Shown: piece after piece, positions 1 through 42,419 of the stretch
Layout: every line of letters starts with the position of its first letter
How positions within the stretch are numbered: the first letter of the stretch is position 1
Assembly (NCBI GenBank): GCA_946536925.1
Contig: CAMNFC010000005.1
Location: forward strand, 1 to 42,419
DNA length: 42,419 nt
Reading direction: 5' to 3'
DNA from: an uncultured Selenomonadales bacterium
Lineage (GTDB): Bacteria > Bacillota > Negativicutes > Selenomonadales > Selenomonadaceae
Translations under genes and position numbers: made by a program
Notes under the pieces: generated by a model
The model's database searches: none
The model's input: only the letters and a program-made list of their open reading frames with translations
What the model was told of the DNA's origin: nothing

Positions 1-97
1 CTTTGGATTTGAACGAGGACGCTTTCTGCACGAACACCGACGCCGGGCGCGCATGAATACCGGTTTTGTTTTCAATCGTGGTTGTTGCTTCAGTCAT
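1..97 (-). CDS. ptsH: HPr phosphocarrier protein of the PTS (5' part only)
   Basis: The gene runs off the left edge; 32 codons are visible. The N-terminus carries the HPr signature GIHARPAS with His15, the residue phosphorylated by enzyme I, followed by Arg17 and Pro18. The regulatory Ser46 region lies outside the window. HPr is a small cytoplasmic protein that passes phosphate from enzyme I to sugar-specific EIIA domains. The ATG is preceded by a purine-rich ribosome site, GGGAGAGGG. It is divergent from mutL across a 183-base gap. A 6-phospho-beta-glucosidase at the other end of the window also fits a PTS-using organism. The family assignment is firm even though the gene is partial. Confidence 0.93.
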   Translation of the reverse strand, partial: MTEATTTIENKTGIHARPASVFVQKASSFKSK

Positions 98-200
98 TAG
101 AAACCCTCTCCCATCTTTGTACAGATTGTTATTAACGGCAGTCGCCTTGCGGGCAACCTTTTGAAACTTGCTATTCGCCGCGCGTTTTTTTCTTCCTGCT

Positions 201-237
201 TGTCGAGAAAAAATTTTCCAAAAATTTTTTCTCGACA
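201..237. repeat. Perfect 17-bp inverted repeat between ptsH and mutL
   Basis: Arms 201-217 and 221-237 are exact reverse complements separated by the 3-base loop CCA. Each arm combines TGTCGAG with an A-tract/T-tract. On the plus strand it is followed by AAATTTTTTT, so in RNA it would look like a strong terminator or leader hairpin ending about 30 bases before the mutL Shine-Dalgarno. It sits in a divergent intergenic region, so it is not the terminator of a plus-strand gene visible here. It could be the end of antisense or leader RNA, an operator or a supercoil-dependent cruciform. Its function is unknown. Confidence 0.75.
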
Positions 238-280
238 AAATTTTTTTCGGCTGATAAAATATTTTTCGGAGGTGAATCGA

Positions 281-2125
281 TTGAGTGTAAAACTTTTGGA
301 TACGAACACGATAAATAAAATTGCGGCGGGCGAAGTCGTCGAGCGTCCTGCCTCGGTCGTCAAGGAGCTGGCGGAAAATTCACTCGACGCGGGCGCGAAG
401 AAAATCGAAATCGAAATTCAAAACGGTGGAAAAGCTTTGATTCGCGTGACCGACGACGGAGCCGGAATGAATTTGGAAGACGCCGCGCTGGCCGTTCGCC
501 GACACGCCACAAGCAAACTTTCCACCGCCGACGATTTGCAAAAAATTTCCACGCTCGGTTTTCGCGGCGAGGCTCTCCCGACGATTTCTGCCGTCTCGAA
601 GTTCACGTTGCAAACGCGCCGCGCTCAAGACGAACTCGGAACGAAAATAAAAATTGACGGCGGAAAAACTCAAGACACGCACGAGGTCGGTTGCAAAATC
701 GGCACGACGGTTTTGGTCGAAGAATTATTTTTCAACACGCCCGCCCGCCTGAAATTTTTGAAAGCCACGCCGACCGAAGCAAATAAAATTCACGACGTCA
801 TCGTCAAGCTCGCAATCAGCCGCCCGTCCGTCGCGTTCAGATTTATCAACGGAAACCGCGTCGCGTTCATCACGCCCGGCAACGGAAAAATTCTCGACGC
901 TTTGAGCGCGATTTACGGCACGGAGCTGACAGATTCTCTTTTGAGTTTGAAAGGCGACGACGACGATTTGACATTGCGCGGATATGTGACCAAGCCCAAC
1001 ATTTTGAAAAGTTATCGCTCGTGGCAAACTTTCATCGTCAACGGTCGCGTCGTGGAGAACCGCACGATTGCCAAGGCCGTCGACGAGGCCTACAAGTCGT
1101 TGGTGCCCAAGACGGGTTTTCCGTTGGCCGTGGTGATTTTGGACGTGCCGCAAAATTCAATCGACGTGAACGTCCACCCGCAGAAAATTGAAATCAAATT
1201 CGACGACGAGGGGAAAATTTTCAAGGCGGTTTATCACGCGGTGCGCGCGGCCGTCGAAGGTCGAACAGTTTTGACGGAAGCGGCTCTCGTTCCCGAAAAA
1301 ATTTCACAGCCGGAAAAAATTTCACAGCCGAAAAAAATTTCAGAGCGCGAAAAAATTTCTCAGCCCGAAAAAATTTCTCAGCCCGAAAAAAAATCCGAGC
1401 CGAAAAAAATTTTTCATGACGACTTCGACCTTGAACAATTTTTGACGGCGGCCGAAGACTCAAAAAAAATTTCTCCGCCGCAAAAAACTTCAGAGCCGAA
1501 AAAAATTTCTCAGCCCGAAAAAATTTCTCCTCAACCAAAAAAATCCGAGCTTAAGCTCGAACCGATTGGCCAGGCGGCGAAAAGTTATATCGTGGCGCAG
1601 AGCGGAAAGGATTTGTACATCGTCGACCAGCACGCGGCGCACGAGCGGATTCTCTTCGACAGGTTGAACGGCTACGCGGAAAAAATTCCGGCGCAAGGCC
1701 TGCTGATTCATCGCGTCGTCAAGTTTGATTCGCGGGAGTCCGAGCTGATTGAAAAAAATTTGGCGGTCTTCGCGCAACTGGGCTTCACTCTGGAGCCGAG
1801 CGGCAAGAACGAATTCCGCGTGATTGAAGTTCCCCTCGACGCGGCCGACACCGACGCAGAAAATCTTTTGCGCGCGATTGTCGAAGAAATTTTTAACGGC
1901 GTGGACGAGGCTGACGACCTGGCAAAAAAAATTCGGCAATCGGTTTTGGCGATGACGGCTTGCAAGGCCGCGATTAAGGCCGGGCTAGAACTCAACTTGC
2001 GACAGATGGAAATTCTTTTGAACGACCTGGCCAAGACGGCGCACCCGCACACTTGCCCGCACGGCCGCCCGACGATCATAAAATTTTCTGCCGGCGACCT
2101 GGCCAAAATGTTCAAGCGCACATAA
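281..2125 (+). CDS. mutL: DNA mismatch repair protein MutL
   Basis: MutL of 614 aa couples mismatch recognition by MutS to strand excision. The N-terminal GHKL ATPase begins SVKLLDTNTINKIAAGEVVE, with the Asn-bearing ATP motif ENSLDAGA and the lid motif GFRGEAL. A low-complexity linker (about residues 337-425) separates it from the C-terminal dimerisation and endonuclease domain. That domain shows DQHAAHERILFD (D449-D460), an ACKAAIKAG motif and CPHGRPT near the end, which are zinc-site motifs of nicking MutL proteins. The last acidic residue of the endonuclease motif is Asp rather than the usual Glu. I chose TTG at 281 because GGAGGTG (268-274) lies just upstream and the protein then starts as homologues do; an in-frame extension to 161 would read through the hairpin. 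No mutS is visible; a terminator follows. Confidence 0.96.
   Translation: MSVKLLDTNTINKIAAGEVVERPASVVKELAENSLDAGAKKIEIEIQNGGKALIRVTDDGAGMNLEDAALAVRRHATSKLSTADDLQKISTLGFRGEALPTISAVSKFTLQTRRAQDELGTKIKIDGGKTQDTHEVGCKIGTTVLVEELFFNTPARLKFLKATPTEANKIHDVIVKLAISRPSVAFRFINGNRVAFITPGNGKILDALSAIYGTELTDSLLSLKGDDDDLTLRGYVTKPNILKSYRSWQTFIVNGRVVENRTIAKAVDEAYKSLVPKTGFPLAVVILDVPQNSIDVNVHPQKIEIKFDDEGKIFKAVYHAVRAAVEGRTVLTEAALVPEKISQPEKISQPKKISEREKISQPEKISQPEKKSEPKKIFHDDFDLEQFLTAAEDSKKISPPQKTSEPKKISQPEKISPQPKKSELKLEPIGQAAKSYIVAQSGKDLYIVDQHAAHERILFDRLNGYAEKIPAQGLLIHRVVKFDSRESELIEKNLAVFAQLGFTLEPSGKNEFRVIEVPLDAADTDAENLLRAIVEEIFNGVDEADDLAKKIRQSVLAMTACKAAIKAGLELNLRQMEILLNDLAKTAHPHTCPHGRPTIIKFSAGDLAKMFKRT
1291..1551 (+). 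repeat. Degenerate 18-bp repeats encoding the MutL linker
   Basis: The linker is built from imperfect repeats of a six-codon unit reading roughly Pro-Glu/Lys-Lys-Ile-Ser-Gln/Glu, with DNA units such as CCCGAAAAAATTTCTCAG. About nine units occur in two blocks, separated by a short acidic stretch (DDFDLEQF). Each unit carries the AAAAATTT palindrome common in this genome. The linker of MutL is normally disordered and variable, so expansion is tolerated; slippage among the units could change its length between strains. Confidence 0.8.
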
Positions 2126-2133
2126 AATTTTCG

Positions 2134-2158
2134 AGCCGTCAAAGCGACGGCTTTTTTT
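2134..2158 (+). terminator. Rho-independent terminator after mutL
   Basis: The stem AGCCGTC / GACGGCT (2134-2140 with 2146-2152) has a 5-base loop and runs straight into seven T residues. It starts 8 bases after the mutL stop codon and separates mutL from the next gene. Confidence 0.88.
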
Positions 2159-2220
2159 GTTAAAGGATTTTCGCCCCGCGCGTCAAAATATTCCGCAGCG
2201 TATGAAAGGAGTGTCCCGCA

Positions 2221-2841
2221 ATGAAAGTTCTTTTGATTAACGGCTCGCCCAGAGCTGACGGCAACACGAGCATCGCGCTCAACGAGATGATTAAAGTTTT
2301 TGAGGCCGAGGGCGTCGAGACGAAACTTTTCCACGTCGGCAACAAAATCATTCGCGGCTGCGTCGCCTGCCAAAATTGTTTCAAGCTCGGCCGTTGCGTT
2401 TTTAACGACGTCGTCAACGAGATCGCCCCGATTTTCATGGAGTCGGAAGGTTTCGTCATCGGCGCACCCGTTTATTTTGCTTCGCCCAACGGCACGGCGA
2501 TTTCTTTCCTCGACAGACTTTTTTACAGCACCTTCACGCAGGACAAAACCGGCAAAGTCGGCGCGGGCGTCGCGGTTGCTCGTCGCGGCGGATCTTCTGC
2601 GGCCTATGACGTTCTCAACAAATATTTCGGCAACACCGGCATGACGATCGCCACGAGCCAATATTGGAATATGGTTTACGGCCTTGAGCCCGGCGAAGCC
2701 AACCAAGACGGCGAAGGCCTTCAAACGATGCGCACGCTCGCCCGCAACATGACGTTCCTCATGAAGAGTATCGCGCTCGGCAAAGAAAAATTCGGCTTGC
2801 CCAAAGTCGAACCGTGGACGCCGACTCATTTTATCAGATGA
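2221..2841 (+). CDS. NADPH-dependent FMN reductase / iron-sulfur flavoprotein family
   Basis: A cytoplasmic flavodoxin-fold protein of 206 aa. The first strand and phosphate loop read LLINGSPRADGNTS, the FMN-binding GSPR...NT pattern of this family. Around residues 47-60 lies GCVACQNCFKLGRC, a C-x2-C-x2-C-x4-C cluster as in iron-sulfur flavoproteins that bind FMN and a 4Fe-4S centre. GAPVYFASP is the second flavin-contact loop. Members transfer electrons to quinones, nitro compounds or oxygen species in anaerobes; the substrate cannot be told from sequence. AAAGGAG precedes the ATG. Its stop overlaps the ATG of the next gene (ATGA), so the two are probably co-transcribed. Confidence 0.85.
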   Translation: MKVLLINGSPRADGNTSIALNEMIKVFEAEGVETKLFHVGNKIIRGCVACQNCFKLGRCVFNDVVNEIAPIFMESEGFVIGAPVYFASPNGTAISFLDRLFYSTFTQDKTGKVGAGVAVARRGGSSAAYDVLNKYFGNTGMTIATSQYWNMVYGLEPGEANQDGEGLQTMRTLARNMTFLMKSIALGKEKFGLPKVEPWTPTHFIR

Positions 2842-3869
2842 AAATTTTCCGTCCGACTTACGTAAAAGATTTCAAATGCAACGGCCGGGCTTGCGGCTCG
2901 CGGTGCTGTCGCGATTGGCGGATTTTGCTCGACGGGCAGACGCGGGAAAAATTCTTGCGCCTCCCGCCGGACGAACGCCAAAAAATTTTTTCTCACGTCG
3001 ACGAGGACACGCAATCTTTCCGGATGAAAAGTTCGGGCGCGTGTCCTTTCCTCGACGAAAATTTTTTGTGCCGCTTGCAGCTCCAACACGGCGAAGATTT
3101 TTTGACGAACGTTTGCCAAAGTTTTCCGCGCGTGACGTACAAAATCGGCGAAGAAATTTTTTTGCAGTCGATGACGCTGACTTGCCCCGTCGCCGCTATT
3201 TTGATCCTCTTGCGCCCGAAACCGCTTGAATTTGAAATCGTCGACCGACTCGACGCGCGGCAAATTTTCGACTTCACGAAGAGAATTTCGGACGCGGAAA
3301 AATTTTTGGAGAGACAACGGGCGGCGATAAAAATTTTGCAGCGGAGAAATTTTTCGTTGAATCGGCGGCTGGAAAATCTCTGCGAATTTTTCGGCGAAAA
3401 AATTTCTGTGGCGGTCGACTTCGACGAGGAAAATCACGCGGCGGCTTTGGCGGAAATTTTCGGCGAGACTTACGACGCAAACTTGACCGTCGACAAAAAA
3501 AACCGGCTGGCCGAAGTTTATCGCGAGCACAGAAAAAATATTTTGCCCCGGCTGCGAAAAAATTTTTCCGTCGTCTTGGAAAATTATCTCGTCAACGAAT
3601 TTTTGATGCGCTGTTACCCGGCGGCCTTCACGGGCGAAGAATCTTTCAACTGCCGCGTGTTCGTCACGACTTTTCGGGCGTTGGAGTTCGCGGCGGTCTT
3701 GACGATGATTTCGCGGCGGCGACTGACTTTGGAAGATTTTTTCGAGCTTTTGTGCGCGTTGAGCGACAAACTCGACCACAGCCGCGGCGGCATGGAGGCG
3801 ATAAAAAATTTTGCCGAGTTGCACGATGCCGAAGTTTTTTACTCGATGATGATTGAAGGAAGTGATTGA
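2838..3869 (+). CDS. fliB: FliB-family lysine N-methylase
   Basis: A cysteine-rich protein of 343 aa matching the flagellin lysine-N-methylase family. The N-terminus has PTYVKDFKCNGRACGSRCC, followed by SGACPFLDENFLCRLQ, TNVCQSFPR and LTCPVAA, the cysteine clusters that mark the family and probably bind a metal centre. FliB of Salmonella methylates surface lysines of flagellin. The ATG at 2838 overlaps the stop of the upstream flavoprotein gene. No flagellin gene is in the window, so the target is inferred only; three GT41 glycosyltransferases 2-9 kb away would fit a shared surface-protein substrate. Calling it flagellin-specific would go beyond the sequence. Confidence 0.8.
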   Translation: MKIFRPTYVKDFKCNGRACGSRCCRDWRILLDGQTREKFLRLPPDERQKIFSHVDEDTQSFRMKSSGACPFLDENFLCRLQLQHGEDFLTNVCQSFPRVTYKIGEEIFLQSMTLTCPVAAILILLRPKPLEFEIVDRLDARQIFDFTKRISDAEKFLERQRAAIKILQRRNFSLNRRLENLCEFFGEKISVAVDFDEENHAAALAEIFGETYDANLTVDKKNRLAEVYREHRKNILPRLRKNFSVVLENYLVNEFLMRCYPAAFTGEESFNCRVFVTTFRALEFAAVLTMISRRRLTLEDFFELLCALSDKLDHSRGGMEAIKNFAELHDAEVFYSMMIEGSD

Positions 3870-3870
3870 C

Positions 3871-4346
3871 TTGAAAGAGATTTTGGAATTGTTGGAGCAC
3901 AACGCGCGGCTCACGACCGGCGAGCTGGCGTCCATGCTGCAAAAATCGGAGTACGAGATCGAAAAGGAAATCGCCGTGCTGGAGAAGGAAAAAATAATTT
4001 TGTCTTACGGCGCGCTGATCAACTGGGAAAAATTCGGCGACGACAACGTAACGGCCGTCATCGAAATAAATTTGACGCCGCAACGTGAGGTTGGCTTCGA
4101 CGCAATCGCCGAGAGGATTTATCGCTTCGACGAGGTGCGCACGGTCTATCTGATGAGCGGCAACTTCGACCTGCTCGTCATCATCGAAGGAAAATCTTTG
4201 AAGGACGTGGCAAATTTCGTGGCGACGCGCCTGGCTCCCATTGAGGGCGTGACACAGACTCGCAGCCATTTCATGCTCAAAGCTTACAAAAAAGACGGTG
4301 TGATAATGGAAGACGACGACCGCGACCGCAGGCTGGTGGTTGCGCC

Positions 4347-4350
<4 letters not shown>
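3871..4350 (+). CDS. Lrp/AsnC-family transcriptional regulator
   Basis: A 159-aa protein with an N-terminal helix-turn-helix (LLEHNARLTTGELASML, then SEYEIEKEIAVLEKEKIIL) and a C-terminal RAM/AsnC ligand-binding domain (VRTVYLMSGNFDLLVIIEG). Such proteins form dimers and higher oligomers and bind amino acids. I prefer the TTG at 3871, right after the fliB stop, because AAGGAAG (3856-3862) is well placed and homologues begin just before the first helix; TTG at 3853 is the alternative. Its last four bases overlap the aminotransferase start (ATGA). This pairing is common in Firmicutes and suggests control of amino acid metabolism through the neighbouring enzyme. Confidence 0.9.
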
Positions 4351-5513
<1,163 letters not shown>

Positions 5514-7073
5514 ATGACGACCGAAGAACTTTACATTCAGGCCGAAAATTTTCACAAGGAAGGAAATTATGACGCGGAATTCAAAATCCTCGACGAAATT
5601 CATCGGCTCGACCCGACGTACAAAAGCGCGTATTACCTGGAAGCTTGGGCGTTGGAAAATCTCGGCGAATATGTCAAAGAATATTACGCGCTGGAAAAAA
5701 TTTTGCCGCTGTTGAAATTTTCCACGCCCAAAGAAAAAAGTTTTGCTTCCGAAGTTTTTATGCACCTGGGCGACGCTTGCATGCATTTGGGTTTGTCGGC
5801 GGAGGCCAAAGGATTTTATCTGCTGATGACGACAATCGGCACGCCGCGCATCGGTTGTTTGGACTGCCCGATTTTCCACGCCAATTCCTTTGAAAATTTT
5901 TCGCCCGCCGATTTTCAAAATTTCTACGACGAGTACGAAAAATTTTTGGCGGACATCGTGCCCTATCCGAAAAAATTTTACAATCACAAAAAAATTCGCG
6001 TCGGATTTATGTCAGCCGATTTTAACGGGCACGTCGTGGTTGCTTGGTCTTGGGCGTTGCTCGTCGGGCTCGACAAAAATTTTTTCGAGACTTATTTTTA
6101 TTTCAACGGCGGCGTCAAAGACAGCATCACAGAGCGTTTAAAATTTTTCGCTGACGGCTGGCGCGACATTTTCGATTTATCGGACGAGGACGCGGCCAAA
6201 AAAATTCGTGAGGACGAAATCGATATCCTCTTCGACTTGAGCGGTCACACGTTCGGCAACCGTCTTAAAGTCGCGGCGTATCGTCCCGCTTCCGTGCAAG
6301 TGTCGGGGATCGGCTACATGGGCTCCACCGGCTTGAAGTGCTTCGATTATTTTTTGTCCGATGAAATTTGCGCGGGCGACGAAAATTTTTTCACCGAGAA
6401 AGTCATCAAGCTTCCCCACAGCCACATCTGCTACGATCCGTGGGCGAAACTTGAGCCGGCAAAAAATTCTCCGTGCGCGAAAAATAATTTCATCACCTTC
6501 GGCAGCTTTAACAATTTCGCGAAGGTGACCGATTCGATTTTGGCCGCGTGGAAAAAAATTTTGGACGCCGCGCCCCAAAGTCGTTTGATCCTCAAGCACA
6601 AAATTTTCAACACGACGGACGAAAAAAATTTTGTCGGCGAGCGGTTGAAAAGTTTTGGCTTCGATCTTTCGCGCGTGGAGATGCGCCCGTTTTCAGCACG
6701 CAGCCCGCTGGCCGAATACGCCGACGTTGATATCGCGCTGGACACTTTCCCCTACACCGGCGGCGTCACCACTTGCGAGGCTTTGTATATGGGCGTGCCC
6801 GTTGTCAGTCTTTACGGAAAGCGTCACGGAACAAGATTTGGCTTGAGCATTTTGAAAAACGTCGGGCTTGATGAACTTGCTGTCGATTCTTTGGACGAAT
6901 ATGTAAATCGTGCTGTCATGTTGGCGGGCGATTGGGAACTGCTGACGATCTTGAGAAAAAATTTGCGGGCGATGATGAAAAAATCTCCGCTGATGGATTC
7001 AAAAAATTATCTCCGCGAAATTCAATCGGCGTTCAAAAAAATTTTGGAGGAGAAAAAATTTGAACGTTTATGA
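5514..7073 (+). CDS. TPR-containing GT41 (OGT-like) glycosyltransferase, copy A
   Basis: 519 aa. The first ~120 residues are helical and TPR-like (ENFHKEGNYDAEFKILDEI, then YYLEAWALENLGEY). From about residue 160 the GT41 catalytic region follows: KIRVGFMSADFNGH, DILFDLSGHTFGNRL, RPASVQVSGIGYMGSTG, FITFGSFNNFAKVT and, near residue 409, DTFPYTGGVTTCEALYMGVP. These correspond to the donor-binding and acceptor blocks of O-GlcNAc transferase relatives. In bacteria such proteins O-glycosylate surface or flagellar proteins in the cytoplasm; the target here is unknown. ATG follows the aminotransferase stop directly, and the end overlaps copy B. Bases 6479-6829 are identical to part of copy C, pointing to recent gene conversion. 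Confidence 0.88.
   Translation: MTTEELYIQAENFHKEGNYDAEFKILDEIHRLDPTYKSAYYLEAWALENLGEYVKEYYALEKILPLLKFSTPKEKSFASEVFMHLGDACMHLGLSAEAKGFYLLMTTIGTPRIGCLDCPIFHANSFENFSPADFQNFYDEYEKFLADIVPYPKKFYNHKKIRVGFMSADFNGHVVVAWSWALLVGLDKNFFETYFYFNGGVKDSITERLKFFADGWRDIFDLSDEDAAKKIREDEIDILFDLSGHTFGNRLKVAAYRPASVQVSGIGYMGSTGLKCFDYFLSDEICAGDENFFTEKVIKLPHSHICYDPWAKLEPAKNSPCAKNNFITFGSFNNFAKVTDSILAAWKKILDAAPQSRLILKHKIFNTTDEKNFVGERLKSFGFDLSRVEMRPFSARSPLAEYADVDIALDTFPYTGGVTTCEALYMGVPVVSLYGKRHGTRFGLSILKNVGLDELAVDSLDEYVNRAVMLAGDWELLTILRKNLRAMMKKSPLMDSKNYLREIQSAFKKILEEKKFERL
6479..6829 (+). repeat. 351-bp segment identical in inverted orientation to 10432-10782
   Basis: Read by eye against the reverse complement of 10432-10782, this stretch shows no mismatch. 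The boundaries are single-base differences at 6478 and from 6830. It covers the most conserved GT41 C-terminal region. Sequence outside is still related but clearly diverged, as expected for a recent gene-conversion tract. Confidence 0.85.
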
Positions 7074-8643
7074 ACTTTATTCGCAGGCTCTCGAACGGCA
7101 CAAAGAAAAAAAATACGACGAGGCGTTGAAAATCCTCGACGAGATAAAAATTCTCGCGCCCAATTACAAAAAAGCTTACATGTTCGAATCTTTGATTTGG
7201 AAAACGCTGAACAATCCGTTCAAAGAGGCCGAAGCCCTCGGAATTTTGTTGCCGAAGTACGACGTCTCTTTGCCCGAAGAAAAATATTTTGCCGCGTACG
7301 TGCTAAATCGCCTGGGGAATATCGCAATGGAAATCGGACTGAAAAGGCCGGGCATGCAAAGCGTTTGGTTCGCCGCAAAACTTTTGGAAAAGCCGCCGCA
7401 AAGTGATTTTACGAGATTGTTGAGCAACGCGATCCTGAAAGCCAACGCCGTGGAAAATTTTTCGCCCGAAGATTTTCAAAAGCTCTACGATGACTACGAA
7501 AAATTTTTGGCGGACGTCGTGCCTTATCCGAAAAAATTTTACAATCATAAAAAAATTCGCGTGGGATTTATTTCAGCCGATTTTTATAAACACGTCGTGA
7601 CCGCGTGGTCGTGGGCACTGCTCACCGGGCTCGACAAAAATTTTTTTGAAATGTACTTTTATTTCAACGGCAGCGTCAAGGACAACATCACGGAGCGTTT
7701 AAAATTTTTCGCCGACGGCTGGCGTGACATTCGCGGCTTGACGGACGAGGACGCGGCAAAAAAAATTCGCGAAGATGAAATCGACATCCTCTTTGACCTG
7801 GGCGGGCACACCAAGGGCGGCTCGACTTTGCGAATCGCGGCGTATCGGCCTGCTTCCGTGCAAATGTCGGGGATCGGCTACATGGGCTCCACCGGTTTGA
7901 AGTGCTTCGATTATTTTTTGTCCGATGAAATTTGCGCGGGCGACGAAAATTTTTTCACGGAAAAAGTTCTCAAGCTTCCCCACAGCCACATTTGCTACGA
8001 GCCGTGGGCAAACATTGAGCCGGCAAAAAATCCCCCGTGCGTGAAAAATAATTTCGTCACCTTCGGTAGCTTTAATCGCTACGAAAAAATGACGGATGAA
8101 ATTTTGGTCGCGTGGGAAAAAATTTTGGATGCCGTGCCCCAAAGTCGCCTAATCCTCAAGCATGTAGATTTCGGTTCGGACAACGGAAAAAAAATCGTCG
8201 GCGAGCGGCTGAAAAGTTTTGGCTTCGACCTAGGCAGGATTGAAATGCGCGGCGTCACGCCGAATCATCTGGTCGAATACGCCGACGTGGACATCGCGCT
8301 GGACACTTTCCCCTACACCGGCGGCGTGACGACCTGCGAGGCTTTGTATATGGGCGTGCCCGTCGTCAGTCTTTACGGAAAGCGTCACGGAACAAGATTT
8401 GGTTTGAGCATTTTAAAAAACGTCGGGCTGGAAGAGTTGGCTGTCGATTCTTTGGACGAATACATCAGACGCGCGGTCATGTTGGCGGGCGATTGGGAGC
8501 TGCTGAAAATTTTGAGAAAAAATCTTCGGGCGATGATGAAAAAATCTCCGCTCATGGATTCAAAAAATTATCTCCGAGAAATTCAGGACGCCTTTAAAAA
8601 AATTTTGAACGAGCAAAAAAATTTCTCCTCCGCCGGCGGCTGA
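7060..8643 (+). CDS. TPR-containing GT41 (OGT-like) glycosyltransferase, copy B
   Basis: 527 aa, a paralogue of copy A with the same layout: an N-terminal TPR-like segment (ALERHKEKKYDEALKILDEI) and a GT41 domain with KIRVGFISADFYKH, DILFDLGGHTKGG, SGIGYMGSTG and DTFPYTGGVTTCEALYMGVP. The middle is more diverged (VDFGSDNGKKIVGER, MRGVTPNHLVEYADVD), so acceptor choice may differ from copies A and C. TTG at 7060 is selected by GGAGGAG (7046-7052), and the gene overlaps the end of copy A by 14 bases, implying coupled translation. It is followed by a T-rich terminator. The acceptor protein is not identifiable. Confidence 0.88.
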   Translation: MNVYELYSQALERHKEKKYDEALKILDEIKILAPNYKKAYMFESLIWKTLNNPFKEAEALGILLPKYDVSLPEEKYFAAYVLNRLGNIAMEIGLKRPGMQSVWFAAKLLEKPPQSDFTRLLSNAILKANAVENFSPEDFQKLYDDYEKFLADVVPYPKKFYNHKKIRVGFISADFYKHVVTAWSWALLTGLDKNFFEMYFYFNGSVKDNITERLKFFADGWRDIRGLTDEDAAKKIREDEIDILFDLGGHTKGGSTLRIAAYRPASVQMSGIGYMGSTGLKCFDYFLSDEICAGDENFFTEKVLKLPHSHICYEPWANIEPAKNPPCVKNNFVTFGSFNRYEKMTDEILVAWEKILDAVPQSRLILKHVDFGSDNGKKIVGERLKSFGFDLGRIEMRGVTPNHLVEYADVDIALDTFPYTGGVTTCEALYMGVPVVSLYGKRHGTRFGLSILKNVGLEELAVDSLDEYIRRAVMLAGDWELLKILRKNLRAMMKKSPLMDSKNYLREIQDAFKKILNEQKNFSSAGG

Positions 8644-8657
8644 GGGATTTTTTTTTT
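8627..8657 (+). terminator. Probable terminator at the end of GT41 copy B
   Basis: CCTC (8627-8630) can pair with GAGG (8642-8645) around a G+C-rich core, and a run of ten T follows (8648-8657). The stem overlaps the last codons of the gene and is imperfect, so this is a moderate call. Confidence 0.5.
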
Positions 8658-8670
8658 GCGCCGCACGTTG

Positions 8671-8676
8671 TATAAT
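8671..8676 (+). promoter_or_regulatory. Candidate -10 box for the secreted-protein gene
   Basis: A perfect TATAAT lies 28 bases before the ATG at 8704. I see no good -35 hexamer at the right distance (the region is a T run from the terminator), so the promoter is only tentative. Confidence 0.4.
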
Positions 8677-8703
8677 TTAAAAAAAATTTTTGGAGGCGAA
8701 GTC

Positions 8704-9570
8704 ATGGCAAAAAAAATTTTCCTGCTGTGCCTGGCGATGTTGTTCGTCGTGACAAATGCGGCCGCGGCGAAAGATAAAGGCTTGCCCGAAGAAGAACGCG
8801 TGAAAATTTTCGTCGAGGTCACGGACGACACGCGCCACCCCGAATTCGGCACGGCGCAAAATCTTGAAACTTTTTTGAACGAAAAAATCGTCGAGAAAAA
8901 TTTTGTGAGCGTCGTCGAAAAAAAACTTGAAGACGGTTTGATCCTTGACGAGGACACTCTGGCCGTGCAAAAAGTTTCGGCGGAAAACATCGGCGAGCTT
9001 TTGGTCTTCAACGCTATTGAGTTGCCGACTTCTTCCGCAACGCCCGAAAATTTCAATCAAGATTTCTATCAAAATCTCGGCGCGGCTTACGTCGTTCGTT
9101 GCGAAGTTCTCGCGCTCGGTCTCACGAAGGTCGAGGATAAAGCTTTCGGAATCGTGACGAATGTGCTTGGTGCCGGGTTCACTTTGTCGGGGCAAGGCTC
9201 TTCCAACCGCGACAAAACTTTGCGGCGTATCGGCACGGGCTTTGGCGCGCTCACTTATCTGGGCATGGCGGACTTCACGAAACGCACCGCGCTAAACACC
9301 GTCGTCAACATGAAATTTATCAGCGTGGAGAGCGGCCAAATTCTTTGGGAAGAAAATTTCACGGGGCAGGCCGTCAAACACCGCAAGCCCGATAAAAATT
9401 TCGACGACGTTTGGGAGCAAGCTTACATCGAGTCGGTCGAAGACGCCGCAAAAAAAATTTCCAAGCGCGTGAACAAATACGTCGACAAAGTTTTGATCAA
9501 GGGCAAGAGCGACAAAAATTTCCGCCCGAAAAAATCCGCCGGCTCTCTCGTCACGGGGAAAATTTTTTAA
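8704..9570 (+). CDS. Secreted protein of unknown function (weakly CsgG-like)
   Basis: 288 aa with a clear signal peptide: AKKIF, a hydrophobic core LLCLAMLFVVT and a cleavage-like NAAAA. The mature part alternates strands and helices: VKIFVEVTDDTRHPEF, a LETFLNEKIVEKNFVSVVE segment, GAAYVVRCEVLALG, and late VNMKFISVESGQILWEENF. This order (small outer-edge strands, a terminal-component motif, then QILWEENFTG) recalls CsgG/LpoB-like periplasmic proteins, but I cannot prove the relation. There is no lipobox cysteine. GGAGG (8692-8696) sets the ATG at 8704. The next gene, an outer-membrane protein, starts on the base after its stop, so the two are likely partners in the envelope. Confidence 0.7.
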   Translation: MAKKIFLLCLAMLFVVTNAAAAKDKGLPEEERVKIFVEVTDDTRHPEFGTAQNLETFLNEKIVEKNFVSVVEKKLEDGLILDEDTLAVQKVSAENIGELLVFNAIELPTSSATPENFNQDFYQNLGAAYVVRCEVLALGLTKVEDKAFGIVTNVLGAGFTLSGQGSSNRDKTLRRIGTGFGALTYLGMADFTKRTALNTVVNMKFISVESGQILWEENFTGQAVKHRKPDKNFDDVWEQAYIESVEDAAKKISKRVNKYVDKVLIKGKSDKNFRPKKSAGSLVTGKIF

Positions 9571-10203
9571 GTGAAAAATTTTTTCGCGGCGATAATTTTT
9601 CTCCTCGTCACGGGCAACGCGGCCGCTCATGAAAATCCCGAAGTCGACAGAGGAATCGAGAGCGTCAAACAAAAAAAATTTGCCTGCAGCGCGGAGACCA
9701 GATTTTTTTCTCCGAACCTGCACGCAAAAGTTCGCGGCGAAGATTTTTATTCCCGACGCACCGAAGCCCCCGAATTTATTTTGAAGCATAAAAATTTTTC
9801 GCTCGATTACATTCGCTCGCACGACACGTTTCATTTTGTCAAGCTCAAGGCCGACAAAGAAATTTTTTCGCTGATGGGCACGGGTCTTGAATGGAACGTC
9901 GCTTTGAACGCGGTTGATTGGCGCGGCGCGAGCGAAAATTTTTTTGCCGTCTTGCCGAGCGTCGGGATAAATTTTTACATGAGGATTCGTCCGCGCGTGG
10001 ATATCTTCGCGCAATTTTCCGGCATGACTTTCGGACGGCACGGCCACTTCAAAGATTTTGAGGCGGGCGTCAAATATTTTCCGCAAAAAAATTTTTCTCT
10101 CAGCGCGGGCTGGCGGCGAATCGATTTCAAGTTGCGGCGAAGTAGCGGCACGGGCGATTTTTCCGTGAGCGGAATTTTCGCGGGCGTGCGCTACGATTTT
10201 TGA
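9571..10203 (+). CDS. Probable outer-membrane beta-barrel protein
   Basis: 210 aa starting at GTG directly after the TAA of the secreted-protein gene. A signal peptide (KNFFAAIIFLLVTGNAAAH) leads to a mature domain of alternating amphipathic strands such as FSLMGTGLEWNVALNAVDW, VGINFYMRIRPRVDIFAQF and FEAGVKYFP. It ends in FAGVRYDF with a terminal Phe, the typical C-terminal signal for outer-membrane beta-barrel insertion. This is the main evidence for a diderm cell. Eight short strands would fit a small barrel, but the ligand or role is unknown. Its 3' end overlaps the convergent GT41 copy C by 13 bases with no room for a terminator. Confidence 0.75.
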   Translation: MKNFFAAIIFLLVTGNAAAHENPEVDRGIESVKQKKFACSAETRFFSPNLHAKVRGEDFYSRRTEAPEFILKHKNFSLDYIRSHDTFHFVKLKADKEIFSLMGTGLEWNVALNAVDWRGASENFFAVLPSVGINFYMRIRPRVDIFAQFSGMTFGRHGHFKDFEAGVKYFPQKNFSLSAGWRRIDFKLRRSSGTGDFSVSGIFAGVRYDF

Positions 10204-11756
10204 CGCTCGTCTTCCAAAATTTTTTTGAAGGCCGATTGAATTTCGCGAAGATAATTTTCCGAATCCATGAGCGGTGATTTTTTCATCATCGCCCGCAAAT
10301 TTTTTCTCAAGATCGTCAGCAGCTCCCAATCGCCCGCCAACATGACCGCGCGTCTGATGTATTCGTCCAAAGAATCGACAGCAAGTTCATCAAGCCCGAC
10401 CTTCTTCAAAATGCTCAAGCCGAATCGCGAGCCGTGACGCTTTCCGTAAAGACTGACAACGGGCACGCCCATATACAAAGCCTCGCAAGTGGTGACGCCG
10501 CCGGTGTAGGGGAAAGTGTCCAGCGCGATATCAACGTCGGCGTATTCGGCCAGCGGGCTGCGTGCTGAAAACGGGCGCATCTCCACGCGCGAAAGATCGA
10601 AGCCAAAACTTTTCAACCGCTCGCCGACAAAATTTTTTTCGTCCGTCGTGTTGAAAATTTTGTGCTTGAGGATCAAACGACTTTGGGGCGCGGCGTCCAA
10701 AATTTTTTTCCACGCGGCCAAAATCGAATCGGTCACCTTCGCGAAATTGTTAAAGCTGCCGAAGGTGATGAAATTATTTTTCACGCACGGAGGATTTTTT
10801 GCCGGCTCAAGTTTTGTCGGCGGCTCGTAGCAAATGTGGCTGTGAGGGAGCTTGAGAACTTTCTCGACAAAAAAAGTTTCGTCGCCTGCGCAAGTTTCGT
10901 CGGACAAAAAATAATCGAAGCACTTCAAGCCGGTCGAACCCATGTAGCCAATCCCCGACATTTGCACGGAAGCGGGACGATACGCCGCGACGCGCAGGCG
11001 GTTTCCGTCGGTGTGGCCGTCCAGGTCGAAGAGAATGTCGATTTCGTCCTCGCGAATAATTTTTGCCGCAGCCTCGTCCGTCAAATTAAAAATGTCGCGC
11101 CAAACGTCGGCCGTCGCGCGAAAAAATTCCGTGACGTCGTCGGGATTTTTCACGGCGGAATAAAAATAAGTCTCGAAAAAATTTTTGTCGAGGTCGCGCA
11201 AAAGTTTCCAGCTCCAAGCCATCACGACGCTCCAATGAAAATTTGCTGACATAAATCCCACGCGAATTTTTTTGTGATTATAAAATTTTTTCGGGAAAGG
11301 TTTGACGTCCGCCAAAAATTTTTCGTACTCGTCATAAAGTTTTTGGAAATCTTCGGCGGAAAAATTTTCTATGGCGTTGGCGGAAAAAATCGCGTTGCTG
11401 ATCTCCTCGCAAGATTTTTTGTTGTCGTCGGAAAAATTTGCCGACAAACAAAAAGCGCGCACCGAATCCGCAGTGCGCCCCAAAAATCTCGCGGCCGAGC
11501 CCAAGCAATTGAACGTGTCCGCCGCCAAATTTTTTTCGTCCGCCGAAGCCAAATCGATTCGCGGCAAAAATTTTTCCAGCAAAGAAAATTCTTTGAGCGA
11601 TTCGCCTTTGTCGCGACGGATGAAAATTTCCAGCAAGAAACTTTTTTTCCAGTGCGGCGCGGCGTCTTCAACCTGCTTGACGATTTCCAATGCCGCGTCG
11701 AATTTTTTTTCACGATAAAGTTTCAGAGCCGCTTCGTATCGTTCCAGGATGTCCAT
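10191..11756 (-). CDS. TPR-containing GT41 (OGT-like) glycosyltransferase, copy C
   Basis: 521 aa, a third paralogue on the opposite strand. The N-terminus (EAALKLYREKKFDAALEIVK) is TPR-like and diverged from copies A and B. The GT41 domain has KIRVGFMSANFHWS, where copies A and B read SADF followed by a His three residues later; here this is SANF and the His is replaced by Ser. It continues with DILFDLDGHTDGNRL, FITFGSFNNFAKVT and DTFPYTGGVTTCEALYMGVP. In OGT relatives the DF-x2-H block contributes a conserved His, so activity may be altered. The gene follows the ChW gene by 6 bases with a weak ribosome site, suggesting coupling. Bases 10432-10782 are identical to copy A. Confidence 0.87.
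   Translation of the reverse strand: MDILERYEAALKLYREKKFDAALEIVKQVEDAAPHWKKSFLLEIFIRRDKGESLKEFSLLEKFLPRIDLASADEKNLAADTFNCLGSAARFLGRTADSVRAFCLSANFSDDNKKSCEEISNAIFSANAIENFSAEDFQKLYDEYEKFLADVKPFPKKFYNHKKIRVGFMSANFHWSVVMAWSWKLLRDLDKNFFETYFYSAVKNPDDVTEFFRATADVWRDIFNLTDEAAAKIIREDEIDILFDLDGHTDGNRLRVAAYRPASVQMSGIGYMGSTGLKCFDYFLSDETCAGDETFFVEKVLKLPHSHICYEPPTKLEPAKNPPCVKNNFITFGSFNNFAKVTDSILAAWKKILDAAPQSRLILKHKIFNTTDEKNFVGERLKSFGFDLSRVEMRPFSARSPLAEYADVDIALDTFPYTGGVTTCEALYMGVPVVSLYGKRHGSRFGLSILKKVGLDELAVDSLDEYIRRAVMLAGDWELLTILRKNLRAMMKKSPLMDSENYLREIQSAFKKILEDERQKS
10432..10782 (-). repeat. 351-bp inverted copy of 6479-6829
   Basis: This is the partner of the identical segment in GT41 copy A. The pair forms an inverted repeat enclosing about 3.6 kb (end of copy A, copy B, the secreted-protein and outer-membrane genes, end of copy C). 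It can support gene conversion or inversion by homologous recombination. Confidence 0.85.
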
Positions 11757-11762
11757 AAATTT

Positions 11763-12398
11763 TTACCGGCGATAATCTCTGTGATAGTTGCCGTCGCTGT
11801 CATAGTAGCCGTTGTCGCCGTTGTCATATCTGCTGCGTTTGTGGCGTCTGTAATCTCTGTGATAGTTGCCGTCGCTGTCATAGTAGCCGTTGTCGCCGTC
11901 ATCGTATCTGTCGCGTCTGTAGCCGTAATCGGAGCCTTTCTCGACGAGTTCAATTTGAATTGCTTCTATTCTCAAATGTTGGCCTTCGGTGCCGGCGACA
12001 GCTCCGTTTTTGACCCAATTTTGCCAGCCGATGTTTTGGACGTGCACGCGATAACAGACGTCATATCTGCTGGCCATGGAGCCCGTCAAACGAATTCGAA
12101 TTGCTTCCATGCGCAGACCTTCGCCGACGGTTCCGGCCACGTCGCCCGAATATCTCCAGCCTTGCCAGCCAATATTTTTAATCCGCGCGTTGTATTCGAT
12201 GCCGTCGCAATTTATGATCAACGCTTCGAGCCGAAGATCTCGGTGAGTGGTGCCCGCGGTTTGTCCGGAGCTTACGGGACGCATCCAACCTTTGTCTTGG
12301 ACGTGCGCCTGATAAGTCAGATACGTTGAGGCGGAAACGTTTTGCGTGACGAAAATCATCGCCAACAAAATCATCACGCCGAAAAATTTTTTCATCAT
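11763..12398 (-). CDS. Secreted ChW-repeat protein with a duplicated Tyr/Asp/Arg tail
   Basis: 211 aa. A signal peptide ([21 protein letters not shown]) is followed by three ChW (clostridial hydrophobic W) repeats of about 45 aa with cores [24 protein letters not shown] and [16 protein letters not shown], each ending in LR-x-EA. ChW domains occur on secreted proteins of Clostridium and relatives, often with adhesion or glycan-related partners. The C-terminal ~55 residues contain two copies of a segment starting RYD(D/N)[10 protein letters not shown], rich in Tyr, Asp, Gly and Arg and probably disordered. AAAGGAG precedes the ATG, which overlaps the smpB stop. GT41 copy C lies directly downstream. 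No enzymatic domain is seen. Confidence 0.85.
11773..11899 (-). repeat. Two 49-bp direct repeats in the ChW gene tail
   Basis: Bases 11773-11821 and 11851-11899 are identical over 49 bases, with a period of 78 bases (26 codons). They encode the duplicated [19 protein letters not shown] segment. Identity at silent sites indicates a recent tandem duplication. Confidence 0.9.
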
Positions 12399-12859
12399 CT
12401 TGATTTCTCCTTTAAAGCTCGTTCGATGTCTCTTTGCGCGGATTTTTCGTGCAGGGCGTCGCGTTTGTCATAGGTGTGTTTGCCGCTCGCCAACGCCAGC
12501 TCCAACTTCGCGCGACCTTTTTTAAAATAAATTTTCAGCGGCACCAACGTAAAACCTTTCTCGCGCGTCTTGCCGAAAAGTTTTAAAATTTCTCGCTTGT
12601 GCAAGAGGAGACGACGACGACGGAGCGGCTCATGGTTGAAAATATTTCCCTGCTCGTAGGGGCTGATGTGCATGTGCTCCAAAAAAATTTCGCCGTCTTT
12701 GACCTCAGCGTAACTGTCGCGAAGATTGGCCTTGCCCGCCCGCAAACTTTTGACTTCCGTGCCGCGCAGTTCGATTCCGGCCTCGTAGGTTTCGTGGATA
12801 AAATAATCGTGGCGCGCCTTCCGATTTTCGCACGCAATTTTTATCTCGTCTTTCCTCAT
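12395..12859 (-). CDS. smpB: SsrA-binding protein SmpB
   Basis: 154 aa, the tmRNA partner that loads alanyl-tmRNA onto stalled ribosomes. Family marks are [33 protein letters not shown], the EVKDGEIFL segment, the basic cluster [12 protein letters not shown] and the terminal [20 protein letters not shown], whose tail mimics the codon-anticodon helix. I chose ATG 12859 since GAGGTGA lies 6 bases ahead; a GTG at 12868 falls inside that ribosome site. Its stop overlaps the ChW gene start. It has a candidate promoter of its own (12878-12906). No ssrA gene is visible nearby. Confidence 0.97.
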
Positions 12860-12877
12860 GCAGCTCACCTCGACGCA

Positions 12878-12906
12878 ATGATATCAACCGCAGAATTTTT
12901 TTGCAA
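12878..12906 (-). promoter_or_regulatory. Sigma-70-type promoter before smpB
   Basis: On the minus strand TTGCAA (12901-12906) and TATCAT (12878-12883) are separated by 17 bases. This would start transcription a few bases before the smpB ribosome site, giving a smpB-ChW-GT41 transcript in addition to read-through from mrnC. Confidence 0.6.
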
Positions 12907-12907
12907 C

Positions 12908-13309
12908 TTAAAAGTTCGTTACAAAATTTCCGGCGGCCGCCTCGTTGAATGCCAGCTCGCAAATTTCTTCGAGGCGAGAAAAATTTTTTCTCAAGTAAAG
13001 TTCGCCCAGCAGTGCTTCAAAGCCGGTGCTCGCGTGATATTCGGCGACGGTGGCTTTCCTGGGCGCGTGAGACTTTGCGTTTCTTCCTCGGCGAAAAATT
13101 TCCCGCTCCTCTTCCGTCAAAAAATTTTCTATCGCGCGATAAGTTTTTGCCTGGGCGGCGGCCGAAACGATTTGCGCGCTCAAGTCGTGCAGGCGGGTGA
13201 TGTTGTGCGTGACTTCCAAAAGACGCGTTCGCACGAAAAGATGGAAGTAAGCGTCGCCGACGTGCGCCAAAACCAGCGGCGAAAGAGTTTTTATCAGGCT
13301 CTCTTCCAT
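12908..13309 (-). CDS. mrnC: Mini-ribonuclease 3 (Mini-III)
   Basis: 133 aa, the usual size for this RNase III-like nuclease that lacks a dsRNA-binding domain and matures 23S rRNA in Bacillus. The catalytic block LVLAHVGDAYFHLFVR contains the metal-binding Asp; KSHAPRKATVAEYHASTGFEALLGELYL carries the second acidic cluster (E-A-L-x-G-x-x-Y). ATG 13309 is preferred because AAGGTG precedes it and the protein starts MEESLIKTLSP. It overlaps the cysS 3' end by 16 bases. The position after cysS is conserved in many Firmicutes. Confidence 0.93.
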   Translation of the reverse strand: MEESLIKTLSPLVLAHVGDAYFHLFVRTRLLEVTHNITRLHDLSAQIVSAAAQAKTYRAIENFLTEEEREIFRRGRNAKSHAPRKATVAEYHASTGFEALLGELYLRKNFSRLEEICELAFNEAAAGNFVTNF

Positions 13310-14835
13310 ACGGCACCTTGCGGCGTGTCCTCGACGAGAATTTTTGCGGCCTTGAGGGAGTCGCGGATTTTGTCGGCCAGCTTCCAATTTTTTTCGGCGC
13401 GGGCGTTTTGTCGAAGGTCAAGAATAATTTTCATGAGCGCGTCGACGAGTTCGGGTTCGTCGGATTTTTCCTCGACCTTCTCGACGGGCACGGGCTGTTC
13501 AAAAATTCCGATGATCTCGGCCATCTCCATGTAAATTTCGCGGACGCGCAAGATGATGTCGCCGTCAATCGTCACGGGCAAAATTTTTCCGTCGACAAAT
13601 TCCGAGTAGTAGCCGCCGATTTCTTTTGCCAGCTCGAACATGTGAGTTATCGCCAGCGCGGTGTTGAAGTCGTCGTCCATTGCCGCGTAAAAATTCGACA
13701 GGAGCCTCTCGCCTTCTTCGACGAGGCCGCCCGCGGGACTTACGGTTATCGCAAAATTTTTTTCGCCCGTGTCTTTGACGAATTCGCCCGCGTGAATTTT
13801 TCTTGCCAAATCGTCCAGCTGCCAATAAGCTTTCGCGAGCTTGCCGAAAAAATCTTTTGCCTCGTTGAGCCGCTCCTCGCTGAACTCCAACGGGCCGCGA
13901 TAATGTGTCAGCAGGAGGAAGAGCCGCACGACTTCACCGGGAAATTTTTGCAAAACTCCTTCGACCGTGGAAAAATTTCCGGCGGACTTGCTCATCTTAA
14001 CCTGGTCATCTTCGCCCTTGACGATTTTGTCTTCGGGTTTTTTGACGGTGAGGAAGCCGTTGTGAACCCAATATTGCGCGAAAGAATTTTCGTCGCCGAG
14101 AGCCGCTTGACTTTGCGCGATCTCGTTTTCGTGGTGCGGGAAAATCAAATCGGAGCCGCCGCCGTGAAAGTCAAATTTCTCGCCCAAAAATTTCAGCGAC
14201 ATGACGGAGCATTCGATGTGCCAGCCGGGACGACCTTTGCCCCACGGACTTTCCCAAAAAGGTTCGCCGGGTTTGGCCGACTTCCACAGCGCAAAATCCA
14301 TAGGATTTTTTTTGCGGGTATCGACTTCGACGCGAGCACCCGCCAACATTTCTTCGAGCTTGCGGCCGCTGAGTTTGCCGTAATTTTTGTCCGCTTCCAC
14401 GCTGTAAAAAACGTCGCCGTTTTCCAGGACGTAAGCAAAATTTTTTTCGACGAGCGTCTGAATCATTTTGATGATGTCGTCCATAGTCTCGGAAACTCTC
14501 GGGTAAACATCTGCGCGGCGAACGTTAAGGGCGTCCATGCTCCTGAAGTAGGCGGCGATATTTTTTTCGGCGACGTCCTTCCACGAGACTTGAAATTTTT
14601 TTGCGGCCTTGATGATTTTGTCGTCCACGTCGGTGAAATTTTGGACGTAACGAACTTTGTAGCCGCTCTTTGCGAAAAAACGGCGGATGACATCCCACAC
14701 GACGAACGGGCGGGCGTTGCCGATGTGCGGCGCGTTATAAGGCGTCACCCCGCAGCAATAAATGCTGACCTCGCCTTTTTTCACCGGCTTGAAAATTTCT
14801 TTCGACCTGCTCATCGTGTTGAAAACTTTAATCAT
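13294..14835 (-). CDS. cysS: Cysteinyl-tRNA synthetase
   Basis: 513 aa, a class I synthetase charging tRNA-Cys. Motifs seen are CCGVTPYNAPHIGNAR (zinc cysteine and the HIGH-type HIGN), RYVQNFTDVDDKIIK, the WHIECSVMS zinc/substrate loop, HHENEIAQS and KMSKSAGN (KMSKS). The C-terminal anticodon-binding part includes MDDDFNTALAITHMFEL. All catalytic motifs look intact. It lies 6 bases after cysE, linking cysteine synthesis to its use. No T-box leader is seen in front of cysE or cysS. Confidence 0.97.
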   Translation of the reverse strand: MIKVFNTMSRSKEIFKPVKKGEVSIYCCGVTPYNAPHIGNARPFVVWDVIRRFFAKSGYKVRYVQNFTDVDDKIIKAAKKFQVSWKDVAEKNIAAYFRSMDALNVRRADVYPRVSETMDDIIKMIQTLVEKNFAYVLENGDVFYSVEADKNYGKLSGRKLEEMLAGARVEVDTRKKNPMDFALWKSAKPGEPFWESPWGKGRPGWHIECSVMSLKFLGEKFDFHGGGSDLIFPHHENEIAQSQAALGDENSFAQYWVHNGFLTVKKPEDKIVKGEDDQVKMSKSAGNFSTVEGVLQKFPGEVVRLFLLLTHYRGPLEFSEERLNEAKDFFGKLAKAYWQLDDLARKIHAGEFVKDTGEKNFAITVSPAGGLVEEGERLLSNFYAAMDDDFNTALAITHMFELAKEIGGYYSEFVDGKILPVTIDGDIILRVREIYMEMAEIIGIFEQPVPVEKVEEKSDEPELVDALMKIILDLRQNARAEKNWKLADKIRDSLKAAKILVEDTPQGAVWKRA

Positions 14836-14841
14836 AAGGCA

Positions 14842-15696
14842 TCACTCCAAATTTTTTTCAAGATTTTTTTTCAAGTCAACTTTTGTCAAAGAAACTTCGA
14901 GCGAAGAAGTCCTCATTGCCTCGGAGGAAATTTCTGCACGGGCGGCGGCCAATTCTTTTTCCAGGTCGTTGACGCGCTGTTCGAGCCGTTGAATTTGTCG
15001 GAGGGCGACTTCGATCATTTCGCGTTCGGGGTCGGGCAAAATGTCATGATTCAAGTCGACGTCGATTTCCTCCATCAACTCGGAAAAAATTTGCGGATTG
15101 TTTAAATCGTAGCCGCGAGCCTTACAAAGTTCGGCGACGGCTTCGCGATATTCTTCCTCGTTGTGGACGCGCTTGCCGTGAAGGACGACGACACGACCGG
15201 GAATTCCAACGACTGTTGCGTGCGGCGGAACTTCTTTCAAGACGACGGAGCCCGCGCCGATTTTTGCGTGGTCGCCGACTTTGAACGAGCCGAGAACTTT
15301 TGCGCCGGTCGCCACGACGACATTGTTTCCGATTGTCGGGTGACGTTTGCCTTTTTCTTTGCCGGTGCCGCCCAATGTCACGCCCTGATAAAGTGTCACG
15401 TTCTTTCCGAGTTCGGCCGTCTCGCCGATGACGATGCCGGTGCCGTGGTCGATGAAAAGTCCGTCGCCGATTGTCGCGCCGGGGTGAATTTCAATTCCCG
15501 TCAAAAATCTGCAGAAGTTCGAGACCAGCCGCGCCGAAACGATCCAACCGCGTGTGAAGAGGGCGTGAGAAATTCTGTGCAGCCAAATCGCGTGCAAGCC
15601 CGAATAACACAAGACGACTTCGAGCACGCTTTTTGCCGCGGGGTCGCGCTCAAAGACGACGCGGATATCTTTTTTGATGCGCGAAAAAAATTTCAT
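14842..15696 (-). CDS. cysE: Serine O-acetyltransferase
   Basis: 284 aa. It makes O-acetylserine from serine and acetyl-CoA, the first step of cysteine synthesis. The N-terminal helical part ([20 protein letters not shown]) is followed by a left-handed beta-helix of hexapeptide repeats: [39 protein letters not shown], then [17 protein letters not shown]. The catalytic His lies in the FIDHGTG loop. It is longer than minimal CysE because of a C-terminal coiled coil rich in Glu and Arg. GGAGGA sets the ATG at 15696. It precedes cysS in the same transcript. Confidence 0.94.
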
Positions 15697-15777
15697 GGAC
15701 AGTCCTCCAAGGATCAGATTGCTCAAGCGCAGCAAACGATTGAAAAAATTTTTTCGTCAAACAAATTGGATGCAACG

Positions 15778-16254
15778 TCACGTTGCTTTTTCCAAAGCGA
15801 CGACGGCGTAGGCAGCGATACCTTGCTCCGTGCCCGTGAAGCCGAGACCTTCTTCCGTTTTGGCCTTCACGCTCACCGCGTCAACGTCGACGTTCAAAAC
15901 TTCGGCCAGACGTTTGCGCATGTTCAAAATGTGCGGCGCGAGTTTCGGTTTTTGCGCCACGATAATCGAATCCGCATTACCGACAGAAAATCCTTTGGCT
16001 TTGATCAGCTCGCAAGTCCTTTCCAAAAGTTTGACGCTCGAAATATTTTTGAACTCCTCCGTCATCGGGAAATGTTGGCCGATATCGCCGAGTGCGGCCG
16101 CACCCAACAGCGCGTCAATTAAAGCGTGAATCAAAACGTCGCCGTCAGAGTGAGCCTCAAGTCCCAGCGGGTGAGAAATTTCCACGCCGCCCAAAATTAA
16201 TTTTCGATTCGCCACGAGTTTGTGAACGTCGTAGCCGATTCCAAATCTGATCAT
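15778..16254 (-). CDS. ispF: 2-C-methyl-D-erythritol 2,4-cyclodiphosphate synthase
   Basis: 158 aa, full length, catalysing ring closure in the MEP isoprenoid pathway as a homotrimer. The metal site is visible in GIGYDVH (Asp9, His11) and in SDGDVLIHALIDALLGAAALGD (His near 43). The C-terminal FTGTEQGIAAYAVV matches the family end. Its start overlaps the ispD stop by 4 bases (ATGA), as in many bacteria where the two enzymes are coupled or fused. Confidence 0.97.
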   Translation of the reverse strand: MIRFGIGYDVHKLVANRKLILGGVEISHPLGLEAHSDGDVLIHALIDALLGAAALGDIGQHFPMTEEFKNISSVKLLERTCELIKAKGFSVGNADSIIVAQKPKLAPHILNMRKRLAEVLNVDVDAVSVKAKTEEGLGFTGTEQGIAAYAVVALEKAT

Positions 16255-16934
16255 TTTTTTCTCCTCAAAAAAGTTTCCGCAACGCTGATATCTTCGGGCG
16301 TCGTGATTTTTATGTTGCAGTAGCCGCCGTCCACGATTTTTATTTGCGCGCCGAGCCTCTCGACCAAGCTTGCGTCGTCCGTGCCCAAAAAATTTTCGGC
16401 CGCGGCTTTTTCATAGGCCTGCAACAAAATTTCTCGACGAAAACCTTGCGGCGTTTGAACGGCGACCAAATCTTTTCGCGGAGGAGTGAACTTGACGAAG
16501 CCTTGAGCGTCGACGATTTTAATCGTGTCTTTGGCCGGCACCGCCGCAATCGCACCGCCGAATTTTTCTGCCGCGTCGATAACCTCGTCGATTGTTTGAA
16601 CGGAAATCAACGGGCGCGCCGCGTCGTGAACCAAAATAATTTCCGCGTCTTCGGGCAAAAGTTTCAGGCCGTTTGCGATTGAATATTGGCGTTCGCTGCC
16701 GCCGACGGTCACGAGCCACGGTTTCAAATTTTTTTCCGCGCTCAAAATTTTTTCGACGGTTGCGACTTCGTGAGCGGCCACGACGACGATTAAAAATTTC
16801 ACGCGCGCGACCAGAGAAAAAGTTTTCAGCGTCCGAAGCAAAACAGGTTCGCCCGCAAGTTCCAAAAAATTTTTGTTGAGGCCGCCGCCCATGCGCGTGC
16901 TTGAGCCGGCAGCCGGAAAAATCGCCGCGACCAT
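16251..16934 (-). CDS. ispD: 2-C-methyl-D-erythritol 4-phosphate cytidylyltransferase
   Basis: 227 aa, the CTP-dependent third step of the MEP pathway. The nucleotide loop is AAGSSTRMGGGLNKNFLEL, where the usual KQ pair reads KN. LVHDAARPLIS carries the metal-binding Asp, and AVPAKDTIKIV and AVQTPQGFRREIL are further substrate blocks. The ATG begins on the base after the stop codon of the phosphatase gene, and the end overlaps ispF. Confidence 0.96.
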   Translation of the reverse strand: MVAAIFPAAGSSTRMGGGLNKNFLELAGEPVLLRTLKTFSLVARVKFLIVVVAAHEVATVEKILSAEKNLKPWLVTVGGSERQYSIANGLKLLPEDAEIILVHDAARPLISVQTIDEVIDAAEKFGGAIAAVPAKDTIKIVDAQGFVKFTPPRKDLVAVQTPQGFRREILLQAYEKAAAENFLGTDDASLVERLGAQIKIVDGGYCNIKITTPEDISVAETFLRRKK

Positions 16935-17738
16935 TTAAATCAACCCGTAAGCGATCAGCCGACGAATCCCGACGAGGACGCCCGCTTGATCGTTGCTCGC
17001 CGTCTCGAACTTCGAAATTTTTTTCAATTCGGGGTGAGCGTTGGCCATGGCAAAACCGCAGCCGACGGCTTGGAGCATTTCAAAATCGTTGAGGTAGTCG
17101 CCGAAGGCCGCGCATTCTTCGGGCTTGAAGTTCATCACGCGCTGAACATTTCGGACGGCCTCGCCCTTGTTGATGTTCGGATCCATCACGTCGACCCAAA
17201 AATCAGAGCTCAACGTCACCTGCAACGAATCATAAAATTGTCCGAGCTTGTCGAAAATATTTTTCTTGGAATTTCCCGTCGGATCAAACAGCGCGACTTT
17301 CAACGCCACGTCATCAATCTCGTCGAAGCTGTCGACAACGCTACGGTGCGTGTAATATTTTTCGAGCTCGGCGTTTGATTCGGGCGTGTCCTGTTCGCGC
17401 AAAATGTAAGCGTCCTTCTTGCCGCAAAAAACGCGCAAAACGTCCCCGAAATTTTTTGTCGCCGCCAAAACTTTTTTCGCCGCGTCGAGGGCGATTGGTC
17501 GGCTGAAAATTTCTTCGCCTTTGTACATGACGAGCGTGCCGTTTTCCGCCAGGAACAAAAAATCGTCGACATAATTTTCAAACGAGCGCATGAGCGAAAA
17601 AATTTGTCTGCCGCTGGCCGGCGCGAAGATGACGCCGCGATTTTTCAGCTCGGTCATCGTCTCGCCGAAACCTTCGGGCAATTTATTTTCGCTCGTAAGG
17701 AGCGTGCCGTCCATGTCGCAAAAAATTATTTTAATCAT
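16935..17738 (-). CDS. Cof-type HAD-IIB family phosphatase
   Basis: 267 aa. HAD motif I is IFCDMDGTLLTSENKLPEG with nucleophile Asp; motif II is FAPASGRQ, motif III a Lys within INKGEAVRN, and motif IV FGDYLNDFEML. The C2B cap lies between motifs II and III. Members dephosphorylate sugar phosphates, FMN or PLP; the substrate is not determined. I chose ATG 17738 because GGAGGA precedes it. It heads the long minus-strand run continuing into ispD. Confidence 0.9.
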   Translation of the reverse strand: MIKIIFCDMDGTLLTSENKLPEGFGETMTELKNRGVIFAPASGRQIFSLMRSFENYVDDFLFLAENGTLVMYKGEEIFSRPIALDAAKKVLAATKNFGDVLRVFCGKKDAYILREQDTPESNAELEKYYTHRSVVDSFDEIDDVALKVALFDPTGNSKKNIFDKLGQFYDSLQVTLSSDFWVDVMDPNINKGEAVRNVQRVMNFKPEECAAFGDYLNDFEMLQAVGCGFAMANAHPELKKISKFETASNDQAGVLVGIRRLIAYGLI

Positions 17739-17821
17739 CAAAAAATCCTCCGCCAAAAAAATTTACGCGATAAAATTTCGACGCAAAAATTTTTCTTCCT
17801 GCGCACTTTCGGGGCGGGCGA

Positions 17822-17850
17822 TTGAATCTGAAAATTTTTTGTAGTATATT
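17822..17850 (+). promoter_or_regulatory. Sigma-70-type promoter for cdaA-cdaR
   Basis: TTGAAT (17822-17827) and TATATT (17845-17850) are spaced by 17 bases, ending 26 bases before the cdaA start. The gap 17739-17876 is a divergent intergenic region with the HAD phosphatase gene on the other side. Confidence 0.7.
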
Positions 17851-17876
17851 AGGCGCAGAAAATTTTTCGGGAGTTG

Positions 17877-18725
17877 ATGCCTGTGCCGATAGATTTTGAA
17901 TTCACCGATAGAGTCCGCGACCTCGTCTCGACGATAACGCCGCTGGATATTTTTGACATTTTAATCGTCGCGGTGATCCTCTATAAATTTTATCAGATGA
18001 TCAAAGACACGCGAGCCATAACTTTGGTCAAAGGGTTGATGGTCATCGCCGCGCTCACGATAATTTGCGGGCAGCTCAATCTCCATGTCATGACGTGGAT
18101 TTTGCAGAAGAGCTCGGATTGGTTGCTCATCGCTTTGCCGATTTTGTTTCAGCCGGAATTGCGTCGCGCCCTGGAACACATCGGCCAAGGAAAAATTTTT
18201 CGACAGAGCGTCTCTCTCCTCGACCAAAAAGAAGCCGACGCCGTCGTCGACGAAATCGTCAAGACCGCCAAAAAACTTTCGCAGACGAAAACGGGCGCGC
18301 TTATGGTCATCGAACGCGAAATGAAATTGAACGATATCTCCGTCACGGGGATTCACATCGACGGAATTATTTCATCGGAATTTTTGCTGAACGTTTTCAT
18401 CGTCAACACGCCCCTGCACGACGGCGCGGCCATCATTCGCGGCAACAGATTAATTTCTGCGGCGTGCGTCTTGCCTTTGACGGAGAACCACGAACTTTCC
18501 ACGGAGCTTGGAACTCGTCATCGGGCGGCCATCGGTCTTTCCGAACAGTGCGACGCGCTGATTGTCGTTGTCAGCGAGGAGACCGGAACGATTTCCGTGG
18601 CCGAGGGCGGGCGATTGATGCGCCGCTTCGACGAACAAACTTTGGCGGCAAAAATTCGCCCAGCTTTCGTGGAGAAGAAAGATAAAATTTTCGGCTTCCT
18701 TTCCAAATGGAGGGACAGCAAATGA
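17877..18725 (+). CDS. cdaA: Diadenylate cyclase CdaA
   Basis: About 282 aa. It makes c-di-AMP from two ATP. Three N-terminal membrane segments are visible (IFDILIVAVILYKFY, LVKGLMVIAALTIICG, DWLLIALPILF), then the DAC domain with the DGA motif (about residues 182-184, HDGAAIIRGNRLISAACVLP) and RHR (about 214-216). The start is uncertain: ATG 17877 is close to GGGAG (17869-17873), GTG 17883 is better spaced, and TTG 17874 is also open. It overlaps cdaR by 4 bases. In Firmicutes c-di-AMP controls potassium and osmolyte balance and cell wall stability. Confidence 0.95.
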   Translation: MPVPIDFEFTDRVRDLVSTITPLDIFDILIVAVILYKFYQMIKDTRAITLVKGLMVIAALTIICGQLNLHVMTWILQKSSDWLLIALPILFQPELRRALEHIGQGKIFRQSVSLLDQKEADAVVDEIVKTAKKLSQTKTGALMVIEREMKLNDISVTGIHIDGIISSEFLLNVFIVNTPLHDGAAIIRGNRLISAACVLPLTENHELSTELGTRHRAAIGLSEQCDALIVVVSEETGTISVAEGGRLMRRFDEQTLAAKIRPAFVEKKDKIFGFLSKWRDSK

Positions 18726-19672
18726 CTCGGATAATAGAAATTTTCTGCCACAACTTTTTGCAAAAAATCATCGCGTTGATCGCGGCGTTCTTCATGTGGT
18801 TTTTCGTGATGACGGAGCAAGACCCCGAGATCGAAGACTCTTACGTCATCCCGCTTACAATGTCGAACGTGCCGTATGAATTCATTGCAATCTGCGACGT
18901 AAAAACCGTAAAGATCGAGGCGAGCGGCCCGCGCTCAAATTTCATCAAGTACGACGCGAACGCCTTCCGAATCTACGCGAACCTCGAAGGCCTGGAAGAA
19001 GGAGTTCATCAGCTGACGCCGCGGGTTGTCATGCCGCAAGGTTTTGAACTGATTGAAACTTCGCCCAACACCATCACCGTCAAACTCGATCCTCTGGTTG
19101 AAAGGCAAATGCCGATTGAAATTCGCACGGCGGGCACGACTGCCTCGGACGCGGCCGTCAAAGCCATGCAAAAATCCATGGAGACCGTCACGGTCGTCGG
19201 CCCGAAAAGTTTCGTCGAGCAAGCCGTCAAAGTTTACGGCACCTTGAATCTTTCGGGCAACACGTCCAGCTTCGAGGCGCAAATCCCAATGAACGCCGTG
19301 GACGCAAAAGATAACGTCGTTCAGCGCGTGCGGGTGGTGCCCTCCGTCATCACCGTTTCCGTCGACGTCGAGAGCGGAATCAAAAAACGAATCGTCCCGA
19401 TTGTCCCCGAACTTTCCGTGGCGGACGGCTGGGAGCTTTCAAAAGTTTCTGTTGATCCGGCGCAAATCGAAATCGTCGGCTCGGAGTCCGCAATCAATTC
19501 AATTGTAACTCTCAAGACCGTGCCTTTCACCGTTCAGACGGGACAAAGATTTTTCAAAGGAACGCTGGAGTTGCTCGTGCCCGAAGGTGTGAGCGTGAAC
19601 AGCGAGACCGTCACGGTTTCGGCCGAAGTCGTTAGAAAAACTCTCATGCGCGACGACGCCCCCAACCCGTAA
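18722..19672 (+). CDS. cdaR: CdaA regulatory protein CdaR (YbbR domains)
   Basis: 316 aa. One N-terminal membrane anchor (KIIALIAAFFMWFFVM) followed by an extracytoplasmic region of about three YbbR repeats, recognisable from blocks such as PRSNFIKYDANAFRIYANLE, VKLDPLVERQMPIEIR and VESGIKKRIVPIVPELS. CdaR binds CdaA and modulates its cyclase activity. GGAGGG and the ATGA overlap with cdaA fix the start at 18722. The usual third gene, glmM, does not follow; purF does, behind its own promoter. Confidence 0.93.
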   Translation: MTRIIEIFCHNFLQKIIALIAAFFMWFFVMTEQDPEIEDSYVIPLTMSNVPYEFIAICDVKTVKIEASGPRSNFIKYDANAFRIYANLEGLEEGVHQLTPRVVMPQGFELIETSPNTITVKLDPLVERQMPIEIRTAGTTASDAAVKAMQKSMETVTVVGPKSFVEQAVKVYGTLNLSGNTSSFEAQIPMNAVDAKDNVVQRVRVVPSVITVSVDVESGIKKRIVPIVPELSVADGWELSKVSVDPAQIEIVGSESAINSIVTLKTVPFTVQTGQRFFKGTLELLVPEGVSVNSETVTVSAEVVRKTLMRDDAPNP

Positions 19673-19675
19673 ATT

Positions 19676-19704
19676 TTGACAAAGACAAGCCGCGTGAATA
19701 TAAT
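19676..19704 (+). promoter_or_regulatory. Perfect consensus sigma-70 promoter for purF
   Basis: TTGACA (19676-19681), a 17-base spacer and TATAAT (19699-19704) match the housekeeping consensus at all twelve positions. It begins 3 bases after the cdaR stop and leaves an untranslated leader of about 50 bases before the purF ATG. No PurR-box or riboswitch fold is obvious in that leader. Confidence 0.9.
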
Positions 19705-19762
19705 TGACGCGCAAAAATTTTTCAGCACTCGGACTCAACAACTTTGCAAAGGGGTGGCGGCA

Positions 19763-21190
19763 ATGGATTTCGGAATGACTAACGCGGGCGAAAATTGCGG
19801 CGTGTTCGGCATGTACGACCTCGACGGCGGCGACGTGGCTCAAACGATTTACTACGGGCTTTACGCTCTTCAACATCGCGGGCAAGAAAGCGCGGGAATC
19901 GCTGTGACCGACACGGCCATCCGTCGCGACAAAGTTTTTTGCCACAAAGCTTTGGGTCGCGTCAATGAAGTTTTCAACGCTCAGAATCTGGCCTCGCTCG
20001 ACGGAAATTTGGGCGTCGGTCATGTGCGATATTCCACGGCGGGCGCGTCCACTCCCGAAAATTCTCAGCCGCTCGTCCTGGCTTACATCAAAGGCACGCT
20101 CATGCTCGCTCACAACGGAAATCTCGTCAATGCTCCGAGGCTTCGGCGTGAACTGGCGGCGGGCGGCGCGATTTTCCAGACGACGATCGATTCCGAGACC
20201 ATAGCCTATCATATAGCCCGCGAACGTGTCAAAAGTCGTTCCGTTCAAGAGGCAACCGTCCGCGCGCTGAAAAAAGTTCAAGGCTCGTATTCACTCGTCG
20301 TGGCCTCTCCAAGAAAATTGATCGGTGCCCGCGACCCGTGGGGCTTCCGTCCGCTTGTCATCGGCAAACTCGACAACGCTTACATCATCACCTCCGAGAC
20401 CTGCGCACTGGAAACAATCGACGCGGAATTTGTTCGCGACGTGGAGCCCGGCGAAGTCATCACCATTTCCCACACGGGCAGAATCGAATCCAATATGGAG
20501 CTGGCCTTGCCCAAAGAAAAAACCGCCCGTTGCATTTTCGAGTACATTTACTTCTGCCGACCCGATACGACCTTCGACGGAATGAGCGTCACGCAGTCCC
20601 GAATCATCGCGGGGAAACTTCTTGCTCGCGCGCACCCCGTCGAGGCTGATTTGGTCGTGGGCGTCCCCGAAAGCGGCAACATGGCGGCCGTCGGCTACTC
20701 CATGGAATCGGGCATACCTTACGGAATCGCGTTTACGAAAAATACTTACGTCGGCAGAACCTTCATCAAGCCGCAACAGTCCAGCCGAATTCAAAGCGTT
20801 AAAGTCAAACTCAACGCCTTGCGCGAAGTCGTCAGCGGCAAACGCATTGTCATGATTGACGATTCGATTGTTCGCGGCACGACCGGCACGAGAATTGTAA
20901 AAATGTTGCGGGAGGCGGGCGCGGCCGAAGTTCACATTCGCGTTTCCTCTCCGCCGTTTTGTCACCCGTGCTATTTCGGAATCGATATCCCAGGCCGAGA
21001 TCAGCTCGTCGCTCACAACCGCACCGTCGAAGAAATTTGTAAATTCCTCGGCGCGGATTCTCTCGGCTATCTTCCGATTGAGTGCCTCGACGATATGGCG
21101 GGCGGCCGACCGATTTGCAAGGCGTGCTTCACCGGCGATTATCCCATTCCTCCGCCGAACGAAGATATCCGCGGAGAATATCTGAAATAA
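19763..21190 (+). CDS. purF: Amidophosphoribosyltransferase
   Basis: 475 aa, the first committed enzyme of purine synthesis. The start MDFGMTNAGEN gives an 11-residue propeptide before CGVFGMYD, as in Bacillus PurF, where the Cys becomes the N-terminal nucleophile of the glutaminase. Further blocks are ALQHRGQESAGIAV, GHVRYSTAG, LAHNGNLVN and the PRPP loop VMIDDSIVRGTTGTRIV. Cysteines in ARCIFEY, PPFCHPCYFG and ICKACFTGD fit the 4Fe-4S ligands of the oxygen-sensitive type. AAAGGGGTGG precedes the ATG. It stands apart from other pur genes here. Confidence 0.97.
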   Translation: MDFGMTNAGENCGVFGMYDLDGGDVAQTIYYGLYALQHRGQESAGIAVTDTAIRRDKVFCHKALGRVNEVFNAQNLASLDGNLGVGHVRYSTAGASTPENSQPLVLAYIKGTLMLAHNGNLVNAPRLRRELAAGGAIFQTTIDSETIAYHIARERVKSRSVQEATVRALKKVQGSYSLVVASPRKLIGARDPWGFRPLVIGKLDNAYIITSETCALETIDAEFVRDVEPGEVITISHTGRIESNMELALPKEKTARCIFEYIYFCRPDTTFDGMSVTQSRIIAGKLLARAHPVEADLVVGVPESGNMAAVGYSMESGIPYGIAFTKNTYVGRTFIKPQQSSRIQSVKVKLNALREVVSGKRIVMIDDSIVRGTTGTRIVKMLREAGAAEVHIRVSSPPFCHPCYFGIDIPGRDQLVAHNRTVEEICKFLGADSLGYLPIECLDDMAGGRPICKACFTGDYPIPPPNEDIRGEYLK

Positions 21191-21208
21191 ATTTAGGAGG
21201 CTTATTAA

Positions 21209-22420
21209 ATGTTCAGCGATACTCACAAGGCTGCGGGCGTCTGCTATCCGCAAGGTTTCACGGCGGCGGGCGTTCGTGCGGGAATCAAAAAAAACGGCAA
21301 CCTCGACGTGGCTGTCATCTACACGCAAAAGGAAGCGGCGGTCGCGGGCGTCTTTACGAAAAATTTGGTCGCGGCGGCTCCCGTCCACCTGAGCAAAATT
21401 GTCGTCGGAACAGGCACGGCTCACGCTGTCGTGGCCAACGCAGGTTGTGCCAACGCTTGCACGGGCGAACAAGGAATTCGTGACGCAGAAAAGATGGCGA
21501 CCGTCGCCGCAAAAGAATTGAATTGCCGCGCAGATGATGTTATCGTCGCTTCGACGGGAATCATCGGCGCAAATCTTCCAATGGACAAAATGGAAGCCGG
21601 AATCCGCGACGCCGTGAAAAATCTTTCGCGCGAAGGCTCCGTCAACGCAGGCAACGCAATCATCACCACGGATACTTACTCAAAATCTTGCGCGACCGAA
21701 GTCGAAATCGGCGGCGTTGAAGTTCGTTTCGGCGCAATCGCCAAAGGTTCGGGAATGATTCGCCCCGACATGGCAACCATGCTTTGCTTCATCACCACCG
21801 ACGCGGACATCGACCAAAAACTTTTGCAAACCGCTTTGAGCGACGCAACCGAAATTTCTTTCAACTGCATGACTGTCGACGGCGACATGAGCACGAACGA
21901 TTCGGTTGTTGTCCTGGCCAACGGCGCGGCCGGCAATAAAAAAATCGTCGAGCGCGGCGACGACTACGAAAAATTTTTTGCGACGTTGAAAAATATTTGC
22001 GTGGAGCTGGCGAAAAAGATTGCGGCTGACGGCGAGGGCGCATCGAAATTTTTGACGATCAACGTCACGGGCGCGGAAAGTTTCGCGGACGCAAAAAAAA
22101 TCGGAATGGCCGTCGCAAACTCTCCGCTCGTCAAGACCGCGTTCTTCGGGCAAGACGCAAATCCCGGTCGAACGATTTGCGCCGTCGGATATTCGGGAGT
22201 GAAAATTCTTCCCGAAAAAATTTCTATCAAGTTCGGCGGGCTCACCGTTTACGACAAAGGACTCGTCACGAAATTTGACGCGGACGCCATGAAAAAAATT
22301 TTGGCGGCGCACGACATCATCGTTGACATTTCTCTCGGCCTCGGCGAATCTTCCGCCACGATTTACACCTGCGACTTGAGCTTCCAATACGTCAAAATCA
22401 ACGCGGATTACACGACCTGA
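21209..22420 (+). CDS. argJ: Bifunctional ornithine acetyltransferase / N-acetylglutamate synthase
   Basis: 403 aa, full length. It recycles the acetyl group from N-acetylornithine to glutamate in arginine synthesis. The self-cleavage site lies in KGSGMIRPDMATML, between Ala and the nucleophilic Thr. Other marks are FTAAGVRAGIKK, TSTGIIG-type ASTGIIGANLPM, and the C-terminal YTCDLSFQYVKINADY. AGGAGG precedes the ATG. It is 18 bases downstream of purF and ends five bases from the convergent decarboxylase gene, with no terminator between them. Confidence 0.97.
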   Translation: MFSDTHKAAGVCYPQGFTAAGVRAGIKKNGNLDVAVIYTQKEAAVAGVFTKNLVAAAPVHLSKIVVGTGTAHAVVANAGCANACTGEQGIRDAEKMATVAAKELNCRADDVIVASTGIIGANLPMDKMEAGIRDAVKNLSREGSVNAGNAIITTDTYSKSCATEVEIGGVEVRFGAIAKGSGMIRPDMATMLCFITTDADIDQKLLQTALSDATEISFNCMTVDGDMSTNDSVVVLANGAAGNKKIVERGDDYEKFFATLKNICVELAKKIAADGEGASKFLTINVTGAESFADAKKIGMAVANSPLVKTAFFGQDANPGRTICAVGYSGVKILPEKISIKFGGLTVYDKGLVTKFDADAMKKILAAHDIIVDISLGLGESSATIYTCDLSFQYVKINADYTT

Positions 22421-22425
22421 AAATT

Positions 22426-23880
22426 TTACGCCATGACTTGCAGCCGCCGAATCGTCATATCTTCCGGCCCGGTGATTTGGCAGCCCTTGCGTTTGGCGTA
22501 GCGAATGTAATCCAAAATTTCTTTCGTGATTCTCTCGCCCGGCGCAATAATCGGAATGCCCGGCGGATAACACATCAAAAATTCAGCAGCAGTCCTGCCG
22601 ACGGTCTGGTCAATCGGCAGGGATTTTTTTTCGGCATAAAAAGCTTCCTTGGGCGCGGCGTCGACGATCGGGTCAATGTATTCGACTTTCATCAGCCGCG
22701 ACGGATCTTTGCGATAAATTCTTTTGATGTCGGCCAGAGCAGAGACGAGCCGCTCGATATCTTTAACGCGGTCGCCGACGGACACGTAAGCCAAAATGTT
22801 CGCGATGTCCCCGAACTCCAGCTGAATGTCGTATTCGTCGCGCAAAATGTCATAAACTTCGACGCCCGCCAAACCGACCGCGCGAGTATAAATCGACAGC
22901 TTCGTCACGTCGAAATCGAAAACGGAATCGCCGTCGACGAGCTCCTTGCCGTAAGCGTACCAGCCGCCGAGAAAATTTATTTCGTCGCGGGCGTATTCGA
23001 CGAGCTCAATCACTTTGTCAAAAATTTCCTCGCCGCGCAGAGCCAAATTTCTCCGCGAAATGTCCAGGCTCGACATCAAAAGATAAGAGCCGCTCGTCGA
23101 CTGCGTGAGGTTTATGATTTGGTGGACGTAGCCCGCGTTGATATTTTTTCCCGTCAAGAGCAAAGAACTTTGCGTGAGCGAGCCGCCCGATTTGTGCATG
23201 GAAACCGCAGCCATGTCCGCGCCGACAGACATCGCCGAGGCCGGAAGTTTTTCGCTGAAATAAAAATGCGTGCCGTGCGCCTCGTCCGCCAAAACTTTCA
23301 TGCCGTGCGCGTGCGCGACTTCGGTTATCGTGGCAATGTCCGAGCAAATCCCGTAGTAAGTCGGATTGTTAATCAAGACGGCTTTCGCGTCGGGATTATT
23401 TTTTATGGCGGCGACGACGTCCGCAACCTTCATGCCTAGGGAAATGCCAAGCCGCGCGTCGACCTGCGGATTGACGTAAACGGGCACGGCTCCGCAAAGA
23501 ATCAGCGCGTTAATCGCCGAGCGGTGGACGTTGCGCGGAAGAATGATTTTGTCGCCGGGCTTGCACGTGGAAAGAATCATCGCCTGCACCGCCGAAGTCG
23601 TGCCGCCGACCATGAAAAAACTGTGCGCCGCGCCGAACACCTCCGCCGCCAAAATTTCCGCGTCGCGAATGACGCTGACGGGGTGGCACAAATTATCCAG
23701 CGGCTTCATCGAGTTCACGTCGACATCCAGGCACGCCTGCCCCAAAAATTCTGCCAGCTCATGATTGCCTCGCCCGCGTTTGTGTCCCGGCACGTCGAAG
23801 GGCACGAGCCTTGCCGCCTTCATTTTCGTCAACGCCTCCAAAATCGGAGCGCGGTCTTGCGTCAAATATTCGTCTCTCAT
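22426..23880 (-). CDS. Orn/Lys/Arg decarboxylase family protein (fold I)
   Basis: 484 aa, close to the length of the short Bacillus SpeA/YaaO type without the N-terminal wing domain. Visible marks are PFDVPGHKRGRG, a substrate loop near the N-terminus, FMVGGTTSAVQAMIL, ADEAHGTHFYF (Asp for PLP) and SMHKSGGSLTQSS with Lys230 as the Schiff base. The product would be agmatine, cadaverine or putrescine; sequence alone does not decide. ATG 23880 follows AAGGAAG. In Selenomonas cadaverine links peptidoglycan to the outer membrane, but that decarboxylase is of another fold, so a wall role here is only a possibility. Confidence 0.88.
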   Translation of the reverse strand: MRDEYLTQDRAPILEALTKMKAARLVPFDVPGHKRGRGNHELAEFLGQACLDVDVNSMKPLDNLCHPVSVIRDAEILAAEVFGAAHSFFMVGGTTSAVQAMILSTCKPGDKIILPRNVHRSAINALILCGAVPVYVNPQVDARLGISLGMKVADVVAAIKNNPDAKAVLINNPTYYGICSDIATITEVAHAHGMKVLADEAHGTHFYFSEKLPASAMSVGADMAAVSMHKSGGSLTQSSLLLTGKNINAGYVHQIINLTQSTSGSYLLMSSLDISRRNLALRGEEIFDKVIELVEYARDEINFLGGWYAYGKELVDGDSVFDFDVTKLSIYTRAVGLAGVEVYDILRDEYDIQLEFGDIANILAYVSVGDRVKDIERLVSALADIKRIYRKDPSRLMKVEYIDPIVDAAPKEAFYAEKKSLPIDQTVGRTAAEFLMCYPPGIPIIAPGERITKEILDYIRYAKRKGCQITGPEDMTIRRLQVMA

Positions 23881-23956
23881 GATTTTTTCTTCCTTAAAAA
23901 AATTTTTTTCGCCGCCCGAAAAGTTTTTAAGCCTGCGTTTAATCCTCCGCTTCAAT

Positions 23957-23989
23957 CAAAAAGCAGGCGACCTTTTGGTGCCCGCTTTT
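23957..23989 (-). terminator. Rho-independent terminator after sepF
   Basis: On the minus strand an imperfect G+C-rich stem (GCGGGC-ACC with GGT-GCC-GC, loop AAAA) is followed by TTTTT. It lies about 35 bases after the sepF stop and before the decarboxylase gene. Confidence 0.7.
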
Positions 23990-24023
23990 CATGTTCAATG
24001 TTAAAATGATTTCAACTCGCCTC

Positions 24024-24644
24024 TCAGTTGTAACGACGCATGGGAACTCTCGCGACAGCGTTTTCGTATTCAATGCCTTTGGGCACATACAAAACGATTT
24101 TGCTCGAAACCATCTCGGCCTGGCCGTCAATCATGTACACGGCTCCGATGATGAAGTCTCCGATTCGTTGCTGCTCCATTTCGTCGACACCCTCGAAGTT
24201 CACGATAACCGCGTTGTGTTTGAGCAGGTCGTCGGCAATTTGTTTTATTTGGTCGTCGAAATCTTTTGGCGAATAAATTTTCATGGTGAGCTGGGGAGTT
24301 TTGACGACGGCCAGGCTCGGTCTCACGGAGGCTTCGGAAGTCTCGCTGTTATAGGCCTCGTAGCGAACGCCGCCCATGGACGTGACTCCGTTTTCCGCCG
24401 TGGAAATCATGCCGCCGTTTCGAGTGAAGCTCGTCATTCCACCGGCGAAATTTGGAGAGAAGCCGCCGGCAGTTTTTTTCTCCGCCTGGAAAGTTTGCGG
24501 TTGAGCGGGTGCTTGCGCGAGCTTGGGTTCCTCGGTTTTGGCTTCGACTTTTTTTGTCTCTTTAACTTCGTCTTCGTCTTCGCCGGGCGGCTCCAGCGGC
24601 ATGATTATATCCGTCAACTTTTTTATCCAGTCCATCACTATCAT
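24024..24644 (-). CDS. sepF: Cell division protein SepF
   Basis: About 206 aa. SepF anchors FtsZ filaments to the membrane. The N-terminal amphipathic helix WIKKLTDIIMPLE would bind membrane. A disordered linker rich in Glu, Lys, Pro and Gln follows (roughly residues 20-75), and the globular SepF domain starts near residue 120 with KIYSPKDFDDQIKQIADDLL, VIVNFEGVDEMEQQRIGDF and IVLYVPKGIEY. ATG 24644 is 9 bases from GGAAGGG; ATG 24635 is possible. It has its own promoter and terminator. Confidence 0.9.
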   Translation of the reverse strand: MIVMDWIKKLTDIIMPLEPPGEDEDEVKETKKVEAKTEEPKLAQAPAQPQTFQAEKKTAGGFSPNFAGGMTSFTRNGGMISTAENGVTSMGGVRYEAYNSETSEASVRPSLAVVKTPQLTMKIYSPKDFDDQIKQIADDLLKHNAVIVNFEGVDEMEQQRIGDFIIGAVYMIDGQAEMVSSKIVLYVPKGIEYENAVARVPMRRYN

Positions 24645-24688
24645 AAACAATCGCCCTTCCGAAATTTTGTTTGCTTGTAAGCGCGTTT

Positions 24689-24717
24689 ATTCTAGCACAG
24701 CGTTTTGCAAATTGCAA
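24689..24717 (-). promoter_or_regulatory. Sigma-70-type promoter for sepF
   Basis: On the minus strand TTGCAA (24712-24717), 17 bases, then TAGAAT (24689-24694), which is preceded by TGC, an extended -10. It lies between the stop of the sigma factor gene and sepF. Confidence 0.75.
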
Positions 24718-24743
24718 AGGTTTTTTCAAGTTTTTTTCAGGCG

Positions 24744-25463
24744 TCAATAAAAATCTCTCAGCTTGAGCGAACAGTCGGGCGCGCGGAGTTTCCTTAAAGC
24801 TTTTGCCTCGACGGATTGGACGTTGTCGCCGCTGACCTTGAAAATTTTCGCAACCTCGTCGGGTGTTCTCATGCGCCCGTCTTCCAGCCCGAATCGCAGC
24901 GACAAAACTTTTCGCTCGTGCGGCGTCAAAGTGTTCAAAACTTCGCCCAAAAGTTCGCGCATCTGCAGACGATCCAGCCGATCAAAATGCGTGGGACTTT
25001 TGCTGTCTTCCACGAAGTCCGCCAGCGTCAATCCTTCGACAAAATCTCCTTCGAGCGCAAACGTATCTTTATCGTTATAAGTTCTCTCGTCGACGGGCGT
25101 GTCCAGCGAAACTTGCGCCGTACGTTCCATCTCGCGCAGGCCGCGAACGATTGCTTTTTCGATACATTCCTCGGCGTATTCGATGAAAGTCGCGGAGCCT
25201 TTCGTGGCGAATTTTTTTACAGCTTTCATCAGACCGATGTTGCCTTCTTGAATCAAATCGGAAAAAGGCACGCCCTGGCCGATATAATTTTGCGCGATGT
25301 TGACGACCAGGCGCAGGTTTGCGTTGACCAGTTCGAGTTGAGCGTCCTCGTCGCCGTCAGCCGCCCGAAGTAGCAGCGTGTGAAATTCCTGCGCGCCCAA
25401 AGGCGGTATTCGCCGCACTTCCTCCAGATAAAGTTGAGCATCCTCCAAAAATTCGTTCTCCAT
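24744..25463 (-). CDS. Divergent, shortened sigma-70 family factor
   Basis: 239 aa and RpoD-like in outline: region 1.2 (DAQLYLEEVRRIPPL), region 2.1-2.2 (LVNANLRLVVNIAQNYIGQG, FSDLIQEGNIGLMKAVKKF) and region 4 (LTPHERKVLSLRFGL, KALRKLRAP). Three things are unusual. The 2.3-2.4 block, FSTYATWWIRQAI in RpoD, reads FIEYAEECIEKAI (residues 93-105), so both melting tryptophans are gone. Regions 3.0-3.1 are missing; ERTAQVSLDTP joins region 2 directly to 3.2. The -35 recognition helix, TRERIRQIE in RpoD, reads SGDNVQSVE. It may recognise other promoters or bind core without normal melting. AGGCGGTG precedes the ATG; it lies downstream of typA. Confidence 0.85.
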   Translation of the reverse strand: MENEFLEDAQLYLEEVRRIPPLGAQEFHTLLLRAADGDEDAQLELVNANLRLVVNIAQNYIGQGVPFSDLIQEGNIGLMKAVKKFATKGSATFIEYAEECIEKAIVRGLREMERTAQVSLDTPVDERTYNDKDTFALEGDFVEGLTLADFVEDSKSPTHFDRLDRLQMRELLGEVLNTLTPHERKVLSLRFGLEDGRMRTPDEVAKIFKVSGDNVQSVEAKALRKLRAPDCSLKLRDFY

Positions 25464-25539
25464 GACTTACACCGCCTTTGCAAAGAAATTTTTTTCTGTG
25501 TTCGATACGGCGGCGGGTAAATCCTTTAAGTTTTACAAA

Positions 25540-27357
25540 TTATTTTCTGGCGTTTTTGGCAAGACGGCCGCGAGTCGTTCGGTCGAGGATGGCTTTGCGC
25601 AGGCGAATCGATTTGGGCGTGACCTCGACAAGTTCGTCGTCGTTGATATATTCCATGGCCTGCTCCAAACTCATAAATCTCGGCGGCACAAGACGGATTG
25701 CCTCGTCGGAATTGGAAGCGCGAATGTTCGTCTGATGTTTTTGTTTGCACGGGTTGATGTCGATGTCCATGTCGCGGGAGTTTTCGCCGACGATCATTCC
25801 CTCGTAAACTTTTTGGCCGGGCTCGATGAACATTACGCCGCGATCTTGAAGATTGAAAATTCCGTAGCCGGTGGTCAAGCCCTGCTCGAAGGCAACCAAA
25901 CTTCCGCGGTTGCGGCCGGGGATGTCGCCCTTGTAGGGTTCGTAGCCGTGGAAGATGTGATTCATGATTGCGTTGCCGCGAGTTGAAGTCAAAAGCTCGG
26001 AACGAAAACCGATCAGCCCGCGCGCCGGAATCAAAAAGTTCAGCCGCATGTAGCCCGCGACGTTTTGCATATTTTTCAGCTCGGCTTTGCGTCGACCAAG
26101 ACTTTCCATGACGGTGCCGGTGTAATCGGGCGGAACTTCCACTGTGAGATTTTCAATCGGCTCGAACTTTTGCCCGTCAATCAATTTGTAAACGACTTCG
26201 GGCTTTCCGATTTGCATTTCGTAACCTTCGCGCCGCATCGTCTCAATCAAAATCGAAAGGTGAAGTTCGCCGCGCCCGCTGACTTTGAAGACGTCGGCCG
26301 AATCGGTTTCCTCCACGCGCAAGGCCACGTTCGTTTGAGCTTCTTTGAAAAGTCTGTCGCGGATGTGGCGGCTCGTCAAAAATTGACCTTCTTGCCCGGC
26401 GAAAGGAGATGTGTTCACGCCGAAAGTCACGCTCAAAGTCGGCTCGTCCACGCGAATCGACGGCAAGGCTTCGGGGTGCTCCGCGTCAGAGACTGTGTCG
26501 CCGATTGAAACTTCACTCAAGCCCGTGAGCGCGACGATTTCTCCCGCTTGAGCTTCGGACGTCTCCACGCGATTGAGCCCGTCGTAGGTGAAAACTTTTC
26601 CGACCTTTGCTTTTTTGATTCCGTGTTCGCTGATGAGCGCGATTGTCTCGCCCGAATTTATTTTGCCGCGTTGAACTCGACCGATTGCAATTTTCCCGAC
26701 GTAATCATCGGCCTCAAGAGTCGTGACGACAAGTTGAAGCGGCGCGTCGGGTTCACCTTCGGGCGGCGGAATTTCTTTCAAGATCGTATCCATCAGCGGC
26801 TGAAGGTCTCGGCTCTCGTCGTCCAAATTTTTTTTCGCGATACCCTGTTTGGCGGCGGTGCAAATGACGGGGAAGTCGAGCTGTTCGTCGTCGGCGTCGA
26901 GCTCCATAAAAAGTTCGAGCACTTCGTCGTAAACTTCGTCCACGCGGGCTTCGGGACGATCAATTTTATTTATCACGACGATCGGCTTGAGCTTGTGCTC
27001 TAAAGCTTTGCGCAGGACGTATTTTGTTTGAGGCATCGGCCCTTCGAAGGCGTCGACCAAAAGCAAAACGCCGTCAACCATGTTCAAGACGCGCTCGACT
27101 TCTCCGCCGAAATCCGCGTGGCCGGGCGTGTCGACGATATTAATCTTGACGCCTTTGTAGAGAATCGCCGTGTTCTTTGAAAGAATGGTAATGCCTCGTT
27201 CGCGTTCCAGGTCGCCGCTGTCCATGACGCGTTCGGCCACCTGTTCGTTCTTGCGGAAGATGTGACTTTGTTTTAACATTGCGTCCACCAGAGTTGTCTT
27301 GCCGTGGTCGACGTGCGCGATGATTGCTATATTTCTGAGTTTGGAATTTACTTCCAT
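25540..27357 (-). CDS. typA: Ribosome-associated GTPase TypA/BipA
   Basis: 605 aa, full length. Translational GTPase motifs are [10 protein letters not shown] (G1), ERERGITI (G2 region), [10 protein letters not shown] (G3) and [10 protein letters not shown] (G4). EF-G-like domains follow, then the BipA-specific C-terminal part with [20 protein letters not shown] and [13 protein letters not shown]. TypA acts in ribosome assembly and stress or low-temperature adaptation. AGGGGG lies before the ATG. The sigma factor gene follows 76 bases downstream on the same strand. Confidence 0.97.
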
Positions 27358-27385
27358 AGAATTTCCCCCTAATCAGGTGTATAAT
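27357..27385 (+). promoter_or_regulatory. Candidate promoter for hypC
   Basis: TATAAT (27380-27385) is perfect; the -35 candidate TAGAAT (27357-27362), 17 bases upstream, is poor and begins at the last base of the divergent typA gene. The leader to the hypC ATG would be only about 15 bases. Confidence 0.5.
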
Positions 27386-27405
27386 TGCCCCGAGGTGATT
27401 TGAAA

Positions 27406-27648
27406 ATGTGTTTGGCTTTCCCCGCAAAAGTTTTGAAGATTGACGGAGACTTGGCTACCGTCGAGCGCGCGGGCATCAAACGTTGTGCAAGTTTAATGCT
27501 CCTGCCCGAAGCCAACGTCGGCGATTTTGTTTTGGTTCACGCGGGCTTTGCAATGCAGGTCATCGATGAGCGCGAAGTAAAAATCCGTGACGCTCTTGTG
27601 GCCGAGATGAACGGTGCGCCGCGAACGATTGAAAGTCTCACTCCATAA
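27406..27648 (+). CDS. hypC: HypC/HupF family hydrogenase maturation chaperone
   Basis: 80 aa, full length for the family. It begins [15 protein letters not shown]; Cys2 is the residue that binds iron in HypC, and [18 protein letters not shown] is the conserved second half. HypC hands the Fe(CN)2CO unit with HypD to the large subunit of NiFe hydrogenases. ATG 27406 follows GAGGTGA. No other hyp or hydrogenase gene is in the window, so it is solitary here. It overlaps the convergent trpB end by 11 bases. Confidence 0.9.
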
Positions 27649-28828
27649 AATTTTCTCCGCGATATCGGGCGACGGACGCACAATCTTTGTCGCCGCGACC
27701 CGAAAGAGTGACGACGATAATTTTTTCCTTGTCCATGAGCGGAGCAATTTTCATGACGTGAGCAACCGCGTGCGCCGATTCAATCGCGGGAATGATTCCT
27801 TCCGTGCGCGAAAGATATTCAAAGGCGTCGACGGCCTCGGCGTCTGTTATCGGGACGTATTCGGCGCGGCCGCTGTCGTGAAGGTGCGCGTGTTCGGGGC
27901 CGATGCCGGGATAATCCAAGCCCGCGGAAATCGAATAGACCGGAGCGATCTGTCCGAATTCGTCCTGACAAAAATAACTTTTCATTCCGTGGAAAATTCC
28001 CGTCCTGCCCGTGGCAATCGTGGCTGCCGTCTCAAAAGTTTCAACGCCGCGACCCGCCGCCTCGCAGCCGATGAGCCGAACGTTTTTGTCGCCGATGAAA
28101 TTATAAAAAGTTCCGATTGAATTTGATCCGCCGCCGCAACAGGCCACAACCGCGTCGGGAAGTTTTCCTTCGAGCTCAAGAAGTTGCGATTTAATTTCTT
28201 TGGAGATGACGGCTTGAAAGTCGCGGACAATCGTCGGGAAAGGATGAGGCCCCATGACCGAGCCGAGGCAATAGTGCGTGTCGGCGATTCGGTTCGTCCA
28301 CTCGCGGAAAGTTTCGCTCACGGCGTCTTTGAGCGTGGCGGTTCCGCTTTTGACCGCGACGACCTGTGCGCCCAAAAGTTTCATGCGGTAGACGTTGAGA
28401 GCTTGGCGGCGGGTGTCTTCTTCGCCCATGAAAATTTTGCACTCCATGCCGAAAAGCGCGGCGGCCGTTGCAGTCGCCACACCGTGTTGACCGGCTCCCG
28501 TCTCGGCGATCAATCGGGTCTTGCCCATTTTTTTTGCCAGCAAAGCTTGACCGAGGACGTTATTAATTTTGTGCGAGCCCGTGTGATTCAAATCTTCCCG
28601 CTTGAGATAAATTTTCGCGCCGCCCAGGTCGTCCGTCATTTTTTTTGCGAAGTACAACAGCGACGGTCGCCCCGCATAATTTTTGAAAAGTTCGTCGAGC
28701 TCGCGTTGAAAATTTTCGTCGGCTTTAAATTTTTCGTAGGCCGCCTCCAGCTCAATCACCGCGTTCATCAAAGTTTCGGGGATGTATTGCCCGCCGTAAA
28801 TGCCGAAGCGTCCTTTTTGGTTCGTCAT
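27638..28828 (-). CDS. trpB: Tryptophan synthase beta chain
   Basis: 396 aa, PLP-dependent, joining indole and serine. [15 protein letters not shown] contains the PLP lysine, [14 protein letters not shown] and [12 protein letters not shown] (phosphate loop) are intact, and [11 protein letters not shown] is near the end. It begins 4 bases inside the trpF stop. It normally works in complex with TrpA, whose gene does not follow: the operon ends here against the convergent hypC. Confidence 0.97.
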
Positions 28829-29412
28829 AAATTTTCCCTCCGCACAACCTCCGCGAAGGCTGCCATCTTTTTGAAATCTTTTTTTCCGTCGGTTTCGATG
28901 CCGCTGGAAACGTCGACCGCGAACGGGTGCAAAAGTTTTATCGCCGCGCCGACGTTCTCAACCGTCAAACCGCCCGCCAAAAAATATTCGCGCCGAAAAT
29001 TTTTCAGCACGCTCCAATCAAAAATTTTTCCGTCGCCCGCGCCGCCGTCAATCAAAATAAAATCGGCGGAACTTTTTTCCTTCGCGTGAACTTTGAAAGC
29101 TTTGATGATCGGGCGATTCGTGAGCGCGCGCAAATTTTTTATGTAAGCCTCGTCCTCTGCGCCGTGAAGTTGAGCCGCGTCGATTATGCCCGCGTTCAAA
29201 AGTTCGGCGACGTTGGAAATTTTTTCGTCGACGAAAACCCCGACCGCACAAATTTTTTTCGACAAGATACCGCGAAGTTTTTCGGCCTGCGCGGGCGTGA
29301 CGCAACGTTTGCTTTTTTTCGCGAAAACGAAGCCGACGTAATCGGGGAAAATTTCGTTGGCGGCAAAAATATCGTCGAGCGTCTTGAGCCCGCAAAATTT
29401 TATCCTGGTCAT
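28825..29412 (-). CDS. trpF: Phosphoribosylanthranilate isomerase
   Basis: 195 aa, a single-domain TIM barrel. [11 protein letters not shown] holds the catalytic Cys, VGVFVDE and AQLHGAE are conserved barrel strands, [11 protein letters not shown] holds the catalytic Asp, and [11 protein letters not shown] with AVDVSSGIE binds phosphate. Overlaps of 4 bases with trpC upstream and trpB downstream show a tight operon. Confidence 0.95.
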
Positions 29413-30191
29413 GAGTGGCCTCGCAATTCGTCGAGCTTGGATTTTTTGTCGACGGCACGCATCAAAACTTCTCCAACCAAAACCGCGTCCGCTCCGAGCC
29501 GGCGGATTTTTTTTATGTCGTCGGGATTTTTCACGCCGCTTTCCGAGACGAAAATTTTTTCGCGCGGGACGAGAGCCCGAAGTTTTTTTGCGTTGTCCAT
29601 GTCGACGGAAAAATCTTTGAGGTTGCGGTTGTTCACGCCGATGATTCGCGCGCCGCAGTCCAAAGCCCGTTTGATTTCAATTTCGTCGTGAGCCTCGACC
29701 AACGCGCTCAAACCCAGTTCGTCGCACGTCATCAAAAATTTTTTCAGCTGCTCGTCGTCAAGGATGGAGCAAATCAACAGCACGGCTTCCGCGCCCAAAA
29801 TTTTTGCCTGGTGAATCATGTACTCGTCGACGACAAAATCTTTGCGCAGGCAGGGAATCGAAACTTGCGCAGAAATTTCCGCCAAAAATTTATCGTCGCC
29901 CAAAAAAAATTCCGGCTCGGTCAAAACGGAAATTGCGTCCGCGCCAGCCGCCTCGTAAGCTTTAGCGATCTCGACGTGCGGAAAATTTTCGGCGATGAGA
30001 CCTTTGGACGGCGAAGCTTTTTTGCACTCGCAGATGAACGCCAGGTCGGATTTTTTCAGCGCGGCTTCAAACAAAAAATTTCCTCGCGGCAAAGAAAACG
30101 CCAGCTGCCTGAGTTCGTCCGAGGAAAATTTTTTCTTGCATTCGTCGACGCGCAACTTTGTTCGTGCGGCGATTTTTTCAAGAATTGTCAT
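29409..30191 (-). CDS. trpC: Indole-3-glycerol phosphate synthase
   Basis: 260 aa, a TIM barrel closing the indole ring. [14 protein letters not shown] includes the catalytic Lys and Ser, then [28 protein letters not shown] (second catalytic Lys), [11 protein letters not shown] and [11 protein letters not shown]. It overlaps trpD by 14 bases. TrpC and TrpF are separate proteins here, not the fused form of enterobacteria. Confidence 0.96.
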
Positions 30192-31200
30192 GGCTCCTCC
30201 GAATAAATTTTTCCAACGTGTCGAAGGCCTTTCCGCTGTCGATGAGATTTGCCGCCAGTTCGACGCCCGCCGAAAAAGTTTTTGCTTTGCCGCCGACGTA
30301 AAGAGCCGCGCCCGCGTTCAACAGGACAGCGTTTCTTTTGTGACCTTTTTCGCCTTGCAGAATTGAACGAGTAATCGCCGCGTTTTCTTTCGGATCACCG
30401 CCGCGCAAATCTTCCCGCGTGCAACGAGTTAAGCCGAAATCTTCGGGCGTGATGACAAAATTTTTTATCCAGCCATCGTTAATTTCGCAAATGGAAGTCG
30501 GCGCACTCAAAGAAATTTCGTCGAGCTTGTCGCGACCGTAAACGACCATACCGCGCTTGACGCCCAGACTGATTAAAACTTGCGCGAGGGGAGCGACGAG
30601 ATATTCCGCATAAACGCCCAGGATTTGCATGGACGGTTTGCCGGGATTGGTCAAAGGGCCGAGGATATTGAAGACCGTTCGGAAGCCCAGCTCCCGACGA
30701 ATCGCGCCGACGTATTTCATCGAGCTGTGATATTTTTGCGCGAAGAAAAAACAGATGCCAACGTCGCGCAAAAGTTCAACGCATTTTTCGGGCGACTGAT
30801 TAATTTCGACGCCGAGAGCCTCCAGACAATCGGCCGCCCCGCATTTGGAAGAGGCCGCGCGGTTTCCGTGCTTGGCAACTTTCATTCCGCCGGCCGCAGC
30901 GATGAGAGCCGCAGTCGTCGAGATGTTGAAGCTTTGGGAGTTGTCGCCGCCCGTGCCCACGATTTCAAAAACTTCCGTTCCCGTGTCGACCGTCGTTGCG
31001 TGAGATCTCATGGCCGCCGCGCAACCTGCAATCTCGTCGGTGGTTTCCGCGCCCGCGCTTTTCGTCGACAAGGCAGACAGGAACGCCGCGTTTTGCGTGG
31101 GAGAAGTTTGCCCGCTCATGATCTCGTTCATCACGGCGAAGGCCTCCTCGTAAGTCAAATCCTCCTTGTTCACGATTTTAACGATAGCTTCTTTAATCAT
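30178..31200 (-). CDS. trpD: Anthranilate phosphoribosyltransferase
   Basis: 340 aa. The PRPP loop [17 protein letters not shown] and [21 protein letters not shown] are diagnostic, with the metal-binding pair DKLDE later. It transfers phosphoribose to anthranilate. It starts 27 bases after murB, with AAGGAG before the ATG and no leader-peptide or attenuator structure. There is no TrpG glutaminase domain fused to it and no trpE or trpG nearby, so anthranilate must come from elsewhere. Confidence 0.96.
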
Positions 31201-31227
31201 TTTGAAACTCCTTACTGCTTTGAAACT

Positions 31228-32148
31228 TTATTCCTCGCCGATAATTCGAACTTCGGGCGAGAGAGTGACGCCGTGCGCCGCGCAAACTTTTTGCTTGACC
31301 TGCTCGATCAAAGTTAAAACGTCTTGAGCGGTCGCGTCGCCGGTGTTGACGATGAAGCCCGCGTGTTTTTCGCTGACCATTGCTCCGCCGACCTTCAAAC
31401 CTTTCAAGCCGGTTTTGTCGATGAGAGTGCCCGCGAAATGTCCTTTCGGCCGTTTGAAAGTTGAGCCCGCGCTGGGCAGGTCGAGAGGCTGGCGACTTTC
31501 GCGACGCTCGGTGAAGTCCGCCATTGTATTTTTAATTTCGTCGGGGTTGCCGCGCTGCAAGATCAATTCGACTTCGCAGATGGCGCAAGAATTTTCCTGG
31601 AAGATGCTGTGGCGATAGTGCAAGTCCAAGCCGCCGCCGCTGAAGTCGACGAAATCTCCATTGCGATTGACGGCCTTGACTGAGGCGATGACGTTTTTCA
31701 TCTCGCCGCCGTACGCGCCCGCATTCATGAAAATTGCGCCGCCGATTGAGCCGGGGATACCGATTGCGAATTCCAAGCCCGTCAGAGAATTTTGAGCCGC
31801 GAAGGAGGACACGTCTTTTAATTTGGCTCCCGCGCCCGCGAAAATTCTTTGACCGTCGCAACGCATGCCGCCGAAAAATTTTTCCGTGAACTTGATGACA
31901 ACACCGCGGATTCCTTTGTCGCGAACCAAAACATTCGAGCCGTTGCCCAAGACGACGCACGGCAGGCTGAACAGATCAATCAGCTTGAAAATTTTTGAGA
32001 CTTCCTCCGCGCTTGAGGGAAAAATTAAAACGTCCGCCTCGCCGCCGATTTTGAACGTTGTGTGCTCCCTCATCGGCGCGTGAAAAATAAATTGCTCCTT
32101 GCGCAAAAATTTTTGAAGTTGCGCTCCGAAAGTTTCTTCCCAAAGCAT
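31228..32148 (-). CDS. murB: UDP-N-acetylenolpyruvoylglucosamine reductase
   Basis: 306 aa, the FAD- and NADPH-dependent second step of peptidoglycan precursor synthesis. TTFKIGGEADV and VVLGNGSNVLVRD form the FAD-binding part, GIPGSIGGAIFMNAGAYGG the pyrophosphate loop, SAGSTFKRPKG has the catalytic Ser, and LSPEVRIIGEE the catalytic Glu near the end. AAGGAG overlaps the ilvD stop, and the genes are 4 bases apart, so murB is translated within the ilvD operon. Confidence 0.96.
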   Translation of the reverse strand: MLWEETFGAQLQKFLRKEQFIFHAPMREHTTFKIGGEADVLIFPSSAEEVSKIFKLIDLFSLPCVVLGNGSNVLVRDKGIRGVVIKFTEKFFGGMRCDGQRIFAGAGAKLKDVSSFAAQNSLTGLEFAIGIPGSIGGAIFMNAGAYGGEMKNVIASVKAVNRNGDFVDFSGGGLDLHYRHSIFQENSCAICEVELILQRGNPDEIKNTMADFTERRESRQPLDLPSAGSTFKRPKGHFAGTLIDKTGLKGLKVGGAMVSEKHAGFIVNTGDATAQDVLTLIEQVKQKVCAAHGVTLSPEVRIIGEE

Positions 32149-32152
32149 CGGA

Positions 32153-33808
32153 TTAACTCCTTAAGACGGCACCGGTCGAAGCAGAAGTCGTGAGAGAAGC
32201 GTAGCGGGCGAGATACCCCGTTTTGATTTTGGGTTCGGGCTTCGTCCACTCTTTGCGGCGTTGTTCAAGTTCTTTGTCGCTGACTTCCAACTCCAACTTG
32301 CGGTTGGGGATATCGATAAAAATTTTGTCGCCGTCTTTGATGAGAGCGATCGTTCCGCCTTCCATTGCTTCGGGTGAAATGTGGCCGATGCACGCGCCTT
32401 GGCTGGCACCGCTGAAACGTCCGTCGGTTATCAAGCCGACTTTGAGACCTGCGCCGGTTATGGCCGCCGTGGGGTTCAACATTTCCTGCATACCGGGGCC
32501 GCCTTTGGGGCCTTCGTAGCGGATGACGACAACATCGCCGTCATGAATTTTATTGGCCATGATCGCGTTGATTGCTGCTTCTTCCGAGTCAAAACATTTT
32601 GCCGAGCCTTTGTAAACGAGCATGTCCTCGCTGACGGCTGAAGCTTTGACGACGGCGCAATCGGGGCAAATATTTCCGTGCAAGATAGCGATGCCGCCCG
32701 TCGCGCGATAAGGATTGTCGACCGTGCGGATGACGTCGGGGCGAGCGATCTTTGCGTCTTTGATTCTGTCGCCCAAAGTTCCCGTGACGGTGAGCGCGTC
32801 GAGGTTGAGCAAATTTTTCTTGGACAGTTCGTTCATCACGGCGTTGATTCCGCCGGCCTCGTCGAGGTCTTGCATGTGGTGCGTTCCGGCCGGGCTGAGC
32901 TTGGTGATGTACGGCGTGCGCGCAGAAATTTCGTCGAAGAGTTCAGCAGGAATTTTTATCCCGCACTCGTTGGCAATGGCCGTCAAATGCAAAACGGTAT
33001 TCGACGAGCCGCCGATACCCATGTCGACGGTGATTGCGTTCTCGAAAGCTTTGCGCGTCAAAATATCTCGCGGGCAAATATTTTTTTCGATGAGCTCCAT
33101 GATAATTTTTCCCGCGCGTTTTGCCAAGATGAATCTGTCGCCGGTGTAAGCCGCGGGGATCGTGCCGTTGCCGGGCAGAGCCATTCCGAGAGCTTCCGAC
33201 AAACAGTTCATCGTGTTTGCCGTGAAAAGTCCCGCGCACGAGCCGCAACTCGGACAGGCGTGAGCTTCAAGGTCTGTCATCTCTTGCGCAGAAATTTTTC
33301 CCGCCGCAAATTTTCCTGCCGCCTCAAAAGCTTGAGAGACGCTGATATTTTTTCCGTGGAAACGACCCGCGAGCATCGGGCCGCCGCTTACGATTATCGA
33401 CGGGATATTTAAACGCGCCGCAGCCATCAACATGCCGGGGACAACTTTGTCGCAGTTCGGAATCAAAATCAATCCGTCGAAACCGCTTGCCATTGCCACG
33501 GCCTCGATTGAGTCGGCGATGAGTTCGCGGCTGGCCAAAGAATATTTCATGCCCGTGTGACCCATGGCGATTCCGTCGCAAACGCCGATAGCCGGAAATT
33601 CAATCGGGGTGCCGCCCGCGGAGGCCACGCCCAACTTGGCCGCCTCGGTTATCGATTTCAAATGCATGTGGCCGGGAATAATTTCGTTGAAAGAATTGCA
33701 AACGCCGATTAGCGGGCGCGAAAGTTCTTCGGCACCAAAACCGTTGGCGTGAAATAAACTTCTGTGTGCGCAACGTGTCGCGCCTTTTTTTACAATGTCA
33801 CTTCTCAT
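32153..33808 (-). CDS. ilvD: Dihydroxy-acid dehydratase
   Basis: 551 aa, an Fe-S dehydratase of valine, leucine and isoleucine synthesis. Cluster cysteines lie in [23 protein letters not shown] and [22 protein letters not shown] near the C-terminus is the second signature. ATG 33808 is chosen because AAGGAGAG is 9 bases upstream; upstream codons in the same frame lie in the promoter region. A good promoter precedes it and it heads ilvD-murB-trpDCFB. No T-box or leader peptide fits into the short leader (about 28 bases). Confidence 0.97.
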
Positions 33809-33842
33809 TTTCCAAAACTCTCCTTGAAAAAATTTCGCAAAG

Positions 33843-33871
33843 ATTTTACAGCATTTGTCAACCGCTTGCAA
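33843..33871 (-). promoter_or_regulatory. Sigma-70-type promoter for the ilvD-murB-trp operon
   Basis: On the minus strand TTGCAA (33866-33871), 17 bases, then TAAAAT (33843-33848). Transcription would begin near 33836. A TTGACA is also present inside the spacer but lacks a -10 box at the right distance. Confidence 0.7.
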
Positions 33872-33899
33872 CGAAAAAATTTTGATCGCCTCTGCCGGC

Positions 33900-33923
33900 A
33901 AAAAAAATCGCCCGTCGCCGAGC
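33900..33923 (-). terminator. Rho-independent terminator after recR
   Basis: On the minus strand GCTCG-GCGA-CGGGC forms a 5-bp stem with a tetraloop (33910-33923), followed by GA and a run of T (33908 to 33900). It closes the dnaX-ebfC-recR operon just upstream of the ilvD promoter. Confidence 0.75.
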
Positions 33924-33934
33924 AAAAAAATTTT

Positions 33935-34534
33935 TCAAACGGGCACACGATTTTCTATCGCCTTGGCAAGGGTCAAGCTGTCGGTTCCGGCGAAGTCCGC
34001 GCCGACGGAAAGACCTCGTGCAAGCTTGGTGACTTTGATGCCCGCGGGATTGAGCAGCCTGGAGATGAAAAGAGAAGTTGCGTCGCCCTCGACCGTCGGC
34101 TCGAACGCGATGATGACTTCTTCAACTTTGTCTTCGGCCACGCGCTTTATCAGTTCGCGCAAATGAATGTCTTCCTGTGAGACGCCGGCAAGCGGAGAAA
34201 TCAGCCCGCCCGTCACGTGATATTTTCCGTCGAAAGTCCCCGCGCGTTCGATGGCGTCCAGATCTTTTGAATCTTTCACGACGCAGATAATTTTTCCGTC
34301 GCGTTTGTCGCTGGCGCAGATGTCGCAAATATTTTTTTCGGCGTCAATCGTGTTGAAGCAAATTTCACAGGCGTGAGTGTCGAGTTTGACGGAGCGAATG
34401 GCCGCCGCCAAATTTTCCACGTCGTCAGCTTTCATGGCCGCGATATGATAAGCAAGCCGAGCGGCAGTTTTTGTCCCGACGCCCGGCAATTTTGTGAGCG
34501 ACTCGACCAGAGCCGCCAGAGCTTTTGAACTCAT
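33935..34534 (-). CDS. recR: Recombination protein RecR
   Basis: 199 aa. The N-terminal helix-hairpin-helix is LTKLPGVGTKTAARLAYHI, the C4 zinc finger is CEICFNTIDAEKNICDIC, and the Toprim domain has ICVVKDSKDLDAIE and EVIIAFEPTVEGDAT. It acts with RecF and RecO in loading RecA on gapped DNA. It is the last gene of the dnaX operon, 9 bases after ebfC. Confidence 0.97.
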   Translation of the reverse strand: MSSKALAALVESLTKLPGVGTKTAARLAYHIAAMKADDVENLAAAIRSVKLDTHACEICFNTIDAEKNICDICASDKRDGKIICVVKDSKDLDAIERAGTFDGKYHVTGGLISPLAGVSQEDIHLRELIKRVAEDKVEEVIIAFEPTVEGDATSLFISRLLNPAGIKVTKLARGLSVGADFAGTDSLTLAKAIENRVPV

Positions 34535-34543
34535 AAAAAAATT

Positions 34544-34918
34544 TTACGCTTTTCCTCCGCCCAAAAATTTTCCGATAAGATCGTTCATGTCACCCAAATT
34601 TCCCAGGCCGCCGAGAGCGTTGCCCGCGAAAGCCGACATGTTGGCCGAAATTTTTTTGTCGATCTCGGCGTTGGCTGCGTTGACCGCGCTGACGACCAAA
34701 TCTTCAATCGCGTTGACGTCGCCGTCTTGGACGAGTTCGGGCGCGATTTTAATTTCGCGGACGACTTTTTCTCCGTCGACGGTTGCGCTGACCATTCCGC
34801 CGCCGACTTGAGCCGTGGCCGTTTCCTGTTTGAGGCGGGCTTTGTTTTCCTCGAAGCTGCGTTGGAGTGCTTGAGCCTGCTTCATTATCGCGTTCAAATC
34901 GAATCCTTGCTGTGCCAT
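34544..34918 (-). CDS. ebfC: YbaB/EbfC family nucleoid-associated protein
   Basis: 124 aa. Small DNA-binding protein with a helical N-terminus (NAIMKQAQALQRSFEENKARL), a strand region with GGGMVSATVDGEKVVREIKI, and a Gly-rich C-terminus (GGLGNLGDMNDLIGKFLGGG). Homologues form tweezer-like dimers on DNA. ATG 34918 is placed after GGAGAG; a TTG directly before it is also possible. The order dnaX-ybaB-recR is widely conserved. Confidence 0.93.
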   Translation of the reverse strand: MAQQGFDLNAIMKQAQALQRSFEENKARLKQETATAQVGGGMVSATVDGEKVVREIKIAPELVQDGDVNAIEDLVVSAVNAANAEIDKKISANMSAFAGNALGGLGNLGDMNDLIGKFLGGGKA

Positions 34919-34930
34919 CAAAATCTCTCC

Positions 34931-36382
34931 TCAATCATTAATTTTCGTCACGTCGGAAGCTTTGAAAGTTTTCATCGCGTGCGCCAAATTCGATCGGTCG
35001 GTTTCGGACATCTTGTTGAAGACGGGCGGCGGCAAACTTTCATCCACGGCGACCGAAATTTTTATTTCACGCCCGACGACCTGCGCGGCTCGTTCTTCAA
35101 AACGTTGACGGCTCATCTCGAACATTCTTGCCATTCCGTCTGATTTGAAAGCCACAGTCAACACGTCGCCGGAAAAATTTTTGACGACCGCCTGATCGAA
35201 CGTGGCACCCAAAAATTTGTCTTCCGCGCTCAAAGATTTTGCAACATCATAAAAAATTTTTCGCCCGGCGTCAAGATTTTCACTCGGCGCAGAAGTTGGA
35301 ACGAACGCGGGAGCCGCTGCGAAATTTTGGACGGGCGCGGCCAACTTCATCAGCGTCATCTCCAAAATTATATCGGGGATTCCCGAACCGTACATCTCGC
35401 TCACAGATTTCCGCAACGCGTCGATCATCTTGTCGAGGTCTGAAAAATTTTTTTCGCCCGCGTCGAGCATTTCAAATTCAATGTCTCTGAGCCGAGTGAT
35501 CAAAGATTCGGCGATTGCATTGGCCGCCAAGCCCGAAGAAAACGCGCGAGTGATCGCCCGACCGACAGCCGCCCGATCTTTTGCTTTGACCGCGGAAATA
35601 ATTTCGTCCAAGCTCTCGTCGGAAATCAATCCCAGCGTCTCGTCCACGTTGCTGAGCGTGATTTCCTTGTCGGCCATCGCGTAGCATTGATCAAGATAAG
35701 TCAGAGCGTCGCGCATGGAACCTTCCGCCAGCCGAGCGATTTTTTTTGCGGCATCCTCTTGCAGCGTCACGTTCAATCTTTTTGCCAACTTCAAAAGATA
35801 CGGCGCGATTGTCGTCTGCGGAATCAATCGGAAGTTCAAAACTTGGCAGCGCGAACGAATCGTCATCGGCACTTTGATTATCTCCGTCGTCGCCAGGAAA
35901 AATGCAACGTTGGGCGGCGGCTCCTCGATCAATTTTAAAATGGAATTGACCGCCTCGAACGAGAGCATGTGAACTTCGTCGATGATGAAAGTTTTCACGC
36001 GCGCGCGAAGAGGTGCAAGATACGCCGTGGACAGGAGCCGCTGAACGTCTTCGACCGAACGATTGGAGGCCGCGTCGAATTCCACGTTGTCCGGCGAGGA
36101 GTCAAAATTTTTGCAGGCGTCGCATTTGTTGCAGGGGATTTCTTTTTTTTCGAGCGGACGACCCGACTCTTGAGCTTCGTGAACTTTGTCGCAGTTCATG
36201 GCTTTGGCAAGGAGCCGAGCCGTGGAAGTTTTGCCGGTGCCGCGCGTGCCGACCAAAAGATATGCGTGAGAAATTTTTCCGTTGGATATCGCACGAGCCA
36301 GCGCGTTTGAAATGTGTTCTTGACCGATGAGCTGCGAAAGAGTTTTCGGGCGGCCGCGAGTGTAAAGAGCTTCGTAAGCCAT
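34931..36382 (-). CDS. dnaX: DNA polymerase III subunit gamma/tau
   Basis: 483 aa, the clamp-loader ATPase. GQEHISNAL leads to Walker A VGTRGTGKTSTARLLA; the zinc module has NCDK followed by CNKCDAC; Walker B is FIIDEVHML, and sensor motif MTIRSRCQVLNF follows. After domain III a Pro/Ala-rich linker and a short C-terminal tau-like region (AVVKNFSGDVLTVAF) occur. The protein is shorter than E. coli tau. I saw no obvious programmed frameshift site. It lies 7 bases after the acetyltransferase gene. Confidence 0.96.
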   Translation of the reverse strand: MAYEALYTRGRPKTLSQLIGQEHISNALARAISNGKISHAYLLVGTRGTGKTSTARLLAKAMNCDKVHEAQESGRPLEKKEIPCNKCDACKNFDSSPDNVEFDAASNRSVEDVQRLLSTAYLAPLRARVKTFIIDEVHMLSFEAVNSILKLIEEPPPNVAFFLATTEIIKVPMTIRSRCQVLNFRLIPQTTIAPYLLKLAKRLNVTLQEDAAKKIARLAEGSMRDALTYLDQCYAMADKEITLSNVDETLGLISDESLDEIISAVKAKDRAAVGRAITRAFSSGLAANAIAESLITRLRDIEFEMLDAGEKNFSDLDKMIDALRKSVSEMYGSGIPDIILEMTLMKLAAPVQNFAAAPAFVPTSAPSENLDAGRKIFYDVAKSLSAEDKFLGATFDQAVVKNFSGDVLTVAFKSDGMARMFEMSRQRFEERAAQVVGREIKISVAVDESLPPPVFNKMSETDRSNLAHAMKTFKASDVTKIND

Positions 36383-36388
36383 GACGAA

Positions 36389-36967
36389 TCACACGAGCAG
36401 AGCGTCGAGCCCGATTTTTTTCACGACGCGACACGGATTGCCGAAGGCCAAAACATTTTCGGGCACGTCTTTTGTCACGAGAGATTTTGCGCCGATGACC
36501 GAGCCGCGACCGATCTTAACGCCCGGCAAAATCGTAACGTCCCCGCCAATCCAAACGTCATCGGCAATTTCAATCGGCTTGGCCATCTCCAAACCTTTTG
36601 CTCGTTGGACGCTGTCGAGCGGATGAATCGCCGTGTAAAATCCGCAGTTGGGGCCGACGAAAACTTTTTTGCCCAAAGAAATTTTCGCGCAATCCATCAT
36701 GTAGCAGTTGTGATTCAAAAAAGTTCCCGCGCCCAAAAAAATGTTGTAGCCGTAATCGACCATGAACGGCGACAAAATTTCTACGGCTTCGGCGTCCACG
36801 TTGGGCAAAATCTCCCGCAAAATTTTTCTGCGGCGAGTGAGCTCCTGCATTCGCGTCAAATTGAATTCCAAACACAAATCTTTCACGAACGCCCGCTCCT
36901 CAATCAATCGCGCGTCGAAGTTTGCGTCGTACCAGAGCCCCGCCTGCATTTTTTCTTTTTCCGTCAA
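36389..36967 (-). CDS. Maltose/galactoside O-acetyltransferase family protein
   Basis: 192 aa, a hexapeptide-repeat acetyltransferase of the LacA/Maa/NodL type. The N-terminal Mac domain reads TEKEKMQAGLWYDAN; the beta-helix includes FLGAGTFLNHNCYMMDCAKI, VFVGPNCGFYTAIHPLD (catalytic His), DDVWIGGDVTILPGVKIG and GAKSLVTKDVPENVLAFGNP. I chose TTG 36967 because the protein then starts like its homologues and GAGGAG is 10 bases upstream; TTG 36985 would place the ribosome site inside the gene. It is the first gene of the dnaX operon, an unusual leader for replication genes. The acceptor sugar is unknown. Confidence 0.88.
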   Translation of the reverse strand: MTEKEKMQAGLWYDANFDARLIEERAFVKDLCLEFNLTRMQELTRRRKILREILPNVDAEAVEILSPFMVDYGYNIFLGAGTFLNHNCYMMDCAKISLGKKVFVGPNCGFYTAIHPLDSVQRAKGLEMAKPIEIADDVWIGGDVTILPGVKIGRGSVIGAKSLVTKDVPENVLAFGNPCRVVKKIGLDALLV

Positions 36968-36996
36968 GTCAAACACGCTCCTCAAAAATTTTTTCC

Positions 36997-37025
36997 ATTA
37001 TAACTTTATTGGTCGCCGTTATCAA
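36997..37025 (-). promoter_or_regulatory. Sigma-70-type promoter for the acetyltransferase-dnaX operon
   Basis: On the minus strand TTGATA (37020-37025), a 17-base spacer, then TATAAT (36997-37002). It is back to back with the equally strong cobQ promoter, whose -35 box has the same sequence. Confidence 0.85.
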
Positions 37026-37060
37026 CCAAACAGCTTCCGTACAGCTGAAAATTGTTCGGG

Positions 37061-37089
37061 TTGATAAAAGCCTTCGACGCCGTTATAAT
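37061..37089 (+). promoter_or_regulatory. Sigma-70-type promoter for cobQ-hemB
   Basis: TTGATA (37061-37066), 17 bases, TATAAT (37084-37089). The leader to the cobQ ATG is only about 20 bases, which leaves no room for a cobalamin riboswitch. The 9-base sequences TTATCAACC (37019-37027) and GGTTGATAA (37059-37067) around the two -35 boxes form an inverted repeat. Confidence 0.85.
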
Positions 37090-37117
37090 TTGAAAAAAAT
37101 ATTTGGGATGAGAGGCA

Positions 37118-38569
37118 ATGACAAAATTTTTGATGTTCCAGGGGACGAGCTCGCACGTGGGCAAAAGTATTTTGACGGCCGCGCTGTGCAGAATTTTTTT
37201 CCGCCAAGGTCGCCGCGTCTGTCCGTTCAAAGCGCAGAACATGGCGTTGAATTCTTTCGTGACGGCCGACGGTTTGGAGATGGGTCGCGCCCAAGTCGCT
37301 CAAGCTGAAGCCGCAAATCTCGTTCCGCGCGTGGAGATGAATCCCGTTTTGTTAAAGCCCACGGGCAATCAAACGTCGCAGGTTATCATAAACGGGCTCC
37401 CCGTCGGAGTGATGAGCGCGGCTCAATATCATCAAGGTTATTCGCTCCAAGCGTTCGAGGCGGTCAAAGCTGCTTTGAAAAAACTTTCCGCCGAATTCGA
37501 CACGATTATAATCGAAGGCGCAGGCTCTCCGGCCGAAGTCAACCTCAAAGCCAACGATATCGTCAACATGCGCGTGGCAAAATTTTTAAACGCGCCCGTA
37601 ATTTTGGTGGCCGACATCGATCGCGGCGGAGCTTTGGCCTCGCTCGTGGGAACTTTGGAACTTCTCGACGACGACGAACGCGATTTGGTCAAAGGCCTCG
37701 TGATAAATAAATTTCGCGGCGACGTGAATTTGCTTTTGCCGGCCGTGGATTTTTTGGAGAAAAAAACTTCAAAGCCCGTGCTCGGAATCGTCCCGTTCAT
37801 CGAAAAGCTCGGAATCGACGACGAAGACTCCGTTTCCCTCGACGAAAAAAATTCTTCGGGCGGTGAAATTTCTGTCGCGGTCATCAGGCTCGGAAAAATT
37901 TCAAACTTCACGGATTTTGACAGCTTGGCCGGCGAAAGCGACGTCAAACTTTTTTACGCGACGAAACCCGACGAACTCGACGCGGCGGACGTTATCATTT
38001 TGCCGGGCAGCAAGAACACTTCCGAAGATTTGATTTGGTTGCGCACGAATCATTTTGCCGAAAAAATTTTGCTGTACGCGGCTCAAGGCGTCCCCGTCGT
38101 GGGAATTTGCGGCGGCTTCCAAATGCTCGGCGAAAAAATTTTTGATCCGCTCAAAACGGAATCGAATCACCTTGAGCTCGACGGGCTCAAACTTTTGCCG
38201 ATTGAAACGACTTTTTCCGCCGAAAAATTCACGCGGCAGGTCACGCTCCCCGAAATCGATTTTGAATTTCTCGGCAGCCGAATCGTCGGGAAAAATCTTT
38301 GCGGCTACGAAATTCACGCGGGCGAATCGAATCTGCGCGGCCGAAAAATTATCGCGGCGAAAAATATTTTGGGCACGTACGTCCACGGGATTTTTGACAA
38401 CGACGACTTCCGCCGAAATTTTTTGAACGCCGTCCGTCTGAAAAAAAATCTTGAGCCGCTGGAGTCCACAAAAAATTTTCGGGCGCAGAAGCAAAAAAAT
38501 TATGATCGCCTGGCCGAAATTGTCAGCCAAAGTTTGAATATGAATTTGTTGGAGGAGATTTTATGTTGA
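37118..38569 (+). CDS. cobQ: Cobyric acid synthase
   Basis: 483 aa, ATP- and glutamine-dependent amidation of the corrin ring side chains in cobalamin synthesis. The N-terminal P-loop-like domain starts FQGTSSHVGKSILTAALCR, followed by FKAQNMALNS, IIIEGAGSPAEVNL and VADIDRGGALASL. The C-terminal glutaminase domain has the nucleophile in VVGICGGFQMLG and the His in TYVHGIFD. GAGAGG precedes the ATG. It overlaps hemB by 7 bases; both act in tetrapyrrole synthesis. No other cob gene is present, so the pathway continues elsewhere. Confidence 0.96.
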   Translation: MTKFLMFQGTSSHVGKSILTAALCRIFFRQGRRVCPFKAQNMALNSFVTADGLEMGRAQVAQAEAANLVPRVEMNPVLLKPTGNQTSQVIINGLPVGVMSAAQYHQGYSLQAFEAVKAALKKLSAEFDTIIIEGAGSPAEVNLKANDIVNMRVAKFLNAPVILVADIDRGGALASLVGTLELLDDDERDLVKGLVINKFRGDVNLLLPAVDFLEKKTSKPVLGIVPFIEKLGIDDEDSVSLDEKNSSGGEISVAVIRLGKISNFTDFDSLAGESDVKLFYATKPDELDAADVIILPGSKNTSEDLIWLRTNHFAEKILLYAAQGVPVVGICGGFQMLGEKIFDPLKTESNHLELDGLKLLPIETTFSAEKFTRQVTLPEIDFEFLGSRIVGKNLCGYEIHAGESNLRGRKIIAAKNILGTYVHGIFDNDDFRRNFLNAVRLKKNLEPLESTKNFRAQKQKNYDRLAEIVSQSLNMNLLEEILC

Positions 38570-39525
38570 AGTTCAGGCCGCGCAGATTGCGGCTCAACGA
38601 AAATTTGCGCGCGATGATTCGTGAGACAAATTTGTCCGTCAAAGATTTGATTTATCCGCTGTTCGTGGTGGCGGGCGAAAACGTTCGCGAAGAAATTCCG
38701 TCCATGCCGGGCTGCTGTCATCTTTCCGTCGACAACGCCGTCGAACTTGCGAAAAAAATTTCCGCGCTGGGCATTCCCGCCGTCGAAATTTTTGGTCTGC
38801 CCGAATACAAAGATGAAATCGGCTCAAGTGCTTGGGACATGAAAAGCCCCGTTCAACGCGCGATTGCCGCGATAAAAAAATCCGTGCCCGAACTTGTCAT
38901 CGTCGGCGACGTTTGCCTTTGCCAATACACGAGCCACGGCCATTGCGGAAAACTTTGCGGGCATTACGTCGACAACGACGAGACGCTAAAACTTTTACAG
39001 AAGGTTGCCGTCAGTCAAGCTCAAGCCGGCGCGGATATAATTGCTCCGTCGGACATGATGGACGGGCGGGTTGCGGCCATTCGCGACGCTCTCGACGAAA
39101 AAAATTTTTTCAACGTGTCAATCATGAGCTACGCCGTCAAATACGCTTCGGCTTACTACGGCCCGTTCAGAGACGCCGCCGATTCCGCGCCGCAATTCGG
39201 CGACAGGAAGCAATATCAAATGGATTTCGCAAACGCCCGCGAGGCTCTCAAAGAAGTTGAACTTGACCTGGCCGAAGGTGCCGATATCATCATGATAAAA
39301 CCCGCGCTGGCTTATCTGGATATCGTTAGCCGTGTTCACGAGAGAATCAATCGACCCGTCGCGGTTTACAACGTCAGCGGAGAATACGCCATGGTCAAAG
39401 CCACCGCAGCCAACGGTTGGATCGACGAGAAAAAAATTGTCACGGAAAATTTGACGGCGATGAAACGCGCGGGAGCCGACGTCATCATAACTTATCACGC
39501 GATTGATTTTGCCGAATGGTTGTAA
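38563..39525 (+). CDS. hemB: Delta-aminolevulinic acid dehydratase (porphobilinogen synthase)
   Basis: 320 aa, joining two 5-aminolevulinate molecules to porphobilinogen. Zinc-binding cysteines lie in DVCLCQYTSHGHCG; the two Schiff-base lysines in MSYAVKYASAYYGPFR and DIIMIKPALAYLDI. RDALDEKNF and QMDFANAREAL are further family blocks. The start overlaps the cobQ end, so porphobilinogen supply and corrin amidation are co-expressed. Confidence 0.97.
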   Translation: MLKFRPRRLRLNENLRAMIRETNLSVKDLIYPLFVVAGENVREEIPSMPGCCHLSVDNAVELAKKISALGIPAVEIFGLPEYKDEIGSSAWDMKSPVQRAIAAIKKSVPELVIVGDVCLCQYTSHGHCGKLCGHYVDNDETLKLLQKVAVSQAQAGADIIAPSDMMDGRVAAIRDALDEKNFFNVSIMSYAVKYASAYYGPFRDAADSAPQFGDRKQYQMDFANAREALKEVELDLAEGADIIMIKPALAYLDIVSRVHERINRPVAVYNVSGEYAMVKATAANGWIDEKKIVTENLTAMKRAGADVIITYHAIDFAEWL

Positions 39526-41019
<1,494 letters not shown>

Positions 41020-41022
41020 AAC

Positions 41023-41051
41023 TTGACAAAAAATTTTTCATGTGATAAGTT
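41023..41051 (+). promoter_or_regulatory. Promoter for the plus-strand small RNA
   Basis: TTGACA (41023-41028), 17 bases, then TAAGTT (41046-41051) preceded by TGA, an extended -10 element. The -10 hexamer matches only the key T1, A2 and T6 positions. Transcription would begin near 41058. Confidence 0.55.
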
Positions 41052-41057
41052 TTTCGA

Positions 41058-41160
41058 GACGTTAAAACACAATCCACGATGAACGCTCAGCATCGTGCTC
41101 ACAAACCACAAACGAAAAACCCCCGCGCAGCTTAGCGAACTGCACGGGGGCTTCGTTTTG
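41058..41160 (+). ncRNA. Candidate antisense (antitoxin-like) small RNA
   Basis: A predicted RNA of about 100 bases from the promoter at 41023 to the terminator ending at 41158. Its 5' half contains a perfect 7-bp stem CACGATG / CATCGTG (41075-41081, 41091-41097) with the 9-base loop AACGCTCAG. The loop and the next three bases, AACGCTCAGCAT (41082-41093), recur at 41301-41312, where they are the complement of the start codon and next three codons of the minus-strand mini-ORF. CTCAC shortly after can pair with part of the Shine-Dalgarno. The RNA has no reading frame of note. It resembles RNA II of par/fst loci in layout. Confidence 0.5.
41110..41158. terminator. Bidirectional terminator hairpin shared by two convergent transcripts
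   Basis: CCCCCG-C-GCAG (41120-41130) pairs with CTGC-A-CGGGGG (41140-41150), with outer AAACGAA (41110-41116) against TTCGTTT (41152-41158). On the minus strand the inner stem is followed by TTTTTCGTTT, a strong terminator for the small ORF; on the plus strand by CTTCGTTTT. Confidence 0.85.
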
Positions 41161-41169
41161 CCTAACCAG

Positions 41170-41331
41170 TTAGCGAGGCCGATTAACGTAGGGCATCAAG
41201 TTGTCAACGTCTGCTAACTTTTTAAAGAAGCGGTCGTAGATGCAGAGTCCGATTACGGTTCCGACGGCGGTGGAAACCACACCCACGCCCAACAACGTTA
41301 AACGCTCAGCATGCCGCTCACCTCCTCTCAA
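41170..41331 (-). CDS. Candidate small hydrophobic protein, type I toxin-like (start uncertain)
   Basis: An open frame ending at TAA 41170-41172 encodes LLGVGVVSTAVGTVIGLCIY as one membrane segment, then DRFFKKLADVDNL and a basic end. From TTG 41331 it would be 53 aa, from TTG 41295 or 41292 only 41 or 40 aa. None of these starts has its own ribosome site. A strong site, AGGAGGTGAG (41317-41326), instead serves ATG 41312 in another frame, giving the four-residue peptide MLSV, whose TAA (41298-41300) lies 2 bases before the TTG at 41295. Reinitiation, as in leader-coupled toxins, is possible. Promoter upstream and terminator downstream are good. I do not recognise a family. Confidence 0.45.
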   Translation of the reverse strand: MRGGERHAERLTLLGVGVVSTAVGTVIGLCIYDRFFKKLADVDNLMPYVNRPR

Positions 41332-41372
41332 GTCGGATTAATGCAGCACAAGAGAGGTGTAGCATTGGCAAA

Positions 41373-41401
41373 AATATATCATCAGTTCAAAATTTTATCA
41401 A
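41373..41401 (-). promoter_or_regulatory. Sigma-70-type promoter for the small hydrophobic ORF
   Basis: On the minus strand TTGATA (41396-41401), 17 bases, then TATATT (41373-41378). Transcription would start near 41366, giving a leader of about 54 bases before the AUG at 41312 and an RNA of about 250 bases to the shared terminator. Confidence 0.75.
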
Positions 41402-41436
41402 CGACAAATCGGAGGAAAAAATTTTTCGCCGCCGCA

Positions 41437-41464
41437 TTGACAGAAAGCCGCCGCTTGATATAAT
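41437..41464 (+). promoter_or_regulatory. Sigma-70-type promoter for the deacetylase-like gene
   Basis: TTGACA (41437-41442), 16 bases, TATAAT (41459-41464): both hexamers are consensus. It is divergent from the promoter at 41373-41401. Confidence 0.85.
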
Positions 41465-41501
41465 TACTAAAATGAATTTTTGCTGAAAGGAGCGCGGGCT
41501 C

Positions 41502-42329
41502 ATGAAAAAATTTTTGATTGTGACGGTTGTGCTCCTGGCTGCGGTCGCGGGATTTATTTTCTGGTTGTTCGCGCGCGCGGCCGACGGCGTGCCGATTTTG
41601 GTTTATCATCGGGTGAGCGACACGGACAAAAATCCTTCGACGCTGACGGTGGCCGACTTCGAGGCGCAACTGAAATTTCTCGTCGACAACGGCTATCACG
41701 TCATCATGCCCGACGATTTGCTCGACGCCTGGGCGAGCGGAAAAAATCTTCCGAGCAAACCGATTGTGCTGACCTTCGACGACGGCCACGAAGATATTTA
41801 CAAAAATGTTTTCCCGCTCCTGCAAAAGTACAACATGCGCGCGACGGTTTTCCTCGTGACGGATCACATCGGCATGAAAGATTATTTGTCGTGGGATTTT
41901 GTTCGCGCGTTGCAGGCCGGCGGCTTCATCGATTTTGAAAGTCACACCATGAGCTACAAAATTTTGACGACGCTAAAGGGCGACAAACTTTGGAACGAAA
42001 TTTACGGCTCGAAGCAGGCTCTTGAATGGGCGTTGAAAAAACCGGCAAAGTTCATCGCTTACCCCGAAGGAAAATATTCCGTCGACGCCGAGGACACTTC
42101 AAAGGAAGTCGGATTCCGCGCGGCGTTCATCGAAGATTACGGCCTGGCGACGAACGATTCAAACAGCTACGTCTTGACGAGAATTCCCGTGCTGGGCAGC
42201 AACTCGCACACGCTTTTGAGGTTTCAACTTCGATTGAGGGGCTCGCCGATTTTTGCGCCGCTCCACAGATTTAAAATGGACATCGCCGAAGGCAACCCCG
42301 AAATTGCCGATTTGATTTTTATTCCTTGA
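41502..42329 (+). CDS. Membrane-anchored CE4 polysaccharide deacetylase-like protein
   Basis: 275 aa. An N-terminal signal anchor (FLIVTVVLLAAVAGFIFWLF) places the domain outside the cytoplasmic membrane. The NodB/CE4 fold shows PILVYHRVSD, the catalytic and metal Asp93-Asp94 in LTFDDGHEDIY, and ESHTMSY with His148. The second His of the usual H-x3-H metal motif is Tyr152, and AYPEGKY is the next conserved block. Relatives remove acetyl groups from peptidoglycan or poly-GlcNAc. With one metal ligand missing it may be inactive or use another ligand. AAAGGAGCG precedes the ATG, a consensus promoter lies upstream, and murQ follows by 9 bases. Confidence 0.85.
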   Translation: MKKFLIVTVVLLAAVAGFIFWLFARAADGVPILVYHRVSDTDKNPSTLTVADFEAQLKFLVDNGYHVIMPDDLLDAWASGKNLPSKPIVLTFDDGHEDIYKNVFPLLQKYNMRATVFLVTDHIGMKDYLSWDFVRALQAGGFIDFESHTMSYKILTTLKGDKLWNEIYGSKQALEWALKKPAKFIAYPEGKYSVDAEDTSKEVGFRAAFIEDYGLATNDSNSYVLTRIPVLGSNSHTLLRFQLRLRGSPIFAPLHRFKMDIAEGNPEIADLIFIP

Positions 42330-42338
42330 GGAAATGTT

Positions 42339-42419
42339 ATGGAAAATTTTTTTGAATTGACAACGGAGAAAATAAATCCCGCGACGGCTCACATCGACGA
42401 ATGCTCGACGCTCGAAATG
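42339..42419 (+). CDS. murQ: N-acetylmuramic acid 6-phosphate etherase (5' part only)
   Basis: Only 27 codons are visible before the right edge. The N-terminus FELTTEKINPATAHIDECST fits the MurQ start, where L-x-T-E-x-x-N-P and D-x-x-S-T are conserved. MurQ cleaves the lactyl ether of MurNAc-6-P during peptidoglycan recycling. GAGGAAA precedes the ATG. Placement 9 bases after the deacetylase-like gene suggests one wall-related transcript. The call rests on a short segment. Confidence 0.78.
   Translation, partial: MENFFELTTEKINPATAHIDECSTLEM

Follow-up and report, generated by a model that had tools for sequence, protein, structure and literature searches.

A probable degenerate member of a Selenomonadaceae type I toxin-antitoxin family resembling par/Fst, with two co-varying complementarities between the toxin and antitoxin RNAs

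The closest point of comparison for the locus described here is par(pAD1)/Fst of Enterococcus faecalis. In the sections of PMC7472228 used here, par has convergent promoters, a bidirectional terminator, and direct repeats over the start, and the loop contact is placed at complementary terminator loops. Chromosomal homologues of par have poorly conserved repeats, which are thought to keep paralogues apart. (Fst/Ldr toxins have a tryptophan between the membrane helix and the charged tail; the same sections note that Fst of pAD1 itself is without it.) The regulation of ldr/rdl of Escherichia coli is described there as more like that of hok/sok. In the available part of PMC6563280, the C. difficile modules CD2517.1-RCd8, CD2907.1-RCd9, and CD0956.2-RCd10 have convergent RNAs with a long overlapping complementary region and encode small proteins with predicted membrane spans. 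The sections of PMC7472228 used here do not name the Selenomonadaceae, and in the titles and abstract openings of the open literature (which leaves most subscription papers outside), we found no paper on such a system in Negativicutes, Selenomonas, Selenomonadaceae, or Quinella.

The window studied here is the whole analyzed stretch of 42,419 nucleotides from an uncultured member of the Selenomonadaceae, and two convergent genes lie near its end. Judging from sequence comparisons, this locus is very probably a degenerate copy of a Selenomonadaceae type I toxin-antitoxin family that would work like par/Fst, with bipartite RNA recognition. Like par/Fst as described in those sections of PMC7472228, the family has convergent RNAs with a common bidirectional terminator, repeats that could pair over the toxin start, a predicted membrane peptide of about 30 residues, and a U-turn-type loop motif that is enriched on the toxin RNA. 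Unlike par/Fst, it has a separate hairpin in the toxin 3'-UTR which repeats the terminator-loop sequence; also, its scanned toxins fall under the Fst/Ldr cut-offs, sequestration of the ribosome site is weakly supported, and there are tandem antitoxin-only units. The convergent RNAs and the small proteins with predicted membrane spans also recall the C. difficile modules, and some family toxins have a weak sub-threshold likeness to them (NF047374). In contrast to the long overlap described in the available part of PMC6563280, the RNAs here overlap at about the terminator and share two short separate repeats. With ldr/rdl, the family has in common the type of toxin (the toxin of G528, a genome from outside the class, is a weak sub-threshold profile match), and it differs from ldr/rdl in the regulation given for that system in PMC7472228.

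In the window, the antitoxin RNA would be transcribed from the plus strand. Its promoter (41023-41051; TTGACA and an extended -10, TGTGATAAGTT) was read from the sequence, and the RNA of about 100 nt is predicted to run from 41058 to 41160, with inferred ends. On the minus strand, the first-pass annotation of this DNA had proposed a promoter of the form TTGATA-N17-TATATT, and we find it at 41401-41373, with TG before the -10 and a score of 10/12; both convergent promoters are promoter-like sequence only. The toxin mRNA (41366-41113 on the minus strand, with inferred ends) has the Shine-Dalgarno sequence GGAGG at 41325-41321, and its predicted fold has a z score of -2.8 (1 of 200 shuffles was equally good). 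The two units do have one terminator in common, as had been proposed: it forms 17 pairs at 41113-41155 in the predicted folds of both RNAs.

The annotation's direct repeat is also present. The two copies of the 12-mer lie exactly where stated, 41082-41093 and 41301-41312, with 0 such occurrences expected from 100 shuffles, and it is the core of a 27-nt repeat (81%; 41076-41102 on the plus strand and 41295-41321 on the minus strand) that also spans the edge of the ribosome site. On the antitoxin side, the perfect 7-bp hairpin with a 9-nt loop that had been drawn for the plus RNA is the predicted fold (41075-41097; loop AACGCTCAG at 41082-41090, complementary to the toxin start codons); including the terminator, the fold energy is -33 kcal/mol with z = -4.3, and 0 of 200 shuffles were as good. 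On the toxin mRNA side, the repeat covers the ribosome-site edge, the AUG, and the first codons. We call this pair of segments contact site 1. Contact site 2 is a shorter word, TTAGCGA, which lies in the terminator loop on the antitoxin side (41132-41138, plus strand) and again at 41170-41176, so that its complement is borne by the loop (41170-41178) of a hairpin in the toxin mRNA (H3; 41164-41184, minus strand). H3 lies directly before the terminator, in the 3'-UTR. Short-range repeats are frequent in the window (158 exact 12-mers are repeated within 300 nt; three 500-base bins account for 127 of these, and A/T runs hold many of the others), so the weight is carried by the comparative tests. 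(The 127 come from tandem 18-nt repeats, CCCGAAAAAATTTCACAG-like, at 1292-1542 inside the window's first long frame and from a second cluster near 11500-12000.) No known RNA family reached its gathering score in the window.

The toxin frame of the window is broken. The annotation had described a small hydrophobic ORF that opens at the AUG facing the repeat; instead, the frame of the AUG at 41312 has only four codons (MLSV) before a stop (41312-41298, minus strand), and the hydrophobic stretch (41301-41173, minus strand) is in another frame. This stretch matches the locus of a relative, G005, with E = 8e-10 and covers positions 5-31 of the toxin profile, and its frame extends beyond the position of the G005 stop. 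The listed ORF of the hydrophobic frame starts at a TTG within the Shine-Dalgarno region. We rejected this TTG as the true toxin start: parsed relatives mostly use ATG, and sometimes GTG or TTG, after GGAGGTG. Intact copies of the toxin are present in the window's own genome and in others; the window copy lacks the intact toxin reading frame of par/Fst loci. Unless the assembly is in error, the window locus is a degenerate copy of the family, whose antitoxin gene stands opposite a dead toxin gene. The idea of a par-like, RNA-regulated module with an unfamiliar toxin holds for the family, to the extent that sequence can show it, given its convergent units, common terminator, and co-varying start repeats, and fails for the window copy because of its broken frame. 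The annotation also missed the complementarity between the terminator loop and the 3'-UTR hairpin and the multi-copy, tandem character of the family.

All genome counts here include the window's own genome, an incomplete 1.87-Mb assembly in 123 contigs with 76% completeness, whose genus appears to hold Quinella sp. 1Q5. At the DNA level, the locus has matches in 16 of 60 genomes, none of them outside this genus. As the annotation had suggested, we looked for the layout in related genomes: a toxin profile matches 42 of the 66 genomes of the genus, often with several copies in each, as well as 55 of 189 genomes (8 of 30 genera) at the level of the order, and the same layout was seen in 12 loci of six other genera. 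A wider toxin profile matches 72 of 188 genomes (10 of 30 genera) in the family, some of them doubtfully, and an even draw of 398 genomes from the phylum gave 5 toxin-profile matches at E = 1e-4, 4 of them in the family (one of these, G173, is doubtful); matches with open frames of at least 116 amino acids, such as G173, are probably unrelated proteins, and the family and phylum tallies are upper figures. When a leader pattern from these loci was scanned over contigs of 84,980 species, it gave 40 stretches, and the title of every one names Selenomonadaceae, Selenomonadales, or Quinella. Outside the class, G528 has the same convergent layout and matching start segments, and by eye it has no second site. 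(In its stretch L231, the convergent layout and, about 380 nt further on, a second leader of like kind lie at 1430-1890.) These loci would add a large par-like type I toxin-antitoxin family which is unnamed in the profile libraries used. For Quinella, an uncultured rumen genus that is more abundant in some low-methane sheep according to the part of PMC9585023 used here, the family is a genetic curiosity; the words "toxin" and "antisense" are absent from the main text of the Quinella genome paper.

Stretches from the genus yielded 85 toxins and 107 antitoxin unit calls, and 72 of the toxins were paired with an antitoxin (toxins below 20 bits, 1 of 86, were left out of the paired set). Antitoxin units were sought with TTGACAA-N-TGTGATAAA, allowing mismatches, so the presence of the promoter in relatives is not independent evidence; a form of the terminator was also a search criterion, and complementarity to the start region was not. 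In the window's own genome there are five antitoxin units: those of C6 (19659-19930) and C9 (15386-15672) have intact toxins, that of C13 has a truncated toxin, that of C2 is solitary, and the fifth is the window's.

To compare partners at site 1, we aligned the 5' segments of all antitoxins with all of the toxin start regions, with duplex energies used for ranking only. Across 73 pairs (72 intact pairs and the window), the match was 15.34 to the own partner versus 6.54 to others, and the maximum from 20,000 permutations, which at both sites leave the relatedness between loci in place, was 7.81. With targets less than 75% identical, the own partner came out ahead for 29 of the 33 antitoxins and for 32 of the 33 toxins, and with targets less than 65% identical, for 20 of 23 antitoxins and 22 of 23 toxins. 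The window's own score is 14.5, versus 11 for the best other. In a first set of loci, which left out one L076 entry (an unlikely ORF) and one L064 entry (incomplete upstream sequence), the own partner ranked first in 31 of 34 cases and strictly so in 30. The matched stretch runs from -10, at the edge of the ribosome site, to about +19, so that these direct repeats give complementarity at the start of toxin translation, as in par/Fst. When 52 nearest-neighbour pairs of loci were compared, their toxin mRNAs disagreed at 268 positions. The antitoxin tracks the change on both sides at 193 of these, on one side at 69, and on neither at 6, and bases fit the other locus instead in only 46 of 536 checks. 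There are exceptions: for 4 of the 33 non-redundant antitoxins, the better fit is to a toxin of another locus, and the toxin of L142 is fitted by a second antitoxin and not by the one that shares its terminator. Among 11 loci from other genera (L124 was left out of the 12 as a near copy of L122, and terminators were set by hand), the site-1 mean of 13.77 exceeded all 20,000 permutations (maximum 11.59); the own partner was strictly ahead for only 7 of these loci. Two of the 11 are near twins, and L128 fails. The 72 matched pairs are a natural data set from which the rules of antitoxin specificity could be read directly.

Of the 73 pairs, only 29 place the longest shared word within the loop of a predicted antitoxin hairpin, so we rejected presentation in a loop as a general rule. 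A leader hairpin that hides the ribosome site looked plausible by eye, but RNAalifold found no structure in the alignment of toxin leaders, and the ribosome site was barely less accessible than in shuffles (below the shuffled mean in 48 of 83 leaders; mean probability of being unpaired 0.28 versus 0.34); we make no claim for it as a conserved switch.

The site-2 complementarity is also specific to the locus. The longest word common to the terminator loop and the H3 region was 6.56 nt within loci and 4.0 between them, with a permutation maximum of 4.76 (45 distinct loops), and the own partner was best or tied for 35 of 45. Antitoxin units without a paired toxin gave 4.52 versus 3.82, which is within the permutation range (21 distinct loops); little match is expected for these units if H3 belongs to the toxin mRNA. 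In the 11 loci from other genera, the site-2 mean of 6.64 exceeded all 20,000 permutations (maximum 6.0), and the own partner was strictly best in only 5; L128 does show site 2. The site-2 loops match even while the stems of H3 and of the terminator differ.

The stem of H3 is paired in 239 of 240 cells across 40 sequences, and its covariation exceeded that of all 500 shuffles and of all slid versions. There are 33 cells with G-U pairs on the toxin strand (these would be A-C on the opposite strand) and none with A-C, but it was this same alignment, read on the toxin strand, that had supplied the predicted structure. Fold energy does not favour a strand, as the toxin strand is the more stable in 36 of 73 H3 regions and the less stable in 37. 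The YUNR U-turn motif occurs in 39 of 73 H3 loops, compared with 18.9 expected from shuffles (the sequences are related). With reserve, we suggest that the toxin mRNA is where H3 acts and that the terminator loop of the antitoxin is its natural partner.

The 79 distinct peptides have 24-36 residues, and 74 of the 79 contain a strongly hydrophobic stretch of 15 residues; the C-terminal tail has a net positive charge, also in 74 of 79. In 47 pairs of neighbours, codons with a single change comprise 237 synonymous and 128 non-synonymous cases, a ratio of about 0.19 of expectation. As read from these codon changes, the toxins are under purifying selection.

Kinship with the Fst/Ldr toxin superfamily, as a true though diverged branch and not a look-alike, is close to an even question, and we lean slightly against it. 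Best matches below threshold do point towards the Fst, Ldr, and C. difficile toxin models: for the L127 toxin, the best is NCBIfam type_I_tox_Fst with E = 0.0019, and the G528 toxin matches Pfam Ldr_toxin with E = 0.001 and NCBIfam CD_typeI_toxin with E = 0.002. (Among the scanned peptides, none is nearer to the Ldr model or the C. difficile type I model than the G528 toxin.) A [PDST]xxxG motif, found in 64 of 79 toxins versus 27.7 in shuffles, also favours kinship; PxxxG occurs in none. Against it, no scanned toxin exceeded a curated cut-off of the Fst/Ldr profiles, with a few members below threshold at E = 0.001-0.05; for 27 scanned members there was 1 match to the Fst model and 2 to the C. 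difficile model, all sub-threshold, and none to Pfam type I toxin models. PF13955 had no match over its cut-off in the 66 genus genomes or in 14 control genomes, which leaves the reach of that search unproven, and NF033608 had none in 8 genomes and 1 in 14 controls. A search of the PDB with the A1 profile gave 0 matches. As for the tryptophan of Fst/Ldr toxins, only 36 of 79 peptides have any tryptophan. The peptides might instead be antisense-regulated small membrane proteins with an ordinary physiological role. Their toxicity is a prediction, and no addiction role for a mobile element is in sight: the leader pattern had 0 matches in viral contigs (weak evidence, as it was drawn from the window's genus), and two peptides had no match in phage and plasmid records (weak as well, for such short queries). 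This seems improbable to us, as type I toxins have just such a size, hydrophobic core, and basic tail, together with a par-like RNA layout.

Duplication is how direct repeats arise, and the matching segments could be only recent local duplications without function. The 69 of 268 differing positions at which the antitoxin follows on one side only would suit bare duplication, but the segments differ between loci and stay matched within them through 193 two-sided changes, and the site-2 loops match in spite of differing stems, likewise on average in other genera. We regard this explanation as very improbable. As for the broken frame, the window copy could be intact in the living organism and the break could be an error of a single metagenome assembly, which is incomplete and in many contigs as described above. 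The promoter, the ribosome site, both contact sites, and H3 all remain in the window copy, which is unusual for an old relic. However, the disturbance affects the start frame as well as the stop position of the family, which would take two separate faults in about 100 nt, and we consider an assembly error rather unlikely.

If the locus is, as we favour, a decayed member of a par-like toxin-antitoxin family, then the minus RNA of an intact member would encode a membrane peptide of about 24-36 residues that harms the cell membrane, and the convergent plus RNA of about 100 nt would be its antisense antitoxin. At site 1, the antitoxin 5' segment would pair with the ribosome-site edge, the AUG, and codons 2-7; at site 2, the antitoxin terminator loop would pair with the loop of the conserved 3'-UTR hairpin of the toxin mRNA. 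The loop-loop contact at the 3' hairpin and the pairing at the start codon may jointly block ribosome entry. Both contacts would give specificity, by which many copies per genome could stay separate, and the second contact would offer a concrete and testable answer to how similar antisense pairs could coexist in one cell.

Not every antitoxin unit faces a toxin. Among 106 distinct units, 84 face a toxin-like frame, 17 are followed directly by another antitoxin promoter, and 5 are solitary. (The tandem count was reduced from 20 by re-reading three by hand: at L132 19167 and 18044 there are ordinary pairs, and L150 258 duplicates another call.) In 15 of the 17, a fully parsed unit follows, and L141 68703 and L143 107907 are followed by the promoter of an incompletely parsed unit. 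L142, L189, L141, and L150 carry two or three antitoxin units arranged head to tail; every unit has a promoter, a recognition segment, and a terminator, and few toxins lie beside them. Three of the 17 tandem units match a toxin of the same incomplete genome with a score of at least 14, and six others match a toxin from another genome at that level. Tandem units might act in trans, and it is equally likely that they are decayed duplicates. A bolder and rather doubtful proposal is that Selenomonadaceae carry a self-expanding, RNA-silenced toxin family with a two-part code, in which the 5' segment reads start codons and the terminator loop reads the 3'-UTR hairpin, and that the head-to-tail antitoxin-only units of some lineages act in trans as a store of immunity to toxin copies that lie in other parts of the genome or arrive from related cells.

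The window's module lies downstream of bglA. The bglA stretch was matched in 61 genomes of the genus; we took 30 loci, of which 29 had more than 300 nt downstream, and found the module after bglA in 3 of these 29 (the window, G005, and G064). Between G005 and the window, identity is 85% across an alignment of 1423 bases, which runs through the module and stops near 41408. Given the 3 of 29 loci and this alignment, the module came or went at the bglA site within the genus. The annotation had named conserved flanks with a lost 12-base complementarity as the finding that would count against it, and the outcome favours it: at this same site, G005 (L006/L183) has an intact toxin and a matching complementarity of its own, kept though the sequence differs. 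Downstream of bglA in G064 (L203, 2222-2700) are two antitoxin units and one toxin-like frame, a different set from the window's. The homology to G005 stops just upstream of the toxin promoter, at 41408-41437, and the window's next gene beyond the module, which we take to be polysaccharide deacetylase-like, was not found beside the module in the G005 stretch.
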